Below are positions 1-64,000 of a stretch of DNA of 64,000 bases, piece after piece. The number at the start of each line of letters is the position of its first letter. Position 1 is the stretch's first letter. The DNA lies in NCBI RefSeq assembly GCF_030063305.1, contig NZ_JASISV010000002.1, forward strand, positions 62,001-126,000. The letters are read 5' to 3'. Origin of the DNA: Salinibacterium sp. G-O1. Lineage in GTDB: Bacteria; Actinomycetota; Actinomycetes; Actinomycetales; Microbacteriaceae. The position numbers and the translations under genes are program-made. The notes below the pieces were generated by a model. The model did no database searches. It saw only the letters and a list, made by a program, of their open reading frames with translations, and was not told the origin of the DNA.

Positions 1-1725
1 AGCGAGTTCGAAGCCTCATTTGTGGACAACCCTCCGGACGTTCCCGTTGGCCTCCTGGAACCGAAGATGAGCGCCAAGGCGTTCGCGACATCAAAGGTTG
101 ACTGGAACCCGCTCGCGGTGCGGGACATCTACGGGGACTCCGTACTGGACGACCTCATCAGCGTCAACGCTGACGACACCATTGCGTGGTTTGTAATCGA
201 GACCATTGCCGACCTGCGCTGGGGCGACATACCGTCGCTTCGCGCGACTGACTACACCCTCGTAGCTTTGTACCTTGATCGTGCCCAAGGCCTCCTCTAC
301 GTCCACTGTTCTGACACGAAGCACGGCCTCGATGACGTCGTGGAGGCTGTGCTTGGGCACGAACCGAGACCGCTCAGCGGGTACGAGACTTTCAAGGTCT
401 TCTCGAATCTCAACCGACTTATTCCCACTAACATTGGGCTTCTCGACGCCCGTGATCGTGACAAGCGGTTCTCTATGCATGTCGGAAGTGACGTGGAGAC
501 GGCGCTGACGGAGGCTGAGCGCACGCACAAGACCAACACGCACGTCGCAGCCAAAGCCTTCGAAGACGGTGAACGCGTGTCCATCGCTGCGTCACTCTCG
601 GGTAGATTCTGGTCGATGCGCACCGCGCCTAACCTCGCCGAGTGGCGAACCTGGTGCCAGCAGCAAGGAACCAAGCTGCGTGACGGCAGCGTCGACGTTC
701 ACTCGCTTTTCCGATCCATGATCATCCCTGTTGACGTGAAGGAGCGACCAGCCCTCCCGATCCTCGGGATGGAGTGGCCTTGGGACCTCTACCTGGGAAA
801 TGGCACATCCTCCAGACTCAGCTACAAGGATTCAAGCGTTCTAATCACCGATGCTGAGTTCAGGATTGATGACTATCGCACCAGTGGCCCGCTCCACTTC
901 TCCATCCAGACCCCAGCCTGGGAACTGAGCTATGAGGGACAGTTCGGCCCTAATGGTCTGCACTATCGGGCGCTAGGCGATGAGGCAGAGGTCGTCGGAT
1001 GGCGGGACGCGAAGACGCCCTTCTCCTCCTGGCTCAACAACCACAAGCCAACGCTTTTCTTGTCTGGAGATCGCATGATAACCGGTGATGATCGGCTTCT
1101 GGCACCGCGGACCGAACTGCCTCCATACCCTCGCGAACAGTTTCGAGCGCTTGACTGGGTGGGCAATGGCGTCGATATCACGGTGGAATCGCAAGGAGTC
1201 GAGCGCAAGACGAACTCAATCCAGGCCTACATGGCCCGATACCTTTCGGAGAACCAGACCTTCGACGCCCTCATCGATGACGACCGTTCAGGTGAAGCAG
1301 CTGATCTCGTGGGCATCCGTGTCTACAAGGGCGATCTTCACGTCACACTGGTGCATTGCAAGTACTCTTCCGCGACTACTGCGGGCGCACGCCTCGCTGA
1401 CTTGTATGAGGTCTGCGGCCAGGCGATGCGAGGAGCGCGGTGGCGTGATAACGGCGCTCTGCCGTTGCTTGAGCATCTCGATCGCCGGGCACAGGCCTAT
1501 TCGCGAAGGACTGGAGGCAGCCCGTTCGAGATCGGCGACCGAGAAGCCCTGTTCCGAATCCGGCAGCAAGCGCCGCAGCTATTCCCGCGCGTCTCAACCG
1601 TCATCGTGCAGCCAGGCCTCAGCATCAGTGCATCTTCGGACGAGCAGCTTCGGCTGATCGCTGGTGCCGCCTCATACGTGCAGAGTGTTACCAAAGGTAG
1701 CTTCGATGTTTACGCCTCCGACTGA
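1..1725 (+). CDS. C-terminal part of a large defence-type protein with a PD-(D/E)xK-like nuclease motif (5' end outside window)
   Basis: The frame is open from the first base of the window, so the true start lies upstream and only the last 574 residues are visible. Around residues 420-456 there is an acidic stretch (DDDRSGEAADLV) followed by a strand ending in HCKYS. That is the D...E/D...K layout of a restriction-like nuclease fold. This tail resembles the C-terminal regions of long DEAD/DEAH-helicase-type proteins in bacterial defence islands, but no helicase motifs are visible here because the N-terminus is missing. Its neighbours (DprA, AlbA_2, IetAS- and Gabija-type genes) support a role in defence. 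The helicase link is inferred from memory of similar tails, not seen. An unusual stand-alone nuclease is the main alternative. Confidence 0.6.
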   Translation, partial: SEFEASFVDNPPDVPVGLLEPKMSAKAFATSKVDWNPLAVRDIYGDSVLDDLISVNADDTIAWFVIETIADLRWGDIPSLRATDYTLVALYLDRAQGLLYVHCSDTKHGLDDVVEAVLGHEPRPLSGYETFKVFSNLNRLIPTNIGLLDARDRDKRFSMHVGSDVETALTEAERTHKTNTHVAAKAFEDGERVSIAASLSGRFWSMRTAPNLAEWRTWCQQQGTKLRDGSVDVHSLFRSMIIPVDVKERPALPILGMEWPWDLYLGNGTSSRLSYKDSSVLITDAEFRIDDYRTSGPLHFSIQTPAWELSYEGQFGPNGLHYRALGDEAEVVGWRDAKTPFSSWLNNHKPTLFLSGDRMITGDDRLLAPRTELPPYPREQFRALDWVGNGVDITVESQGVERKTNSIQAYMARYLSENQTFDALIDDDRSGEAADLVGIRVYKGDLHVTLVHCKYSSATTAGARLADLYEVCGQAMRGARWRDNGALPLLEHLDRRAQAYSRRTGGSPFEIGDREALFRIRQQAPQLFPRVSTVIVQPGLSISASSDEQLRLIAGAASYVQSVTKGSFDVYASD

Positions 1726-1837
1726 TGGGTAATTCGTGAAGGTTGTGCATGGACAACGAGACCGACACGCGGTTGTGCTCCGTCCGTTCTCGGGTGCGCA
1801 ATCGTTTTCAGTTAGCCGCGTTGAAACGGATGAGTGA

Positions 1838-2845
1838 TTACCGACCTCGTGAATTGATTGTCTGACCCGTCCGCACCGTTTCTGTTTGAACTGCTTGCGT
1901 CAGTTCTACTTGGCGGTGGTTGTTTTTGTCGCTGCCGGTGAGCCTTATGACGTCTCCGGAACTTGCGACCAGACGGGCACGTCCGTCCTGAAGAAGGGTA
2001 TTGGAGCCATAGCTGGCGGCACTCGTCACGGGGCCAGGAACCGCACCGACTGAGCGACCAAGCTCCGCTGCTTCGTCGGCGACACGCAGCGATCCTGATC
2101 GCGCGCCCGCCTCAACGATCACCGTTGTCGAGGAGAGCGCGGCCATAATCCGGCCACGATCGAGAAAACGCTGCCGTGTTGGTGCAACACCCGGTGCAAC
2201 CTCAGAGACGAGGAGACCTTGTTGCTCAATACGCGCAAACAGATCCGCGTGTCCGGCAGGGTATGCGCGATCGACCCCACCCGCGAGGACTGCAATCGTT
2301 CTTCCACCGGTCGCCAGCGCCGACTGGTGTGCGACTGCTTCGATACCGTAGGCACCGCCAGCGACAACGACACGGCCACTGAGCGCGAGGTCACTGGCGA
2401 GTTCAATCGCCATGTGGTCCCCATACGCGGTGGAGGCGCGCGCACCGGTCAGCGTGATGCGGTCGGCGAGAGGCTTGGCCAGCAGCGCAGTCTCGCCACG
2501 CGTCCAAAGTGCATATGGTGTGCGTGCTCCGAGATCGTTGAGGGCGACTGGCCAATCCTTCTCACCCGGAATAAGGACCCGGAGGCCTTGTCGCTCGAAG
2601 GCCGCCATCTGTGTGGCCAAGGTGTCGGCGCTGCTCACAGCGTGCAAGCGTTCGCGCCATACTGCCGCTGCGATTTGGTCGAGGCCGGGCACCGTGCCGT
2701 CAGCATCAGCGAGGCGGAGCAGTTCTACAGCGCCGACTCGGCCAAGGAGACCACCGGTCGTTTGATCATTCGGTGCAGCCACGATTGAGAGAACGGTTCG
2801 CGCGCTCCGCTCGTCGTGCGCGAGCGAGGAGAGGGAAGTCATCAT
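1838..2845 (-). CDS. dprA: Accessory DprA/Smf family protein
   Basis: DprA proteins have a Rossmann-like fold that binds single-stranded DNA; the chromosomal version loads RecA during transformation. The 335-residue protein keeps the family layout: TLTGARAS near residue 130, VVAGGAYGIEAVAH in the middle, then AVLAGG, SEVAPG, DRGRIMAAL and SGSLRVA. Several signature positions differ from the canonical form: GGAYGIEA instead of SGLARGIDA, RGR instead of RNR, and SGSLRVA instead of SGSLxTA. This suggests a divergent accessory paralogue rather than the housekeeping gene. The start is ATG with AAGGAG just upstream. The small membrane-protein gene at 3033 is transcribed divergently about 190 bp away, and a remnant of a second dprA with the same leader lies at 3502-3558. 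The position in a defence island suggests nucleic-acid sensing, which is inference. Confidence 0.85.
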   Translation of the reverse strand: MMTSLSSLAHDERSARTVLSIVAAPNDQTTGGLLGRVGAVELLRLADADGTVPGLDQIAAAVWRERLHAVSSADTLATQMAAFERQGLRVLIPGEKDWPVALNDLGARTPYALWTRGETALLAKPLADRITLTGARASTAYGDHMAIELASDLALSGRVVVAGGAYGIEAVAHQSALATGGRTIAVLAGGVDRAYPAGHADLFARIEQQGLLVSEVAPGVAPTRQRFLDRGRIMAALSSTTVIVEAGARSGSLRVADEAAELGRSVGAVPGPVTSAASYGSNTLLQDGRARLVASSGDVIRLTGSDKNNHRQVELTQAVQTETVRTGQTINSRGR

Positions 2846-3032
2846 CGGGCTCCTTCACAGCCAGTCATCACTGTGGAGGTGAACAGAGCCGCCCTTTCCT
2901 ATGTCGTTGGTTCGGCGTACCCTTGGATCCAGGCGACACACTCAATGTTCGCCATCGCCCGCGCGATGGCATGACGGCCCCAGGGCAGTCCTCCAAGGTT
3001 CAACGTTGCCGAGCCATGAGAGGACCGTTGTC

Positions 3033-3419
3033 ATGTTTCGAATCATCTGGGTTATCAGCATTCACCTCCGCAACTTCATGCGCAGGTACATGCCGACCAA
3101 CATCCTGCTCGACGCGATTCGCACCCGCCGCGGGCTCAAGTGGGGCGTGCCCGCGATGCTCCTCGCCATCCCGTATCTCGTCGCCGCGAGTACCTGTACG
3201 GCGCTGATCGACGGGGGAGCGTCCCGCTGGCTCTACGTCGTTGCCCTTGTCTGCATCTGGAACGCGCTGAAGTTCATCGTGATCGGGCCTGTATCGGTTG
3301 TGGTTCTGCTTAAAGGGCGGAATGCGGAGGGGAGAGCCTGGCCGCGACAGCAGCCGCGTTCACCCCGATCGAGTAAAAAACTCTACGAACAGAACAAGCA
3401 GCTACTCCCGGAAACCTAA
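3033..3419 (+). CDS. Small two-helix membrane protein, copy 1 (often labelled sulfate permease-like)
   Basis: A 128-residue protein with an amphipathic basic N-terminus (RNFMRRYMPTNILLDAI), a helix at about residues 41-62, a second helix at about residues 68-93 and a basic hydrophilic tail. Relatives in Microbacteriaceae are commonly labelled sulfate permease, but the protein is far too small to be a SulP transporter and no function is established. The start was set at ATG 3033 because similarity to the second copy at 5229 begins there. The roughly 100 bases upstream are also shared by the two copies, including a GC-rich block (CGCCATCGCCCGCGCGATGG). It faces away from dprA across a shared intergenic region. 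A membrane effector controlled by the DprA-like protein is one hypothesis; nothing in the sequence proves it. Confidence 0.7.
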   Translation: MFRIIWVISIHLRNFMRRYMPTNILLDAIRTRRGLKWGVPAMLLAIPYLVAASTCTALIDGGASRWLYVVALVCIWNALKFIVIGPVSVVVLLKGRNAEGRAWPRQQPRSPRSSKKLYEQNKQLLPET

Positions 3420-3501
3420 GGAGCCGACTCCACCGGATCCAGGACACATCAATATCTCGCAAGAGCTGTCCGGTCGAGGGGGCGTTCGGCGCCGCAACAA
3501 C

Positions 3502-3558
3502 CTAGAGGGCCATGCGGGCGATGCGTTCATCGCGGCCAAGTTCGGAGAGTGCAGACAT
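3502..3558 (-). pseudogene. 5' remnant of a second dprA (first 18 codons, then stop)
   Basis: Read on the minus strand, an ATG at 3558 preceded by AAGGAG gives MSALSELGRDERIARMAL and then TAG. This matches the N-terminus of the intact DprA at 2845 (MTSLSSLAHDERSARTVL) residue for residue in spacing, with about half identical. The leader (GAAGGAGCC before the ATG) is also shared. No further dprA sequence is visible to the left, so the rest was deleted. Being so short, it was identified only by alignment to the neighbouring gene. A short leader peptide is an unlikely alternative. Confidence 0.6.
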
Positions 3559-3588
3559 CGGGAGGCTCCTTCGTGGTCAGAGATCACC

Positions 3589-3624
3589 GTGAAGGTGCGC
3601 GGTATCGACCTTCCGCTTGTCGTG
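3589..3624. repeat. 36-bp direct repeat, copy A (flanks AlbA_2 gene)
   Basis: The 36 bases starting GTGAAGGTGCGCGGTATCGA recur at 5067-5102 with two differences. Copy A lies just upstream of the dprA remnant; copy B lies upstream of the second membrane-protein gene. The AlbA_2 gene sits between them. The sequence belongs to the divergent intergenic region of an ancestral dprA/membrane-protein locus, so the repeats mark the edges of an inserted or recombined segment. Confidence 0.8.
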
Positions 3625-3756
3625 ATCCTGAACGACCTCGATCCATGCCCGCCCGGCCCCACCTGGCGGCCATCGTCGTCACAGAACGTCCGATGGGCAG
3701 CACTCCCTCGCGAACAAATCCTCGATACGAGCCATCTTGATGTCTATGTTTGTGGG

Positions 3757-4998
3757 CTAGTCATCTGCCTCGGGCGGCGCGGAAATCATATGCAAGTAAG
3801 TGATCCCGCCTTGATTCACGCAGTCTTCAGCCAGGTCATGAACTTGCCGATGGAAGTAGTCGTTGGATCCTGTCGCAGTGATCGTCGAGGTGACGGGGGT
3901 GAATCTCCGCAACGGCGTGGAGGCTCCGTCGTAGGTGAGGTTCGAGCCATCGACCGTGAGTATGGATAGCGGTTCGTTTCCAACCCATTCGACACCGACT
4001 CTCACTTCGTACTCGTCAGTGTGGAACACATCCGCTGTCGCGCGGATCAAAGCCATGAAGTCGGCTACTGCTCCTTCGATGCCGCGGCCCTCGACCTGCC
4101 ATCCGTCAAAGTAGCCGTCAGCGCTCTTTCGGTGTCCGCCGAGCGCGAATGCCAAACTCACGGACCCATCATGGTGCACACTCGCGCAGGCTTCCTGCCA
4201 TCGTTGACTGCCAGTCGCGGCGTTGACAGCAGTCCAGCGGCGTAGCCCCGGGCGTGGGTTGAGATAGTCGATGTTCTCGACCGGGTGGATGCCGCTGCGG
4301 TTCGAGTAGGTAAGCGTGATTTCCCGTGCGCGTTCGAAGACCTTCCGCACCACGCCGCGGTCCGGGCGGGCGAGCACTGGGATGCGCGGATGCGCGGCGG
4401 CGATTAACCATGCCCTTCCAGAGGTGTCGTGTTCCTCAACGGACTCTCTGTAGAGGCCGTCGAGAGCGTCCGTGGCACGTAGCCGCTCGTTGAACCGCGC
4501 ACGATACATGGCCTCGATCTGCCGCTCTTTCATCCATGCGGTGTCCGCGTCGTTGCGGATGGGTGCGCCGAAGTAGTCATTCTTGTAGATCAGATGCGGG
4601 CCATCCACGCTTGCCGGAACGCTCACGGCAACGGCTCGGGTATTGATTCCGAGCCGATGGATTTCTATGCCGAACACTGGCGGGACGATCGCTGTGACGG
4701 CCACACTTCGATAGGCACGTTCATGCCCTTCGCTGAACTCGCCAGTGTCTGCGCGGCCAGTTGCTACCTTCTGATTCTCCTTGACTCCATAGACGATCAT
4801 TCCGCCGCCGCTGTTTGCCATTGCGGCGATGTCCTTGGGGACATCAGTTTGCGAGAGGTTCTTGATCGGGGGAAGCTCCGACTTCCAGTCCAGATCGTCA
4901 GTTTCGACCGCACCGGCCGCAACCGCGGCGTTAAGGATCTCGTCGGTAAGTATGCTCGGCGGCAGCCCGAGCGCGCGGTGCAGCGGAGTGAAGCTCAT
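3757..4998 (-). CDS. AlbA_2 (Schlafen-like) putative DNA-binding protein
   Basis: A 413-residue protein with an AlbA_2 domain at about residues 30-150: an acidic-aromatic start (ETDDLDWKSELPP), DIAAMANSGGGMIVYGVKE, and the later GPHLIYKNDYFGAPIRND segment typical of this fold. AlbA_2 domains bind nucleic acids and occur in transcription regulators and in bacterial and eukaryotic Schlafen proteins. Residues after about 170 match no family I recognise. It is transcribed against its neighbours and flanked by the two 36-base direct repeats, so it looks like a separately acquired unit. A role in phage defence is suggested by context only; a transcription regulator is the alternative. Confidence 0.75.
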   Translation of the reverse strand: MSFTPLHRALGLPPSILTDEILNAAVAAGAVETDDLDWKSELPPIKNLSQTDVPKDIAAMANSGGGMIVYGVKENQKVATGRADTGEFSEGHERAYRSVAVTAIVPPVFGIEIHRLGINTRAVAVSVPASVDGPHLIYKNDYFGAPIRNDADTAWMKERQIEAMYRARFNERLRATDALDGLYRESVEEHDTSGRAWLIAAAHPRIPVLARPDRGVVRKVFERAREITLTYSNRSGIHPVENIDYLNPRPGLRRWTAVNAATGSQRWQEACASVHHDGSVSLAFALGGHRKSADGYFDGWQVEGRGIEGAVADFMALIRATADVFHTDEYEVRVGVEWVGNEPLSILTVDGSNLTYDGASTPLRRFTPVTSTITATGSNDYFHRQVHDLAEDCVNQGGITYLHMISAPPEADD

Positions 4999-5066
4999 GC
5001 CCCAAGGATAGGGATGACCACCGACGTGGGGTCACGCAGACCTGAAAGTGAGCGGTGGGCAAGGCG

Positions 5067-5102
5067 GTGAAGGCGCGCGGTATCGATCTTCCGCTTGTCG
5101 TG
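5067..5102. repeat. 36-bp direct repeat, copy B
   Basis: Second copy of the 36-base repeat at 3589-3624, differing at two positions. After it the sequence continues into the leader of the second membrane-protein gene, in the same order as the leader of copy 1 (GGTTCGGCGTACCC at 2909 compared with GGTCAGGCGCACCC at 5102). Confidence 0.8.
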
Positions 5103-5228
5103 GGTCAGGCGCACCCTTGTGGGAAAGGCGACTACATTCAAAGTTCGCCATCGCCCGCGCGATGGCACGACAGCGCCCGGGCAGTCCATCAAGTTTCTTC
5201 GTCGCCGGACCACGAGAGGACTGTTGCG

Positions 5229-5576
5229 GTGCTTCGAATCATATGGATCGCCAGCTTCCACATCCGGCAATTCATGCGCCGGTACATGCCGACGAACATC
5301 CTGCTCAACGCCATACGCACCCGCCGCGGCCTCAAGTGGGGCGTCCCTGCGATGCTGCTCGCTCTGCCGTACCTCTACGTTGCGAGCGTCTGTGCCGCAC
5401 TCATCGACAACGGGGGTCCCGGGTGGCTCTACCTCATCGCCCTCGTCTGCGTCTGGAACGCGCTCAAGTTTGTGTGGATCGGGCCGGTGAGCGTTGGCTT
5501 GCTCGTACGAACGCGGGCCGCGGAAAGCCGGGATGCGCATGCTTCTCGTCCCCAGCGCTCGTCTGCTTCGGCATAG
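5229..5576 (+). CDS. Small two-helix membrane protein, copy 2
   Basis: A 115-residue paralogue of the protein at 3033. The first 95 residues align without gaps and most positions are identical (MRRYMPTNIL, IRTRRGLKWGVPAMLLA, WNALKF, IGPVSV). The C-terminal tail is different and shorter. The start is GTG 5229, placed by alignment with copy 1. The conserved leader block CGCCATCGCCCGCGCGATGG is present about 80 bases upstream. Its original divergent partner appears to be the dprA remnant at 3502-3558, now separated from it by the AlbA_2 gene. The strong conservation of the helices relative to the tail suggests selection on the membrane part. Function unknown. Confidence 0.68.
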   Translation: MLRIIWIASFHIRQFMRRYMPTNILLNAIRTRRGLKWGVPAMLLALPYLYVASVCAALIDNGGPGWLYLIALVCVWNALKFVWIGPVSVGLLVRTRAAESRDAHASRPQRSSASA

Positions 5577-5801
5577 CGCAAGGGCCACATTTGCACGCGA
5601 CGGCTTCGATCGCTTGGGCGACGATCGACGCGTACGGTCGGGCTGAAATCTCGTGCGTGTCGGTCTGGTCATTTAGCGCTCCCAACAGCCGACGAATCTA
5701 TATCGTTCTGAGAACACCTTGGCCGCTCAGACGCAAATCCCGGGTCGGGTTGTCGGAGGTCACCGGTAGTGTCCGAGCACACGAGCGAACAGGAAGAACC
5801 T

Positions 5802-6512
5802 ATGTCATCCGATCAGTACCGCTTCCCCGTTGCGGTCTCGCAGCTGAGCGAACAAGACTCACGCGAATCACAGAACGCGCGCGCTATCGCCTGGCTTCTG
5901 GCGCAGAACGGCGGGCAGATTGTTGTTGTAACGCCGCAGAAGCAGTTCGAGGGGGCGAGCCTCAAACGCCTCGTCGCGCGCGCAGACACCATCCACCTCA
6001 CATGGCGAGCATTTTCCCCGGGGTCGCTCGCTCACCGTCGCGTCATCTACGCCTGGCCAGATCGCCAGCACCTAAACGACCTCTGGGGTGTCGATGCCGA
6101 CGCACTTGTCGTCATCGAATGGGGAGAGGCCGAAACCGCGACGTGGATCGAAGACGTGCGACCAGTAGGGCTCCTCAACGGCCGCACGGAGCAGCCATCA
6201 ACCCAATCCGATTCTGAGGCGGCGGTCGCGACACTGCCGAACGGCGTCGAGGAGATCCTCGAACACATTGCCGATTGGGCCGCCGGGTACGACTCCGGTC
6301 TGAAGTGGAACGAGGAAGACAAACTCAAGGCCGACATGATGAACTGCCCAGAGCGCTGGGTGTCGGTCACAGTTGACCAGGTCCGCGCCAAATGCCGGGC
6401 GTTGAAGATGCGACCCAACGACGTCGACACGGTCGCTGGCTTCCTGCAACGACGCAAGGACGGCCACAGGTTCAACGTGAGGAGCTCCTACCGGGACTTC
6501 CGTTTCGCGTAG
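5802..6512 (+). CDS. Unrecognised protein upstream of IetAS
   Basis: A 236-residue soluble protein I do not recognise. The ATG at 5802 is preceded by AGGAAG at a good distance, better than the in-frame GTG at 5769. The N-terminal half (about residues 1-125) alternates short strands and helices (QIVVVTPQKQ, ADTIHLTWRA, HRRVIYAWPD, DALVVIEWGE), suggesting a Rossmann-like or nuclease-related alpha/beta domain. The C-terminal half (about residues 150-236) is helical and basic and ends in RSSYRDFRFA. It is 110 bases upstream of the AAA ATPase gene on the same strand, so it may share a promoter with the IetAS pair, but it could be independent. Confidence 0.6.
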   Translation: MSSDQYRFPVAVSQLSEQDSRESQNARAIAWLLAQNGGQIVVVTPQKQFEGASLKRLVARADTIHLTWRAFSPGSLAHRRVIYAWPDRQHLNDLWGVDADALVVIEWGEAETATWIEDVRPVGLLNGRTEQPSTQSDSEAAVATLPNGVEEILEHIADWAAGYDSGLKWNEEDKLKADMMNCPERWVSVTVDQVRAKCRALKMRPNDVDTVAGFLQRRKDGHRFNVRSSYRDFRFA

Positions 6513-6622
6513 CGCGCCCGCATGGGCTCGGAGCGTTGCTCGTGCGCCTCCAGTCACAGGAATCGGGAACCGATACCATGAGAGCAATCGACGATACGCA
6601 ATAGTGGGGGAGGAGGTGCACC

Positions 6623-7591
6623 ATGGCAGGACTCGGACAGCACATCACCGCGATGGTGCGCAGCCATGCGTCTGGTGACGAAGCAAGTTTCTACTCTGTG
6701 GCTCTTCAGATCGCTGCGCGAGAAGCCAAGGCGGGCCACCACGTGCTGGCCAACGACATCAAAAAGGCCGTTGATGCTTCTCGCGAGCGTGCGCCGCTTG
6801 GTAATGTCACGACTCTTGCGCAGCCGCGCGGCGAAATTGCCGAGCTAGTCGAAGCGACGCATCCCGACGTCCACTTGCGTGAACTGGTTGCTACCCCTGA
6901 TCTCGTTGCTCAGATCAAGCAGGTCCTGGCTGAGCAACGGCAGAGGAAGAACCTTCTTGATCATGGGTTCACTCCTGCGCACCGGTTGCTACTCGAAGGT
7001 CCGCCCGGAACGGGAAAGACCATGACGGCGGCCGTGCTCGCGACTGAACTGTCATTGCCGATGTTCACGATCCGGCTCGATAGCCTGTTGAGCAAATTCA
7101 TGGGTGAGACCGCCAGTAAACTCCGGCTGGTCTTCGATGCCGTAGCACAGCGCCGCGCGGTTTACCTCTTTGACGAGTTCGACGCACTCGGCGGCGATCG
7201 GTCCGGAAACGACGTCGGCGAAGCTCGCCGTATCCTGAACTCGTTTCTCGTCTTCCTCGAAGAAGCAAGCCCCGAATCTCTCGTCCTCGCCGCGACCAAC
7301 CACCGTGCGATCCTTGACAAAGCACTCTTCCGCCGGTTCGACGCAGTTCTTACCTATGCGCTGCCCGACGCACGTCAAGCCGCAGCGGTCATCAAGGCTC
7401 GACTCGGCACGCTTGCTAGCGGAACCAGCCTGGCGAAGCTGGGAGATTACACGTCCGGTCTCAGCCATGCTGAACTGGTCAAAGCAGCTGAGACAGCAGC
7501 GAAGACTGTGCTGATGCGTGGCGAGCGCGCTGTGGGGCGTGAAGATCTGATCGTGGCCTTGACCGCGCGTCGAACGGCGAGCCTTGGCTGA
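6623..7591 (+). CDS. ietA: AAA+ ATPase of an IetAS-type defence pair
   Basis: A 322-residue AAA+ ATPase. Walker A is GPPGTGKT at residues 126-133, Walker B is YLFDEFDALG at about 176-185, sensor 1 is LAATNH near 226, and the arginine-finger/pore region LDKALFRRFD follows. The N-terminal 100 residues are helical. The start is ATG with an excellent GGGAGGAGG ribosome site. It overlaps the subtilisin-like protease gene by eight bases, indicating coupled translation. An AAA ATPase paired with an S8 protease is the IetAS arrangement, first described as a plasmid-stability pair in Agrobacterium and later as an antiphage module. The ATPase probably controls or feeds the protease; that is family-based inference. 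Confidence 0.83.
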   Translation: MAGLGQHITAMVRSHASGDEASFYSVALQIAAREAKAGHHVLANDIKKAVDASRERAPLGNVTTLAQPRGEIAELVEATHPDVHLRELVATPDLVAQIKQVLAEQRQRKNLLDHGFTPAHRLLLEGPPGTGKTMTAAVLATELSLPMFTIRLDSLLSKFMGETASKLRLVFDAVAQRRAVYLFDEFDALGGDRSGNDVGEARRILNSFLVFLEEASPESLVLAATNHRAILDKALFRRFDAVLTYALPDARQAAAVIKARLGTLASGTSLAKLGDYTSGLSHAELVKAAETAAKTVLMRGERAVGREDLIVALTARRTASLG

Positions 7592-10121
7592 GGTCGGACG
7601 AGATCTCGACCACCTCTACGTTCACGGATACGCCGAGGCAGCAGACTTCCACCGCAAGATATCTCCGCGTGCTAAGCGACGCGTCGTCTCTCGTGGCGAA
7701 CACGGGGCGGGGCTAAAGAACTCCGCCGAGGATGCATTCACCAGTTTCGACGCGGATTTAGATGAGCGGATACCTACTGACGATGAGCTTCGCGCAACTG
7801 GGACGGTGATCGTGCTTGAAGGGGAAGGCGCGACCTTCCCCCTCAAGATCGATTCTCTCAACGCATACACGAGCGGTCGTGCTCGGAAACTGAAATGGCT
7901 CCTGCTCTCGGTGCGGGGAGGTAGAGATAGCGAGCCGGAGTTGGCAACGGTGTGGGTCTCCGATGCCTATCGGCAGGAGTTTCTCAAGCTGTTCCAGGAC
8001 TTCCTTGATGTAGAGACGATCAAAGGAAACCCGAAGAACCAGGATCTCATCGCCAACATTTCTCGGATTCGTCGCGCGGTGTTGTCGGACCTTTGGACCT
8101 CTGAAGGAGAACCGGCTCGTAGCGGCACTCATTGGTGGGAGCTGTGGCTTGATAGTGACAGTGAGCACCTCGCCACGCTCGATGGATTCGTTCAGACCTA
8201 CCGGATGCGTTCCCTCTCTCGTTCATTGAGGTTGCGGGATCGCGTCATTGTGTGGGTTGAGGCCAGCTGGAAACAGCTGGAGATCTTGCCGTTCACGTCG
8301 GTTCCGATCATGGAAATTCGTAAACCCGAGTTCATCGACACGGTCGAGGATCTTTCTGCCGATGAACAGCTCGATTACGTCACGGACCTCGCTGGGCGCA
8401 TCGTGCCTGCGAGTGAAGACGCGCCCGCCGTGTGCCACCTCGACACCGGTGTGATGCGTACGCATGCCCTTCTCCGAGACTCGCTCTCGATTGCTGACCA
8501 TCACACGATTTTTGGCTCGGAAGCGACAGCCAGCGATGTGCACGAGCGTGGTCACGGCACTTCGATGGCTGGATTGGCATTGTTCGGCGATCTCGAACCG
8601 CTGCTCGTCGCGAGTAACGAGGTTCGTCTTCGTCACCGACTTGAGTCGGTCCGCATGTGGCCGACCAAGAGCGAGCATCAGCAACAGCCGCTTGATCTCG
8701 CTAGCGCAACCGTGCAAGCTGCAGCGTTACCGGAGGTTGTTAGTCAGCGACGACGAGTGTACTGCTTGACGCTGAGCACCGCTCCAGATCGCCCTGGTGA
8801 GCCCACTCTCTGGTCCGCTAGCGTCGATGCCCTCGCCGTTGGCACTGATAGCACTCGCGATGGTGATCAGATCCAACTGCTCTCAGAGCCCGACTTCGAC
8901 CAGGCGCGTCTAATCCTCGTCGCGGCAGGCAACGTTGCTCCGCCATATATCGATGACCACCGGACCTACTCTGCGACATCTCCGATTGAGGATCCCGCGC
9001 AGGCGTGGAACGCTCTCACCGTCGGCGCATACACCGACCTTGTCGAATTGCCGACACACCCGCAATATGCAGGTTGGGCTGCGATTGCGGGAGTAGGAGA
9101 TCTCTCGCCGCACAGCCGCACTTCTACGTTCTTTGACAGGAAGCGGTGGCCAATAAAGCCGGACATTTGCATGGAGGGCGGAAACGTTCTCCCAGACGGT
9201 GCAGGTGGTTACCACGAGCGACACTCTTCGCTTTCGCTCCGTTCGACGGGGCACACGAGTGACGTGGCACTAACCTCGGCAAACGCCACCAGTGCCGCAA
9301 CCGCCCAGGCCGCTCGGCTAGCGGCACTTGCGATGGATCGGTATCCCGCATATTGGCCCGAGACGATCCGAGGCATGCTTACGCACTCAGCAGAGTGGAC
9401 TGAGTCGATGAAGCGAGATCTTGATGTTGATCACCGGAAGGGTTCACGTCATCATCTCCTACGCCAGTTCGGCTGGGGCGTACCTACCGAAGAGACAGTG
9501 CTCAACTCGTCTCGGCGTGCTGTCACGCTGGTTACTCAGGATGAGTTCGTTCCGTTTGAAGGCTCAAGCTATGCGATGCGTCAGTTCCGGCTGCATTCGC
9601 TCCCTTGGCCTACGGACATCCTGCAGGACCTTGGCGAAGCAGAAGTTCGTCTCCGCGTCACGCTGTCGTATTTTGTCGAGCCTTCGGCCTCTCGCCGCGG
9701 GTGGCGAAACAAATACACGTATCCGTCGCACAGGCTGCAATTTGACCTACAAGGTCGGACTGAGAACCAAACTGAGTTTGTGGCACGGGTTAACCGGGAA
9801 GCTCAGAACTCCGAAGAAGGATCTGCTCCCGGACAGAACGAATCCGAACGCTGGTTTTTGGGCGCTCAAGCTCGCCACCTTGGTTCTCTGCACCAGGACG
9901 AGTGGCACGGTACCGGTGCCGAACTTGCTCACTGCAACAACGTTGCTGTTTACCCGGTCGGTGGCTGGTGGAAGAACAACCACCGAGTTGATCGACGGGA
10001 CACTCCTGTCCGATATTCCCTCCTGCTCTCGCTACAAACGAAGGAGCAGGGTGTCGACCTCTACGCTCCGATCGCCACACAGCTCCACGTCCCGATCGCA
10101 ACTGCGATCGCGGCAACCTGA
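7584..10121 (+). CDS. ietS: S8 (subtilisin-like) serine protease of an IetAS-type pair
   Basis: An 845-residue protein with a subtilisin-type catalytic triad: Asp287 in CHLDTGVMRTH, His324 in ERGHGTSMAG and Ser570 in NATSAATAQAARLAA. The oxyanion-hole Asn is in LVAAGN near residue 450. About 270 residues precede the triad and a beta-rich C-terminal region of about 270 residues follows. There is no signal peptide, so it acts in the cytoplasm, as expected for a defence protease. The start is TTG 7584, overlapping the ATPase gene by eight bases. The pair matches IetAS in order and domain content. The target is unknown. An AAA-protease quality-control pair outside immunity is the alternative, but the location argues for defence. 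Confidence 0.83.
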   Translation: MAEVGRDLDHLYVHGYAEAADFHRKISPRAKRRVVSRGEHGAGLKNSAEDAFTSFDADLDERIPTDDELRATGTVIVLEGEGATFPLKIDSLNAYTSGRARKLKWLLLSVRGGRDSEPELATVWVSDAYRQEFLKLFQDFLDVETIKGNPKNQDLIANISRIRRAVLSDLWTSEGEPARSGTHWWELWLDSDSEHLATLDGFVQTYRMRSLSRSLRLRDRVIVWVEASWKQLEILPFTSVPIMEIRKPEFIDTVEDLSADEQLDYVTDLAGRIVPASEDAPAVCHLDTGVMRTHALLRDSLSIADHHTIFGSEATASDVHERGHGTSMAGLALFGDLEPLLVASNEVRLRHRLESVRMWPTKSEHQQQPLDLASATVQAAALPEVVSQRRRVYCLTLSTAPDRPGEPTLWSASVDALAVGTDSTRDGDQIQLLSEPDFDQARLILVAAGNVAPPYIDDHRTYSATSPIEDPAQAWNALTVGAYTDLVELPTHPQYAGWAAIAGVGDLSPHSRTSTFFDRKRWPIKPDICMEGGNVLPDGAGGYHERHSSLSLRSTGHTSDVALTSANATSAATAQAARLAALAMDRYPAYWPETIRGMLTHSAEWTESMKRDLDVDHRKGSRHHLLRQFGWGVPTEETVLNSSRRAVTLVTQDEFVPFEGSSYAMRQFRLHSLPWPTDILQDLGEAEVRLRVTLSYFVEPSASRRGWRNKYTYPSHRLQFDLQGRTENQTEFVARVNREAQNSEEGSAPGQNESERWFLGAQARHLGSLHQDEWHGTGAELAHCNNVAVYPVGGWWKNNHRVDRRDTPVRYSLLLSLQTKEQGVDLYAPIATQLHVPIATAIAAT

Positions 10122-10342
10122 GCCTGACCGCTCAAGCTCTTTCGCAGCGCCGCGGCTTGACGCGATAGCTGGCATCCTTGAATGTATCAGTTCGAGCTGA
10201 AGCGATCTGTCTCCTTGGGGCACCGCTCGGCGCACAAAGTCGCGCTACCAGGCATCCGGATCGATGAAGGAAAATGAAATCAACGAGGATCACAAGCGCG
10301 CATGCTGTGAAAGCCAAATGACAAGAGGACACCGATAACTCA

Positions 10343-12526
10343 ATGCATATCTCAAAAGTGTCTCTCGTCAACTACCGCAATTTCGAACGCACTAACGTTT
10401 ACCTCCAACCCGGCGTCAACACCATCATCGGAGAGAACGGATCAGGAAAGTCGAACCTTTTCCGTGCCATGCGCCTCCTACTTGACGACACGTTCGCCAC
10501 ACGAAGGCACGACCTCGAAGAGAGCGACTTTCACCGTGGTCTTACCGACTGGCGCGGGCACTGGATCGTCATCATGATGGAGTTCGATAACGTCAGCGAT
10601 GACGAGGCTGTCCAGTCGCTGCTACTACAGCACGCTGCCGAAGAGTCCTCGGGGGACACCGAACGGGCGACCTACTCACTGGTATTCAGGCCCAAGGCTG
10701 AAGTCCGCGACGGCCTCGCCGCACTGCAAGATGGGGATCGTGCTGGACTGGCAGAGCTTCGCGCCACGATTACCCTCGACGACTACGAACGTGTTTTCCT
10801 CGGCAAGATGAGTGTCGACCTCACAGACCGTGAAGAGTACACGCGCATCGTTGGTGACTTTGATGCGGTGATCTTCCCATCCGACAACAACGGCACTGCG
10901 CCTACATTTGCGGATGAGGTCGGGATCAAGATCCAGCGAGATATGTCGTTGTGGCGGGAGTTCTCGCTCTCCTTTGTTCCGGCACTTCGGAACGTTGTCG
11001 CCGACTTCAACGACCCCAGGAAGAACCCGCTTCGGACGCTCCTCGCATCCAAGAGTGAAGAGATCCCCGAAGGTGATTTCGATGACATCCTCAGAAAGGT
11101 TCGCGAGCTAAACAAAGATATCGAGAGCCGGGATGATGTTCAGGAGATCACTCGTGGCATCCAGAAAACTTTCAAGGAGACTGTCGGAGAGACTTACTCA
11201 CCAACATCAATGCGGATCCAATCGGAGCTTCCGCTCGAGGCCTCTGACCTTTTCCAGTCACTCAAGCTCTATGTCGGCGAGCACGGCGACTCGGAACCGA
11301 GACGCCTGCACGAGATGAGCCTCGGCGGTGCCAATCTTGTCTTCTTAACGCTGAAACTTCTCGAGTTCGAGTATCGAACCGCGAGACAGGCAATCGCCAA
11401 CTTTCTGCTTATCGAAGAGCCCGAAGCACACATCCACACTCACGTTCAGAAGACTCTGTTCCACAACGTCGCGTACGAGAACACGCAAATCATCTACTCG
11501 ACTCACTCGACGCACATCTCAGAAGTGAGCGAGATTGAACGCGTGAACGTGCTCTCGCGCGAGGGCGAATCATGGGTCGCCCTCCAACCAGCGACCGGCC
11601 TCGACCCCGCAGACGTCCATTCCGCCGAACGCTTCTTGGATGCCGTGCGTTCCAACCTGCTCTTCGCAAGAAGCGTGTTGCTGGTCGAGGGTGATGCCGA
11701 GGAGATCCTGATCCCAAATCTCGTCAAGAAGATCTACGGCATCAGCTTGGACGAAATCGGTGTCAGCCTCATCAACGTGCGCAGCACTGGCTTTGAGAAC
11801 CTCGGGAACCTCTTCCATGAGGATCGTCTGCGCAAGCGGTGCGCAATCTTGACCGACCATGATCAAGTCTTCTTCGACGCCGATCCGGATGATGGTGATA
11901 CAGAAGTAGTCGCAAAACGGAAGCGCAGAGCTTTGGCTTCAGCCAAGGCTGGGGCCGCACGAAAGATCCGTCTCGATGATTTTGCGGCTGACAACGATTA
12001 CCTCGATGTCGCGTATGCGCCGCACACTTTCGAAGTGGACTTCGCCGAAACGTCGGGGATCAACCGGGAAATTCTCAGCGCTACTGTGGACGAGGTTTAT
12101 AAGAAGAGCGGGGAACGTAAGGTACTCAAAACAGCACTGGCAGACTCGGATATCGCGTCGTACGGCAAAGCGGCGCTTCAACTCGCTACTAAGGCGAAGA
12201 AGGGCTGGTTCGCACTCCTCCTCGGCAGATGGCTTGACACTGCCGACCTGGATGGCGGCCCTGTGCTACCCGGCTACGTACTTGACGCGCTCGGTTTCGC
12301 GGCTGCAGAGCTCCCGCCAGAGACCTGGGTGCGCATCATCGAGCACCGAATCGATCAATGGAAGGGCTCAAGGAGCACCACCTCGAATGAGGTCGCCGCA
12401 GCGCAGATGATTCTCGATGAGCTCAAGTCTGGGGATATTGATATCGAATCTGCTCTAGTGAATATCGAACGAGATACTTATGCTGACTTCCGTCTTATCG
12501 GCTTGGCACGAGCCTTCGGAAAATGA
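10343..12526 (+). CDS. gajA: OLD-family ATPase/TOPRIM nuclease, GajA-like (Gabija)
   Basis: A 727-residue class 2 OLD protein. The ABC-type ATPase half has Walker A GENGSGKS at residues 30-37, a signature-like MSLGGANLV near 327, Walker B FLLIEEPEAH near 354-364 and the H-loop YSTHST near 387. The TOPRIM half has VLLVEGDAEEILIP near 446 and AILTDHD near 500, giving the acidic metal-binding residues. In Gabija, GajA is a nucleotide-sensing DNA nickase that forms a complex with GajB. The helicase gene follows with a four-base ATGA overlap, the standard Gabija order. The protein is longer than the commonly studied GajA (under 600 residues); the extra length is in the C-terminal region. It could be another OLD-plus-helicase variant. 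Confidence 0.8.
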   Translation: MHISKVSLVNYRNFERTNVYLQPGVNTIIGENGSGKSNLFRAMRLLLDDTFATRRHDLEESDFHRGLTDWRGHWIVIMMEFDNVSDDEAVQSLLLQHAAEESSGDTERATYSLVFRPKAEVRDGLAALQDGDRAGLAELRATITLDDYERVFLGKMSVDLTDREEYTRIVGDFDAVIFPSDNNGTAPTFADEVGIKIQRDMSLWREFSLSFVPALRNVVADFNDPRKNPLRTLLASKSEEIPEGDFDDILRKVRELNKDIESRDDVQEITRGIQKTFKETVGETYSPTSMRIQSELPLEASDLFQSLKLYVGEHGDSEPRRLHEMSLGGANLVFLTLKLLEFEYRTARQAIANFLLIEEPEAHIHTHVQKTLFHNVAYENTQIIYSTHSTHISEVSEIERVNVLSREGESWVALQPATGLDPADVHSAERFLDAVRSNLLFARSVLLVEGDAEEILIPNLVKKIYGISLDEIGVSLINVRSTGFENLGNLFHEDRLRKRCAILTDHDQVFFDADPDDGDTEVVAKRKRRALASAKAGAARKIRLDDFAADNDYLDVAYAPHTFEVDFAETSGINREILSATVDEVYKKSGERKVLKTALADSDIASYGKAALQLATKAKKGWFALLLGRWLDTADLDGGPVLPGYVLDALGFAAAELPPETWVRIIEHRIDQWKGSRSTTSNEVAAAQMILDELKSGDIDIESALVNIERDTYADFRLIGLARAFGK

Positions 12527-14334
12527 CGTCAGGTTTGCAAGACCTCAACCCTGAGCAGCGCGCAGCGCTAGAAGCAGACGGCGATGTTCTGATCATCGCG
12601 TGCCCAGGCAGCGGAAAGACCCGGACCCTGACTCACAAGATCGCATCAGAGCTATCGCAGGTTTCATCGCATCGCGAATTCGTCGTGGCACTCACATACA
12701 CGCACGTCGCTGCCGAAGAGATCCGAGACCGCATTGAGGCTATGGGGATCGACACCACCCAACTCTGGGTTGGCACAATCCATAGCTTCTGCCTCACCTG
12801 GATACTCCGACCATATTCGCTCTACCACGAAGCTCTTAAAGACGGGTTCAGTGTGATTGACACCTTTGAGAGCGAAGAACTGCTCGGTGAGATTGCCAAG
12901 CGAAATCCGCCGCTCAAGGGCCAGTTTGACTGCAAATACTATGCAACCGAACTTGGCTTTTCTCTCGACAAGAGCACTCCAGAGGAAAACATCGATCCTC
13001 TGCGGTCGACGATCGCGGAGTACCACGAGCGGTTACTCGAACAGAAGCAGATCGACTTCGAGATGATGCTCAAGTTCGCCCACGACCTCATCACTAATCA
13101 CCTGCCGATTGCGAAGCGGTTGGGCCAGCTCTTCCGGATTGTGGCGATCGATGAGTATCAAGATACGAGAGACATCCAGTACTCGATTGTCTCGAAGATC
13201 ATCCGAGAACCAAGCTCGAAATCGCGGCTCTTCGTCGTGGGGGACCCCAACCAAGCGATTTTCGGTTCGCTCGGCGGTGTTGCCAAGACCGCCGGAGAAC
13301 TCGCCGCACTGACGGGTCGCCCGGTGAATGAACTCGCGCTTCGGAGCAACTATCGTTCGTCGCAACAAATCGTCGAATACTTCAGCAACTTCGCAGTCGC
13401 TCCGATGGAGATAGAAGCTGCGGGGGAATGGCGAGACTGGAGCGGGCATCTCGTCCACGACATAAGCCTTGATAAGACGGAACTCGTTCAAGGTGTCGCC
13501 GAGCTAATTAGACACAATGTTGAAGTTCTTGGTGTCCCGTCTGAGCAAATCTGTATTGTTGCTCCCTGGTGGCTTCATTTGGCCTCGATCACCAGATCAC
13601 TCGTACAAGCGCTTCCCGAGTATGAGTTCAATGGGCCTGGACTGTCACCATTCGGCCAGAACCTTGATAACTTCTGGTACAAGGTCGCTCGGATCGCACT
13701 CACTCATTCGGCCCCCGACATGTTTCGCCGCCGCATCCGATGGGCGCGAGAGGTCATCGAGGAACTCGCTACGGCTGGTTATGTTAGGGACGACCTGAGC
13801 GCGAGGGACTTCCTAAAAGCGACCAATGGAATCGAAGTGCCAGGGACGAGTGGAACACGGTTCCTTACCGAGTACTTTGATGCCTTCTGTGCCGCATTCG
13901 GCTTCGTGCCAAGAGTCGATTCCGAGCTCGCATTCCAGCGCGAGAGTTTCTTCGACCGAATGCAGAGTCGACTGGCGCGCATTCAGAAAGACGAAGGCGT
14001 CGACGTTGACGATCTCGAAACCTTCAGAAAGGTGTTCCGCCCACGAAATGGCATCGTGGTCTCGACCATCCACGGAATCAAGGGTGCCGAGTTTGACTCC
14101 GTCATCGCGTTCGGGCTACTCGAAGGTATCGTGCCGCACTTCGGCGAACCCGCGTATGAGAAGACTGATGTCGCGAACAAACTGATGTTCGTTATCGGCT
14201 CCAGAGCGCGCAAGCACCTCTACCTCATCTCGGAAACTGGACGAGGTAATCAGTGGTATCCGAAATACCAGACCAGCGTACTCAAAGGGCTCGCCACGTA
14301 TCCCTACACTTCTCGTCTTATTACGCGGCTCTGA
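12523..14334 (+). CDS. gajB: UvrD/PcrA-like helicase, GajB-like (Gabija)
   Basis: A 603-residue superfamily 1A helicase. Motif I is ACPGSGKT at residues 26-33, motif Ia is ALTYTHVAAEEI, Walker B is VAIDEYQDT near 207-215, motif III is VGDPNQAIFGS near 240, motif IV is LRSNYRSSQQI, and motif V is VVSTIHGIKGAEFD near 512-526. It is longer than the studied GajB (about 500 residues). The start codon overlaps the end of the OLD gene by four bases, so the two products are likely made in step and act together. In Gabija the helicase is proposed to sense or unwind DNA ends and activate GajA. It ends about 340 bases before the tRNA fragment that closes the island. Confidence 0.8.
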   Translation: MTSGLQDLNPEQRAALEADGDVLIIACPGSGKTRTLTHKIASELSQVSSHREFVVALTYTHVAAEEIRDRIEAMGIDTTQLWVGTIHSFCLTWILRPYSLYHEALKDGFSVIDTFESEELLGEIAKRNPPLKGQFDCKYYATELGFSLDKSTPEENIDPLRSTIAEYHERLLEQKQIDFEMMLKFAHDLITNHLPIAKRLGQLFRIVAIDEYQDTRDIQYSIVSKIIREPSSKSRLFVVGDPNQAIFGSLGGVAKTAGELAALTGRPVNELALRSNYRSSQQIVEYFSNFAVAPMEIEAAGEWRDWSGHLVHDISLDKTELVQGVAELIRHNVEVLGVPSEQICIVAPWWLHLASITRSLVQALPEYEFNGPGLSPFGQNLDNFWYKVARIALTHSAPDMFRRRIRWAREVIEELATAGYVRDDLSARDFLKATNGIEVPGTSGTRFLTEYFDAFCAAFGFVPRVDSELAFQRESFFDRMQSRLARIQKDEGVDVDDLETFRKVFRPRNGIVVSTIHGIKGAEFDSVIAFGLLEGIVPHFGEPAYEKTDVANKLMFVIGSRARKHLYLISETGRGNQWYPKYQTSVLKGLATYPYTSRLITRL

Positions 14335-14673
14335 GTTATCACCTGACGTGCAGGCTATTTCGACTGAAACGGAATATGTGGGTGCGCTGCACCGCCTCGC
14401 CGTTGAAGGAGCATTAGAACCGTTTTGCGAGAGATGCCGGACTGATGGCGAGTAGCGCCTAGCCTCGCCGTCCTCATTCGATTTGGTTGGCACCTGGTAT
14501 GAGGTGGTTGCGCCTTCCGAACGTACAAGACGGAATGCCACGATCCTCCTCGCTTAGCAGAGGGGACCAAAAGGGGACCAAAATCATGCAAACCAAGCAT
14601 CTCTTGACGTTCCTCGCATGATCTGACCCGCAGAATCATGCGGAATCCAGCTCGAACCAAGCCGTTTGGACGC
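14335..14673. other. Island-end gap before the tRNA fragment
   Basis: No intact gene. The stretch contains a short open frame ending at 14607 that resembles an integrase tail (see the separate entry) and two tandem copies of GGGGACCAAAA at 14562-14583 that belong to that frame. Nothing else is recognisable. Confidence 0.5.
14503..14607 (+). pseudogene. Possible C-terminal tail of a tyrosine integrase
   Basis: After a stop at 14500-14502, a short frame ends in RLAEGTKRGPKSCKPSIS and then TGA. The GTKRGPK-type ending resembles basic tails I associate with actinobacterial tyrosine recombinases, and the position next to a tRNA-type att site is where an integrase would be expected. There is no start codon, no catalytic residue and no upstream homology visible. 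A chance frame is a serious alternative. Confidence 0.25.
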
Positions 14674-14717
14674 CTGGGGGTCAAGGGGTCGCAGGTTCAA
14701 ATCCTGTCAGCCCGACA
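14674..14717 (+). other. att-type site: 3' fragment of tRNA-Pro(GGG)
   Basis: The sequence reads as a tRNA from the anticodon loop to the 3' end: loop CTGGGGG with anticodon GGG, anticodon stem TCAAG, variable loop GGGTC, T-arm GCAGG-TTCAAAT-CCTGT, acceptor strand CAGCCCG, then A and CA. The expected 5' half (acceptor CGGGCTG and the D-arm) is missing upstream, so this is not a functional gene. A tRNA 3' fragment is the usual product of integration by a tyrosine recombinase, marking one end of the island. A C/G acceptor pair with discriminator A fits tRNA-Pro. Confidence 0.85.
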
Positions 14718-14721
14718 ATGT

Positions 14722-14754
14722 GCCCCGGATTTCTCACGAAGTCCGGGGCTTTTT
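14722..14754 (+). terminator. Rho-independent terminator after tRNA fragment
   Basis: An eight-base-pair perfect stem (GCCCCGGA with TCCGGGGC) around a 12-base loop is followed by five T residues. It lies five bases after the tRNA-Pro 3' end and is most likely the native terminator of that tRNA gene, kept at the distal att site. It also insulates the island from downstream DNA. Confidence 0.85.
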
Positions 14755-15090
14755 CGTTGCGCTTTTCACGATCTGACAGAAGGCCCAACACTTACCCAGC
14801 ACTTTGAATTCCCGATGCACCGGCGATGGTGAAAATTGGTTTCGCTGCTGGAGCTTCCGGCGCACTAAGCAGTAGCGCTAAGAGGTGGGAGGCCAGACGT
14901 GCTCGACCGGCACGGTACGGCAGATCGTTCACGCAGAGTGAGCTAATCGCGCTCGACAATGAATTCGCGCCGTCCTGCTGAGAGCGTGGGCTGCTCCCGA
15001 AGGAAGAGAAGAAATTTGAGTTGCGACACCGATCACCGAATCCGTCAAACGCAGGTGTCGGTAGCGAAGGCCGCTGACACCTGCAGAGCT
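14755..15090. other. Gap after the island boundary
   Basis: About 340 bases without a credible gene on either strand. An imperfect repeat of ACACCTGC-type words around 15050-15085 (CGCAGGTGTCGG and CTGACACCTGCAGAG) can form a stem just beyond the stop of the minus-strand gene. It could be a weak terminator for that gene, but there is no T run. Confidence 0.4.
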
Positions 15091-15567
15091 CTACGCAGGG
15101 GCTAAGTCTCGGTCTAGAAAGTCGCGGATGAGGTCAGCACGCTGTTCTCGTGTAAAACCATCCCTGATGCCGAGCTCGAGTGTCCGGCCCCGACTGTCGG
15201 TGAGTTTGACGCCAGCTACCGTCTCAGGAGAGTCGCCCTTTCGGCGTTTGTCGAAACCGAGGCGCGCGATCCACGAAGCAATAATCGTCGCCGCCGCCGC
15301 CACGACTGCCGGGGCCAATCCCAAGACAATCTCAGCGACCTCACGCGGAATCTCGCCGTCCACCTCTCCCCACGCGCGGACCTCAACACCGTCCTCCTCC
15401 GCGAGGCGGTGAAGCAATCGGGAGCGTTCCGCCGCGAAGTCCAGAACCTCCTGAGACGGCCAAGTTGCCGCTTCTTGACGTGCAACCGCCAGCGAATATT
15501 CGCCCTTGGCGACCTTGCTCGAGTCGAAGCTGTGTAGCCTCTCAAGCGTTATATGTGTCACATTCAT
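15091..15567 (-). CDS. Small membrane-anchored protein, possibly an effector-associated (EACC1-like) component
   Basis: A 158-residue protein with an N-terminal helical part, one strongly hydrophobic segment at about residues 82-101 (IVLGLAPAVVAAAATIIASW), a short basic linker (RLGFDKRRKGD) and a small beta-rich end (VKLTDSRGRTLELGI). This order resembles effector-associated constant component proteins of bacterial conflict systems, but I cannot confirm the family. The start was taken as ATG 15567; GTG 15570 is adjacent. It follows the EEP phosphohydrolase gene by about 15 bases on the same strand, so the two probably form an operon. Confidence 0.55.
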   Translation of the reverse strand: MNVTHITLERLHSFDSSKVAKGEYSLAVARQEAATWPSQEVLDFAAERSRLLHRLAEEDGVEVRAWGEVDGEIPREVAEIVLGLAPAVVAAAATIIASWIARLGFDKRRKGDSPETVAGVKLTDSRGRTLELGIRDGFTREQRADLIRDFLDRDLAPA

Positions 15568-15582
15568 CACCAGAATCGACCA

Positions 15583-16746
15583 TCAGGGCTCCTTCGGAGC
15601 CGCACCAATTTCCTGCAGGTAGGCATCGGAGAAGTCCGTTTGGATCTCCACCCAGAGTGGCTTGTGGTCTGACATCTGCCAGGTCCGCCACTCTTCGTAC
15701 CGCGCGATAGGGGTCTTTGGTCTCCTCGCGTTCGGCTTGTTCTCGGGTACCAAATGCAAATACAGCGGCATGTCTGCCACGGTGAACACATTCTCGTAGA
15801 TGTCGACTATGCCGCCGTCGAGGGTCTTGAAGCGATTGTCTTTTACGCGCACTGCAATCTGGTCGTAGAAGTGGTCACGGTTGGGGAGATTATCGCCGTC
15901 GATTTGCTTGGGCACCGTGAACCCGCGACTAGTGAGTGCCGACATCGTTTCGTGTTCCGGGCTGACCACGTTGAAGTCGCCCAGCAGGATGTAGTTTTCC
16001 GCTTTCTGGAGGTTGGTTACCTCCTTGCTCTCCTTGTCCTGGCGCTTCGCAAAGAAGTTCACTAGGGCTTCGATCTCATCGATGCGGCGCTGGAGCTCTA
16101 TACCGGAGTCCGAGCCGTAGTAGATGTGGACGGTGCAGAGATTGAAGCGGAACCATCCCGACTGAAAGGAGACTAGGAATGGGGTCCGGGCGAATTGCTG
16201 GCCCTCCATATCGGTGGCCTTACCAGCCGGGAGCGCGGGCACGATAGCTTGCTTCGCCGCTGTCTGATTCTTTGGAACCTCTACGGCTGAGGCCGGCACG
16301 ATGAGCTGGCCCTTGGGGAGGACTATCTCGCCGGCAGTCCTCCGGAACCATACCTTGTCACGGTTGTAGACGAACGCCATCCGCTCGCCGTTGCCGCCGG
16401 TGCCTTCAGTAGCGTCGGTAAGGATGTAGTCCCATCCGGAACCTAGGATATCCATCAGGCGTTCGAAGTCCCTGAGCTTCGAACTCACTTCCTGAAGCGC
16501 CACCAAATCGAAGTTTGCAATGGTCTCCGCTAGATAGTAGAACGACTCACTTAGACGCCCTTGCGAACCGAACTTGCCGTCCGCCCCGAAGTCCCGGATG
16601 TTCCACGTCGCCAGCAGCATGGAACTGTCCTTGCGTTTAGCTCGCAGCGGTTGCAGTGAAGCGCGCATATTGATCAGGCGGTCCGCGCACCGCACCCTCA
16701 TGGCTTCGTCCGCGATTCGACGAACTCCTGCGTAGTTGTTCGACAT
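15583..16746 (-). CDS. Endonuclease/exonuclease/phosphatase (EEP) family protein
   Basis: A 387-residue EEP-fold enzyme: LLATWNIRDFG near residue 45, VALQEVSS near 83 with the metal-binding Glu, RMAFVYNRDK near 122, LLGDFNVVSPEH near 260 with the catalytic Asp and Asn, and SDHKPLWVEI near the end with the catalytic His. The fold covers DNases, sphingomyelinases and phosphoinositide phosphatases, so the substrate cannot be given; no signal peptide is visible. The start at 16746 has GAGGAG upstream. The small membrane-anchored gene downstream is probably co-transcribed. Being next to an integration site, it may be a nuclease effector, which is inference. Confidence 0.8.
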   Translation of the reverse strand: MSNNYAGVRRIADEAMRVRCADRLINMRASLQPLRAKRKDSSMLLATWNIRDFGADGKFGSQGRLSESFYYLAETIANFDLVALQEVSSKLRDFERLMDILGSGWDYILTDATEGTGGNGERMAFVYNRDKVWFRRTAGEIVLPKGQLIVPASAVEVPKNQTAAKQAIVPALPAGKATDMEGQQFARTPFLVSFQSGWFRFNLCTVHIYYGSDSGIELQRRIDEIEALVNFFAKRQDKESKEVTNLQKAENYILLGDFNVVSPEHETMSALTSRGFTVPKQIDGDNLPNRDHFYDQIAVRVKDNRFKTLDGGIVDIYENVFTVADMPLYLHLVPENKPNARRPKTPIARYEEWRTWQMSDHKPLWVEIQTDFSDAYLQEIGAAPKEP

Positions 16747-16939
16747 TGCACCACGCTCCTCGGCCCGAGCCGGAAGTTGACACGGACGTTGCTCCACCAA
16801 TACAACCCCTGACTAGAGCGGTCTGTCTAGCCTCCCTGACGACTCCCTAAATAACCTGTTTGGCGGATCGGCGTCAAACGCCACCCCGGGTGGGATTCGG
16901 GTGCCTACGCTGAATGAAGTCTGCACACTGATGTGTTCC

Positions 16940-17065
16940 GTGACGTTTCAGCACGTCATTCGCCCACCGCCTGAATCGCATACCTTTCGGCGACCTCACC
17001 CGGTATCCGATCGACAGCACCATGTCGAGGTAGTGGTGCTCGACGGCGCGATCGCCCTCAGGCAA
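16940..17065 (-). pseudogene. RhuM-family protein remnant
   Basis: On the minus strand a 42-residue stretch (EGDRAVEHHYLDMVLSIGYR, then VRSPKGMRFRRWANDVLKRH) matches the conserved core of RhuM proteins, which occur with restriction and toxin-type genes on mobile islands. No N-terminal part is visible upstream and the frame runs into unrelated sequence after the histidine. It lies under the region that would be the N-terminal extension of the giant gene on the plus strand, which supports a later start for that gene. Confidence 0.6.
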
Positions 17066-17182
17066 CCGGGGCGCTTCGGGTACTTGGGTCTACGAGCCGC
17101 TGGCTCTTGTCCAGCCCCGCGCCAGGGTCTACAGTGTGAGACGCCAGAAGTACCTCGTTCACCGCTGCCCCGGAGGCGCGTC

Positions 17183-20100
17183 GTGACCCAGTGGGATGAT
17201 CTGCCGGATTCCGCCAAGAACGGCGGGGCCCTTTCGGTGCTGGAGGACGCTCTCAAGGCGGGCGGCGCGAACGGTCCAATAACCGACGGCGACTGGAAGG
17301 TCTGGATCAAGACCTACCGCGCCGACAGCCTGCTGACGCTCGGCGGATTCGGCGGTATCCCCGGCGGCGGAACGCCCCTCGAGTTTCGCGACCCAAACCT
17401 CACGATCGAGATCGGGCTGCACCAATCCTCGGGCACCGATGACGGCGGCTGGCGCGTCGTCCTCACGAGCCCCGTCGTGGCGGTGCACCTGCCTTTCCTC
17501 AGCCCCGCTAAATACGACGAGCCCAACGCCCGGCTGCTGCCCGACCCCAGCATCGACCATGTGTCGATGGTCGTCGGTGGGCTGAAACTGAGGCTCATGC
17601 AGCTGTCGGGACAGTCCGTGCAGTTCGACTTCCTCTCCGCGTCCACCACCGGCAACCCCGTCGACAAGATCTACGACCTCGTCCGGATGGAGCCGCCTTA
17701 CGCGACCGTCGGCCCCGAAGCGACCGTGGGCATCGGGTTCCGTGCGGCCGTCCTCGACCTGAGTTCGGAAGCCGGCCCATCGGGGCTCCCCGCCGGCGCA
17801 CGGGCGATGCCCAACGCGTGGCAGGGTTTCCACCTGCCCGAGGTGCGGGTGTTCGTGCAGCCGCCCGGGCTTGAGGATCTCTACATCACCACGGCCGCGC
17901 GTGACCTTTACATCGGCGTCGGCGCTAGTGCCGGGCTCACCGCGATCTTCGAGGCCGAAGTGGTGAACATCGCCGAGCTCACCGTCTCGGCACACGTTCT
18001 GACGAACGCGGGGAAGTACATCCCGGTCACTATCGCTGACCCGACTGCCGACCCCGCCCACGGCACCGCCACCGTGCCCGCCGACGCGACGCTCTTCGTC
18101 GACACCCACGGCGGGTCAGGCTCAAACACGGTCACGATCGCCCCCGACAACGCGTCGATCGTGATGGGGACCCGCGGGAACATCACCACCGACGCCGACG
18201 GCACCACCATCCAGGTCACGGTCGCGGATGCCGTGGCTGGCATCACCAAGCACCTCACCATCTCGACCACCTTCGACACTTCCGCGGCCGGCGGCGGAGG
18301 CGGCGGGGTCACCGCGCTCTCGATCACACCGACGAGCGCTCTCGTGCCGTATCGGATTGTCGCCGACTCGCTCGATCCGGCCGTCGTGCGACTCGAACCG
18401 GCACCACCCGTGACCGCGACGATGGCGTGGACGAGCTCGACGGTGCCGATCACCGGCGACAGCGACAAGTTGTCGGTGACGCTCGATGTCTCGGCGCTCA
18501 CCCCGACGCATCCGCTCTCCAGCCAGCTCGTGGTCACAGTCAGCGGAGGCACCGCTGTGGTGAGCGACTGCTACTTCGTCTTCGACCACCCCAAGCCCGC
18601 CGAGCTCGCCACGCCCACCTGGGCGCGCAACCCCGACAACACCCGCGATCAGAAATCGCCCGCGCGCGACCTGCACGCGCCATCCCGGAGCTACATCGAT
18701 GCGGCGACCGACCTCGCCAGCTACCTCGACCCCGACACCGAACTGACCGTCGACGGGTACGCGTCGTACGAGAACGAGCAGGCCCAGTACAACCACGACC
18801 TCAGCGAGCGCCGCTTGCAGGTGGCGCTCGCCATCCTGCATGACGCCGGGTTCAGCAAGGCGAAGGTAGGCACGGCGTTCGGGGCGGCCAACGCGCACGC
18901 GGGCACGAACCCCCGCACCGACACCACGCCCCCGCCTACGACACCCGCACCACCGGCCGAGACCGACGGCTTCTGGTGGCTCGCCCGGGCGTGGGCCCCG
19001 GGCGCACCGGCTGCCAACGTCTCCGCGAACCTCGATGTCATGCGGCAGGAGTGGGGCGGTGACAACACCCAGAAGGACGTGACCCCGCTCAAGCGGCCGC
19101 AGCCCAGTTGCTTCCGCCGCATCGGCGTACGCGTCGAGATCCTGCGTGACACCTTCATCCGCGCCGAGGTGTGGGGCGAGTTCGACTTCTCCAAGGCCGC
19201 CGATCAGAGCAAGTCCGGACTCGGGCTCACCGATGCCCAGCACGACGACAACCCCGCAAACGGCATCGTCGACTTCCTCGTGCGGCTGCGGATCAGCGAA
19301 GACCGCCAGTCGTGGGAGGTGGATGCCGAGTTCCGTGCGCACGACAAGGACAAGGACGGCCTCTATCAGCGCAAACGCGGCGACGGCATCCCCGATCTCG
19401 TCCTCGACGCCGTCGGTGCGCTCGCGGTGCTCGCCCCGCTCACCGCCACCGCGAGCAGCCTCTCGCCCGCCGGCGGGGGCGTCGTGGCGCTCGGGGCCGT
19501 CGCGATCGGGGCGGCGGGCGTGCTCGAGACGCAGAAGCTGACGCTCTACGGCGGCGAACTGGTCGTCGCCGACGGGATCGTCAGCGCGGACGGATCGACG
19601 GGGGATGCCTCGGCGGGCAGCAAGGTTGCCGTCTTCTTCGACGTCGAGACCACCTTCTCGTTCGACCTCAAAATCATCCGCACCGCCGACGGCAAGCCGA
19701 TGAGCGCGCGGTACAAGGCGATCGGGGTGGCCGGGGAATGGGGGAGCGCGGCGAGCCCTGACTTCCGCCCGCTGGCCGTCTTCGACCCGGCCAGGGGCTA
19801 CACGATCGACGCACCCGACGGCTCGCTCGTCGCGACGCCGCCGCTCGACGAGATCCTGCGCATCTTCGGCTTCAAGGTCAGCCGTGACAACCCGATGTTC
19901 GTCGAAGTGCAGTTCGGTATCGGGCTCGAGCTCGGCATCGTCACCATCGACACCGCCACCGTGCGCGCCGACTTCCACGGCAGTGGCGCCCCCGACATCA
20001 GCATCTCGCGCCTGTCGGCCACCCTCGACGTGCCGGGCGTCCTGCACGGCACCGGGTACGTCGCCATCTCGGATTCGCAGATCAGCGGCGGCTTCGACGT

Positions 20101-23100
20101 CTCGGTGACGTCGGTCAACATCCGCATCTCGGCCACCCTCACCATCCACCCCGACCCCGACGGCGGACCGGCGATCGGCATCCTGTTCGGCGCCGCGGTG
20201 GAATTCCCCGCGCCGATCCTGCTCGGCGCGTCCGGCCTCGGCATCTACGGCTTCCTCGGCGGGATGGGCATTAACTTCGCCCGCAGCTACGACCAGACTG
20301 CCGAGCTGCCAGCGCTCGACTGGGCCGTCACGCACCTGAAGAACGATGACCTGTTCACCGACCAGGCATGGCACTACGAGAAGGACGCGTACTCGTTCGG
20401 CGCGGGCCTCGTGCTCGGCACCGCCGACGGCGGATTCACGCTCAACCTCAAGGGCGTGCTGCTGATCTCGACGCCCGGCCCCGACATCACCCTGCTCGCC
20501 CTCGCCAACGTCTTCGCCCCGACCCTGCCCGAGCTCGGCGGCGACACCAGCGCCACGATCATCGCCGTCATCGACCTTGACTTCGGCCGCGGGAGCGTGC
20601 TCGTCGCGCTCCGCATCGAGTACGCGATCGGGTTGCTCCTGTCGATCAAGATCCCCGTCACCGCCTTCTTCGACACGAACAATACATCGCACTGGTACGT
20701 CGAGCTCGGCAACTACGACCACCCGGCGACCGTCAGGGTGTTCGATTCGTTCACCGGTTCGGGATACCTCGAGGTGCACGGCGACGGGCTGAGCCTGCCG
20801 ACCGACCCGCCGCTCAGCTCGGACGGTCTGGTGTTCGCCGCCGGCTTCCACATCGAGGCCGTCCTGATGGGCAGCGAGGCGATCGGCCTCTACTTCAAGG
20901 CAGCCGCCGGCTTCGACGCCCTGTTCTCGCCAGACCCGCTGTACGTCGGCGGAATTATCGAGGTTAGCGGCGAGCTGCGCCTGTGGATCATCAGCATCTC
21001 GGCCAGCGCCAAGCTCGTCATCATCTACAAGGATGCGACCGGCGAGCTGTACGTGCACGGCGAGGTGCACGGCAAGGTCGACTTCTTCTTCTTCAGCGTC
21101 GAGGGCTCCGTCGAACTGACCATCGGGACCGAGCCGGGGACGGAGCCGCCGCCTGTCCAGGACCTCGTCACCGGCGTCGGACTCGTAACGCGCACAATCC
21201 ACGTGCTGCTCGAGGGCGCGGCCGTCGGCGAGCCCGTCGACGGCGTGCTCGCGAAGGCCGCCGAGAGCGGGGACGCGCCGGTCGACGTGCCGATCGATGC
21301 GATCCCGGTGCTGTCGTTCCTCACCCTCGCCAAGACCGACCAGGCGAATATCCTCGGCGGGGTGCTCGGCTCGTACGCGGGCGCCCCCGCCAACCCATGG
21401 ATGCAGCTCGGCGCCCACTGGTGGCGGTACGAGGTCACCGCCGTGCGGCTCACCGGGGGAGTGCTCATCCCGCCCACGCCGGCCGGCGGGTCGGCGGCAA
21501 GCGTGTGGTGGGTGCAGAAGAGCGACGCGCAGGCGACGTCGCTGCAGCTGGCACTGCTGAACTGGACGCCCGATCCCCATCCGGCCGCCGTGCCGTACGG
21601 CGAGGCGCTGACCACGACCGTTGACCACCGGTGGGGCACGATCTGCAGCACGGCGGCCGAGCCGGCGAGCGTCCTGTGGACGTTCGACGGGCAGCCGCTC
21701 GGGCCGAGCCTCACGGGGTGGGTACTCACAGGCATCGCCTGGCCAGACGCCTCGGGAACCATCCGGACAACTCCGGTGCGCACCCGGATGACCGTGACCG
21801 AGCCGTGGCGGATCTCACCCGCCGTCGACGCACTGCAGGGCACCGACCCCGCGATCGTCCTCGGCGATGCCGTGGCCTGCTACAACCCGTCGATCCGCGA
21901 CCCGAAGACCTCGCTCTCGCAGTGGTCGAAGGGACAGGCGACGGGGTTCAGCGCGCGCGGCTGGCTCACCGGCGCCGCGGCGTTCACCGCCCTCGACGCG
22001 CACATGGCCGCCGGCGGGTCGCTCTACGACTTCCCCGCCGTGCGGCAGGCAACGGCGTGGGACCCCACTACGGTGTCGGCGTTCGCACGCGCTGCGGCGG
22101 CGACGGGTTCGCGCCAGATCGTGCAGGATGCGGGATGCTTCGGCGAGCTGCTGCGCTCGCCGGTCCGCGATCTTGGCGAACCCTCCCCGGGCGGGGACGA
22201 GTTGGCGCGCAAGCTCGTCGAGGAGACCTGGGCGGCATCCGGGTTCACCCCCGATCCGCTCGCCGACGCCGTCGCTTTCACGGCGGGCGCTGCGGCGGAT
22301 GCCGACGGGTTCGAGGACTTCGGTGTGCTGATGCTGATGCCGCGGATCGGACTCGAGTACGGCCTGACGGTGTCGGCGCGCACGGCCGATGGATCCGAGA
22401 TCGAGGCGCACCGCGTGAGCGGCTCGGATCTGGTGCCCTCGCCTGTCCCGATCCCGGGCCGCTGGCTCGACGCCGGAGGATCGTGGGCCGATTCGGTGAG
22501 CCGGGCCGGGCACCTCGCCGGGCGACTGATCTCGACCGAGAAGCTCGTGGCGGTGTACGTGCGACTCGACGGGCTCGGCGGCAAGGCGGCGCACGTCGTG
22601 ACCGGCTGGGACCGCCACCGCAGCAAGGCACCGTTCCCGGCCTACTACGTCGTCGCGGTCGAGGCGTTGCTCGCCTCCGAGACTCGCCGGTATGACTGGG
22701 ACACGACGACGCTGAACAACGATCAGCAGACGCTGAACACCGCCCTCACGCAGGCGGCCGGCAGCGAGCCGCTGCTGACGCCCGACACGACGTACGCTGT
22801 CGAGATCGACTGGCAGGCGACGTGGGTGCCGGTCTCGGGCGACGACCACAGCCCGCCGCAGGGTCAGCCTCCCGCTCCGACGCTGATGCCCGCCGACCTT
22901 CCGAACGACCACACGTCGACGAAGACGCAGAGCTTCCGCTTCCACACGAAGGTGAAAGCGAACGTGCCCTCCGACATTGTGTCCGACCTCTCGCCGTGGG
23001 TGCTCGGCACCATTCCCGCGAAGGACGAGACCGGGGTGTTTACACATGCTGGGGTGAGCCTCACCTTCTCGTCGCAGCGTGTGGCTGCGCTGTTCGACGC

Positions 23101-24028
23101 GTACGACCTCGAGCTCTACGCCGTGGTGCACTCCTCCTCGGGCATCCACCCCCGACTCGCCGATCAGCCCGATGAACCTGTGCCGCAGGTGCCGCTGGTC
23201 GGTGGGTCGGCCTACGCCACCACGATCGATCGGTACGGGGTCACGTCGCCCTGGCGCGAGGCCGCCGAGGACCTCGCGGCGAACCTCGGGTGCCTCGACG
23301 AGTCGCGATTCGACCACAGCACGTTCACGGTGACGCTGCCGTACGAGTTCGAGCCGCTCACCGAGTACCTGCTCGACGTGCACGCGCGCAAAAAGGGCGC
23401 CGGCGGCACGGGCGACATCGTGTACCGGGTCCCGTTCCGCACCGGCCGGTTCGCCGATGCCGCCGAACTCGCGTCGTTCGTCGGCAGCTCGCGCGCCGAA
23501 GGCCGCGGCATCCTCACCCCCTCGGCGCTCGCCCCGCTCGTCGGTAGCGTGCCGGGCACGGTGCTCGACGACGCGTTCGAGCAAGCCGGGCTCGGGGCCC
23601 CACAGGTTCCGGGCTTCCCGGCGCTGCAGGTGCTGTGGAGCACCGACGCGGTGCCCCAACCGATCGCGGTGGTCGGCGATTCGAGTGAAGAGATCGTGCG
23701 CTCGCGGGCGACGCCGCAGAAGGTGGATGCCGCGCCCACCGACGCCGACCCGACGCACCACTACTGGGCGAGCGTGCCCTGGCCGTGGCTGGCGGTCGGA
23801 GCCGCGGTCTCGCCCGCCGCACCAGGACTGCCGGACGCCCCGGTGACCCGCATCGCAACGGGCCCGGGCGGCACGCGCGCAATCATCTTCCTCGGTCCGA
23901 ACGCCCGCGGCACGAGACTCCGAGTCGACCTCGTCACCGACCTCGACGGACCCGCGGGATCCACCGAGGCGCGCACGCCGCTGCTGTCGGTCGCGCTCGT
24001 TACCGCACCGTGGGAGGAGGAGGACTGA
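17183..24028 (+). CDS. Giant beta-rich protein with an OmpA-like domain and a DUF6603-like region
   Basis: A 2281-residue protein. The GTG at 17183 is preceded by GGAGG at ideal spacing; the longer in-frame extension to 16901 has poor protein character and overlaps a RhuM remnant. No signal peptide is seen. Visible parts: Ig-like beta region (about 300-370), a glycine run, an OmpA-like domain (about 505-570; TELTVDGYASYENE, HDLSERRLQVALAIL), a proline-rich linker (579-596), an acidic DKDKDG calcium-type loop (near 720), a hydrophobic alanine/glycine segment (about 743-783), and a long region of alternating hydrophobic strands (about 815-1316) that resembles DUF6603 proteins. The last 960 residues are unassigned. 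It is translationally coupled to the next giant gene. Function unknown; a structural or surface-acting complex is possible. Confidence 0.7.
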   Translation: MTQWDDLPDSAKNGGALSVLEDALKAGGANGPITDGDWKVWIKTYRADSLLTLGGFGGIPGGGTPLEFRDPNLTIEIGLHQSSGTDDGGWRVVLTSPVVAVHLPFLSPAKYDEPNARLLPDPSIDHVSMVVGGLKLRLMQLSGQSVQFDFLSASTTGNPVDKIYDLVRMEPPYATVGPEATVGIGFRAAVLDLSSEAGPSGLPAGARAMPNAWQGFHLPEVRVFVQPPGLEDLYITTAARDLYIGVGASAGLTAIFEAEVVNIAELTVSAHVLTNAGKYIPVTIADPTADPAHGTATVPADATLFVDTHGGSGSNTVTIAPDNASIVMGTRGNITTDADGTTIQVTVADAVAGITKHLTISTTFDTSAAGGGGGGVTALSITPTSALVPYRIVADSLDPAVVRLEPAPPVTATMAWTSSTVPITGDSDKLSVTLDVSALTPTHPLSSQLVVTVSGGTAVVSDCYFVFDHPKPAELATPTWARNPDNTRDQKSPARDLHAPSRSYIDAATDLASYLDPDTELTVDGYASYENEQAQYNHDLSERRLQVALAILHDAGFSKAKVGTAFGAANAHAGTNPRTDTTPPPTTPAPPAETDGFWWLARAWAPGAPAANVSANLDVMRQEWGGDNTQKDVTPLKRPQPSCFRRIGVRVEILRDTFIRAEVWGEFDFSKAADQSKSGLGLTDAQHDDNPANGIVDFLVRLRISEDRQSWEVDAEFRAHDKDKDGLYQRKRGDGIPDLVLDAVGALAVLAPLTATASSLSPAGGGVVALGAVAIGAAGVLETQKLTLYGGELVVADGIVSADGSTGDASAGSKVAVFFDVETTFSFDLKIIRTADGKPMSARYKAIGVAGEWGSAASPDFRPLAVFDPARGYTIDAPDGSLVATPPLDEILRIFGFKVSRDNPMFVEVQFGIGLELGIVTIDTATVRADFHGSGAPDISISRLSATLDVPGVLHGTGYVAISDSQISGGFDVSVTSVNIRISATLTIHPDPDGGPAIGILFGAAVEFPAPILLGASGLGIYGFLGGMGINFARSYDQTAELPALDWAVTHLKNDDLFTDQAWHYEKDAYSFGAGLVLGTADGGFTLNLKGVLLISTPGPDITLLALANVFAPTLPELGGDTSATIIAVIDLDFGRGSVLVALRIEYAIGLLLSIKIPVTAFFDTNNTSHWYVELGNYDHPATVRVFDSFTGSGYLEVHGDGLSLPTDPPLSSDGLVFAAGFHIEAVLMGSEAIGLYFKAAAGFDALFSPDPLYVGGIIEVSGELRLWIISISASAKLVIIYKDATGELYVHGEVHGKVDFFFFSVEGSVELTIGTEPGTEPPPVQDLVTGVGLVTRTIHVLLEGAAVGEPVDGVLAKAAESGDAPVDVPIDAIPVLSFLTLAKTDQANILGGVLGSYAGAPANPWMQLGAHWWRYEVTAVRLTGGVLIPPTPAGGSAASVWWVQKSDAQATSLQLALLNWTPDPHPAAVPYGEALTTTVDHRWGTICSTAAEPASVLWTFDGQPLGPSLTGWVLTGIAWPDASGTIRTTPVRTRMTVTEPWRISPAVDALQGTDPAIVLGDAVACYNPSIRDPKTSLSQWSKGQATGFSARGWLTGAAAFTALDAHMAAGGSLYDFPAVRQATAWDPTTVSAFARAAAATGSRQIVQDAGCFGELLRSPVRDLGEPSPGGDELARKLVEETWAASGFTPDPLADAVAFTAGAAADADGFEDFGVLMLMPRIGLEYGLTVSARTADGSEIEAHRVSGSDLVPSPVPIPGRWLDAGGSWADSVSRAGHLAGRLISTEKLVAVYVRLDGLGGKAAHVVTGWDRHRSKAPFPAYYVVAVEALLASETRRYDWDTTTLNNDQQTLNTALTQAAGSEPLLTPDTTYAVEIDWQATWVPVSGDDHSPPQGQPPAPTLMPADLPNDHTSTKTQSFRFHTKVKANVPSDIVSDLSPWVLGTIPAKDETGVFTHAGVSLTFSSQRVAALFDAYDLELYAVVHSSSGIHPRLADQPDEPVPQVPLVGGSAYATTIDRYGVTSPWREAAEDLAANLGCLDESRFDHSTFTVTLPYEFEPLTEYLLDVHARKKGAGGTGDIVYRVPFRTGRFADAAELASFVGSSRAEGRGILTPSALAPLVGSVPGTVLDDAFEQAGLGAPQVPGFPALQVLWSTDAVPQPIAVVGDSSEEIVRSRATPQKVDAAPTDADPTHHYWASVPWPWLAVGAAVSPAAPGLPDAPVTRIATGPGGTRAIIFLGPNARGTRLRVDLVTDLDGPAGSTEARTPLLSVALVTAPWEEED

Positions 24029-27000
24029 TGGCGCGCATCGCGAACCCCGGGTATTTCCGCGCCGAAGCTGTCGGCATCGACTGGGCCTCGGTAGCCAAGT
24101 CGCACGGGCAGCAGCTGCCGGACGCCGGCGACTCCCGCGGGCTCACCCTGCGACTGGCGTGGGCGTGCCACAGCGACCTCGGCGTGCCGCACGGGGTGTT
24201 CACCGTGTGGCGGCGGCAGCCGAAGCAGGCGGATGCGCGTGCGGTCAACGTCACCGCACAGCCCAACGGCGACGGATCGCTACGGGTGGACTGGGGCACG
24301 CCTGCGGGGCGCGTCATCATCGACTGCGGTGTAGTCGACCCGTCGCAACCGGTCGTCGTGCACCTGTGCTGGCGCACCGGCTCGAAGGAGTCCGTCACGG
24401 CCGTCGGCCTGTCGGGCACCGGCAGCGCGACCGCGCACATTGAACTGCGGACGCCCGGCGCGACGTGCGCCCTCGTCACGAACGCGTTCGATCCGGTCGC
24501 CCGCATCGTCTCCCTCGACGACATCGTCAACGCACCCGACTGGGAGCCGCTCGAGTACGTCGGGCTGCCGGTTCCCAGTACCGGCATCGCCGGCACCGAC
24601 TACGACGGCTACAAGCAAGGCCTTGTGACCGCGACGCTGCCAGCACAGGACGCCGCCCTCGACCGCTGGACCCGCGGCGCCCCGCCGGTCGGATGGTCGA
24701 CGACGCTGCCGTCCGGCGTCGTCGCGCCGATCTGGCAGGCACCGGATGCGAAGGCGTTCGTGGCTCGGATCGCCACCGAGCTGCTCGACAGGATCGCAGG
24801 TCTGTACGCGCCCGGGCTCGCCGAGAACGCACAGGCGCGAGTGACGAGCCCTACCCCGGTGGCGGGTCCGCCGGGTGCGGGGCAGCCGGCATCCATTGAC
24901 GCCGCCCCATGGCCGCTGCTATCTATTCCGGCCGTGAGCGATCCGTTCGCCAACCTGGCTCTCGGCTTCGGTACGGCCTACCCGTTCCGCACCGACAGTC
25001 GCGCCATCGCGCAGCTGCCGGCGCCGGAGTTCCTCGTTACCGCGAAGTATGCCGCGGGCCCGGTGTTCCGGGCGAGCGGGCCCGGGTGGAACGTCGAGAT
25101 CCCGCTGCCGGCGGGGGAGTACGCCGCGTATGCCCCACCCGTCATGCACGCGCAGACCCCTGAACCGCTGCCCTTCGTATCGGCGCGCTACTCACTGCAG
25201 CCGCCCACGATCATCGACGCCCCGTGGCGCGAGAACGTCCGGTCGACGTGGCCCCCGCTGCCCGCCGACGCGGGCACCGTCCACGTCACACAGTTCGCCA
25301 CGGTGCGCACCCCCCTCGCGACGGGAATCGCCGAGCCGCTGTTCGCCTTCGACGCGGACGTCGACGGTTGGCGCGTGCCGAACATCCCGCCCCTCACGCC
25401 CGGCGCGACTCTCCTGAGCAGCGTCGACCCGGTCGCCGAGATCCCGCTCGGCAGCGGCGGGCGCCACGAGCTGTACGGCGCCGCGCTGTCGGACGTCCAC
25501 GGCATCTGGTCGCCGTGGAGCGAGACCGTCTATTCCGGTGTCGAACCGGCCGCGACGCCGCCGATGCTTGCGAACCTCAAGCTGCGGACCACCTTCACGG
25601 GCTCGGTGCTGTGCCCGGCGACGCTCGACGTGGACGTGATCCTCGAGTTCACCGAGCGGTCGACGACCTCCGTCGAGTTCTCCGCGGTGTTCTACCCGAT
25701 GACCTCGCCGTCGATGCCCCCACCGACGGGGCTCGGCGCCGAGTCGGTGCCGGTCGGCGCGGTGCGTCGCAGCTTCTCGATCTCGTTCGCCGGTGATGTG
25801 CCGGCGGGCATCGGATGCGCTGTCGTGCCGCTCGACGAGAACGGCCTGTCGGCCCCGGTCGCGGGGCCCGGGCAGGGCGAGCCGCGCCGCTTCGGTGCGC
25901 ATGTCGGTCTGCCGCCTCTCGACTTCTCGACGACCGACCGCTGGGGGGTGGACGTCTGGGCGCGCCGCGCTCTTGCGGTCGGCCCGACTCCCACGGTGTG
26001 GTCGCCCGGCGATCCCACGCGGGCGATGCTCGCGTCGGTCGGCAGCCCCGTGCCGGTCGTCCCGGCAACGATGCCGCTCCCGGGTGTGCCACTCGCGAGC
26101 CTCCCCGACTCAGACGGCCGTTCGCACGTACGGGTGGTGTGGGGAGCGCCCGGGTCGAGCAGCGTCAAGGCGTTCGTGGTGTGGCAGGCGAGCGAGGACT
26201 ACCTCCGCGAGCGTTGCGGGATCGCCGACCCGGCACCGGATGTGGTGCCCGGCGCGCGACTCGTCGCTGTGCGCCAGTTGCTGATCGACCATCCCGAGGA
26301 GTGCCGTCTCGCCTTCCGGCGCGTGCTGGATGTGCCCGGCGACCGGCGGGAGGCGGATGTCGCGCTCGTCCGCGGCTCCACCGCTATCCAGTTCTTCGTC
26401 GTCACCTCCACGACCCCGAGCGGCGTCGACTCGGCGTGGCCATACAACTCAGCCAGCCACGACTCCACGCAGGTGTTCATCGCACCGCGCGTGCTGCGGC
26501 CCGCCCAGCCGCTCGCGCGCCCCGAGATTACGCTCGCGGGAGCGGACGTCGGTCTCGAGGTGCCGAGCGAAGTGCCGGTATCCCGCTTTCGCGTTTACAG
26601 CACGCACAACTTCGACGCGGCCCGCCGGGCCGACTCGATGGGCGCGCCCGAGTTTGTCACGGCGACCGCGCCCGCTGATCCGCAGGCCCCGGCCGACGTC
26701 GACCTCGTCACCGGGCAGCCCGTCTTCCGTGGGTACTGGGCCGGTGCGCTCACCCCGAGCTGGAAGACCTGGTACGTGCGGACCGTGGCCGAGCCCGACA
26801 CTAGCGGCGTCCCCGAGCGGGGCTGGCGGGGCATCCTGTCGCCAGAGTCCGACATCGTGACGGTGCGCGTTCCGCCCTCAACCCTGCCCGACCTTGATCC
26901 GCTCGTCGTCGAGTCGGTGACGCCCGATCACAGCGTGCTTGTCGCGCGCACCTCGACCTCGGCACCGATCGCCGACACCGACTTCGGGCCGCACCTGGCC

Positions 27001-27741
27001 GGGGCGCTGGCGTCTGCCGCGCTCACGGCGGACGGGATGGCCGCGGCATCCCTCACGCCGCTCTCGGCGCTGGCCGCCGCCGATCCGCCGGCACCGGCGG
27101 TCGGCAACGCGCTGGTTGTGCGCGAGGAACGCAGCGGGGGTCGCACGCCGCTGGCGGTGTGGTTCACGCGGGCCGACCCGGCGCAGCCGGTCGACGTCGG
27201 GCTGCGGCTCGTCGATCCGCTCGGACGCGCGGTCGTGCAGCTCGCGACGGTCGCTGGATGGACCACACCCACGCCGCCGAACCTCGAGCTCGTCGCGGTG
27301 ACGCGGGCGTCGGCGACCGCTGCCGTCGTCACGGTCTCGAGCACCGAGGAACGGACCATGCGGCCGCCGTTCGTGCTCTCCGTCTCGGCGGCGCGCCGGA
27401 TCATCGTGCGTCCGCCGCTCGGCGGAGTCGGCGAACTCGGAGGGATCCGCTCGGTCGCGGAGTCCGGCGAAGTGCGCGAGCTGCTCCTCATCCCCGGCTT
27501 ACCGCTCAGACCGACGCTCACCGCGTCGATCGAGCTGCCTGCCATTCGGCGCGACGGCAGGTTGCCATTCCCGATCCCCTTCCCGCCGCGACCGCCGACG
27601 AGCGGCATCCGCTTCACTTTCCGTGAAGAGGTCGGACCCACTCTCTACGACATCTACATCCCGCTCGCGGCGACGATGTCGGCGACGGTGACACTCACAT
27701 CGCCGGAGGGTTCGCACACGTCGGTGCGCGCGAGGGGATAG
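24028..27741 (+). CDS. Large beta-rich protein coupled to the giant gene (unknown function)
   Basis: A 1237-residue protein starting at ATG 24028, whose A is the last base of the preceding stop (TGATG), with GGAGGAGGAGG just upstream. No signal peptide, cysteine motif or catalytic signature was recognised. The sequence is rich in Pro, Val, Thr and Ala with repeated fibronectin-like spacing of strands, for example SKAFVVWQASEDYL-type and FRVYSTHNFD-type segments around residues 710-870 and a proline-rich stretch (PFPIPFPPRPP) near 1185. Both giants are visibly more GC-rich than the defence genes to the left. Tight coupling suggests the two products are subunits of one assembly. Confidence 0.65.
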   Translation: MARIANPGYFRAEAVGIDWASVAKSHGQQLPDAGDSRGLTLRLAWACHSDLGVPHGVFTVWRRQPKQADARAVNVTAQPNGDGSLRVDWGTPAGRVIIDCGVVDPSQPVVVHLCWRTGSKESVTAVGLSGTGSATAHIELRTPGATCALVTNAFDPVARIVSLDDIVNAPDWEPLEYVGLPVPSTGIAGTDYDGYKQGLVTATLPAQDAALDRWTRGAPPVGWSTTLPSGVVAPIWQAPDAKAFVARIATELLDRIAGLYAPGLAENAQARVTSPTPVAGPPGAGQPASIDAAPWPLLSIPAVSDPFANLALGFGTAYPFRTDSRAIAQLPAPEFLVTAKYAAGPVFRASGPGWNVEIPLPAGEYAAYAPPVMHAQTPEPLPFVSARYSLQPPTIIDAPWRENVRSTWPPLPADAGTVHVTQFATVRTPLATGIAEPLFAFDADVDGWRVPNIPPLTPGATLLSSVDPVAEIPLGSGGRHELYGAALSDVHGIWSPWSETVYSGVEPAATPPMLANLKLRTTFTGSVLCPATLDVDVILEFTERSTTSVEFSAVFYPMTSPSMPPPTGLGAESVPVGAVRRSFSISFAGDVPAGIGCAVVPLDENGLSAPVAGPGQGEPRRFGAHVGLPPLDFSTTDRWGVDVWARRALAVGPTPTVWSPGDPTRAMLASVGSPVPVVPATMPLPGVPLASLPDSDGRSHVRVVWGAPGSSSVKAFVVWQASEDYLRERCGIADPAPDVVPGARLVAVRQLLIDHPEECRLAFRRVLDVPGDRREADVALVRGSTAIQFFVVTSTTPSGVDSAWPYNSASHDSTQVFIAPRVLRPAQPLARPEITLAGADVGLEVPSEVPVSRFRVYSTHNFDAARRADSMGAPEFVTATAPADPQAPADVDLVTGQPVFRGYWAGALTPSWKTWYVRTVAEPDTSGVPERGWRGILSPESDIVTVRVPPSTLPDLDPLVVESVTPDHSVLVARTSTSAPIADTDFGPHLAGALASAALTADGMAAASLTPLSALAAADPPAPAVGNALVVREERSGGRTPLAVWFTRADPAQPVDVGLRLVDPLGRAVVQLATVAGWTTPTPPNLELVAVTRASATAAVVTVSSTEERTMRPPFVLSVSAARRIIVRPPLGGVGELGGIRSVAESGEVRELLLIPGLPLRPTLTASIELPAIRRDGRLPFPIPFPPRPPTSGIRFTFREEVGPTLYDIYIPLAATMSATVTLTSPEGSHTSVRARG

Positions 27742-28458
27742 TCGGTGACGGCGGTCGACGGGTGACGTCGCAACCTTGACTCGAATTCTCGTGGAGATAT
27801 CGGCTTAGGGAATCGCCCCCGGATTTTTGTCGTTCATCGGGTGGGCCAGGTCCGATTGGGATCGCGAGATGAGGTCAGCGTCATGGGTGGCTTTAAGCTC
27901 GCGCGAGATCCCTCCGACGTGGTCTGCAAACAGCTCGATTTCCACCAATCGACCAGACGATCATGATGCATTTGGCTTCGCCCAAAGCTCGGGATCATGC
28001 GCGCATTATCGAGTTGCCGCGTAGCTAGGGGGTGAAGGGCGGACTAGCCAGCCGTCGCTGATCGTGCATTTTGAAGGCATGACTCAGCGCGAGCGTCGCG
28101 GACGCCGCGGCAGGACCGATGTCATTCGGGAGATCGCCCCACGGGAGCCGTGAGCGGCCGCACTGCCGCTACGCCACACCATGTTGACGCCTCCGATCGC
28201 CAACTCTTCGTCGTGCGTGGATTGTGCCACCTGCTCAATAATCTGGGTGGCAAACCAGGCTTCAGGTGCGCAGAACCGTCGAGTACGCGGTCGGGTAGAG
28301 CATCGACGTCTGCGCATCATCTCTCATGCACTTTCGGTGAAGCGCGTCTACCCGTTGTGATTCGCCAGGAGTCAGACTTACGATGCGTGCAGGCTCGCTC
28401 CTCTGACACCCGTTCGGGGGTGACATCGACGCCGTTGCAAATTTTCAAAGGTGAAATA
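27742..28458. other. 717-bp gap with no convincing gene
   Basis: Short frames exist on both strands but none has a credible start and ribosome site. A minus-strand frame of about 50 codons ending near 27807 (ELFADHVGGISRELK) and another near 28220-28310 (QSTHDEELAIGGVNM) have protein-like composition and could be gene remnants. I could not assign either. Confidence 0.4.
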
Positions 28459-29100
28459 ATGCGCAAATCTCTACTCATTGCTGGCGCTTCCGCCGCCGGA
28501 CTATTGCTGGCTATAACTGGGGCCGCCGCGGTGCCGGTTTCGTCACACAACAAATCAGGGCACGACTACGTGGCAGATCTACAACCACTGAACGCTGGTG
28601 AACACACGGTCGGCTCGGATACCTATACGATCCCGACAGCGAGCGGTAGCGCGGTCGTCAACCTTAAGGGCAACGACCTTACCGTCACGATTAGCGTGGC
28701 GGGCGTCACTCCGCTCACGCTTCACCCCCAGCACATTCACGCAGGGACGATGTGTCCAGTCGCGAGCGATGACGTCAACAATGACGGCTTCGTCGACGTC
28801 ATTGAGGGCCTCCCCAAGTACGGCGCAGTTCTAATTTCGTTGGACAGCGACGTCGGCAGCTTCGCGCCGTCACTCGACTTTCCAGTCTCAGACGCCTCCG
28901 GAAGCTATGCGTACAGCCAGGCAGCATCCAAATCGCATCTGCAAAAGGAACTGAAAGGGGCACTGAAGCTGGGCGACCGGCACGTTGTGATTCACGGTAT
29001 CGATCCTGCAAATCCGCTGCCGGCCTCCGTGCAATCGCTGCCGGGACTCCCGGCGTGGGCCACACTTCCGGTCGCCTGCGGCGAACTCGTTCGGCAGTAA
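28459..29100 (+). CDS. Secreted CHRD-like domain protein
   Basis: A 213-residue protein with a clear signal peptide (MRKSLLIAGASAAGLLLAIT, cleavage after about residue 26) and a CHRD-like beta fold: GSAVVNLKGNDLTVTISVAG, then the conserved QHIH within PLTLHPQHIHAG, and a later HVVIHGID. CHRD domains are extracellular and of poorly defined function, first seen in chordin. The ATG at 28459 has AAAGGTG upstream. A strong hairpin terminator follows the stop. An N-terminal lipid anchor is absent, so the product is expected to be released or loosely wall-associated. Confidence 0.75.
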   Translation: MRKSLLIAGASAAGLLLAITGAAAVPVSSHNKSGHDYVADLQPLNAGEHTVGSDTYTIPTASGSAVVNLKGNDLTVTISVAGVTPLTLHPQHIHAGTMCPVASDDVNNDGFVDVIEGLPKYGAVLISLDSDVGSFAPSLDFPVSDASGSYAYSQAASKSHLQKELKGALKLGDRHVVIHGIDPANPLPASVQSLPGLPAWATLPVACGELVRQ

Positions 29101-29115
29101 CGCTCCTCGCACAGT

Positions 29116-29154
29116 AAAACGAACCCTGCACCCCGGCGTGCAGGGTTCGTTTTC
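29116..29154. terminator. Bidirectional hairpin terminator
   Basis: A 15-base arm (AAAACGAACCCTGCA at 29116-29130) pairs perfectly with 29139-29153, with A residues on one side and T residues on the other. It serves the CHRD gene and, being symmetrical, could also stop transcripts from the LacI gene arriving on the minus strand. Confidence 0.88.
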
Positions 29155-29268
29155 GTGGCCTGATGCCGCCCCGGGGATCGACGTCATCTTGATGTCGGGC
29201 GCAGCGCCCAACTTGCAGCGGAATGTGACACCCGGCGGGGGTGATCGCCTCCTCGGTGGGGGGCCCGA

Positions 29269-30279
29269 CTAACCCGTCGTGCGCCGGGTCGAATCGCGCT
29301 GCATCAACGTGACCGCCAATTCGATCCGTCGTGGCCCGCCAGTAACGGAGCCGTCGATGCGACCCAAAAGTGTTTCTGCCATGGCGGCTCCGATCTTGGG
29401 GGCTGGGTTTGAGACAGTGGTGAGGCTCGGCGTAACCACGGCCGCCGCCTCAATGTCGTCGAATCCAACAACCGAGATGTCTTGCGGCACCCTGATGCCA
29501 GCACGGGTGAGCTCGCTCATCGCGCTTATGGCCATCTGATCGTTCGCGCACACAATGGCGTCCGGGAGGTTCCCGCTTCCCAGAATTTGTCGAACACCCT
29601 CCCGGCCGCCCTCCTGGCTGATGGAGGTGCGGATGATGCGGGTTGAGAGTTCTTCAATGCTTCCGTGCACTGCTGTTTCGTAGCCGCGGAGACGGTCTGC
29701 GGTCGCGTCGGTGTCTGACGTTCCGGTGAGAAAGACGATAGAGCGATGCCCCAGGGCGAGGAGATGTTCCGTCGCAGCCTGACTGCCACCGACGCTGTCG
29801 AGAACGACGGAGTCGCCGTCTGCTGCCCCAGCGTTGCCGAGAAACACCGTGGGGATTCCCGCCCGGCGGGCTGCCTCAAGAGTGGAAGGGTCGTGCCGAT
29901 AAGAACACACCGCGATGCCATCAACGCGACGAAGGACCATCTTTTCGATTATCCGTGCCTCTTTCTCGGGATCACCGTCCGAGCAGCAGATGATTCCGTC
30001 GAATCCTGCCTCGTCGAGATCGTCGAGAATGCTGCGCGCGATTGCCGGGTAGAAAGGGTTGGTGATGTCGGGGACGACGATCGCGATCATCGCGGTGTGC
30101 TGCGTGCGCAGGCTCTTGGCGATTTGGTTGGGACTGTAGCCGAGCGCGCTCACACTTGCTCGCACTCGATCTTTTTTCTCGTCCGAGACGGGCCGGAGTC
30201 CGCTCAACACGTACGACACGGTCGCGACGCTGACGCTGGCATGGTCAGCGACCATCTTGATGGTTACCTGTTCACCCAC
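29269..30279 (-). CDS. LacI-family transcriptional repressor
   Basis: A 336-residue LacI/GalR regulator: helix-turn-helix at residues 5-26 (VTIKMVADHASVSVATVSYV), hinge helix around 45-60 (YSPNQIAKSL), then the periplasmic-binding-protein-like effector domain with VVPDITNPFYPAIARSI and VGFDDIEAAAVVTPSLTTV. The start is GTG with GGGAGG upstream. It is divergent from the sugar ABC operon, and a perfect 14-base LacI-type palindrome lies in that operon's promoter. It therefore most likely represses the operon until its sugar or sugar-acid inducer appears. The inducer cannot be read from the sequence. Confidence 0.93.
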   Translation of the reverse strand: MGEQVTIKMVADHASVSVATVSYVLSGLRPVSDEKKDRVRASVSALGYSPNQIAKSLRTQHTAMIAIVVPDITNPFYPAIARSILDDLDEAGFDGIICCSDGDPEKEARIIEKMVLRRVDGIAVCSYRHDPSTLEAARRAGIPTVFLGNAGAADGDSVVLDSVGGSQAATEHLLALGHRSIVFLTGTSDTDATADRLRGYETAVHGSIEELSTRIIRTSISQEGGREGVRQILGSGNLPDAIVCANDQMAISAMSELTRAGIRVPQDISVVGFDDIEAAAVVTPSLTTVSNPAPKIGAAMAETLLGRIDGSVTGGPRRIELAVTLMQRDSTRRTTG

Positions 30280-30377
30280 TGGCTGACCTCCCTTGTCCGC
30301 ACCAAGCTACCGTGGCATGCAAGCCTGGGCGAGTTTGCTCGTGCACGTTTGAATTTTCGTCGATACCGGCACGTCGG

Positions 30378-30407
30378 TTGACACCACCGAATTCGATGTG
30401 CTTTACT
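30378..30407 (+). promoter_or_regulatory. Promoter of the sugar-utilisation operon
   Basis: A consensus -35 box TTGACA at 30378-30383 is followed after 18 bases by TTTACT at 30402-30407 as the -10 box. The predicted start point falls at the LacI-type palindrome just downstream, about 45 bases before the first gene. Confidence 0.65.
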
Positions 30408-30410
30408 CCT

Positions 30411-30424
30411 CGTAATCGATTACG
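30411..30424. promoter_or_regulatory. LacI-type operator (perfect palindrome)
   Basis: CGTAATCGATTACG is a perfect 14-base inverted repeat with the central CG and TAAnCGnTTA-like arms favoured by LacI/GalR regulators. It begins three bases after the -10 box, so bound repressor would block initiation. The divergent LacI-family gene is the obvious ligand. Confidence 0.82.
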
Positions 30425-30457
30425 ACCCTTGAACCCTACCTCTCCAAAGGAGCAGAG

Positions 30458-31744
30458 ATGAAAAAGAAACTTGCTAGGAAACTCCTCACAATGACGGGAG
30501 TGCTCACCGCGGCCACTATCGCGATTACGGGCTGCGCTTCGGCCACGCCCGCCGTCGCAGAAGACACCACCGTGACGATTTGGTCGTGGCGGACCAACGA
30601 CGTAGCTGCTTTCGAAGAGCTCGCAGCCCTGTACAACGAAGAGAACCCAAACGTCACCCTCGACTTCCGCACTTTCAAGGCGGAGGAATATCAGCAGATT
30701 CTGGCCACAGGGCTCTCGGCGTCAAAGGGGCCTGACCTTCTGCATGTGAAGTCGTACGGCGTCATCGAGCAGTTCGCAGAAGCTGGATCGTTAGAGCCAC
30801 TCGACGAGATCGTCCCTGGCATTGCCGACTACAGCGACAACGTGCTCGCCGGCACGAAGAACCGCCAAGACGGTCTCGTCTACGGAATTCCGTTCAGCAT
30901 TCAGACCATGCAGGTGTTCTACAACAAGACGATCTTTGACGAGCTCGGACTTTCGGTGCCGACTACCTACGACGAATTCATCGAGGTGTGTGACGCGCTG
31001 AAGGCAGCCGGCATCACTCCACTGGTTACCGGCGGAGACAACGTTCCACAGCTGTCACTGGTGGCCGACACTCTCGGGTCCGCTCGCCGCGGTGGCGCCG
31101 ACTTCGAGAAGGCATTCCTCGCCGGCAAGACCGACCTCAGTGACCCCGACTACGTCGCGTCGCTCGAGATCATGAAGGAGCTGCAGCCGTACTTCCCCGA
31201 ATCCATCGTCGGGACATCCAACGAAGAGGCTCGCACGTTGATCTTCACCGGTGCGGCTGCGATGTTGCCCTCCGGTGCCTGGGAGGTCCAGGGACTTCGT
31301 GACAATGCGCCTGATTATGAATTCGGCATCTTCGACATGCCGGTTGACTCAAGCTGGCCGTCCGCGAAACCCGTGACGCCCGGATACGTCGACGGTGGCT
31401 GGGCGATGTCGACAAGGGCCGAGAACAAAGAGGTGGCGACCGAGGTGTTGAACTGGTTCGCGGGATTGGAATTCTCACAGCGCTACTCCGATCTCACCGC
31501 CCTCATGCCAGCACTTGACACGGTCGTCGTATCCGACCCTCTGGTGCAGGAAGCGTTTGACGCCTACACCGACCACGGCGTCAACTACTTCGGTTCTGCG
31601 AACCTGCGTTACGGCACACCCTCGGGAACCGACCTGATGGGCGAAGCCGTGCAGAAGATGTGGCTCGGTCAGGAGGACGCGAAGGCGGCGGCGGCGAACA
31701 TTCAGCGCGGCATCGACCAGTGGTACGTCCCGGTGAAGAACTAA
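30458..31744 (+). CDS. Sugar ABC transporter substrate-binding lipoprotein
   Basis: A 428-residue family 1 extracellular solute-binding protein. It has a lipoprotein signal with lipid-modified Cys26 (AITGC), so it is anchored on the outer face of the membrane. The mature protein begins with VTIWSWRTNDVAAFEELA and contains YGIPFSIQTMQVFYNKTIFDELGL, the hallmark of this family. AAAGGAG precedes the ATG. It is the first gene of a 12-gene operon; the two permeases follow. It captures the sugar or oligosaccharide that the downstream enzymes degrade. The exact ligand is unknown. Confidence 0.93.
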   Translation: MKKKLARKLLTMTGVLTAATIAITGCASATPAVAEDTTVTIWSWRTNDVAAFEELAALYNEENPNVTLDFRTFKAEEYQQILATGLSASKGPDLLHVKSYGVIEQFAEAGSLEPLDEIVPGIADYSDNVLAGTKNRQDGLVYGIPFSIQTMQVFYNKTIFDELGLSVPTTYDEFIEVCDALKAAGITPLVTGGDNVPQLSLVADTLGSARRGGADFEKAFLAGKTDLSDPDYVASLEIMKELQPYFPESIVGTSNEEARTLIFTGAAAMLPSGAWEVQGLRDNAPDYEFGIFDMPVDSSWPSAKPVTPGYVDGGWAMSTRAENKEVATEVLNWFAGLEFSQRYSDLTALMPALDTVVVSDPLVQEAFDAYTDHGVNYFGSANLRYGTPSGTDLMGEAVQKMWLGQEDAKAAAANIQRGIDQWYVPVKN

Positions 31745-31748
31745 CACG

Positions 31749-32696
31749 ATGACCGTTGCGCCAATGCGGCTCGCCTCGAAGGGGGGCTCGGCTCGCCGGG
31801 TCCCCCTTCGGGTGGTCGTCCTCTTCATCCTTCCCGCCTTTGCTCTGTTCGCGGTGTTCCTCCTCTTTCCCCTGCTGCAGGCGGTGAGCTACAGCTTCTT
31901 CGACTGGAAGGGAACACGTCAGCAGGGATTCATCGGAATTGACAACTACATAAGGCTTTTCACCGATCTGCCCTTCTCTGAGCAGATTCCGAGAGCGCTC
32001 GGGCACAACCTCCTGTTTTTCGCCGGAACCGTTGTGCTTCAGAACAGCATCGGTCTCTTCCTGGCCGTCCAGCTCCAGCGTTTCAAGCGGATGCGGCGCC
32101 TGTTCCAGACGCTCTACACCACCCCGTACCTGGTCAGCCCGCTTGTCGTCGGCTACCTCTGGAGCCTGCTGCTCTCGCCGCAATTCGGGCTTGTCAACGA
32201 AGCTCTCCGGGTAGTGGGCCTGGACGCGCTCGCCCTGCCTTGGCTCGGCGACCCAACGCTCGCCCTGCCGGTGCTCATCCTTATTAGCGTCTGGCAATGG
32301 ATGGGCTTCCCCGTTCTTCTCTATGGTGCGGCCCTGGGAGGGCTTCCCGTGGAATTGAATGACGCTGCGGCTATCGACGGAGCAAACGGATGGAAGCGGT
32401 TCAGGTACGTGACCGGTCCGATGTTGACGCCCGTCATCGGCACCGTGTCGATCCTGACTTTCATCTCCAGCATGGAGGTGTTCACCCTCGCTTACGCGGT
32501 GGGAGGCTCCACGGGCTCGCCCGCTGGCGCAACAGACGTCCTGAGCCTGCTGTTCTATCGTGTCTCGTTCCAATCTGGCCTCATCGATGCGCTCGGACTC
32601 TCATCTGCGCTGGCGACCCTGATGCTCATCTTCATCTTCGGCGGCGCCGTGCTCGCCACCCGACTGCTTGCTCGGCAAGAGCGGAAATTGTCATGA
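31749..32696 (+). CDS. Sugar ABC transporter permease (MalF/UgpA type)
   Basis: A 315-residue inner-membrane protein with six predicted helices, the first at about residues 25-48 (VVLFILPAFALFAVFLLFPL). The EAA loop that docks the ATPase is ELNDAAAIDGANGWKRFRYVTGPML near residues 200-225. It starts five bases after the binding-protein gene and overlaps the next permease gene by four. No ATP-binding subunit is encoded nearby, so the pair probably uses a shared MsmK/MsiK-type ATPase encoded elsewhere, as is common for carbohydrate importers in this phylum. Confidence 0.93.
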   Translation: MTVAPMRLASKGGSARRVPLRVVVLFILPAFALFAVFLLFPLLQAVSYSFFDWKGTRQQGFIGIDNYIRLFTDLPFSEQIPRALGHNLLFFAGTVVLQNSIGLFLAVQLQRFKRMRRLFQTLYTTPYLVSPLVVGYLWSLLLSPQFGLVNEALRVVGLDALALPWLGDPTLALPVLILISVWQWMGFPVLLYGAALGGLPVELNDAAAIDGANGWKRFRYVTGPMLTPVIGTVSILTFISSMEVFTLAYAVGGSTGSPAGATDVLSLLFYRVSFQSGLIDALGLSSALATLMLIFIFGGAVLATRLLARQERKLS

Positions 32697-33562
32697 CGAA
32701 CCTCACCCTTGGCCGAACCGACAGGTATCGGCCGCGTAAGAAGCGCCACTTCAAGGTGCATCCACTCATCTGGATTGCCATGTGGGGCTACGCCGCGATC
32801 TCAGCGGTGCCGCTGCTGATCATGTTCCTGAACTCGTTCCGGTCGAGCGCCGAACTGATTGCCAATCCCTGGCCATTCACCACCTCACCAACTATCGAGA
32901 ACTACGTGAATGCCTGGACTCAGGCATCATTTGCTACCTACGTGGGCAACTCCGTCATCGTCACCGTGGGCGCGGTCGTGCTGTCGACGGCGGTCTCATT
33001 GCCCGCGGCATACGCCCTGTCTCGCTGGCAGTTCGTGGGCAATAGGCTTCTGCAGGCGCTGTTCATCTCCGGGCTGATGGTGCCGATGATGCTCGCGATC
33101 CTGCCCATCTTCTACCTGATGGACTCGCTCAATCTCATCGATTCGCCCCTCAGCCTCATCCTGATCTACGGGGCGAATGGCGTCCCCTTCTCGATCTTCG
33201 TGCTCTCCGCGTTTTTCCGTCAGCTTCCCGTGGAGCTCGAAGAAGCGGCATCCATCGACGGTTCTGGGTACTTCCGTACGTTCCTTCAGGTCATGCTGCC
33301 GCTCGTGTGGCCGGCGGTCGCGACAGTGGCGGTCTTCCGCTTCGTGCCCATCTGGAATGAGTTTCTGATGCCGCTGGTGCTGTTGCGGTCGAGGGAGAAC
33401 TACACGATCTCGGTCGGACTCACGACCTTCTTTAGCGAGTACGAAACCGACCGAGCCAGCCTGTTTGCCGGCCTGGTCATCGCAACCATCCCGCTGCTGA
33501 TCCTCTTCATCCTCGCGACCAAGCAGATTGTGCAGGGACTCACGGCTGGGCTTGGAAAGTGA
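32693..33562 (+). CDS. Sugar ABC transporter permease (MalG type)
   Basis: A 289-residue partner permease. The first helix is at about residues 25-46 and the EAA loop is ELEEAASIDGSGYFRTFLQVMLP near residues 182-204. The ATG overlaps the stop of the first permease (ATGA). It forms the heterodimeric pore with that protein. The operon continues with a four-base overlap into the kinase gene. Confidence 0.93.
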   Translation: MTNLTLGRTDRYRPRKKRHFKVHPLIWIAMWGYAAISAVPLLIMFLNSFRSSAELIANPWPFTTSPTIENYVNAWTQASFATYVGNSVIVTVGAVVLSTAVSLPAAYALSRWQFVGNRLLQALFISGLMVPMMLAILPIFYLMDSLNLIDSPLSLILIYGANGVPFSIFVLSAFFRQLPVELEEAASIDGSGYFRTFLQVMLPLVWPAVATVAVFRFVPIWNEFLMPLVLLRSRENYTISVGLTTFFSEYETDRASLFAGLVIATIPLLILFILATKQIVQGLTAGLGK

Positions 33563-34503
33563 GTGCAGCCCGACCGGACCGCCACGTGGTGTGCATCGGG
33601 GAGACCATGGCACAGATAGTGCCCGCCACTTCGGAATCCCTGTTGACGGCGCCGTTCTTTCTGCTTCGGCACGGTGGCGCCGAGACCAATGTCGCCGTCA
33701 CGCTCGCGGCCCTTGGCACACCAGCGGCCTGGTTCGGGCGTCTGGGTGACGATGCTCTCGGGCATCGCATCCTCGATGAGGTGAAAGCGCAGGGCGTCGA
33801 CGTCGCGCTCGTCGTGCTCGATCCGAGCGCGCGCACCGGGGTCTTCTTCAAAGACCCGGATCCAGAGGCTCGACGAGTGCTCTATTACCGGGATGACTCC
33901 GCAGCATCCCGAATGAACGCAAGCGACATCGAGGGCATCGAATGGGCCGATCCGTTGTGGATCCATGTGAGCGGGATAACCGCCGCGCTGTCGCCCAGTT
34001 GCCTTGCCGCCGTGGAGGATGTGCTCGACCGTGCTCGTCGAGCATCCATCCCTGTCAGCTTCGACGTCAACTACCGCCCCGTGCTGTGGCCGGATCGCGA
34101 TACCGCCGCGCAGACGCTTCGAGCACTGTCTCGTCGCGCAACCGTCGTCTTCGTCGGCCTGGATGAAGCGGATGACCTCTGGGGGGCGACGACTTCAGCG
34201 GACGTTCGTGAACTGCTCCCGGAGGTGCCCATCCTTGTCGTCAAAGACGGCCCCATCGCAGCGACAGAATTCGGGCCGGATCACACTGTGGCAGTGCCTG
34301 CTCTCCAGGTTGATGTTGTTGAGTCTGTCGGCGCCGGAGACGCTTTCGCCGCAGGCTGGATCCACGCCTTTCTCAACGGCAGCGACGCTGCGGACCGGCT
34401 GCGCTTTGGCCACCTCACGGCCCGCGAAGCGCTGCTCAGCTCGACGGACCAGGGCGACCTCACGGCACTCGCGAGCCTGCGACTCGTCGGGATAACGCCG
34501 TGA
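33559..34503 (+). CDS. PfkB-family sugar kinase, KDG/KDGal kinase-like
   Basis: A 314-residue ribokinase-fold kinase. CIGETMAQIVP lies at the N-terminus, GGAETNVAVTLAALG provides the substrate glycine pair, and the catalytic signature is SVGAGDAFAAGWIHAF near residue 257. The YYRDDSAAS segment near residue 110 is typical of 2-keto-3-deoxygluconate kinases. Together with the aldolase encoded immediately downstream it would phosphorylate a 2-keto-3-deoxy acid and prepare it for cleavage to pyruvate and glyceraldehyde 3-phosphate. GTG start, overlapping the permease stop. Confidence 0.85.
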   Translation: MSAARPDRHVVCIGETMAQIVPATSESLLTAPFFLLRHGGAETNVAVTLAALGTPAAWFGRLGDDALGHRILDEVKAQGVDVALVVLDPSARTGVFFKDPDPEARRVLYYRDDSAASRMNASDIEGIEWADPLWIHVSGITAALSPSCLAAVEDVLDRARRASIPVSFDVNYRPVLWPDRDTAAQTLRALSRRATVVFVGLDEADDLWGATTSADVRELLPEVPILVVKDGPIAATEFGPDHTVAVPALQVDVVESVGAGDAFAAGWIHAFLNGSDAADRLRFGHLTAREALLSSTDQGDLTALASLRLVGITP

Positions 34504-35126
34504 CCGGTGTGGGGGCGCTCAGCGCCTCCTACTTCTCTCACGCTCTGCCGCCCGGTTCGATCCTCGCGATCCTGCGAGGACACGGAGTCGATCGCACCCT
34601 TGCGCTCGCGGAATCAGTCTGGGCCGCCGGGGTGAACCTCGTCGAAATCCCGCTTCAGGATTCTCGCTCGCTCGTCGCACTGCGCGAGACAGTCGAACTC
34701 GGCAAGACGCTCGGTAAAGAGGTCGGAGCGGGAACCATCGTCTCGACCGAGCTCGTCGCGAGGGCGAGGGAGGCGGGAGCAGCGTTCACGGTCGCGCCCG
34801 GGCTTGACCCGCTCGTCGTCGCCGCCAGCGGGGAACACGGCCTTCCTCACCTCCCCGGTGTGTTTACTCCGAGTGACATTCAGGCGGCAATGAGTTCCGG
34901 ATTTTCGTGGATGAAGCTGTTTCCTGCGTCAGTGCTCACCCCCGCCGGGCTGCGGCAGCTTCGTGGCCCGTTTCCCGACGTCTCTTTTGTGGCGACCGGT
35001 GGGGTCGAGGTGGCCAGTGCGGAGGAGTACTTCCGGGCAGGCGCTCGCGCCGTCGGCATCGGCGGTGCGGTCGAGTCCATCACGGCGGCAGACGTTGTCG
35101 AGCTAGGCATGGGGGTGCCGCGATGA
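34500..35126 (+). CDS. KDPG/KDPGal-type class I aldolase
   Basis: A 208-residue Eda-family aldolase. The Schiff-base lysine is in WMKLFPAS near residue 139, the catalytic Glu is in NLVEIPLQ near residue 46, and GAGTIV plus FVATGGV complete the phosphate-binding part of the barrel. It cleaves 2-keto-3-deoxy-6-phospho acids to pyruvate and glyceraldehyde 3-phosphate. It follows the kinase with a GTGA overlap, so the semi-phosphorylating Entner-Doudoroff-type end of the pathway is complete in this operon. Confidence 0.88.
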   Translation: MTGVGALSASYFSHALPPGSILAILRGHGVDRTLALAESVWAAGVNLVEIPLQDSRSLVALRETVELGKTLGKEVGAGTIVSTELVARAREAGAAFTVAPGLDPLVVAASGEHGLPHLPGVFTPSDIQAAMSSGFSWMKLFPASVLTPAGLRQLRGPFPDVSFVATGGVEVASAEEYFRAGARAVGIGGAVESITAADVVELGMGVPR

Positions 35127-36916
35127 TGCAGATCAAGGCGAAGCGGTTGCGGAGCAACCAGTTTTACAGTTCCAACACGATGATCTCCGTCATCCGTAAC
35201 GGGCATATGCACTCTCTTGGGCTGCCCGAGGGCGCGCTGAGGTCCGGGAAGCCCGTGATCGGCATCGCGAACAGCGCGTCAGATTTAGCTCCGTGCAACG
35301 CGCATCTGAGCGATATCGCGGAGTCCGTGAAGCGCGGAGTCCTGGACGCCGGCGGCATTCCGCTGGTATTCCCGACGATCAGTCTCGGCGAGACGAATAT
35401 GGCGCCAACGACCATGCTCTTCCGGAACCTCATGAGCATGGACGTCGAGGAAATGATCCGGGCCAGTCCGATCGACGGAGTCGTGTTGTTGGGCGGTTGC
35501 GACAAGACCGCGCCAGCGCAGCTCATGGGGGCAGCGAGTGTGGACATCCCCACCCTCGTCGTTACCGGCGGACCGATGCTCACGAGCCGATTCAGAGGTA
35601 AACCGCTGGGCACCGGCACCACAGCGTCGAAAATGGCTGACCAGGTGCGAACCGGCGAAATCACGCCCAATGAGTTCTTTGCTACTGAAGTTTGCTACGC
35701 CCGGAGCGCTGGCCACTGCGCCGTGATGGGAACGGCGTCGACCATGGGCAGCACGATCGAGGCTCTCGGCATGCAGCTTCCGGGGACTTCTTCGATACCC
35801 GCCCCGGAAACAGGCAGGCGGCTCGCGGGGCATGAGGCGGGCCGACGCATCGTTGAGATGGTCGCTGAGGATCTGCGACCGTCCGCGATCATGACCCGGG
35901 CGGCCTTTGAGAACGCGATCAAAGTGAGTGCGGCACTCAACGGATCGACCAACGCGGTGTTGCATCTTCTGGCGATCGCAGGGAGGGTCGGCGTCGAGCT
36001 GTCTCTCGACGACTTCGACCGGTGGAGCAGGGACATTCCTCTCCTGGCAAATCTGCAACCCACCGGAACGTACTTCATGGAGGACTTTCATCACGCCGGC
36101 GGCTTGCCAGCGCTGATGGCCCGTCTCACCGATCACCTTCATCTCGACGCGATCACCGTCAGCGGCGGCACGGTCGGTGAGAACCTTGCCTCTGCCGAGT
36201 GCTACGACGACGATGTGATCAGAACTGTCGAGACCGCGCTGGGAACCGGCTTCGGTACAGCCGTTCTGCGGGGAAACCTTGCTCCGCAGGGCGCTGTTAT
36301 CAAGCAGGCGACCGCGAGCGAGTCGCTCATGGTTCACCGCGGTAGGGCGGTCGTCTTCGATTCCATCCGCGAGTGCCAGCTCCACATCGATGACATCGAC
36401 CTCGACATTGATGCGACGTCAGTTCTCGTCGTAAGAAACGCGGGCCCGGCTGGATACCCCGGGATGCCGGAGGTGGGAAAGCTCCCCATCCCGCGCAAGC
36501 TGCTGGCGGCGGGAGTGACCGACATGGTGCGCATATCGGATGCCCGGATCAGCGGCACATCATTCGGCACCGTCATCGTTCATGTCGCACCGGAGGCGGC
36601 CAAGGGTGGGCCGATCGCGTTGGTTCGCACGGGTGACATCATTAGGCTCGACGTCCCGAACCGCAGCCTTTCGCTGGAGGTGGATGAATCCGAGCTCGAG
36701 GTCCGCCGAGCGCTGCTTGCGCGCGATGAGGTGCGGTTCCAGCGCGGCTATGCCCGCCTGTACGTGGATCACGTGCTTCAGGCCGACCGCGGTGCCGATT
36801 TCGACTTTTTGGTCGGCAGCAGCGGATCCGATTTCACCGGGGGAGACCCTCACCTGCCACCGGACGAGAACGAATTGCTGCGACCAGCATTCTCAGCGGC
36901 GGAGACGACAGCATGA
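35123..36916 (+). CDS. IlvD/Edd-family sugar-acid dehydratase
   Basis: A 597-residue Fe-S dehydratase. The three cluster-binding cysteines are in LAPCNAHL, GGCDKTAPAQLMG and GHCAVMGTASTM; the later PGMPEVGKLPIP and SDARISGTSFGTVIVHVAPE motifs complete the family pattern. In this context it should dehydrate an aldonate to a 2-keto-3-deoxy acid for the kinase and aldolase, rather than act in branched-chain amino acid synthesis. ATG at 35123 (ATGATG) overlaps the previous stop. The C-terminal 15 residues are an unconserved acidic tail. A second family member, on the opposite strand at 48609-50327, shows the same motifs. Confidence 0.88.
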   Translation: MMQIKAKRLRSNQFYSSNTMISVIRNGHMHSLGLPEGALRSGKPVIGIANSASDLAPCNAHLSDIAESVKRGVLDAGGIPLVFPTISLGETNMAPTTMLFRNLMSMDVEEMIRASPIDGVVLLGGCDKTAPAQLMGAASVDIPTLVVTGGPMLTSRFRGKPLGTGTTASKMADQVRTGEITPNEFFATEVCYARSAGHCAVMGTASTMGSTIEALGMQLPGTSSIPAPETGRRLAGHEAGRRIVEMVAEDLRPSAIMTRAAFENAIKVSAALNGSTNAVLHLLAIAGRVGVELSLDDFDRWSRDIPLLANLQPTGTYFMEDFHHAGGLPALMARLTDHLHLDAITVSGGTVGENLASAECYDDDVIRTVETALGTGFGTAVLRGNLAPQGAVIKQATASESLMVHRGRAVVFDSIRECQLHIDDIDLDIDATSVLVVRNAGPAGYPGMPEVGKLPIPRKLLAAGVTDMVRISDARISGTSFGTVIVHVAPEAAKGGPIALVRTGDIIRLDVPNRSLSLEVDESELEVRRALLARDEVRFQRGYARLYVDHVLQADRGADFDFLVGSSGSDFTGGDPHLPPDENELLRPAFSAAETTA

Positions 36917-37818
36917 CCAGGTTTCGCGGCATCTTCAGCATCCCGGTCACCCCATTCAACGAATCCGGGGACGTCGATCTGGGTGCGCTGGCATCGGTTG
37001 TCGATTGGTGCATCTCGGAAGGCGCCCATGGTCTCGTAACGCCCGTGTTTGTGAGCGAGTTCTTCACCCTCACCGAGGAAGAAGCGCACCTCGTGCTGGC
37101 CACGACTATCAACGCGGCCGACGGACGAGTCCCGGTGATCGCCGGCGTTTCGGCCGCATCAACCCGAGCCGTGCGGGAGGCGGGGGCCCGGGCGCGTGAT
37201 GCTGGCGCGAGCGCGGCAATCGCGCTTCCTCCTTATGTCAGGAAAGCGACTTTGGCGGGGGTGATCGAATATTTCGAGGTGCTCTCGGCTGCATTCGACG
37301 GGCCCGTATTCGTTCAGAATGCGGAGGGCCCGATCGGCACACCTATGAGCGCCTCGCAGATGCTCGAGCTCACCAAGCGGATCCGGCACGTTTCCTGGGT
37401 GAAGGAGGAGACTCTTCGGTCCAGCCACGTTATTACGGCTCTGCTCGCAAGCTCAGGCGACGGTCTCACAGGCGTCATGGGCGGAAAAGGCAGCCGGTTT
37501 CTTATGGATGAGTACCGTCGCGGCCTCGCCGGAACGATGCCCGGCTGTGAGTTCACTCGACTCAACGTGGAGCTGTGGGGGGCTCTCGAACGCTCAGATC
37601 TGGAGCGCGCTCACGACCTGCACTCGGTGCTGCTGCCGCTTGCATCGATGGAAGACCAGTACGGAGGGCCCGCGTTCTGCAAAGAAGTTCTTCGTAAACG
37701 GGGGGTTATCTCCTCCACAGTCGTCCGCGAGCCTGGTTCACCTCGCATCGACGCTCCGGCGGCACAACTGTTAGACGAACTTCTCGATAGGGCTGACGCA
37801 ATGATGGGACAGAAGTGA
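36913..37818 (+). CDS. DapA-family lyase/aldolase with altered active-site motif
   Basis: A 301-residue TIM-barrel protein of the dihydrodipicolinate synthase superfamily. The Schiff-base lysine is in VSWVKEET near residue 161. Two usual motifs are altered: the GTTGE-type phosphate/carboxylate loop reads VTPVFVSEFFTL, and the catalytic Tyr of the YN motif is replaced (VFVQNAEGPIG near residue 137). The family includes KDG aldolases, keto-deoxy-acid dehydratases and sialic-acid lyases; the altered residues argue for a different substrate from DapA. ATG overlaps the dehydratase stop by four bases. Confidence 0.8.
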   Translation: MTRFRGIFSIPVTPFNESGDVDLGALASVVDWCISEGAHGLVTPVFVSEFFTLTEEEAHLVLATTINAADGRVPVIAGVSAASTRAVREAGARARDAGASAAIALPPYVRKATLAGVIEYFEVLSAAFDGPVFVQNAEGPIGTPMSASQMLELTKRIRHVSWVKEETLRSSHVITALLASSGDGLTGVMGGKGSRFLMDEYRRGLAGTMPGCEFTRLNVELWGALERSDLERAHDLHSVLLPLASMEDQYGGPAFCKEVLRKRGVISSTVVREPGSPRIDAPAAQLLDELLDRADAMMGQK

Positions 37819-38699
37819 AGAAAGTGCTGGTAACCGGGGCCGCGGGCCGGGTCGGCCGCGATGTCGTCCTCGGGCTTCTCCAGGCGGGCCACGGCGTTGT
37901 CGCGGTGGATATCGCCTGGCCCGAGCGCCCTGAGGGCAACCATTCAGAGCTAGTGACGGCGACATTGGATGTCACGGATCGCTCGGGATTGGCCGAGGTG
38001 GCGCAGGGGTGCGATGCAATCGTCCATCTCGCTGGAGTTCCCCGGCCGTTGCCCGACACGCCGGAGGTGAGCTTTGGCACCAACGTGATGGCTGCCTTTG
38101 CCGCCTACCAGGTGGCAGCCGACCTCGGCATCGCGCGTGTTGTGGCCGCCTCCAGCGCCTCGGCGCTCGGACGCGCATGGGCGGAACGTCCCGAGGAGCC
38201 GCTGTACTTTCCGATCGATGAAGCGCATCCCCTCCGGGCCGCCGATCACTATGCTCTCGCCAAAGGCACTGTCGAGAGGATAGGGCAGTCATTCTCGCGC
38301 GAGACGGGACTCACCGCGATCGCGCTTCGCTTCCCGTGGGTGTCCATCGACGAGATGCTCCTGGATCGAGTTGCCCTCGCCAATGCCGATCCCACTGGGG
38401 GAGTCTGGTTTCGGGACATCTGGAGTTACGTCCGACCCGACGACCTCGCGAGCGCGTTCGTCGCAGCAATCGCGGCCGACGCCGCGACCACTACCGTGAA
38501 CATCGTTGCCCCAGACACCCTGATGGAAGCTCCCACCGAAACCCTGCTGAGACAGTACTTTCCCTCGGTCGAGATTCGCGAGCCGATCATCGGAAATGAA
38601 CCAGCGTGGAGTTCCGCGCACGCGAGAAACGTGCTCGGTTTCTCACCGCTGACGTCGTGGCGCGACCTGCAGACCCTCAGCGTGGAACGAGTCAACTGA
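37815..38699 (+). CDS. NAD(P)-dependent epimerase/dehydrogenase (extended SDR)
   Basis: A 294-residue extended SDR. The nucleotide motif GAAGRVG is at residues 8-14, HLAGVP lies near residue 74, and the catalytic Tyr and Lys are in HYALAKG near residue 141-147. Its length and the IALRFPWVSIDEM segment resemble uronate or sugar dehydrogenases of this superfamily. In this operon it could oxidise the imported sugar to a lactone, which the lactonase two genes downstream would open. An epimerase role cannot be excluded. GTG start overlapping the previous stop. Confidence 0.8.
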   Translation: MKKVLVTGAAGRVGRDVVLGLLQAGHGVVAVDIAWPERPEGNHSELVTATLDVTDRSGLAEVAQGCDAIVHLAGVPRPLPDTPEVSFGTNVMAAFAAYQVAADLGIARVVAASSASALGRAWAERPEEPLYFPIDEAHPLRAADHYALAKGTVERIGQSFSRETGLTAIALRFPWVSIDEMLLDRVALANADPTGGVWFRDIWSYVRPDDLASAFVAAIAADAATTTVNIVAPDTLMEAPTETLLRQYFPSVEIREPIIGNEPAWSSAHARNVLGFSPLTSWRDLQTLSVERVN

Positions 38700-39661
38700 T
38701 GAAGCTCTCCTATCAACTGACCCAGGATTTCGGGACTCGCGAACTGGACTTCGTCAAACAACTTGGGCTCGATGTGGTCTCAGTCAACCTGAGCGAGCCC
38801 GGCCCCGGGGACCTGCAACAGGCGGTCGCACGGATCACCGCGAGCGGACTGCAGGTGGGAAACATCGCCGACAAGCGCCTGCGCAACATGCCCGAGGTGA
38901 CGCTGAACCTGCCGGGCCGGGACGAAAGAATCACCGCATTCACCGAACATCTCCACGAGATCGCCGATCTTGGGATGCAGTACATGACCTACGCCCATAT
39001 GGGCAACGGGATCTGGACGTCTCCGCCGAGCGCAACGCGCGGCGGTGCGGTCACTCGCAGCTATAGCGAACGTGACGCGTACGGTTTCTGGATTGACGAC
39101 CGTTTTCACACGCCGCTGAGTCACGGCCGCACATTCTCGGAACAGGAAATTTGGGACAACCTCTTCTACTTCCTCGATCGAGTGCTCCCGGTGGCCGAGA
39201 ATCTGGGCGTCCGAATTGGGGTTCATCCGGACGACCCCCCTCAGGCGGTGGTGGCCGGAGTTCCGAGGCCAGCCTTCTCCAGCCTCGACGGGTATGTTCG
39301 AGTTTTCGACACCGTAGATTCCCCTGCGCTGGGGGCCTGCCTCTGTGTCGGTACGTGGCTCGAGGGCGGCAGCCACAGCGGCGGTGTGCTCACTGCCATT
39401 GACGAGTTCGCTCGCCGGGGGAAGCTGTGGAAGGTCCATCTCCGGAATGTCAGCGCACCCCTGCCCGAGTTCACAGAGACCTTCATCGATGATGGCTACG
39501 GAGACATCAAAGCCGTTGTCTCGGCGCTCGACCGCGTCGGGTTCGATGGCCTGATCATCGCGGACCACGTCCCGACGATGGTGGGCGGCGACCTCACCTC
39601 GTGGGCATATGCGATTGGCTACATCAAGGGCCTCATCGCCTCAGCTGGGTCTGGGCTGTGA
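38699..39661 (+). CDS. Mannonate dehydratase-like TIM-barrel protein
   Basis: A 320-residue xylose-isomerase-like TIM barrel with the VHPDDPP motif near residue 178 that is characteristic of the mannonate dehydratase (UxuA) family. Further metal-binding positions are suggested by KVHLRNV near residue 250 and IADHVPTM near residue 288. It would dehydrate a hexonate to 2-keto-3-deoxygluconate, feeding the same kinase and aldolase. It starts one base before the previous gene ends (TGATG). It is shorter than E. coli UxuA, so a related dehydratase or isomerase activity is possible. Confidence 0.75.
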   Translation: MKLSYQLTQDFGTRELDFVKQLGLDVVSVNLSEPGPGDLQQAVARITASGLQVGNIADKRLRNMPEVTLNLPGRDERITAFTEHLHEIADLGMQYMTYAHMGNGIWTSPPSATRGGAVTRSYSERDAYGFWIDDRFHTPLSHGRTFSEQEIWDNLFYFLDRVLPVAENLGVRIGVHPDDPPQAVVAGVPRPAFSSLDGYVRVFDTVDSPALGACLCVGTWLEGGSHSGGVLTAIDEFARRGKLWKVHLRNVSAPLPEFTETFIDDGYGDIKAVVSALDRVGFDGLIIADHVPTMVGGDLTSWAYAIGYIKGLIASAGSGL

Positions 39662-40620
39662 ACTACACGATCGCTACCGGCTCCTATCAACCTGACGGGG
39701 CTGTGACGCTGTACCGACGCACGACTGAAGGGTTTGAGGCCGTCGGTCGCGGCGGACCTGGACGCGTTTCTTTCATCGCTACCACTCGTGACGGGCTCAC
39801 GGGCGTTGTCGAGGCCGATAGCGGCCAGCTCGTGGAGCTGACTCTGAGCCAGTTGGACGTCTTTACGACGAGTCAGATCGCGCTTCACGAGTCCGCGCCG
39901 TGCTTCCTGGTAGTGCTCCCTGACTCTCAGATCCTGATCGCGAATTATGGATCTGGCTCTGTGACCCTCATGCCGGGGCTCCATACCGTGAGGTTCCCGG
40001 AGCTGCCGTCAGGCCGGGCACCCCGGCAGGAGTCATCCCACGCCCATCATGCGGTCGAGACCTCGTGGGGAACCGTGCTGGTCTCAGATCTCGGATCGGA
40101 TTGCCTCGTCGAACTCGACGTTGAAGCGGATCAGCCTCGCGTCATACGCACCATTCCCATCGCGGCGGGTGCCGGTCCGCGACACATGACCTGGCTGGGG
40201 TCTCGGTTGGTTGTGATCGGGGAACTGGACTCTGCTCTTCACATCTTGTCCATCACGGCATCTGACGCGCGCGAGGTGCAGGTCATCCGCAGCTATGGGG
40301 GTGAAGCAGACGATCAGTCACAGCCATCTCATGTTGCAACCGACCCCACTGGCCGGTGGGTTCTTGTTCTGAACAGGGGCCGCGACACTGTGGCGGTCTT
40401 CGACGGGTCGGAAGAATCCCTGCGACTGCACACCGAGGTGCCCTGCGGTGGCACATGGCCCAGACACTTCGCCTTCGTGGGAGATCGCGTTCTCGTCGCG
40501 AACCAGCGGTCTGACAGCATCGCGGAATTTGAGTTCAATCACCATGAGGGATCACTCCGCCTCATCTCATCCTTCGCGTCGCCCGCGCCATCCTGCATAG
40601 TGGAGATTAATCATGAATGA
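39658..40620 (+). CDS. Lactonase, 7-bladed beta-propeller (6-phosphogluconolactonase type)
   Basis: A 320-residue beta-propeller of the YbhE/Pgl lactonase family. It shows ANYGSGSVTLMP near residue 98, SSHAHHAVET near 126, VSDLGSDCLVELDV near 142, GPRHMTW near 178 and the final TWPRHFAFVGDRVLVANQ blade near 275. It should hydrolyse an aldonolactone produced by the sugar dehydrogenase, giving the aldonate for the IlvD/Edd dehydratase. No signal peptide, so it is cytoplasmic. GTG start with a four-base overlap. Confidence 0.8.
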   Translation: MNYTIATGSYQPDGAVTLYRRTTEGFEAVGRGGPGRVSFIATTRDGLTGVVEADSGQLVELTLSQLDVFTTSQIALHESAPCFLVVLPDSQILIANYGSGSVTLMPGLHTVRFPELPSGRAPRQESSHAHHAVETSWGTVLVSDLGSDCLVELDVEADQPRVIRTIPIAAGAGPRHMTWLGSRLVVIGELDSALHILSITASDAREVQVIRSYGGEADDQSQPSHVATDPTGRWVLVLNRGRDTVAVFDGSEESLRLHTEVPCGGTWPRHFAFVGDRVLVANQRSDSIAEFEFNHHEGSLRLISSFASPAPSCIVEINHE

Positions 40621-42646
40621 CAGTCAGCGTCACGTCGGGCGACGCGTTCTCGGCGCACAGGTTTGGTTCGCGCCAGACGAGTACGACACCGATGCGGAGA
40701 TCGACGCCGTCTTCGACACGATGGCCCAGCATCAGATGCTGCTGGCCAGAGTGAGTCTGAACTGGAACTACGTCAATCCATCACCGGGCGTGTGGGACTT
40801 CGATCTTTTCGACAGGGTGTTCGTCTCGGCTCACCGCCACGGGGTTCAGATCACCGCAACGATCTGGCCGCAGGGCAAATCGGCGACGCTCGGCAACGTG
40901 CCCGATACCAGCGAACGCTGGACGATGGGCGAGGAATATCTGACTCGCGTCATCGAACACTTCCGTCACGCACCTGCCCTCGAAAGCTGGGTCGTCATGA
41001 ACGAGCCAGGACAGCCACCCGCCGAAACGCCGTTTGCGCGCCAGCGGTTCCGCGCATGGCTGAGCGATCGATACGGAACAATCGACGAACTCAACACGGC
41101 ATGGATACAACGAAGCGCACTGACTCCTCACGCCCCATACGCGAGTTTCGACGAGATCGAATTTCGCGAATCCGACTTCGACCCCGTGGTCTGGCTTGTG
41201 CCGCTGATGGACTGGCAGGAGTTCTGGCGAGACCACCTGGCCTGGTACATGGGGTGGGTCTCCGCACAGGTTCGACGTATCGATCCAGACCACCCGCTGC
41301 ACGCCAATCCCCACGGGGTTATCGCCAACCTCGCTGGGCATTCCTTCGATTTCCCCCAGTGGCGGGAGTTTCTGGATTCCCTGGGGGTATCGATCTATCC
41401 GTTACATATGCGGGCATTCGGCGCAGAGCGGCACACGCTTGCGTTCTCCTATGTGATCGAACTTCTCCAGGGCGCCATGGGCTCGAAACCTGTCTGGGTG
41501 ACGGAGCTCGTGGGCGGACACGTGCACTTCTCCCATGACAGCGCCTATTCGCCCGATCCGATCCAGCTCGCTCAATGGCTCTGGGTCTCCTACGCAAGCG
41601 GCGCCGAGCGGGTCGTCATGTGGATGCTCAACGGCAGATGGAAGGCGCGGGAGGCAGGCGAATTCAGCCTTCTCGACTATCTGCGCCGTCCGACCGACCG
41701 ACTCAGAGCGATCTCGGATGTGATCACCTGCATCAATAAGGATCTGGACGGCCTGGAGGGCTCCGAGCCCATGGTCGCCAATGTGACTCTTCTGGTGAGT
41801 CCCGAGACGATGTCCCAGCAATGGATCAGAGAGAAGGGCGATGGAGCACCGGGCAGGGGCAAAGACGCGCACCTGCTGAGCCTGCTCGGAGTGTTTGAGG
41901 CGCTCGCGGCGCTCGGCGTGACCCCGGCGATCGCCCATGCCGATGACTTCGGGTGGGAGGACTCACGCGCAGAACCGCATCTGCTGATCGTGCCCCACGT
42001 CACGGTGATGAGCTCTGAATTGCTGTCGCGACTGCAGCGCTTCGTGCAGCTGGGTAATCATGTCGTGATCGAGGGGCATTCCGGGTTCTACGATCGCACC
42101 GGCATGTTCTGGCCAATGGAGAAGGTGTTCCCGCTCGAAGCGCTGGTGGGCGCGCGACCGATCGAGATCGAGCTGCCCGCGCACGACGTCGAATTGTTGC
42201 TGGGGGATGGAGCGCCGCTCTCGATGCACATGTGGGAAACGAAGCTCGAAATCACAACCGGAGAAGCGATCGCCTCCGTCGAGGGCAGACCAGCCGGAAC
42301 ACAACAGGGAACCGTAGTGTGGCTTCCGCAACTGTTGGGGCTGGCCTCGTTCCAGAGCAGTCCGCAGCGACTCGCCGAGGCTCTCGCACCACTGGTCGAA
42401 CCTTTCCGCACCGATCCGTTCAGGCTCACGTCGACACCCGGTGCCATCGTGCTCCGGACTCTGCGGTTGCGCGATGGCTACCTCACGGTCGTTGCCAACC
42501 AGACATCAGAGGCGCAGGTGGTGAGGCTTGAGGCTCCAGCGGGCTTTATCGGCGAGTCGGTTGGCGCATCGGCGAAGTTTGACGCACAGGGCGACTGCGA
42601 GTTGAGCGCTCACTCGACGGTCGTCACGCGATGGCGTCTGCCGTGA
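40613..42646 (+). CDS. GH42-like beta-galactosidase family glycosidase
   Basis: A 677-residue protein with the GH42 layout: N-terminal TIM barrel (LARVSLNWNYVNPSPGVWDF), acid/base Glu in VVMNEPGQ near residue 130, nucleophile Glu in VWVTELVGG near residue 302, then a trimerisation-type domain (EPHLLIVPHVTVMS) and a small C-terminal beta domain. There is no signal peptide, so it acts on sugars already imported by the ABC system. It overlaps the lactonase gene by eight bases and has GGAG before the ATG. Beta-galactosidase is the commonest activity in the family; a neighbouring glycoside specificity is possible. Confidence 0.8.
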   Translation: MNDSQRHVGRRVLGAQVWFAPDEYDTDAEIDAVFDTMAQHQMLLARVSLNWNYVNPSPGVWDFDLFDRVFVSAHRHGVQITATIWPQGKSATLGNVPDTSERWTMGEEYLTRVIEHFRHAPALESWVVMNEPGQPPAETPFARQRFRAWLSDRYGTIDELNTAWIQRSALTPHAPYASFDEIEFRESDFDPVVWLVPLMDWQEFWRDHLAWYMGWVSAQVRRIDPDHPLHANPHGVIANLAGHSFDFPQWREFLDSLGVSIYPLHMRAFGAERHTLAFSYVIELLQGAMGSKPVWVTELVGGHVHFSHDSAYSPDPIQLAQWLWVSYASGAERVVMWMLNGRWKAREAGEFSLLDYLRRPTDRLRAISDVITCINKDLDGLEGSEPMVANVTLLVSPETMSQQWIREKGDGAPGRGKDAHLLSLLGVFEALAALGVTPAIAHADDFGWEDSRAEPHLLIVPHVTVMSSELLSRLQRFVQLGNHVVIEGHSGFYDRTGMFWPMEKVFPLEALVGARPIEIELPAHDVELLLGDGAPLSMHMWETKLEITTGEAIASVEGRPAGTQQGTVVWLPQLLGLASFQSSPQRLAEALAPLVEPFRTDPFRLTSTPGAIVLRTLRLRDGYLTVVANQTSEAQVVRLEAPAGFIGESVGASAKFDAQGDCELSAHSTVVTRWRLP

Positions 42647-43443
42647 GTGCCGCCGGCTTCGACATCATCGTCGGTGCTGGACAGTCCAACGCATTGCAGT
42701 CAGACGAACCGATTCTCGGAGAGCGCGCAGAGGATGCGCGGGTGCACATCTGGGAGGGTGAGACCAGTCGTGTGGTCGAGTCGAGCGAGACCTACCTGCT
42801 GCCCGAGTTCGCGAGGGAATACGTTCGAACGCTCGCGCCCGAGCGACGAGTGCTGCTCGTCTCTGCCGCCGAGGGCGCAACGGGCTTCACGACGTCGTCA
42901 CTGCAACCCTGTCCGCCAGGCTACAAACCGGGGGTGGGCACGTGGAATCGCGAACTCGTCGACGACCCAGAGAATCTATATCTTCGGCTCGTTACTCGCG
43001 TCACCGACGCTCTGCATGCAAATGCTGGGTCGCGCCTTGTCTGCCTTCTCTGGTCGCAGGGCGAATCGGATTGTATTCGTGAGCCTTTTCTCGATGAACG
43101 GGAGTATGCGGCTCGCCTTGACGACCTGATTGTGACGTTTCGCGCGGATGTGGGCGTTCGGGATCTCCCGGCGATCATCGGGTCGATGGTTCCAGAGTGG
43201 TACCAGGAGACAGCCGAACGACGCAGTATCGCGAGAGCGCTCGAGGAAACCCCCTCCAGGTTGCCCTTCGTCTCGTACGTGTGGGGGCCTTCAGGCCTAC
43301 CGAAGACGGATGAGCCGATCCATTGGGCCACCGAGGCCCAACAAATCCGCGGCACGGAGATGGCCACATCGGGCCTCGCAAGAGCGCTCAGAAACACCGA
43401 CCCGGTCGGCAACCCATTGGCGGATTCTGCCCACGAGGGTTGA
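42643..43443 (+). CDS. SASA/SGNH-type carbohydrate acetylesterase-like protein
   Basis: A 266-residue SGNH-hydrolase of the sialate O-acetylesterase-like group. The nucleophile serine is in GAGQSNA near residue 12, block III is WSQGESD near residue 138 and the catalytic His is probably in PIHWATEAQ near residue 226. GTG 42643 overlaps the previous stop by four bases, matching the pattern of the operon; ATG 42631 is the alternative. It probably removes acyl groups from imported oligosaccharides before or after the glycosidase acts. It is the last gene of the operon. Confidence 0.75.
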   Translation: MSAAGFDIIVGAGQSNALQSDEPILGERAEDARVHIWEGETSRVVESSETYLLPEFAREYVRTLAPERRVLLVSAAEGATGFTTSSLQPCPPGYKPGVGTWNRELVDDPENLYLRLVTRVTDALHANAGSRLVCLLWSQGESDCIREPFLDEREYAARLDDLIVTFRADVGVRDLPAIIGSMVPEWYQETAERRSIARALEETPSRLPFVSYVWGPSGLPKTDEPIHWATEAQQIRGTEMATSGLARALRNTDPVGNPLADSAHEG

Positions 43444-43578
43444 GGGCGTTACTCGCTCAAGGGGCGATAGTCCGAAGCGTCGCTCGACGTCGGCGAGGAC
43501 GCGATCGGCCCCGACGAGCCGATCCTAGCCGTAGGTGGCCTCAGTGGGGGCGCGGTCGGTCGTGGTCACCATCGTCGC

Positions 43579-44607
43579 CTACCCGAGAAGGCGCGGATTG
43601 ACATGCACCTTCGGGCCGGGCCCAGCACCCTCGCCGCGGCGCCCTTCGAGTCGCGCGGGCACGTCCTCGAGAGCGACGACCTCGCTCACGATCGGATCGG
43701 GCACCACAGCGCCACTGGCGAAACTGGCGATGGCCCCGGCCAGCCCCGGCGAGGCTGAGAGGATCCCGACAGCCGTGATGTCCTTCAGCGCGACATCGCG
43801 GGTGTCAACGAGGCTCGGCGTGGATGAGAGGCCGATGTAAACCACGCGGCCCGCAGGCTTGGTAAGCCGCACCGCGAGGGCCGGCATCCCCTCGTTGCTC
43901 GTTGCTTCGATCACCGCGTCAAACTCGTCTTCATGACCATTCGCGAGGTCGTCGAGCTGCCAGGTGTGCTGAACTCCCAGCGACCGCGCGAGTGCAAGGG
44001 ATCCCTCGCGAACTCCGCCGACGTGAACGTCGGCTCCCTCAGCGAGCGCGAACTGGGCGGCGAGCAATCCGATGGTGCCCGAGCCCAGCACGAGAACCCG
44101 GTGGCCGGGTTCGATGTTGGCTGCTCGGACCGCGCGCAAGGAATTGCCACCGGGTTCGACCAGAGCCGCGGCCGTGACGCTCACGCTGTCAGGGATGTGG
44201 AAGGCGAAGCGGGTGGGAATGAGCATCCGCTCCGCCAGGGCTCCCGACCAACCGTCGCGAATACCGACCTCGAAACGCTTGGGGCACACGTGATGGTGGC
44301 CCGCCTGGCAGTATTCGCAGCGGCCGCAGCCGAGCATGGTGTCGCCAGTCACCCGCCTGCCGACCCACGCGAAGTCTTCGGGTGAACCGGCCGCCACCAC
44401 GCGACCGGTCCATTCGTGGCCGAGTCGAAGAGGAAACGTTGTGAATCCCTGTTCGATGTAGGCCATCTCGCCCGTGTAGAGCTCGACATCGGTACCGCAG
44501 ATGCCGACACGCTCTACCTCAACGAGAAGCTCTCCCGGGCTCGCCACCGGTTCCGGGACCTCCTGCACCTCGGCCCTTCGAGGTGCGGTGACAACCAAGG
44601 CGCGCAT
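43579..44607 (-). CDS. Zinc-dependent alcohol/sugar dehydrogenase (MDR)
   Basis: A 342-residue medium-chain dehydrogenase. Catalytic zinc ligands are Cys in VGICGTD and His-Glu in GHEWTG; the structural zinc site is CGRCEYCQAGHHHVC near residues 90-104; the NAD(P)-binding motif is GSGTIGLLAAQ near residue 170. In a sugar-acid cluster it would be the polyol or sugar dehydrogenase starting the pathway. The ATG at 44607 shares its A with the stop of the preceding 17-codon remnant (TGATG). It is the last gene of the minus-strand operon starting at 50327. Confidence 0.88.
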   Translation of the reverse strand: MRALVVTAPRRAEVQEVPEPVASPGELLVEVERVGICGTDVELYTGEMAYIEQGFTTFPLRLGHEWTGRVVAAGSPEDFAWVGRRVTGDTMLGCGRCEYCQAGHHHVCPKRFEVGIRDGWSGALAERMLIPTRFAFHIPDSVSVTAAALVEPGGNSLRAVRAANIEPGHRVLVLGSGTIGLLAAQFALAEGADVHVGGVREGSLALARSLGVQHTWQLDDLANGHEDEFDAVIEATSNEGMPALAVRLTKPAGRVVYIGLSSTPSLVDTRDVALKDITAVGILSASPGLAGAIASFASGAVVPDPIVSEVVALEDVPARLEGRRGEGAGPGPKVHVNPRLLG

Positions 44608-44660
44608 CAGCTGGCCGCTGCGGTCTCGGATCCGGCGGAGCCGATACGGACGAGTCTCAT
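44607..44660 (-). pseudogene. Probable fumarylacetoacetate hydrolase (FAH) remnant, 17 codons
   Basis: An ATG at 44660 that overlaps the stop of the SMP-30 gene (ATGA) begins a frame reading MRLVRIGSAGSETAAAS, then TGA. The first 12 residues match the usual N-terminus of FAH-family hydrolases (M-R/K-L-x-R-x-G-x-x-G-x-E). The remaining roughly 270 residues are absent. Start and stop are both still joined to the neighbours by overlap. FAH hydrolases cleave 2,4-diketo-3-deoxy acids in L-fucose/L-rhamnose-type pathways. With only 12 matching residues, this assignment is moderate. Confidence 0.48.
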
Positions 44661-45577
44661 GAAGGGGACCTTTCGTTGTCTGGCAGGAGCCAATAGGGGT
44701 TAGTTGTGCTTCCGGCCCAGCGGTGGGCTGGAAGACCTGTCGCGCCCACGTCGGCCACGAAGATGGCACCGGTGTTGTCGGTTGTCTGGGCGCCCTCGAT
44801 GCCTGTGGTGATCGCGAGCCGGTCAAGGTTCGGCCCGACGAATCCCGGGCAGGTGACCTGAAGCGCGTCGACCTCGACGACATCGAGCAGTTCGCCGGCA
44901 GGGGAGTGGCGTCTCACGCTGCTCCCTCCGAATTGCGCGATCCAGAGCATCCCGTCGCTGTCGACGACGAGGCCGTCCGGATACTCCGGGAGGTGGGTCT
45001 CGTCGAGAACGGTGACCCAGGGCTCGCGCACGTCGAAGGTGCCGGGCCCGTACGAGTGACTCGAGACTGTCTTCGCCAGCGTGTCGACATGATAAATCGT
45101 GTTGCCATCGGGGGAGAAGGCGATTCCGTTGGACAGTCGGATCCCTTCGCGGAGCACCTCGACCGTGCCGTCGGGGGAGATCCGCATGAGCGATTCTTTG
45201 CCGGTATCACCGCCGACGGTCAGGGTGCCGACGATGAACGCGCCGAACATGTCCGCCGTCCCATCGTTGAGACGCACACCCGGCCTCGCGTCGATCAGAT
45301 CGGGACCGATCGAGACCTCACCGGATGGCGAGATGGTGGCGAGTCCTCGGGCGGCGGCAACGAGCTGGCCGCCGTCGTCCGCCAGGGCAACAGCCCCGGC
45401 CGTCTCGCCGATACTGATGCTCTCGAGCACACTGAGCCTGCCGCCACGCAGCTCGCCGGAGAGCACTCGACCCTCGCGGATGTCGACCCAGCGGATTACC
45501 CCGTGCAGGTCATCCCAGAGGATCCCCTCGGCGAGGTCATACGTTGCCTGGGTGGCGGGGGTGCCGTAATAAATCAT
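44657..45577 (-). CDS. SMP-30/gluconolactonase family lactonase
   Basis: A 306-residue six-bladed propeller. Metal ligands are suggested by the early Glu in AEGILWDD near residue 16, VRLNDGTADMFG near residue 103, RLSNGIAFSPDGNTIYHVDT near residue 144 and EYPDGLVVDSDGMLWIA near residue 196, all hallmarks of SMP-30 enzymes. It opens sugar lactones made by a dehydrogenase. The ATG at 45577 follows the SDR remnant stop by 13 bases. The operon order places it with a dehydratase and FAH/SDR remnants of one pathway. Confidence 0.88.
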   Translation of the reverse strand: MIYYGTPATQATYDLAEGILWDDLHGVIRWVDIREGRVLSGELRGGRLSVLESISIGETAGAVALADDGGQLVAAARGLATISPSGEVSIGPDLIDARPGVRLNDGTADMFGAFIVGTLTVGGDTGKESLMRISPDGTVEVLREGIRLSNGIAFSPDGNTIYHVDTLAKTVSSHSYGPGTFDVREPWVTVLDETHLPEYPDGLVVDSDGMLWIAQFGGSSVRRHSPAGELLDVVEVDALQVTCPGFVGPNLDRLAITTGIEGAQTTDNTGAIFVADVGATGLPAHRWAGSTTNPYWLLPDNERSPS

Positions 45578-45590
45578 TCGTGCCTCAGCA

Positions 45591-45770
45591 TCAGTAGGTG
45601 GCCCGTCCGCCGGAGATGTCGTACACGGCGCCCGCGTCGGTGATGTCGACGGTGAAGTCGACATCGGGGTAGACGTCTAGGGTGAAGACCTGAACGCCGT
45701 CGGCTCGCAGGCGGGTGGTGCAGGCGGCGCCCAGGCCGCTGACTCCACCGGTAACTAACGCTCGTCTCAT
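45591..45770 (-). pseudogene. Short-chain dehydrogenase with a large in-frame internal deletion
   Basis: A 59-codon frame joins an SDR N-terminus (MRRALVTGGVSGLGAACTTR, with the cofactor glycine motif, followed by a strand ending in LDVYPDVDFTVDIT) directly to a typical SDR C-terminus (GAVYDISGGRATY). The roughly 190 middle residues, including the catalytic Ser, Tyr and Lys, are missing, so it cannot be active. ATG overlaps the upstream oxidoreductase stop (ATGA) with GGAG before it. SDRs with this ending include 2-keto-3-deoxy-fuconate/rhamnonate dehydrogenases, which fits the cluster. Confidence 0.8.
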
Positions 45771-48622
45771 GACGTGCTCCTTGCCGCGTGGTCGACGACC
45801 TCGAGTATGTGTTGGTATGGATGCCCGGTGGCCCGGGTCATCCCGATCTCGCACGTGCGGTTGCACGATACATAGGCGTCAAAATCGCCAGCGTTGACCT
45901 CGGCGGACTCGCGCTCGGTCGCGCTGGCGGTGAGCTCAGGATGAAGCATCCCCCGGTCGCCGGCGAAGGCGCAGCAGCCCCAGTTGTCTGGCACCGTGAC
46001 GTCGTCCGCGACTGCCGCGGCGAGGGTGGCGAGGTTCGCGTTCGAACCGGCCCGCGTGCTCGAGCAGGTGGGATGCACGACGACGCTGTCCAGCGCGACG
46101 GTGACCTCGAGGTTCGGCAGGATGTGCTCGACTGCGAAGTCCACCGCGTCCACAATGCGCATGCCGTGGTACTCGGGGTGCTCCTGGACCACGTTCTCCA
46201 GTGCAAGCGCGAGCCCCTCTGAACAGGAGGAGTTGTCGCACACCACAGGAAGCCGGCCGTGGTCGGATGCCTCCCACAGCGCGGTCGCGGTGCGGGCGAC
46301 CATGTCGTGGTACCCATCGAGCATGCCCTTGGATTTCCAGGGCGTGCCGCAGCACAGGCTGCCAATGCTTTTGGGACGCAGAAGGCCGATGCCGGCCTTC
46401 TCGGCGAGCGACTGGAACGCGACGGCAACACCATCGCCGCCCTCGGCGGGGCCGAACATGGTTCCGACGCAGGCCTGGAAGTACACAGCCTGCGCGACTC
46501 CCGTGGTGCCGGAGCGGCGTTTACTGCCGCCCTTGGGAAGGTCTTTCGACCACAGCGGCAGTACGTCGGCGCCGACCGCGGCGCGAGCAGCCGTGCTGGG
46601 TGCGGTGATGAGCGGGGCCGGGACGACCGAGGCGACGCTGAGCGCGAGGGAGGCGATCCCGGTGACCGGGCTCCACGCCTTCCCGGCCGCGTTCCACACC
46701 GCGCTATTGACCGCGCCGACGGTTTCGGAGCGCAGGCGGCGCACGAGGTCGCCGGTGTTGATGAGCACGGGGCAGGCGGTCTGGCACATGCCATCGACGG
46801 CGCAGGTGTCGACCACCTCGTACCCCTGGCCCGCCCTCAGCTCCTTCGCGAGTGCCGTATCGCCGCGCAGGTCAGCCTCGGCGATCGCGCGCTGCACCAC
46901 GATCCGCTGCCGGGGAGTGGTGGTGAGGTCTTTGCTCGGACACACAGGTTCGCAGTACCCGCACTCCACGCAGCGGTCGACCTCGGCCTCGATGGTCGGG
47001 GTCGACTTGAGGTTGCGCAGGTGGAGGTCGACATCGGTGGTGAGGATCGCGTCGGGATTGAGGATGCCGGCAGGGTCGAACGCGCGCTTGATGTCGAGCA
47101 TGATCCGGTACAGCGCGGGCCCGTACTGCCGCTCGACAAACGGGGCCATGATGCGACCGGTGCCGTGCTCAGCCTTGAGGGTGCCGCCCGCACCGAGCAC
47201 CAGCTGCACCATGTCCTCGGTGAAGGCGCGGTAGCGGGCGAGGTTGGCCTCTGATTCGAAGTCCTCGGTAATGAGGAAGTGCACGTTGCCGTCCTTGGCA
47301 TGCCCGAAGATGACAGCGTTCCCGTAGCCGTGGATCTCGAACAGGCGGGTCAGTCCCGCGCAGGTCTCCGAGAGCCGGGCGACCGGTACCGCGATGTCCT
47401 CGAGAAGTGCGGTCGTGCCCGATGGGCGCGCTCCGGCGACTGTCGCATAGAGCCCTTTCCGGATGTGCCAGAGGGATGCCCGCACCCTCGCGTCGCGCGT
47501 GAGTACCGGTGCGGCGGTCAGGGGGAGCCGGGCGAAGAGCTGCTCCGCCTCTCCGCTCAGCTTCTGCAGGGTGGATTCGTCTTCGGCCTGGTACTCGACG
47601 AGAAGCGCGCAATGGTCGACGATCGCGAAGTCGGGCAGGGCGTCGCGCGACTCCGGGTCGATCAGTGCCGCGCGCAGCGATGCGGCATCCATGAGTTCGA
47701 CCGTCGCAGGGCCGGTGGCGATGATGTCGACGAGGGCGTCGGTCGCGGCGCGGAGGGTGTCGAAGACCAGCAGCGTCGTCGCCGCGTGCTTCAGCAGTGG
47801 CACGGTGTTGAAGGTGGCCTCGGCGACGAAGCCGAGGGTGCCCTCGCTGCCGACGATGAGGTGCGCCAGGATTTGTGTCGGCGTCTCGTGGTCCACGAGC
47901 GCGTTCAGGCCGTAGCCCATCGTGTTCTTGATGCCGAACTGGCGCACGATCTCGGCGGTCAGCGCGGCATCGGCGAGAACCTGCGCACGAAGACCAGCGA
48001 GAGTCGCCCAGAGTTCGGGCTCAGCCCGCTGGAGCACGGAGTCGGGCTGCGAAGTGTCGACAACTGTGCCGGAGGGCAGCACGACGATCGCCGAGCGCAG
48101 GGTGCGGTACGTGTTTTGCTCGGTGCCGCACGCCATGCCGCTGGAGTTATTCGCGACGACGCCGCCGATCGTGCACGCGATCTCGCTGGCGGGGTCCGGG
48201 CCGAGCTTGCGACCATGGCGAAGCAGGCGCGCGTTGACCTGGCGCACGGTCGCTCCGGGTTCCACGCGTGCGACGAGGCCATCGTCCTCGATCGAGATCG
48301 ATCGGAAGTGCTTGCGCGTGTCGACGAGGATACTGCCGGTCGAGGCCTGTCCTGAGAGCGAGGTGCCGCCTGAGCGGAACGTCAGCGGCTCTGCGTTCTC
48401 CGTCGCGTAGGCGAACAGAGCGGCTACCTCGGTGGCGCTCGTCGGCGTCACAACGGCCCGCGGCGTGAGCAGGTAGTGCGAGGCATCCACCGCAGCGATC
48501 ACGCGGTCGAAGGCGCTCGTTGACACGGCGCCGCGCCGCGGGAGGGCGACACCGATGGCGGCGCCCAGCGCACTCTCGTCGCGCGTCAGGTCGACGCGCG
48601 ATGCCGACTCAATGAGACTCAC
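45767..48622 (-). CDS. FAD- and Fe-S-containing oxidoreductase (D-lactate dehydrogenase-like)
   Basis: A 951-residue fusion: FAD-binding PCMH domain (residues about 40-240; LTPRAVVTPTSATEVAALF, FRSGGTSLSGQA), FAD-oxidase C-terminal domain (about 290-540; KAEHGTGRIMAPFVE), two 4Fe-4S motifs (CVECGYCEPVCP and CAVDGMCQTACPV, near 590-660) and a CCG domain (CCGTPWKSKG, CCAFAGDRGM). This is the layout of quinone-linked lactate or 2-hydroxyacid dehydrogenases at the membrane inner face. The GTG at 48622 overlaps the dehydratase by 14 bases. In an L-fucose/L-rhamnose-type pathway it would oxidise the lactate product. Glycolate oxidation is an alternative. Confidence 0.88.
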   Translation of the reverse strand: MSLIESASRVDLTRDESALGAAIGVALPRRGAVSTSAFDRVIAAVDASHYLLTPRAVVTPTSATEVAALFAYATENAEPLTFRSGGTSLSGQASTGSILVDTRKHFRSISIEDDGLVARVEPGATVRQVNARLLRHGRKLGPDPASEIACTIGGVVANNSSGMACGTEQNTYRTLRSAIVVLPSGTVVDTSQPDSVLQRAEPELWATLAGLRAQVLADAALTAEIVRQFGIKNTMGYGLNALVDHETPTQILAHLIVGSEGTLGFVAEATFNTVPLLKHAATTLLVFDTLRAATDALVDIIATGPATVELMDAASLRAALIDPESRDALPDFAIVDHCALLVEYQAEDESTLQKLSGEAEQLFARLPLTAAPVLTRDARVRASLWHIRKGLYATVAGARPSGTTALLEDIAVPVARLSETCAGLTRLFEIHGYGNAVIFGHAKDGNVHFLITEDFESEANLARYRAFTEDMVQLVLGAGGTLKAEHGTGRIMAPFVERQYGPALYRIMLDIKRAFDPAGILNPDAILTTDVDLHLRNLKSTPTIEAEVDRCVECGYCEPVCPSKDLTTTPRQRIVVQRAIAEADLRGDTALAKELRAGQGYEVVDTCAVDGMCQTACPVLINTGDLVRRLRSETVGAVNSAVWNAAGKAWSPVTGIASLALSVASVVPAPLITAPSTAARAAVGADVLPLWSKDLPKGGSKRRSGTTGVAQAVYFQACVGTMFGPAEGGDGVAVAFQSLAEKAGIGLLRPKSIGSLCCGTPWKSKGMLDGYHDMVARTATALWEASDHGRLPVVCDNSSCSEGLALALENVVQEHPEYHGMRIVDAVDFAVEHILPNLEVTVALDSVVVHPTCSSTRAGSNANLATLAAAVADDVTVPDNWGCCAFAGDRGMLHPELTASATERESAEVNAGDFDAYVSCNRTCEIGMTRATGHPYQHILEVVDHAARSTS

Positions 48623-50327
48623 GCGAGACCCGGCCTCCGGATGATCCGACCAAGAAGTCGAGGTCGGCACCCTGATCCGCCTGCAGCACGTGGTCGACGT
48701 AGAGTTTCGCCCAACCGCGGACCGGGGCCGCGTAGGCCGCCTCGCTGGCGGGGGACTGGCCGCGGGCCTGCAACTCCTCGTCGGAGACGGCCATGCTGAG
48801 TGAGCGGTTCTTGACGTCGACGGTGATGATGTCGCCCGTTCGCACGAAGGCGAGGGGGCCACCCGCGGCGGCCTCGGGGGCAACGTGCAGGATGACCGTG
48901 CCGTACGCGGTGCCTGACATCCGCGCGTCACTGATGCGCACCATGTCGCGCACACCCGCCTCGAGCAGCTTGCGAGGCAGCGGCATGTTTCCGACCTCGG
49001 GCATGCCCGGATAACCCTTCGGGCCGCAGCCGCGCAGCACCAGCACCGAGTCGGCGGTCACATCGAGGTCGGGGTCGTCGATGCGCACCCGCATGTCTTC
49101 GATGCTGTCGAAGACGACAGCCGGGCCGGTGTGCTGAAGCAGCTCGGCGGTGGCCGCCGATGGCTTGATGATCGCACCGCGGGGGGCCAGATTGCCCCGC
49201 AATACGGCGATGCCGGCATCCTCCATGAGCGGCGCATCGCGGGGCATGATGACGGTGTCGTCGTAGACCGGGCTGATGCCCAAGGACGACACGAACGGGT
49301 CGCCCGTTACGGTGATCGGATCGCGGTAGAAAAGGCCCTCGACCTGAGACAGCAGGGCGAGCACGCCTCCGGCCCGAAATAAGTCGTCCATGAGAAACTG
49401 CCCGCTCGGCTGCAGGTTCGCCATCACCGGAACGCCCGAACCGGCGGCGTCAAAGTCCTCGAGGGTCAGGTCTATTCCCAACCGTCCGGCGATCGCCAGC
49501 AAGTGCACAACCGAGTTCGTGGAGCCACCCGCTGCCGCGATCGCGATGATTGCGTTGAGCAAGGATTGCTTGGTCATGATGTCGGTGGGCTTACGGTCGG
49601 CCGCGACCATCTCGACAATTCGACGTCCCGTTTCGTGCGACATAGACAACAGACGTGCGTCGGGCGCGGGGATTCCGGCGAACCCTGGCAGCGTCATGCC
49701 GAGGGCCTCGGCCATGACCGCCATCGTCGAGGCGGTGCCCATGGTGTTGCAGTGGCCCTTGCTGCGGATCATCGACTGCTCGGACGCGATGAACTGCCCG
49801 TTCGTGATGGTGCCAGCGCGCGCCTCTTCGCTGAGCCGCCACACGTCGGTGCCGCAACCAAGCGCCTCACCGCGGAAGTGACCGGTGAGCATCGGCCCAC
49901 CGGGGATGACGATGGCCGGGAGGTTGATGGATGCCGCGGCCATCAGCAGCGCCGGGATCGTCTTGTCGCATCCCCCGAGCAGCACGATTCCGTCGATGGG
50001 GTTGGCTCGGAACATCTCCTCCATCGCCATTGCGGCCATGTTGCGCCACAGCATCGCGGTGGGCTTTACCTGCGTCTCGCCAAGTGACACCACGGGCAGG
50101 TTCAGCGGCACGCCGCCGGCAGCCCACACTCCGGCCTTGACCGACTCGGCCACCTCGTCGAGGTGCGCGTTGCACGGAGTCAGGTCGGAGGCCGTGTTTG
50201 CGATGGCGATCTGGGGCTTTGTCGCGTCGAGCGCGTCGCTGGGCGAACCGCGTCGCATCCACGCCCGGTGGATGTAGGCGTTGCGATCGTTGCCCTCGTA
50301 CCAGGCTGCGCTCCTGAGCTCAGACAC
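48609..50327 (-). CDS. IlvD/Edd-family sugar-acid dehydratase
   Basis: A 572-residue dehydratase with the Fe-S ligands in LTPCNAHL, GGCDKTIPALLMA and GHCNTMGTASTMAVMAEALG, and the C-terminal PGMPEVGNMPLP and SDARMSGTAYGTVILHVAPE motifs. The short N-terminus (RSAAWYEGNDRNAYIHRAWM) is that of the arabonate/xylonate/fuconate-type subgroup rather than of biosynthetic IlvD. It is the first gene of the minus-strand operon and would give the 2-keto-3-deoxy acid that the lost SDR and FAH would have handled. GTG start. Confidence 0.88.
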   Translation of the reverse strand: MSELRSAAWYEGNDRNAYIHRAWMRRGSPSDALDATKPQIAIANTASDLTPCNAHLDEVAESVKAGVWAAGGVPLNLPVVSLGETQVKPTAMLWRNMAAMAMEEMFRANPIDGIVLLGGCDKTIPALLMAAASINLPAIVIPGGPMLTGHFRGEALGCGTDVWRLSEEARAGTITNGQFIASEQSMIRSKGHCNTMGTASTMAVMAEALGMTLPGFAGIPAPDARLLSMSHETGRRIVEMVAADRKPTDIMTKQSLLNAIIAIAAAGGSTNSVVHLLAIAGRLGIDLTLEDFDAAGSGVPVMANLQPSGQFLMDDLFRAGGVLALLSQVEGLFYRDPITVTGDPFVSSLGISPVYDDTVIMPRDAPLMEDAGIAVLRGNLAPRGAIIKPSAATAELLQHTGPAVVFDSIEDMRVRIDDPDLDVTADSVLVLRGCGPKGYPGMPEVGNMPLPRKLLEAGVRDMVRISDARMSGTAYGTVILHVAPEAAAGGPLAFVRTGDIITVDVKNRSLSMAVSDEELQARGQSPASEAAYAAPVRGWAKLYVDHVLQADQGADLDFLVGSSGGRVSRESH

Positions 50328-50375
50328 TGCAAGCCGCTTCTTCCGACAGATTGAACTCGGGTCTCATATGTTGAA

Positions 50376-50412
50376 TTATGCCGTCGAGTGTGGTCCTTGG
50401 GGCCCTCGGGTC
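50376..50412 (-). promoter_or_regulatory. Possible promoter/operator of the minus-strand sugar-acid operon
   Basis: On the minus strand CATAAT near 50380 is a good -10 box and is followed by TTCAACATATGAG, a partly symmetrical A/T-rich word of the kind bound by IclR or GntR regulators. The -35 region is weak. It lies about 50 bases before the dehydratase start. Confidence 0.35.
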
Positions 50413-50487
50413 GATTTTTCACTCGGCAATGTTGCGCAATAACGGCCCGGACACAGCCTTCAGGGACATGTGCTCGCCGGCGCCGAA

Positions 50488-51702
50488 CTAGCGCGCCAGG
50501 AAGTCAGCCAGACCGTTGAGCAGGCGACTCACCTCGGCTTCCGTGACGTACGGGGCCAGGCCGAACCGCATCGCGTTCTCGTCGTCGAGATCCAGCCGAC
50601 GGAACGCCTCATAGGCGTAGAACGACGAATGTGCTGGCGCAGAAATATCGCGGCTGCCCAGGAACTCGTAGGCGTCCCAGGTTTTTCGGCCCGGTAGCGT
50701 GATGAGCGTCGTAGGGGTGCGCGCTTCGGCCCGCGAGTGCACGACGACAGCATCTCCGAAACCGGCCAGACCCTCTTCGAGCTGCTTTCGCAGTGCCGCT
50801 TCGTGTTCCTCGATCGCGTGAAATGAATTGCGAAGCTTCTCGCGCCGGGAGGTGGCTGCGCCCGGGGCGATCTCGGCAAGGAAGTCCACCGCGGCCGTTG
50901 CGCCAGCCATGATCTCGTACGGCAGGGTTCCGAGCTCGAAGCGGTGGGGCACCTCGTCGCTGGATGGCCGCAGTTTGTCGGGCCGCAATGCTTCGAGCAC
51001 GTCCAGGGATGCCCCCAGGACGGCCATGTGAGGGCCGAGAAATTTGTAGGGGGAGCACACCAGACTGTCGGCGCCCAGACCCGGGACATCCACCAGATTG
51101 TGGGCAGCGTAGTGGACGGCATCGACGTGCAGGTGCGCCCCAACAGCGTGAGCCGCGTCCGCGATCGCCCTGACCCGCGGCATAGTCCCCAGAACATTGG
51201 ATGCTGCAGTAACCGCCACGAGTCGCGTCTTCTGATTGATCGCATCATCGACGCTCTGCCAGATGATCTCTGCGGTCGCTGGGTCGAAGTCGATCCAGCG
51301 CACAGTCGCGCCGACGGACTCGGCGGCCTGGACCCACGGGCGAACGTTGGAGTCGTGGTCGAGGCGGGATACGACGATCTCGTCCTTCGGGCCCCAGGTC
51401 TTGGCCAGCGCACGGGACAGGTCGTAATTGAGCTGCGTGGCGCTTCGTCCGTAAATCACACCCTGATCGGGCAGGCCCAGGAAGTCGCCGAACGCGCTTC
51501 GGAACGCCGACTCTGCTTTGGCAGCGTTGACCTCGGACCGCACCGCATCGCCGCCGGGGATAGTCAGGGGATTGGTGAGGGCGGAGGCGATTGCTTCGCC
51601 CACAACGCGAGGCGTCTGGGTGCCTCCCGGTGCGTCGAAGAAGGCGATTCCCGACGCAAGAGCGGGAAAGTGGGCGCGCAGCGTTGTCACATCGAGAGTC
51701 AC
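50488..51702 (-). CDS. Class V aminotransferase (isopenicillin N epimerase/cysteine desulfurase-like)
   Basis: A 404-residue PLP enzyme. The cofactor lysine is in CSPYKFLGPHMAVLG near residue 229, the PLP-stacking/binding region is VSRLDHDSNVRPW near residue 121, and HVDAVHYAAH near residue 207 contains the conserved Asp. The N-terminus (FFDAPGGTQTPRVV) is typical of the group. The start is GTG 51702 with AGGA seven bases upstream. Substrate not assignable: members include cysteine desulfurases, kynureninase-like enzymes and sugar or amino-acid lyases. It lies 97 bases downstream of the TetR gene on the same strand. Confidence 0.83.
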   Translation of the reverse strand: MTLDVTTLRAHFPALASGIAFFDAPGGTQTPRVVGEAIASALTNPLTIPGGDAVRSEVNAAKAESAFRSAFGDFLGLPDQGVIYGRSATQLNYDLSRALAKTWGPKDEIVVSRLDHDSNVRPWVQAAESVGATVRWIDFDPATAEIIWQSVDDAINQKTRLVAVTAASNVLGTMPRVRAIADAAHAVGAHLHVDAVHYAAHNLVDVPGLGADSLVCSPYKFLGPHMAVLGASLDVLEALRPDKLRPSSDEVPHRFELGTLPYEIMAGATAAVDFLAEIAPGAATSRREKLRNSFHAIEEHEAALRKQLEEGLAGFGDAVVVHSRAEARTPTTLITLPGRKTWDAYEFLGSRDISAPAHSSFYAYEAFRRLDLDDENAMRFGLAPYVTEAEVSRLLNGLADFLAR

Positions 51703-51798
51703 GGGAGGTCCTAAGGTGCGAGTGTGGGTCGTGCTTCTATCGCCAAAATAGCACCATGCCCCGTCGAGCGTGCGGGTGCTCACGCAGCTTTGTGATCG

Positions 51799-52395
51799 CT
51801 AGGTTTCGAGGATGCTGCTCAGCAAACGCAGGCTCTGGGCGATGTCGACACGAGGATCAAGCAACCATTGGGTTTGGAGCCCGTCCGATGCCGCAACTAT
51901 CAGAGCGGCCATGGCGCTGGCATCGACATCTGACCGCAGGCTGCCGTCGTTTTGGCCATCGCGAATGCGTTCCACAAGCTGCCGCCGCACGCGCTCGAAG
52001 CGGGCGGTGAAGTACTCGTTCGACGGGGACTGCGGGCTGTCAATCGATCCGGCAAGCATGCTCGTATAGAGCGCGACCAAACCGGGAATGGTCACGTTCC
52101 GCGCAGCGGCTTTCACCATCGGGCCGACGATCTGATCCTCCGCTGGCTCACCGTTATCGCGCCGATCGTTCTCTCGCAGCACCTCGATGAGCAGCGTCTC
52201 GCGTGAGTGGAAGTAGTGCAGGAGGGCGCCGTGTGACACTCCGATGGCCTCGGCAATGGCACGCAACGACGTGCCGGCATCGCCATGAGTTGCAAAGACC
52301 TCGATGGCGCGATCCAAAATCTGCTGCCGTCGGGCTACCCCTTTGGGCGACCGGGGCGAGAGCGCATTGTCCGCGTCCGATTCGCTCGAGGTCAT
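51799..52395 (-). CDS. TetR-family transcriptional regulator
   Basis: A 198-residue TetR protein. The DNA-binding helix-turn-helix is at about residues 40-62 (TSLRAIAEAIGVSHGALLHY, then FHSRETLL). The C-terminal ligand domain has a TetR_C-like FERVRRQLVERIRDGQ segment. It is divergent from a TIM-barrel isomerase and an oxidoreductase gene, with a 22-base near-palindrome in the 87-base gap, so it probably regulates that pair and itself. The aminotransferase gene downstream on the same strand may be co-transcribed. Confidence 0.9.
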   Translation of the reverse strand: MTSSESDADNALSPRSPKGVARRQQILDRAIEVFATHGDAGTSLRAIAEAIGVSHGALLHYFHSRETLLIEVLRENDRRDNGEPAEDQIVGPMVKAAARNVTIPGLVALYTSMLAGSIDSPQSPSNEYFTARFERVRRQLVERIRDGQNDGSLRSDVDASAMAALIVAASDGLQTQWLLDPRVDIAQSLRLLSSILET

Positions 52396-52415
52396 GCAGG
52401 AATGCTACCAATGCA

Positions 52416-52437
52416 AAAACCTCCACGTGGTGGTTTT
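52416..52437. promoter_or_regulatory. TetR-type operator: 22-bp near-perfect palindrome
   Basis: The outer arms AAAACC and GGTTTT and the centre CCACGTGG are perfectly symmetrical; the only mismatched pair is the base between each arm and the centre. It lies between the divergent TetR and isomerase genes, where TetR proteins normally bind. Confidence 0.78.
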
Positions 52438-52482
52438 GTGTTAGGTTCATCGTGACCGACATCCTCCGAGAAAGTAGGACCC

Positions 52483-53283
52483 ATGACCCAGCCATCGATC
52501 TCCATCCAGCTTTGGACTGTCCGAAATCAACTCGAACAGGACCAGGACAGCACGCTTGCTCGGTTGAGTGAGATCGGTTTCACACGGGTCGAGGCTTTCG
52601 GATTCGTCGAGAAAGCCGACGATCTTGCTGCGGCCTTTGCGCGTCACGGGCTGACGGCTCCCACCGCACACGCGTCGCTGGCATCAGATGTCGAAAACCC
52701 GTTCACCGACCTCACCGCGCCATCGCTCGATGAGGTGTTTGATGCCGCAACCAAGCTGGGGGCGACCACCGTCTTTGACCCTTTCGTTGCGCCGGAGCGG
52801 TGGGAAACATTCGAGGAGATCGCCAAAACGGCCGAGCTGCTCAATGCGGCGAGCGCTGCGGCCGCGAAGCATGGAATCACCGTCGGTTACCACAACCACA
52901 ATCAAGAGTTCCTCAACCTCATCGACGGTCGGTTTGCGCTCGAGGTTGCCGCCGACCTGCTCGCCCCCGAGGTCGTGCTCGAATTAGACCTCTACTGGGC
53001 GGCTGCCGGCGGCGCGGATGTCGCGGCGCTCGTGGAGCGTCTCGGCGAGCGTGTCGTTGCCCTGCACATGAAAGACGGAACCCTCGACCCTCGACCGACC
53101 CTCGACGTCGTTCCCACCGATCAGGTTCCCGCTGGCGCCGGTGCAGTCGAGCTTGCCGCTGGCCTTGAGGCGGCGCATTTCGCGCAATATGCGATCGTGG
53201 AGTTCGACGAGTACCAGGGAGACATGTGGCAGGGCATCACGGACAGCTTTGCGTACCTCGAGTCACTGGGAGCCCAGCGTTGA
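52483..53283 (+). CDS. Sugar phosphate isomerase/epimerase family TIM barrel
   Basis: A 266-residue xylose-isomerase-like TIM barrel. It shows SISIQLWTVRNQLEQD, LARLSEIGFTRVEAFGF, GYHNHNQEF with a metal-binding His-Asn-His near residue 130, LELDLYWAAAGG near residue 167 and ALHMKDG near residue 190. Such proteins are often paired with Gfo/Idh oxidoreductases in inositol or keto-sugar metabolism, as here: the next gene overlaps by four bases. Substrate unknown. TAGGA lies before the ATG. Confidence 0.85.
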   Translation: MTQPSISIQLWTVRNQLEQDQDSTLARLSEIGFTRVEAFGFVEKADDLAAAFARHGLTAPTAHASLASDVENPFTDLTAPSLDEVFDAATKLGATTVFDPFVAPERWETFEEIAKTAELLNAASAAAAKHGITVGYHNHNQEFLNLIDGRFALEVAADLLAPEVVLELDLYWAAAGGADVAALVERLGERVVALHMKDGTLDPRPTLDVVPTDQVPAGAGAVELAAGLEAAHFAQYAIVEFDEYQGDMWQGITDSFAYLESLGAQR

Positions 53284-54416
53284 GGTCTTTCACCCCACTG
53301 GGTTCGGGCACCGTCGGCGTCGGTCTGATCGGCGCCGGAAACATCAGCGACACCTACCTCGAGAACCTCAACAGTTTCCCCGATATCAGTGTTCTCATCG
53401 TGGGCGACCTCGATCGAAGCAGGTCTGCTGCGCAGGCCGCGAAGCACGGCGTTCCGGCATCGGGAAGCGCCGACGATGTGCTCGCGCATCCTGACGTCGA
53501 GCTCGTCATCAACCTCACCATCCCAGCGGTGCACGCCGCCGTGTCATCCGCTGCGATCAGCGCGGGCAAGCACGTATGGAGCGAGAAGCCAATCGCGATC
53601 GACCGCGCCAGCGCCGCCGCCCTGCTGGACCAGGCGGATGCCGCGGGACTGCGCGTCGGCGTAGCGCCCGACACTGTGCTCGGCCCAGGCGTGCAATCCG
53701 CCAAGCGCGCGATCGAGCGCGGTGACATCGGGAGACCGCTCTTCGCCCAGACGACAATGCAGTGGCAGGGTCCGGAAATCTTTCATCCAGACCCCGCCTT
53801 TCTGTTCGCGACAGGTGCGGGGCCGCTCTTCGATATGGGGCCCTATTACTTCAGCACGCTAGTTCATGTGCTCGGGCCTGTGGCGTCGGTCGCCGCTTTG
53901 GGGCTGAAGGCGCGCGAGAACCGTACGGTGCTGGTCGGGCCAAAAGCGGGGGAGACCTTCCCCGTAGAGATTCCCTCGACCATCAATGTGCTCGCCGAGT
54001 TTGAAGGCGGCGCGCACTCCCAGTCGATGCTGAGCACGGACTCACCGCTGCTTCATCAGGGTTTTGTTCAGATATCAGGCACGGAGGGCACGATCCTGCT
54101 GCCCGATCCGAACATGTTCACCGGTCGCTCGTCACTAATCCGGCCACTCTCCAGCACTGATTCGACACAGGAATGGATCGAATTGGCCGAGGAGGGCGCC
54201 GTTGTCGGTCGCGGCCTTGGGGCGCTCGACATGGCGCGGGCTATTCGCGGCGGAACCTCCCACCGAGCGACCGGAGAGCTGGGGTACCACGTGCTCGACA
54301 CCATGCTCGCCGCGGAGGAGTCGGCCGAATTGCGCGAGTTCGTTGAGGTGCGCAGCACGGCTGATCCCATCGAGGCCATGCCGGTTGACTTTGACCCGTT
54401 CGCTGCGAGTCTCTGA
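53280..54416 (+). CDS. Gfo/Idh/MocA-family oxidoreductase
   Basis: A 378-residue NAD(P)-dependent sugar oxidoreductase. The Rossmann motif is GLIGAGNISDTYLENL near residues 16-31; the EKP signature is in VWSEKPIAIDR near residue 101; the C-terminal alpha/beta domain includes GAGPLFDMGPYYF near residue 180. TTG 53280 overlaps the isomerase stop (TTGA). With the isomerase it likely interconverts a cyclitol or oxidised sugar. Controlled, by inference, by the divergent TetR. Confidence 0.87.
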   Translation: MRSFTPLGSGTVGVGLIGAGNISDTYLENLNSFPDISVLIVGDLDRSRSAAQAAKHGVPASGSADDVLAHPDVELVINLTIPAVHAAVSSAAISAGKHVWSEKPIAIDRASAAALLDQADAAGLRVGVAPDTVLGPGVQSAKRAIERGDIGRPLFAQTTMQWQGPEIFHPDPAFLFATGAGPLFDMGPYYFSTLVHVLGPVASVAALGLKARENRTVLVGPKAGETFPVEIPSTINVLAEFEGGAHSQSMLSTDSPLLHQGFVQISGTEGTILLPDPNMFTGRSSLIRPLSSTDSTQEWIELAEEGAVVGRGLGALDMARAIRGGTSHRATGELGYHVLDTMLAAEESAELREFVEVRSTADPIEAMPVDFDPFAASL

Positions 54417-54455
54417 CGCCGCCCAGAAGTCGGTGCCCGAACCTAGCATGGCGGT

Positions 54456-55262
54456 ATGCCAGAGCAGGTGGAGGCGTGGTGGGCACGCAGGCAGTCGTCG
54501 AAGGGGGCGACCACGCCGTATCCGATCGGGGCGTTCCGGGATGCGTGGATGCCTTATCCGGTGCTGATCCGCCAATACCACCCCGACCTCAACTTCGGGA
54601 TTGTGTTGAGCCAGATCCCGCCCGCCGCTGATGTGTATCTGCTCTGGCAATGCGAGAGCGGCCATCTCTTTGCCGCGACACCGTGGGAGCAGCGACAGCG
54701 ACCCGGCCGAAGTCGCCGACGATCGACGTGGTGCCCCGAGTGCTCGATGGAAGCGACAGGACGGCCAGCTACCGCCCCTCGCAGAAAGCCGGCTGCCGAC
54801 CTGTGCCCGAAAACTCCGTCATTGGCCGTCGGCGCGTCATTTCACAGCGAGTGCGCGCCGCGCCCGGCATCCGCTGCCGAGGAATTGCTGAGACAGAAGC
54901 TCACCGCGCGACTGAACTTTCAGAGCGGTGTGAATGCGGTGCGGGTCGCCCAACCGTTCTTCACGCACCTCGAGGTGTGGCCGGACATCCTTATCCCGGA
55001 ACTCATGGTCGCCATTGAGTACGACACCACCGGGCGCGACGGGCTCGAGCATGTCGGCACGAGGGAGCCGGTTGATCGCCGCAAGGATCGGCTGCTTCGC
55101 CGCACCGGCTGGGAAGTCGTGCGCGTGCGGGGAGGAAAGCTGCATCACATTGGGCCATTCGACGTCACCAGCGCCACCGTGACGGGGAAACTCATCGATC
55201 GAGTGGTTGATCGGCTCTGTGAGATTCGGGGAGATCTCATCGTGAACTCCTACCTCGCCTAA
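54456..55262 (+). CDS. Treble-clef zinc protein with Vsr/DUF559-like nuclease end
   Basis: A 268-residue protein. The N-terminal half has a probable treble-clef zinc site (LWQCESGHLF and TWCPECSM, residues about 64-97) resembling the ribbon often joined to restriction-type endonucleases. The C-terminal half (about 140-250) has VWPDILIPELMVAIEYD followed by RKDRLLRRTGWEVVRVRG, the D...ExD plus basic helix layout of very-short-patch-repair/DUF559 nucleases. It stands alone between metabolic genes. A DNA repair or restriction-type role is inferred; metal-binding nuclease activity is not proven. Confidence 0.65.
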   Translation: MPEQVEAWWARRQSSKGATTPYPIGAFRDAWMPYPVLIRQYHPDLNFGIVLSQIPPAADVYLLWQCESGHLFAATPWEQRQRPGRSRRRSTWCPECSMEATGRPATAPRRKPAADLCPKTPSLAVGASFHSECAPRPASAAEELLRQKLTARLNFQSGVNAVRVAQPFFTHLEVWPDILIPELMVAIEYDTTGRDGLEHVGTREPVDRRKDRLLRRTGWEVVRVRGGKLHHIGPFDVTSATVTGKLIDRVVDRLCEIRGDLIVNSYLA

Positions 55263-55294
55263 GAAGGCTGGGTGCTCAACGCTAAATTGAGGTT

Positions 55295-55657
55295 ATGGGT
55301 GAAAGAGCGAGGAGCGTCGAGGATTACCTCGGTGCGCTCGAGCCCGCATACCGAGCAGAACTCGAACGCATCCGCGCGCTCGTAAAAGATCTGGTGCCGG
55401 ACACCGAAGAGACCATGAGCTATGGAATGCCGACTCTCAAATACAGGAACCGGGCATTGGTTTACTTCACCGCGTCCAAGAACCACATGAGCTTCTATCC
55501 CTCCTCATGGGCGATCGAGGAACTGAAGGATCAGCTCAAGCATTACAAGACCACCGAACACGTGATTCAATTCACGCTGGACAAGACCCTGCCCGACCGC
55601 CTGGTCGAGGAGCTTGTTCGTGTGCATGTGCGGGAAATTGACGCCAACAGGCAATAG
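55295..55657 (+). CDS. DUF1801 (YdhG-like) family protein
   Basis: A 120-residue small alpha/beta protein. The core YLGALEPAYRAELERIRALV, ETMSYGMPTLKYRNRALVYF, NHMSFYPSSWAIEELKD and IQFTLDKTLPDRLVEELV matches DUF1801 proteins, which are predicted to handle iron or a small ligand but lack a firm function. It starts at ATG 55295 with GAGG close upstream. It stands alone, 76 bases before the beta-mannosidase. Confidence 0.82.
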   Translation: MGERARSVEDYLGALEPAYRAELERIRALVKDLVPDTEETMSYGMPTLKYRNRALVYFTASKNHMSFYPSSWAIEELKDQLKHYKTTEHVIQFTLDKTLPDRLVEELVRVHVREIDANRQ

Positions 55658-55733
55658 GGCCAATCGCCGACATGGTGAGGGAATCCGAGTGGGTTGCCTG
55701 GCCCGACCACCGCCTGACAACTGGAGAAGCTAA

Positions 55734-58241
55734 ATGACTCATCGACGAGAACTACACGATGGATGGACGGTGCAGGCAGCGCGCGGCCCCGTCCCGGCCG
55801 AGCTCTCCGTGGCGGTGATGAACGGCGCGGTACCTGCGGCCGTTCCCGGGTGCGTGCACACGGATCTGCTCAGCGCCAATCTCATCCCGCACCCATATCA
55901 GGGCGAGAACGAGGCACTGCTGGCGTGGATTGGTCGGGTCGACTGGACCTACTCGACCAGCTTCGAGTGGGCACCGGACGGTGAAGAGCGCCACGATCTC
56001 GTGTTCGAGGGGGTGGACACGGTCGCCGGGATCTGGCTCAACGGGACTCATCTTGGTTCGGTCGCCAATCAGCACCGAAGCTATCGCTTTGCCGTGGACG
56101 AGTACATCCGCGAGGGCGCGAACGCCATCGAGGTGCGATTCACCGCCCCCCTGCCGTACGCGAACGCGCAAAGCCTCGAACTCGGCAGCCGACCGCGACC
56201 GTACCCGCTTCCCTTCGAAGCGATTCGTAAGTCCGCCGCTAACTTCGGATGGGACTGGGGCATCGCGACGTTCACCAGCGGTTTGTGGCGGCCCGTGCGG
56301 TTGGAATCATGGTCGGTCGCGCGACTCGCCGAGGTGCGTGTGGTTGCCACCCCAGACGGTGACGGCGGCGCGGTCTCGGTCGTAGCCGATATCGAACGGG
56401 CGACCAGCAGCAGCGACGTCGATGTCAGGCTCCAGATGACGATCGCCGGTCCGGGGATCGACTCCACGATTGAGGCGTCGGCAGATTTCGCGGCATCAGA
56501 AAACCGCGCCGACACCCGCCTTGAGCTGCCAGCCGTGGAACGCTGGTGGCCCATCGGGCACGGTGCCCAACCCCGATACTCGGTGTCGATTGATATCCAG
56601 GGTGAGGGTGCGATGCGAGACTCCGCCCTCCGCGTCGTGGGATTCCGCACCGTGGAATGGGACACCGCTCCCGACGAGCAGGGAGCTCCGTTCACGCTTG
56701 TGGTCAATGACCGGCCCATCTTCGTCAAGGGTGTGAACTGGATCCCCGACGACGCACTTCCGGTGCGCGTGGATCGTGCACGCTACGAGCGACGACTCCG
56801 CCAAGCCGTGGATGCGAACGTCAACCTTGTGCGCGTGTGGGGTGGAGGTGTGTACGAATCTGACGACTTCTATGACCTTTGCGACGAATTGGGCCTGCTC
56901 ACCTGGCAGGACTTCCTCTTCGCCTGCGCCGCGTACCCCGAGGAGGAGCCGATCCGGTCCGAGGTTGAGGCCGAGGCGCGCGACAACATCGTGCGCTTGG
57001 CAAGCCACCCTTCGCTGGTTCTGCTCACCGGAAATAACGAGAATCTCTGGGGCTTCGAAGACTGGGGCTGGAAGCAGCGCCTGGAAGGCAAGTCCTGGGG
57101 CGCGTACTACTACTACGACCTCTTCCCGCGGCTGATCGCCGAACTCGCGCCGCACGTGCCATACGCACCCGGAAGCCCTTTCAGCCCCGGCACAACGTGG
57201 GACGGTGAGGTGCAGAACGGGCCGCACCCCAACGATGAACGCCACGGCAGCACGCACTTGTGGGACCAGTGGAACCGCAAGGACTGGCTGACATACCGAG
57301 ACCACACTCCGCGATTCGTCGCCGAATTCGGTTGGCAGGGCCCGCCGACCTGGACGACGCTCACCACATGGCTTGACGACGATCCGCTGACGCCGGAATC
57401 GCCCGGCATGATCCTGCATCAGAAGGCGACGGAGGGAAACGTCAAGCTTGAGACCGGACTCCTCCCTCACTTCCGGGTTCCCGGGGACATGGAGACATGG
57501 CACTGGGCGATGCAGCTGAACCAGGCGATCGCAGTGGGAACCGCCCTTGAGCACTTCCGCTCTCACGCGCCACACACCATGGGCGCGGTCGTGTGGCAGC
57601 TCAACGATTGCTGGCCCGTGATCTCCTGGGCGGCTGTGGATGGTGACGAGCGCCCGAAGCCCCTCTACTACGCCATGCGCAACGCCTTCGCTCCTCGGCT
57701 GGTGACCATCCAGCCGCGAGACGAAGGACTGACGGCGGTCGTGGTCAATGACTCCGACACGCCATGGAGCGGGACGATACATGTCGCGCGCCGCGACATG
57801 TCGGGCGGCATCCTCGCTGACTCGTCGATGCCGGTGTCTCTTCGGGCATACAGCTCGATTGGATTCGACATCGATGCGTCGGTCGCTGACGCCGGTGACG
57901 CCGCATCCGAGCTGCTCACGGCCGAGCTCGACGATGTGCGCGGAGTGTGGTTTTTCACGGAACCCCGCGACAGCAACATCCCGCCTGCTGTGTTCGATCT
58001 GGATGTCGTCGATGCCGGCGACGGCGTAGACGTCACCATCACGGCGCGCAGTCTGGTGCGTGATCTTACGTTCCTGGTCGACAAGGTCGACCCGGGCGCG
58101 GTCGCCGTCGACGGGCTGATGACACTGCTCCCGGGTGAGGTGCGCATTGTGCACCTGCGCGGGCTGAGCTCCGCGCGAGCGGCGGAGCTGCGCCACCCAC
58201 GGGTGGCGCGCACCACCAACGAGCTCGTCGACGCGGGTTGA
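55734..58241 (+). CDS. Beta-mannosidase (GH2 family)
   Basis: An 835-residue GH2 enzyme. The N-terminal sugar-binding domain has VPGCVHTDLLSANLIPHPYQ and FEGVDTVAGIWLNGTHLG; the barrel has KGVNWIPDDALPVR and VRVWGGGVYESDDFYDLCDE; the acid/base Glu is in TGNNENLWGFEDW near residue 434 and the nucleophile Glu is in FVAEFGWQGP near residue 530; AVVWQLNDCWPVISWAAVD closes the site. The fingerprint is specific for beta-mannosidases. There is no signal peptide, so it acts on imported manno-oligosaccharides. GGAGAAG precedes the ATG. No adjacent transporter. Confidence 0.92.
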   Translation: MTHRRELHDGWTVQAARGPVPAELSVAVMNGAVPAAVPGCVHTDLLSANLIPHPYQGENEALLAWIGRVDWTYSTSFEWAPDGEERHDLVFEGVDTVAGIWLNGTHLGSVANQHRSYRFAVDEYIREGANAIEVRFTAPLPYANAQSLELGSRPRPYPLPFEAIRKSAANFGWDWGIATFTSGLWRPVRLESWSVARLAEVRVVATPDGDGGAVSVVADIERATSSSDVDVRLQMTIAGPGIDSTIEASADFAASENRADTRLELPAVERWWPIGHGAQPRYSVSIDIQGEGAMRDSALRVVGFRTVEWDTAPDEQGAPFTLVVNDRPIFVKGVNWIPDDALPVRVDRARYERRLRQAVDANVNLVRVWGGGVYESDDFYDLCDELGLLTWQDFLFACAAYPEEEPIRSEVEAEARDNIVRLASHPSLVLLTGNNENLWGFEDWGWKQRLEGKSWGAYYYYDLFPRLIAELAPHVPYAPGSPFSPGTTWDGEVQNGPHPNDERHGSTHLWDQWNRKDWLTYRDHTPRFVAEFGWQGPPTWTTLTTWLDDDPLTPESPGMILHQKATEGNVKLETGLLPHFRVPGDMETWHWAMQLNQAIAVGTALEHFRSHAPHTMGAVVWQLNDCWPVISWAAVDGDERPKPLYYAMRNAFAPRLVTIQPRDEGLTAVVVNDSDTPWSGTIHVARRDMSGGILADSSMPVSLRAYSSIGFDIDASVADAGDAASELLTAELDDVRGVWFFTEPRDSNIPPAVFDLDVVDAGDGVDVTITARSLVRDLTFLVDKVDPGAVAVDGLMTLLPGEVRIVHLRGLSSARAAELRHPRVARTTNELVDAG

Positions 58242-58407
58242 GCGTGGGGCAGCGTGATGGTTGTGGGAGACGTTCCTTCGACTTGTCGCGAGCGCTTGCC
58301 AATGATTGGGTCGAGGAGTAGCTTCGGCTTGTCGGTGACTCTCGGTCGCCTTGCGGTCGTTAGTTTCGATGCCAAAATCCGAAACACATCACAATGAGGT
58401 GGCGACT

Positions 58408-58716
58408 ATGAAGCGAGCGATCATCGGATGTTTCGTTACATTCGGTCTTGTTCTCGGCGGAGCCGGAACGGCATTCGCGGGCGAGACGAATGGTAAGGGG
58501 GAGCCTGTCCCAGGCGCGCAGAAGGCAAGTTCGGCTTGCGCGTTCTCAGGGCGGGATCTGCCCGACTCGATCGAGGGTAACCCGCCGGGTTTCGACGATG
58601 ATTTCGTCACAGGTGGGCACGTGCAGACCTACGGAATGTATGTCAAGCACGGACTGAAGGGCGTTGTGCCGTCTCCGGGCGTAGCTTGCCGCGGCAACAC
58701 GGACTTCGTCGAGTAG
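58408..58716 (+). CDS. Small secreted protein of unknown function
   Basis: A 102-residue protein with a clear signal peptide (MKRAIIGCFVTFGLVLGGAG, cleavage after AFA near residue 24). The mature part has two cysteines (SSACAFSG and GVACRGN) likely to form a disulfide, and a hydrophilic, glycine-rich middle (DSIEGNPPGFDDDFVTGGHV). ATG 58408 has GAGGTGG upstream. A hairpin follows the stop. Not recognised; a small secreted structural or interaction peptide is possible. Confidence 0.68.
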   Translation: MKRAIIGCFVTFGLVLGGAGTAFAGETNGKGEPVPGAQKASSACAFSGRDLPDSIEGNPPGFDDDFVTGGHVQTYGMYVKHGLKGVVPSPGVACRGNTDFVE

Positions 58717-58743
58717 TAGTAGACCAGCTTTTTCGAGTATCTG

Positions 58744-58772
58744 TTGGCCCCGTCGCGAATCGGCGGGGCCAA
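58744..58772. terminator. Hairpin between convergent genes
   Basis: TTGGCCCC at 58744 pairs with GGGGCCAA ending at 58772 around a short loop. It has no T run but lies exactly between the small secreted protein gene and the convergent kinase gene, so it probably terminates both. Confidence 0.55.
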
Positions 58773-58790
58773 CGGAGCAGAACCCCAGAC

Positions 58791-59645
58791 CTACGGGAGC
58801 GCGGTCTCGACGGCGGGATGAAGGTGCTTCGACTGGAGGGCAACCACGGCCTGTGATGCGGCAGCGGCGAGAGCTCCGTCTGTCGAGGCGCCCGAGAGCG
58901 TGGCATCCAAAAATCCCGCGAAGAACGCATCTCCCGCGCCGTTTGTGTCCCGGATTTCGGTTGTCACTGCACGCACCCGGTGTAGCCCGTCCGCATCGAA
59001 GGCGATGGCCCCGTCTGCACCGAGAGTGCACACCACCGCGCTGGCACCCGCTTCAACCCTCGCGCGCATGAATGACTGAGGGCTGGGCATCCCGTCGGCA
59101 TTCATGAACACAAAAGACGCCGCCTGGATGAACGGCTCATGGAACTCGGACTCGCCGTCATAGTCGTGGATGTCAGTCCAGATGGGCACGCCGGATGAGG
59201 TTGCGTGAGGGAGAAGCGCTCGCGATGTCTCCGAAAGGTCCATAACAAGCGCCGCCGCCCCTGTGGCCAGTGACCGAAACTGCTGAACATCCGGCTTTCG
59301 GAATTCCGGAGTGGACAGGTACAGCGACACCCGCTCTCCCGCCTGTGTCATCAAGTTCAGATGTCGCTCACTGGGCCCGGGCACGGTGGTGCCACTCAGC
59401 TCGACGCCAGCAGCTCCGAGCGCTGCGCGGAGGTGGATGGATGCGGCATCGTCTCCCAGCACCGTGAAGCAGGAAACCTCATACCCCAGCCCGGAAAGGT
59501 GCAGCGCCTTTCCAGCGGATGTGCCGCCCACCGTCGCGAAATCCTCCAGCGCAAATTGCATATGAGGGCGAGGTTCGGGTAGTCGGTCAAGGTAGACGAT
59601 GGTGTTCCACGCCACCGGCCCTGACACGAGAATGTGGTTCCGCAT
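58791..59645 (-). CDS. PfkB-family carbohydrate kinase
   Basis: A 284-residue ribokinase-fold kinase. VGGTSAGKALHLSGLG near residue 40 is the substrate glycine region and DTNGAGDAFFAGFLDA near residue 233 is the catalytic signature with the base Asp. It is shorter than most family members but both motifs are intact. The ATG at 59645 was chosen; an in-frame GTG six bases upstream is the alternative. It is divergent from the VOC gene. Substrate cannot be told from the sequence. Confidence 0.83.
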   Translation of the reverse strand: MRNHILVSGPVAWNTIVYLDRLPEPRPHMQFALEDFATVGGTSAGKALHLSGLGYEVSCFTVLGDDAASIHLRAALGAAGVELSGTTVPGPSERHLNLMTQAGERVSLYLSTPEFRKPDVQQFRSLATGAAALVMDLSETSRALLPHATSSGVPIWTDIHDYDGESEFHEPFIQAASFVFMNADGMPSPQSFMRARVEAGASAVVCTLGADGAIAFDADGLHRVRAVTTEIRDTNGAGDAFFAGFLDATLSGASTDGALAAAASQAVVALQSKHLHPAVETALP

Positions 59646-59733
59646 GGGCACACATTACGCGGACTGCCGAGGACGAGGCGAAGGGGCCCCAGAGTCCGAT
59701 CGAGACCGCCACAACTTGACCTCTCTGCGTAGT

Positions 59734-60138
59734 GTGGGCCACACGGAACGGTTCGAGGCGGAAGCACTGACGCACATGCTGGTCGTGGCCGATGCTGCAG
59801 CCAGTCGCGACTGGTATGTCGATGTCTTGGGCGCCTCGGTATTCGGAGAGTATGGCGGCACATCGGTAGTGCTGGATCTGATGGGGAACTGGCTGCTTCT
59901 CGTCACCGGGGGCGAACCAACGCCGGACAAGCCGAACGTAACCCTGACGGCGCCCGACGATCCCGATCGGGCCAGCGCTGAGATTATCTTTCGGGTAGGC
60001 GACTGTCAGCGCGCCTTCGAGTTCCTCAGCCAGCGAGGAGCCGAGTTCCTGACCACGCCACTCGACCGCGGTGGTGAGATCCGGGCTTTCTTTCGCGACC
60101 TGGACGGTCATCTCTTCGAGATCTCCGAGTTGACCTGA
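59734..60138 (+). CDS. Glyoxalase/VOC superfamily protein
   Basis: A 134-residue VOC-fold protein. Two beta-alpha-beta-beta-beta units are visible: LTHMLVVADAAASRDWYVDV, LGASVFGEYG, then IIFRVGDCQRAFEFL and REIRAFFRDLDGHLFEI-type strands ending in GHLFEISEL. Possible metal residues are His14 and the final Glu. GTG 59734 is the best start by similarity. VOC proteins include glyoxalases, resistance proteins and dioxygenases, so no reaction is assigned. Confidence 0.75.
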   Translation: MGHTERFEAEALTHMLVVADAAASRDWYVDVLGASVFGEYGGTSVVLDLMGNWLLLVTGGEPTPDKPNVTLTAPDDPDRASAEIIFRVGDCQRAFEFLSQRGAEFLTTPLDRGGEIRAFFRDLDGHLFEISELT

Positions 60139-60223
60139 ACGGCGAGCCGCGGCACCGGTCATCCACCCTTTCCCTCGCTGTGTGTTGGAGGGATGCTGTC
60201 TCGGAGGAGGGCGGCAATTTCTG

Positions 60224-60409
60224 ATGGCATCCGAAATTGCGATGACAGACGGCGGCATCGAGACGGTGCTTCTGTTCCGGGAGGGAGACCCTGTCGCGCT
60301 GGGCCGCGACAATGCCGCTCTTCGGGAATTGCTCCCGCACATTCAAGTGCTCGGCGGATGCTGCGGCACCGATTCCCGTCATGTCGGCGAGATAGTCGCT
60401 GCGTGGTGA
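60224..60409 (+). pseudogene. Homocysteine S-methyltransferase with internal deletion
   Basis: A 61-codon frame begins like a homocysteine S-methyltransferase (MTDGGIETVLLFREG, the DGG start of the barrel) and, after about 20 residues, continues with the end of the same family (LLPHIQVLGGCCGTDSRHV, including the paired zinc-binding cysteines). The middle of a roughly 300-residue enzyme is absent, so it cannot be active. GGAGGAGGG lies upstream of the start and the stop is intact. It resembles the in-frame deletion in the SDR at 45591-45770. Confidence 0.75.
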
Positions 60410-60427
60410 CGGCTTGGCGACCCGAGG

Positions 60428-61210
60428 TCAACCGAGCTGCGACGACACAGTCCACGCGGTGCGGCGCACGGCTCGCTCGAGCACGTCCGCGCGCGACCCG
60501 AAGTCGTTTGCGGAGACAGATACCGAGACCGCGCCGATCGTGTGACCACGGGGCGAGCGCACAGGGGCGGCGATACATGCAAGTTGCGACATATATTCCT
60601 CGACCTCGATGGCGATGCGGTTTTCCCGCACCTGCTCGAGTTGGTCGCGAAGCACCGACGTGCCGGTCTGGCTGTGGCGCGTGAGCGCCGTCGGCGGGTG
60701 CTCGTCGAGGTACATATCGAGTTGCGCCTTATTCTTCTGGGCGAGCATCAGCTTTCCGAATGCCGTGACGTGGGCGGCATCAGCGAATCCGACGTGCAGC
60801 TGCCCGATGCGCGGGTAGTCAGCTGAGTCGGCGATGTGGGCGACGACAATCTCGTCGACGTGGAACGCGGTGAGGTAGACGGGAGCGCGCAGCTCGTCCC
60901 TCGCTGCTTCGAGCACGGCCCTTACCGCGGGCGTCGCGAGTAGTTGCCTGTTTGCCGCCATCCCGAGCATGGTCACGGAACGGCCCAGGAGATAGCGCGG
61001 CTCCTGATTCCGCTTCGCCAGGTACCCCTGACGTTGAAGTACCCCAACGAGCCGATAGGTGGTCGACGTGCTGAGCTCGAGCGCCGCGGCAATCGTAGAC
61101 ACTTCCGCGCCGTCGGGGTTTGATCCCACCACCTCGAGCACCTTGAGTAGTCGCTCGACCGCTTGGGTGCCCGAGTTGCCATCCTGCTCCAGCGCAGACT
61201 TCATGCTCAC
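60428..61210 (-). CDS. IclR-family transcriptional regulator
   Basis: A 260-residue IclR protein: winged helix-turn-helix at residues 17-75 (AVERLLKVLEVV, VSTIAAALELSTSTTYRLVG), then the effector-binding GAF-like domain with APVYLTAFHVDEIVVAHI, HVGFADAAHVTAFGKLMLA and CIAAPVRSPRGHTIGAVSVS. The GTG at 61210 or the ATG two codons later may start it. IclR regulators commonly control sugar-acid or aromatic catabolism; a target is not evident. It converges on the methyltransferase remnant. Confidence 0.92.
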   Translation of the reverse strand: MSMKSALEQDGNSGTQAVERLLKVLEVVGSNPDGAEVSTIAAALELSTSTTYRLVGVLQRQGYLAKRNQEPRYLLGRSVTMLGMAANRQLLATPAVRAVLEAARDELRAPVYLTAFHVDEIVVAHIADSADYPRIGQLHVGFADAAHVTAFGKLMLAQKNKAQLDMYLDEHPPTALTRHSQTGTSVLRDQLEQVRENRIAIEVEEYMSQLACIAAPVRSPRGHTIGAVSVSVSANDFGSRADVLERAVRRTAWTVSSQLG

Positions 61211-61359
61211 ATGCTACGGCCGCTCGATGGCGTGCAGCATGCTCAGTTTCGATCCGTTTCCCACATGGTGAGAACGCGACTTGTGGCGCGGCACTGCCGC
61301 TTTCACCATTGACCTCGAGTCGGCAATGCTGCTGGCTCCTGACAAGGAGGTCTGGCCAG

Positions 61360-61923
61360 ATGGCACGCATCATTATTCTCACCGGCGACGCGGCAGAAAC
61401 ACTCGAAGTCTTCTATCCGCTTCACCGCCTGCAAGAGGCCGGATTCGAGGTGCACATCGCTGCGCCGGAGAAAAAGAAACTGCAATTCGTCGTGCATGAC
61501 TTCGTCGATGGATACGACACCTACACCGAAAAGCCGGGCCACAGCTGGGATGCCGACATCGCGTTCAGGGACGTTGACCCCGACGACTACGTGGCCGCAG
61601 TCGTCCCGGGCGGGCGCGCTCCCGAATACATTCGCAACAATGCTGACGCCAAGCGCATCGTTCGCTCGATGTTCGAGCGCAACGTACCGGTCGCCGCCAC
61701 CTGCCACGGGCCGCTGCTTCTTGCCGCGGCGGATGTGCTCAAGGGACGCGTCACCTCCGCGTACCCAGAGCTGGCGATCGACGTCGAGCTCGCCGGCGGA
61801 GTGTTCGAGAGCGGGGGAGCGGTCGTCGACGGCAATCTGGTGAGCGCTCGCGCCTGGCCAGACAACGGCACGTGGATGGGCCAGTTCGTCAAGGTGCTCG
61901 AGGAGGCTCGAGTCCTGGCCTAG
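61360..61923 (+). CDS. DJ-1/PfpI family protein
   Basis: A 187-residue DJ-1/PfpI protein. The nucleophilic cysteine is in ATCHGPLLLAAADVL near residue 111, preceded by VVPGGRAPEYIRNN near residue 83 that provides the elbow glycines; the acidic partner Glu is in LEVFYPLHRL near residue 15. AAGGAGG lies before the ATG. Members are proteases, glyoxalases or chaperones acting on stress-damaged molecules. It stands alone between the IclR gene and the PQ-loop gene. Confidence 0.87.
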   Translation: MARIIILTGDAAETLEVFYPLHRLQEAGFEVHIAAPEKKKLQFVVHDFVDGYDTYTEKPGHSWDADIAFRDVDPDDYVAAVVPGGRAPEYIRNNADAKRIVRSMFERNVPVAATCHGPLLLAAADVLKGRVTSAYPELAIDVELAGGVFESGGAVVDGNLVSARAWPDNGTWMGQFVKVLEEARVLA

Positions 61924-62181
61924 CGTGCATCCGGGGAGGCGTCAGCTTTCGCACCAGGCTTGTGCGCAGACATGCCGCCTCCCCTCGTTCCTGCCGCGAG
62001 AATGGTCCCTCCGTGCCGCGCCCGAAAGGCCAAAAAGGGCGGGTCCCGTAATTGGGTGAGCGATGGTCTTGACGCCGGATTTCATGGTGCATATGCTGTG
62101 CAGGGCATTGTTGATGTCCTCGAAGAATGTCGCCCAAACAGGTTCTCCCTGGGGCCGTGAGAAAGTACGTAAACACCCCCG

Positions 62182-62631
62182 ATGGACATCAACCCTCTGG
62201 TCATCAATGCGCTCGGATTCGCGGCGACCAGCTTCTCGATTTTGATGTGGTTGCCTCAGGCCAGAACGACCTGGCAGAGCCGGAATGACGCCGTGCGTCT
62301 TGCCGGGATCTCGGAGACAACCCAGTGGCTTCTGGTGGGTGGATACCTGCTGTGGGGTGTCTACGGCCTGCTGAGCGAGTCGTTCTGGGTTGCCGCCCCC
62401 AGCATCGTCGCGCTTCCCGTGGCGATGACGACGATCGTCGTGATTCACCGTGGTCGGAAGCTGCCGGAAACCACGCGGTCAGTGCCGATCCTGTCGCTCA
62501 GCGAGACCGTGTCGATGGCACCGGTCACCGCGGCCACCCCCATCATCTCCACTCATGCCGAGGTTGGCGTGGGGGAGACGATCACGGACGAGAAAAACCC
62601 GACCACCAGCACGATCCGAATCCTCGTCTAG
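62182..62631 (+). CDS. PQ-loop (SemiSWEET-like) membrane protein
   Basis: A 149-residue protein with three helices in its first 95 residues (about 6-26, 44-62 and 66-88) and the WLPQ PQ-loop motif near residue 26, matching SemiSWEET sugar transporters that work as dimers. The C-terminal 55 residues are polar and probably disordered, an extension not found in minimal SemiSWEETs. Ribosome site is weak. Transport of sugars is the family expectation. Confidence 0.78.
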   Translation: MDINPLVINALGFAATSFSILMWLPQARTTWQSRNDAVRLAGISETTQWLLVGGYLLWGVYGLLSESFWVAAPSIVALPVAMTTIVVIHRGRKLPETTRSVPILSLSETVSMAPVTAATPIISTHAEVGVGETITDEKNPTTSTIRILV

Positions 62632-62645
62632 CTTCGCGCCACACT

Positions 62646-63293
62646 CTACTGATCGGTCTTCTTGCGCCTGCGCGCGTTGCTCAGTAATTCGTTTACCTCG
62701 TCTTCGGATGTCTGGCCAAATCTGAGGTAGTGCGCACCCACCGCGTGGAACCCGCGGGGCTGGATGAGGCAGATCACCTCGTCGGCGCCGCGGATACGGC
62801 GTACAGCATCGGGCCCACCGACGGGTGCGGCCATGACCACGCGCGCGGCACCCAGCGCGCGGGCCACCAGGCAGGCGGCGGAGGCGGTGGCCCCGGTAGC
62901 GATTCCGTCGTCCACAACGATCGCGGTGCGGCCAGCCAGGTCGAGTGGCTCGGGCCGAAACAGCGCCACCCGCGCCTCGAGGGTGGCGCGCTCGGAACGT
63001 TCGACGGACGCCAGCTGCGCGGCGGTGACGCCGGCGCGATGGATCAGGTCGTCATCCAGCACCTTCACGCCGCCCTCTCCGATCGCGCCCATTGCGACCT
63101 CGGGTTGAAACGGCACGCCGAGCTTGCGAACGACGATGACGTCAAGAGGCGCGTGAAGCGCTGAGGCGACCTCGGCGGCCACCGGCACGCCGCCACGGGG
63201 GAGTCCGATGACTATTACGTCTCCGCCGTGATCTGCCAGCCGGGCGGCGAGACGACGTCCGGCATCCAGCCGATCACGAAAGGGGAGATCCAT
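62646..63293 (-). CDS. Phosphoribosyltransferase family protein
   Basis: A 215-residue type I phosphoribosyltransferase fold. The PRPP-binding loop is AIVVDDGIATGATAS near residue 125. The N-terminus (DRLDAGRRLAARL, VIGLPRGGVPVAAEVA, VVRKLGVPFQPEVAMGAI) is the usual signature of the stand-alone family often next to hydrolase domains. It may salvage a base or act on nucleotides; substrate unknown. It is followed on the same strand by no close partner; the small protein at 63317 is upstream. Confidence 0.85.
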   Translation of the reverse strand: MDLPFRDRLDAGRRLAARLADHGGDVIVIGLPRGGVPVAAEVASALHAPLDVIVVRKLGVPFQPEVAMGAIGEGGVKVLDDDLIHRAGVTAAQLASVERSERATLEARVALFRPEPLDLAGRTAIVVDDGIATGATASAACLVARALGAARVVMAAPVGGPDAVRRIRGADEVICLIQPRGFHAVGAHYLRFGQTSEDEVNELLSNARRRKKTDQ

Positions 63294-63316
63294 CTCAGCG
63301 TTATCTTCCTGAGTGA

Positions 63317-63628
63317 TCAGCTCCCCGCGGCAGGCTTGTCCATCCCCAACTCGTTCACCGGATTTCCGTTGAACGGTCGTGGCAGGTGGGCGGCGGGGCA
63401 GTTGAGAATCGTGTCGTGGGCCGAGCGGTCAAACGTGTGTTCTGACATTGGCCGCCCGCAGACCGGACAGGCGGCCTCTCCGAGTCGCTCGACCACGGGC
63501 CCATATGGTCCAACCGGCGGTGGGCCCCACGTGGAGTACAGCTTTCGATTGAGCCAATCAATGAAACCGACATATCCCTTGCCGCCAGCAGGGTGATCGT
63601 CGAACTCTGTGAACTCTTCGTCGTCCAT
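63317..63628 (-). CDS. Small conserved-looking protein with a probable zinc site
   Basis: A 103-residue protein with CPVCGRPMSEHTFDRS followed by ILNCPA near residues 53-77, which gives a possible zinc-binding Cys/His set. The N-terminal part is acidic (MDDEEFTEFDDH) with an aromatic KGYVGFIDWLNRKLYSTWG segment. There is no signal peptide. Members with this composition are common and uncharacterised in Microbacteriaceae. It lies 23 bases upstream of the phosphoribosyltransferase and may be co-transcribed. Confidence 0.65.
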   Translation of the reverse strand: MDDEEFTEFDDHPAGGKGYVGFIDWLNRKLYSTWGPPPVGPYGPVVERLGEAACPVCGRPMSEHTFDRSAHDTILNCPAAHLPRPFNGNPVNELGMDKPAAGS

Positions 63629-63716
63629 GCGGCGAGACTACTCTCGCTCACCCACGGTAGATAGGTGTTGGGCGATCACGCTGGTTGGGGGGAGCCAGTC
63701 GTGACACCATCGAGGG

Positions 63717-64000
63717 ATGGCCCCCTCACTGCACATCACGGGCGACGCGGAGTCGGACGCCCTGCTCTCGAACGACCCGCTGGCCCTGCTTATCGGAATG
63801 CTCCTCGACCAGCAGATTCCCATGGAGACCGCGTTCGCAGGCCCAGCGAAGTTGAGAGACCGTCTCGGTCAGTTGGATGTCGCCGAACTCGCCACTTTCG
63901 AGCCCGAGAAGCTGGTGGACGTGTTTCGCATCACGCCGGCCGTGCACAGATTCCCTGGTTCGATGGCGGGACGCGTGCAGACTCTGTGCGCGGCGGTGGT
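63717..64000 (+). CDS. HhH-GPD family DNA glycosylase, 3' end outside window
   Basis: The frame runs from ATG 63717 to the end of the window without a stop, giving 94 residues. It shows DALLSNDPLALLIGMLLDQQ and IPMETAFAGPAKLRDRLG, the start of HhH-GPD base-excision repair proteins typical of actinobacteria, then LVDVFRITPAVHRFPGSMA. The catalytic helix-hairpin-helix and Asp lie beyond the edge. Function: removal of damaged bases, by family. Confidence 0.75.
   Translation, partial: MAPSLHITGDAESDALLSNDPLALLIGMLLDQQIPMETAFAGPAKLRDRLGQLDVAELATFEPEKLVDVFRITPAVHRFPGSMAGRVQTLCAAV

What the first reader, a model, noticed from the sequence alone, without database searches (positions are those of the whole stretch)
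1838..5576. Duplicated dprA/small-membrane-protein locus, with one copy opened by an AlbA_2 gene
Copy 1 is intact: dprA (minus, 1838-2845), a shared intergenic region, then a two-helix membrane protein (plus, 3033). Copy 2 exists in two halves: a dprA 5' remnant (3502-3558) with the beginning of the intergenic region, and the rest of the region with a second membrane protein (5229). Joining the halves at the 36-base repeats recreates an intergenic region that aligns with copy 1 (CATCGGG..CTCCTTC, then GGTTCGGCG/GGTCAGGCG..ACCCTTG, then CGCCATCGCCCGCGCGATGG). The AlbA_2 gene fills the gap. Either it inserted with duplication of 36 bases, or two dprA loci were fused around it.
Basis: seen in the sequence. 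Interest (0 to 1): 0.75.

Follow-up and report, generated by a model that had tools for sequence, protein, structure and literature searches.

The report
Fused mobile-element arms with leader RNA
The doubled gene block is a scar where the arms of two related conjugative elements were joined, and its "shared intergenic region" looks like a structured RNA leader, absent from the RNA library searched, in front of an uncharacterised small membrane protein gene of such elements.

Summary
The duplication is real but is no simple gene duplication. Window 1809-3293 (dprA, intergenic region, mem1) is 92.6% identical to an element of Cryobacterium PH31-AA6. Window 3457-14729 (34 codons of a second dprA, AlbA_2, leader, mem2, IetAS, Gabija, tRNA-Pro 3' end) is colinear with C. 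fucosi. AlbA_2 and both 36-base repeats lie inside that second part, so AlbA_2 did not open the locus here. Two integrated conjugative elements (ICEs) were joined, 5.8 kb past the 3' end of a TrwC (MobF) relaxase gene. The shared region is the mem promoter plus a ~100-nt leader with covarying helices, predicted to bury the Shine-Dalgarno sequence. In 299 family genomes 62 of 65 leader hits end at a mem start; 41 of 48 genomes with this relaxase subfamily carry mem; where mem lies within 12 kb of such a relaxase gene (39 of 56) it is always past its 3' end. The leader matched no Rfam family in the searches made, the protein no Pfam, NCBIfam or PADLOC model. Best reading: a translational leader RNA controls a small ICE membrane protein. 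What opens the leader, and what the protein does, are unknown.

The parts
1838..2845 (-). DprA-like gene, ICE-linked (copy 1, intact)
   Evidence: PF02481 2e-58; PADLOC ShosA model 2.6e-46; in the tree apart from the genome's two other DprA genes, with a long-branch warning
2895..2923 (+). mem1 promoter-like boxes: TTTCCT, 17 nt, TACCCT
   Evidence: read from the sequence; TANNNT in this place in 62 of 64 leaders, 0 of 64 in a control stretch further upstream
2930..3032 (+). leader of mem1 (class I)
   Evidence: model R2, 69.7 bits, E 5.2e-13 over 1.28 Mb (both window copies were in the training set); covariation in class I
2932..2937 (+). 5' strand GGCGAC, predicted to pair with GTTGCC 3005-3010 (pseudoknot)
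   Evidence: helix paired in 99.5% of cells of A3, but with one-side changes only
2951..2970 (+). hairpin P2, GCCATCGC / GCGATGGC
   Evidence: 7 of 8 pairs with double changes in A3
2986..3027 (+). anti-SD CAGTCC 2986-2991 against GGACCG 3022-3027 (5 of 6 pairs here), around SD GAGAGGA 3018-3024
   Evidence: helix 3 of A3, 85.3% of cells paired; predicted SD accessibility 0.17 against 0.43 in shuffles
3033..3419 (+). mem1, small membrane protein; conserved core about codons 1-86
   Evidence: matches in 54 of 299 family genomes, own included; dN/dS of the core 0.05-0.22 against five relatives
3294..3456 (.). junction zone: homology to PH31-AA6 ends at 3293 (to L006 at 3307), to C. fucosi begins at 3457; no match over 20 nt for 3291-3456 outside the own genome in the 114 loci then held
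3457..3558 (-). dprA 5' remnant, 34 codons
   Evidence: tblastn codons 2-34; colinear with C. fucosi, 83% identical in this stretch
3589..3624 (+). 36-base repeat, copy a
3757..4998 (-). AlbA_2 (Schlafen-type) gene
   Evidence: PF04326 1.1e-9; 94% identical protein at the same place in C. fucosi; no PADLOC model
5067..5102 (+). 36-base repeat, copy b, holding the -35-like TTCCGC (5089-5094) of mem2
   Evidence: read from the sequence
5112..5117 (+). mem2 -10-like box, CACCCT here, TACCCT in C. fucosi
   Evidence: win2 is one of 2 of 64 leaders without TANNNT; C. fucosi sequence
5125..5228 (+). leader of mem2 (class I)
   Evidence: model R2, 81.4 bits (in the training set)
5229..5576 (+). mem2, small membrane protein (GTG start; ATG in C. 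fucosi)
   Evidence: 66% identical to mem1; start codons; dN/dS against C. fucosi 0.21
6623..10121 (+). IetA / IetS-like pair, cargo of the same segment
   Evidence: PADLOC IetA 2.4e-65, IetS 3.3e-32; far below the NCBIfam equivalog cut-offs
10343..14334 (+). Gabija pair GajA / GajB, cargo
   Evidence: PADLOC GajA 4.7e-269 and GajB 7.3e-216; Pfam
14674..14717 (+). 3' end of a tRNA-Pro gene, probable attachment site at the right end of the ICE
   Evidence: 97.7% over 44 nt to the 3' end of tRNA-Pro (ggg) 6823-6897 of L038; no whole tRNA gene in the window; two copies flank mem in L044 and in L102

Best explanation
The locus is a composite cargo zone of an ICE with a TrwC (MobF) relaxase. A left arm (relaxase, cargo, dprA, leader, mem1) was joined at 3294-3456 to the right arm of a C. 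fucosi-type ICE (34 codons of its dprA, AlbA_2, leader, mem2, IetAS, Gabija, tRNA-Pro 3' end). That gives the tandem pair. What the halves share is a functional module: a conserved promoter, a ~100-nt leader and the small membrane protein gene mem. Proposed working: the leader RNA folds into a hairpin P2, a helix that pairs an anti-SD with the Shine-Dalgarno sequence, and a pseudoknot between its 5' end and the loop of that helix; translation of mem stays low until the fold opens. Shown: shared arms, covarying helices, tight leader-mem link, relaxase-mem link, purifying selection on the mem core. Inferred: that the leader acts as RNA, that it represses translation, and that mem serves the ICE itself (transfer, establishment or exclusion) rather than one cargo gene.
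For: Arms: window 1809-3293 = L035 at 92.6%, window 3457-13517 = L041 at 98.35%, continued to 14729 at 99.4%. The own relaxase (C2:54536-58084) matches L035 and L037 at ~90% DNA identity, C. fucosi at 72%. Leader: class II (A2) 96.7% of cells paired, 58 double-change cells against 21.3 in shuffles; class I (A3) 94.5%, 41 against 15.7. G-U against A-C cells 31:4 and 74:8, which points to this strand and to RNA. 62 of 65 genome hits end at a mem start, within 15 nt; of the other three, two are leader remnants with pieces of a decayed mem and one looks like chance. 79 of 80 mem loci carry it and there is no hit elsewhere in 1.28 Mb (46 of the 79 were training sequences). SD unpaired probability 0.16 against 0.27 with shuffled leaders, lower in 49 of 65. 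Relaxase (at least 45% identity) in 48 and mem in 54 of 299 genomes, both in 41, Fisher p 1e-31; mem past the relaxase 3' end in 39 of 39 within 12 kb, same strand in 37.
Against: No expression or probing data. The two control measures least touched by relatedness are weaker: pairs with a double change 2 of 500 shuffles in class II but 54 of 500 in class I; further pair types 187 and 121 of 500. The class I pseudoknot has one-side changes only; in class II, 2 of its 7 pairs have double changes. The class I anti-SD helix fails in 15% of cells, and in class II it was not counted because it could not be aligned. In 16 of 65 leaders the SD is not less accessible than in shuffles (L105 among them). 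16 of 78 near-full mem rows had no leader hit. 17 of 56 relaxase loci have no mem within 12 kb and 13 genomes have mem without this relaxase; 21 of 80 loci showed no relaxase, 8 of them with short flanks. C. fucosi DNA upstream of its relaxase also matches the own left arm at 76-86%, so the left arms are kin too. The five same-genus genomes of the sample have neither gene.
Confidence: 0.7

Rival explanations
1. The conserved stretch is a DNA site (oriT or a target of the relaxase or another protein) and not an RNA leader; its hairpins act in single-stranded DNA.
For: It lies near a relaxase gene, has inverted repeats, and in 25 of 80 loci the relaxase match ends 143-194 bp before the mem start, where the promoter and leader begin.
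Against: G-U pairs outnumber A-C 105 to 12; it ends at the mem start codon; a TANNNT box begins 11-21 nt upstream of its 5' end in 62 of 64; its orientation follows mem, not the relaxase (15 of 80 loci have the relaxase on the other side and strand).
Confidence: 0.12
2. DprA-like plus mem is a defence or toxin-antitoxin pair like ShosTA, with mem as membrane effector and DprA as sensor or antitoxin; AlbA_2 is an added or alternative effector.
For: DprA-like within 2 kb of mem in 37 of 80 loci, in three orientations; PADLOC ShosA hit; DprA homologues act as antitoxins in shosTA, syrTA and rqlHI (passage of PMC9122126).
Against: 43 of 80 mem loci showed no DprA within 2 kb (some flanks are short); the relaxase is seen in 59 of 80; DprA shows dN/dS 0.34-0.63 against mem 0.05-0.22 (the dprA values were computed without a codon alignment and may be inflated); in C. 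fucosi dprA is split by an IS1595-type transposase gene while mem is intact.
Confidence: 0.2
3. AlbA_2 is a mobile gene that inserted into copy 2 with a 36-bp duplication.
For: Direct repeats of 36 bp flank it.
Against: The same arrangement is in C. fucosi; the repeat is a promoter piece found throughout the mem family; the only ORF over 220 aa between the repeats that has a domain match is AlbA_2 itself.
Confidence: 0.1
4. The leader-mem core is kept mainly as homology for swapping cargo between ICEs.
For: In the mem1 lineage (nine copies) DNA homology of 89-96% stops at +242 to +275 after the mem start in 33 of 36 pairs; window and C. fucosi differ up to +171 of mem2 and then show no mismatch until +481; G041 has a truncated leader at the relaxase 3' end and a full leader-mem about 13 kb further on.
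Against: The pairs are not independent, and in other lineages the ends are spread or lie at gene ends. Purifying selection on the protein and covariation in the leader need a function of their own.
Confidence: 0.15

Closest known systems
Structured translational leader RNAs (riboswitch-like pseudoknots such as preQ1-II or SAM-II; recalled)
   Same: Short 5' leader, pseudoknot, anti-SD helix next to the start codon.
   Different: No Rfam match in the searches made; found here only in front of one gene family of mobile elements; ligand or signal unknown.
ShosTA / DprA-linked toxin-antitoxin systems
   Same: DprA-like protein in a mobile, defence-rich locus; PADLOC ShosA models match.
   Different: No phosphoribosyltransferase among the window proteins scanned; mem often occurs without DprA.
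MobF (TrwC) conjugative elements of Actinobacteria
   Same: TrwC domain PF08751 with helicase domains, cargo past the relaxase gene. Passages of PMC6868719 describe trwC beside the sad cargo genes in Microbacterium.
   Different: The passages read do not mention a leader RNA or a small membrane protein.
Short RefSeq 'sulfate permease'
   Same: Name given to mem homologues in two of the five plasmid records that match.
   Different: No Pfam or NCBIfam match; ~115 aa with two long helices in the model, far shorter than a SulP transporter (recalled).

Membership tests
Known Rfam family | score above the gathering cut-off of any family | tested here: not met
   window 1700-5900 at E <= 1: none; 20 loci at gathering threshold: one tRNA only; class II leader of L074 at E <= 5: three matches far below cut-off, all on the other strand
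Structured cis-regulatory RNA | covarying helices, in this strand | tested here: met
   weaker on two control measures, see the Against line
Structured cis-regulatory RNA | fixed position upstream of one gene family | tested here: met
Structured cis-regulatory RNA | changes expression of the gene | not testable with these tools
   needs reporter assays
ShosTA | DprA-family ShosA | tested here: met
ShosTA | phosphoribosyltransferase ShosT beside it | tested here: not met
   no such domain in the window proteins scanned (8)
MobF ICE | TrwC relaxase | tested here: met
   PF08751 7.5e-90 in the own genome, 5.8 kb upstream of the window's dprA
MobF ICE | secretion genes, coupling protein, integrase and two attachment sites | tested here: inconclusive
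   an M23 peptidase upstream; one tRNA-Pro 3' end at 14674-14717, no second copy in C2:30001-62100; integrase and left end not located

The most novel reading that the evidence does not exclude
A new class of pseudoknotted leader RNA, carried by a whole family of MobF ICEs, senses a cue of conjugation (for example entry of the element into a recipient) and switches on a small two-helix membrane protein that secures the new host, and this module is also the point at which ICEs exchange defence cargo.
Probability: 0.2. Interest if true: 0.85.

Novelty: new variant of a known kind. Interest (0 to 1): 0.6.

Why it matters
It gives a testable RNA element and an uncharacterised protein for a large family of actinobacterial conjugative elements that carry defence systems, and it shows how such elements can gather cargo by swapping arms. 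It also questions a misleading annotation ('sulfate permease').

Tried and rejected
Rejected: recent AlbA_2 insertion (same order in C. fucosi); leader as a stand-alone RNA gene (no hit away from mem in the loci searched). Led nowhere: PDB profile search of mem (one match, E 1.1); AlphaFold model of mem (mean pLDDT 73.5, pTM 0.39) and Foldseek (33 matches with E <= 10, none <= 0.001); phage collection (no match); viral contigs (2 loci); phylum-wide sample (4 of 396 genomes, own included). Literature: searches; PMC6868719, PMC6305408 and PMC9122126 seen as passages only, other papers as listings; no passage or listing seen describes the leader. These are open PMC papers only, so absence from print is not shown.

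Limits and dropped rows: the mem loci L035-L114 are the best 80 of 273 found. In the family-wide leader and relaxase searches only 12-13 and about 2 candidates per genome were scored, so those counts are lower bounds. One search kept 107 upstream stretches (matches starting at residue 1-2, at least 250 nt, no N); L007, whose upstream stretch does not align, was dropped and 106 were reduced to 65 below 92% identity. L068, L014 and L028 were left out of A2/A3; L068 out of the promoter count. The class II anti-SD helix was not counted because its columns did not align.
Full report
What is there. The window (contig C2:62001-126000 of a 3.14-Mb genome) opens in the cargo zone of an integrated conjugative element. 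A TrwC relaxase gene lies at C2:54536-58084 on the + strand, 5.8 kb upstream of the window's DprA-like gene.

Origin of the tandem. Window 1809-3293 matches Cryobacterium sp. PH31-AA6 (L035) at 92.6%; the own relaxase matches those of L035 and L037 at ~90%, that of C. fucosi at 72%. Window 3457-13517 matches C. fucosi (L041) colinearly at 98.35%, and the match runs on to 14729 at 99.4%, across the 3' end of a tRNA-Pro gene. The C. fucosi-like part therefore brought 34 codons of its own dprA, AlbA_2, both 36-base repeats, leader, mem2, IetAS and Gabija. No relaxase of this family was found inside the window. In C. fucosi that dprA is itself split by a ~1-kb insert with an IS1595-type transposase gene. 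So the window holds the left arm of one ICE and the right arm of another; the left arms of the two are kin as well (C. fucosi DNA upstream of its relaxase matches at 76-86%). Identity to C. fucosi is 83-98% per 100 nt from 3457 to 5456 and 99-100% from there to 6600; within mem2 the last difference is at +171 and the next at +481. The right-hand cargo was thus probably exchanged more recently than the leader, with a crossover inside or just after mem2 (inference).

The shared region. Upstream of mem the same layout recurs across Actinobacteria: a TANNNT box in 62 of 64 leaders (control stretch 0 of 64), a TT[CA]C box 17 nt further up in 50 of 62, then ~100 nt of leader that ends at the start codon. 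Two sequence classes appear to share one architecture. In class II (A2, 30 sequences) the 5' strand GAGGCRG pairs with CYGCCTC, with two hairpins between: 96.7% of cells paired (37-52% when slid), 58 double-change cells against 21.3 in shuffles. In class I (A3, 32 sequences, window copies included) P2 has double changes in 7 of 8 pairs, the 5' strand GGCGRC can pair with GTCGCC in the loop of an anti-SD/SD helix, and 94.5% of cells are paired (27-58% when slid); 41 double-change cells against 15.7. The class I pseudoknot varies on one side only, and two control measures are weaker (pairs with a double change: 2 and 54 of 500 shuffles reach the observed value; further pair types: 187 and 121 of 500). 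G-U exceeds A-C 31 to 4 and 74 to 8. Predicted SD unpaired probability is 0.16 on average against 0.27 with shuffled leaders, lower in 49 of 65; mean folding z-score -1.70.

Link to mem and to the relaxase. In 299 genomes of the family (an even draw), models R1 and R2 gave 65 hits at E <= 0.01, of which 62 end at a mem start (within 15 nt); 62 of 78 mem rows that begin at residue 19 or before have a leader hit; eight further mem rows are fragments. Of the three other leader hits, G041 is a truncated leader with a piece of mem behind it, directly at the relaxase 3' end, G193 is a leader in front of a decayed mem, and G195 lies in what looks like coding sequence. Over 88 sources (1.28 Mb) the models gave 85 hits, all at mem starts: 79 of the 80 loci L035-L114 (L068 missed), two in the window, and L115, L117, L118, L119; L116, with a partial mem, and L187/L188 had none. 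46 of the 79 were used to build the models. The relaxase subfamily (at least 45% identity) occurs in 48 of 299 genomes, mem in 54, both in 41 (Fisher p 1e-31); 13 genomes with only a more distant TrwC have no mem. Of 56 relaxase loci, 39 have mem within 12 kb, all past the relaxase 3' end, 37 on the same strand. Among the 80 best mem loci, 59 show the relaxase: 25 with its 3' end 143-194 bp before mem, 19 further off, 15 on the other side and strand, again with the 3' end towards mem. Mem is patchy: 4 of 396 genomes in a phylum sample, none in the five same-genus genomes of the family sample.

DprA and AlbA_2. DprA-like genes lie within 2 kb of mem in 37 of 80 loci: 15 divergent, 14 codirectional downstream, 8 convergent; AlbA_2 in 6 of 80, of which L069 and L073 are identical for 1.5 kb on either side of mem. 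The ICE-linked DprA proteins stand apart from the genome's other two DprA genes and one unlinked DprA in the tree, with a long-branch warning. They look like cargo or partners, not obligate parts.

The protein. Mem has a conserved core to about codon 86 and a variable tail, helices at 34-60 and 66-106 in a model of moderate confidence, and no match in Pfam, NCBIfam or PADLOC and none of use in the PDB. Its core shows dN/dS of 0.05-0.22 between mem1 and five relatives. In window copy 2 the -10-like box is CACCCT where C. fucosi has TACCCT, and the start is GTG where C. fucosi has ATG, which may mean that the extra copy is running down (inference).

How it most likely works. The leader keeps mem translation low by burying the SD; the pseudoknot steadies that fold; some cue, unknown, opens it. 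Mem probably serves the ICE itself, since in the 80 loci it goes with the relaxase (59) more often than with any other neighbour clustered or counted. Function as a toxin or as an effector for DprA is the main rival.

Verdict. The duplicated locus as such is an ordinary product of ICE arm exchange. What makes it worth attention is the leader and mem, for which no described family was found with these tools.

Noticed in passing
mem1 lineage: L006, L035-L040, L094 and window 3033-3419: DNA homology of 89-96% stops at nt +242 to +275 after the mem start in 33 of 36 pairs, with different C-terminal tails behind it; three pairs run further (+295, +463, to the end).
   Followed up: partly
L200 (G041:C4:280001-295000): Truncated leader with a piece of mem at the relaxase 3' end and a full leader-mem about 13 kb further on, preceded by a copy of the relaxase gene's 3' end; the two stretches are 94% identical over 188 nt: a second case of a module doubled around cargo.
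   Followed up: yes
L044 12-54 and 9071-9116; L102 5812-5859 and 13980-14028: Two copies of the tRNA-Pro 3' end flank mem in each locus, as attachment-site repeats of an integrated element would.
   Followed up: no
L035 8424-8666: Decayed second mem just behind the intact one.
   Followed up: no
L187 1365-4082: MmeI-type restriction-methylation gene upstream of the relaxase.
   Followed up: no
window 22-1725: 567-aa protein with no Pfam, PADLOC or NCBIfam match between relaxase and dprA.
   Followed up: no
window 5769-6512: 247-aa protein beside IetAS, also in C. fucosi; only a weak PatG_D match, below cut-off.
   Followed up: no
G208, G138, G134, G268: At one relaxase locus in each, the nearest mem lies 26-53 kb on the other side; in a circular form of the ICE it could again lie past the relaxase 3' end (inference).
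   Followed up: no
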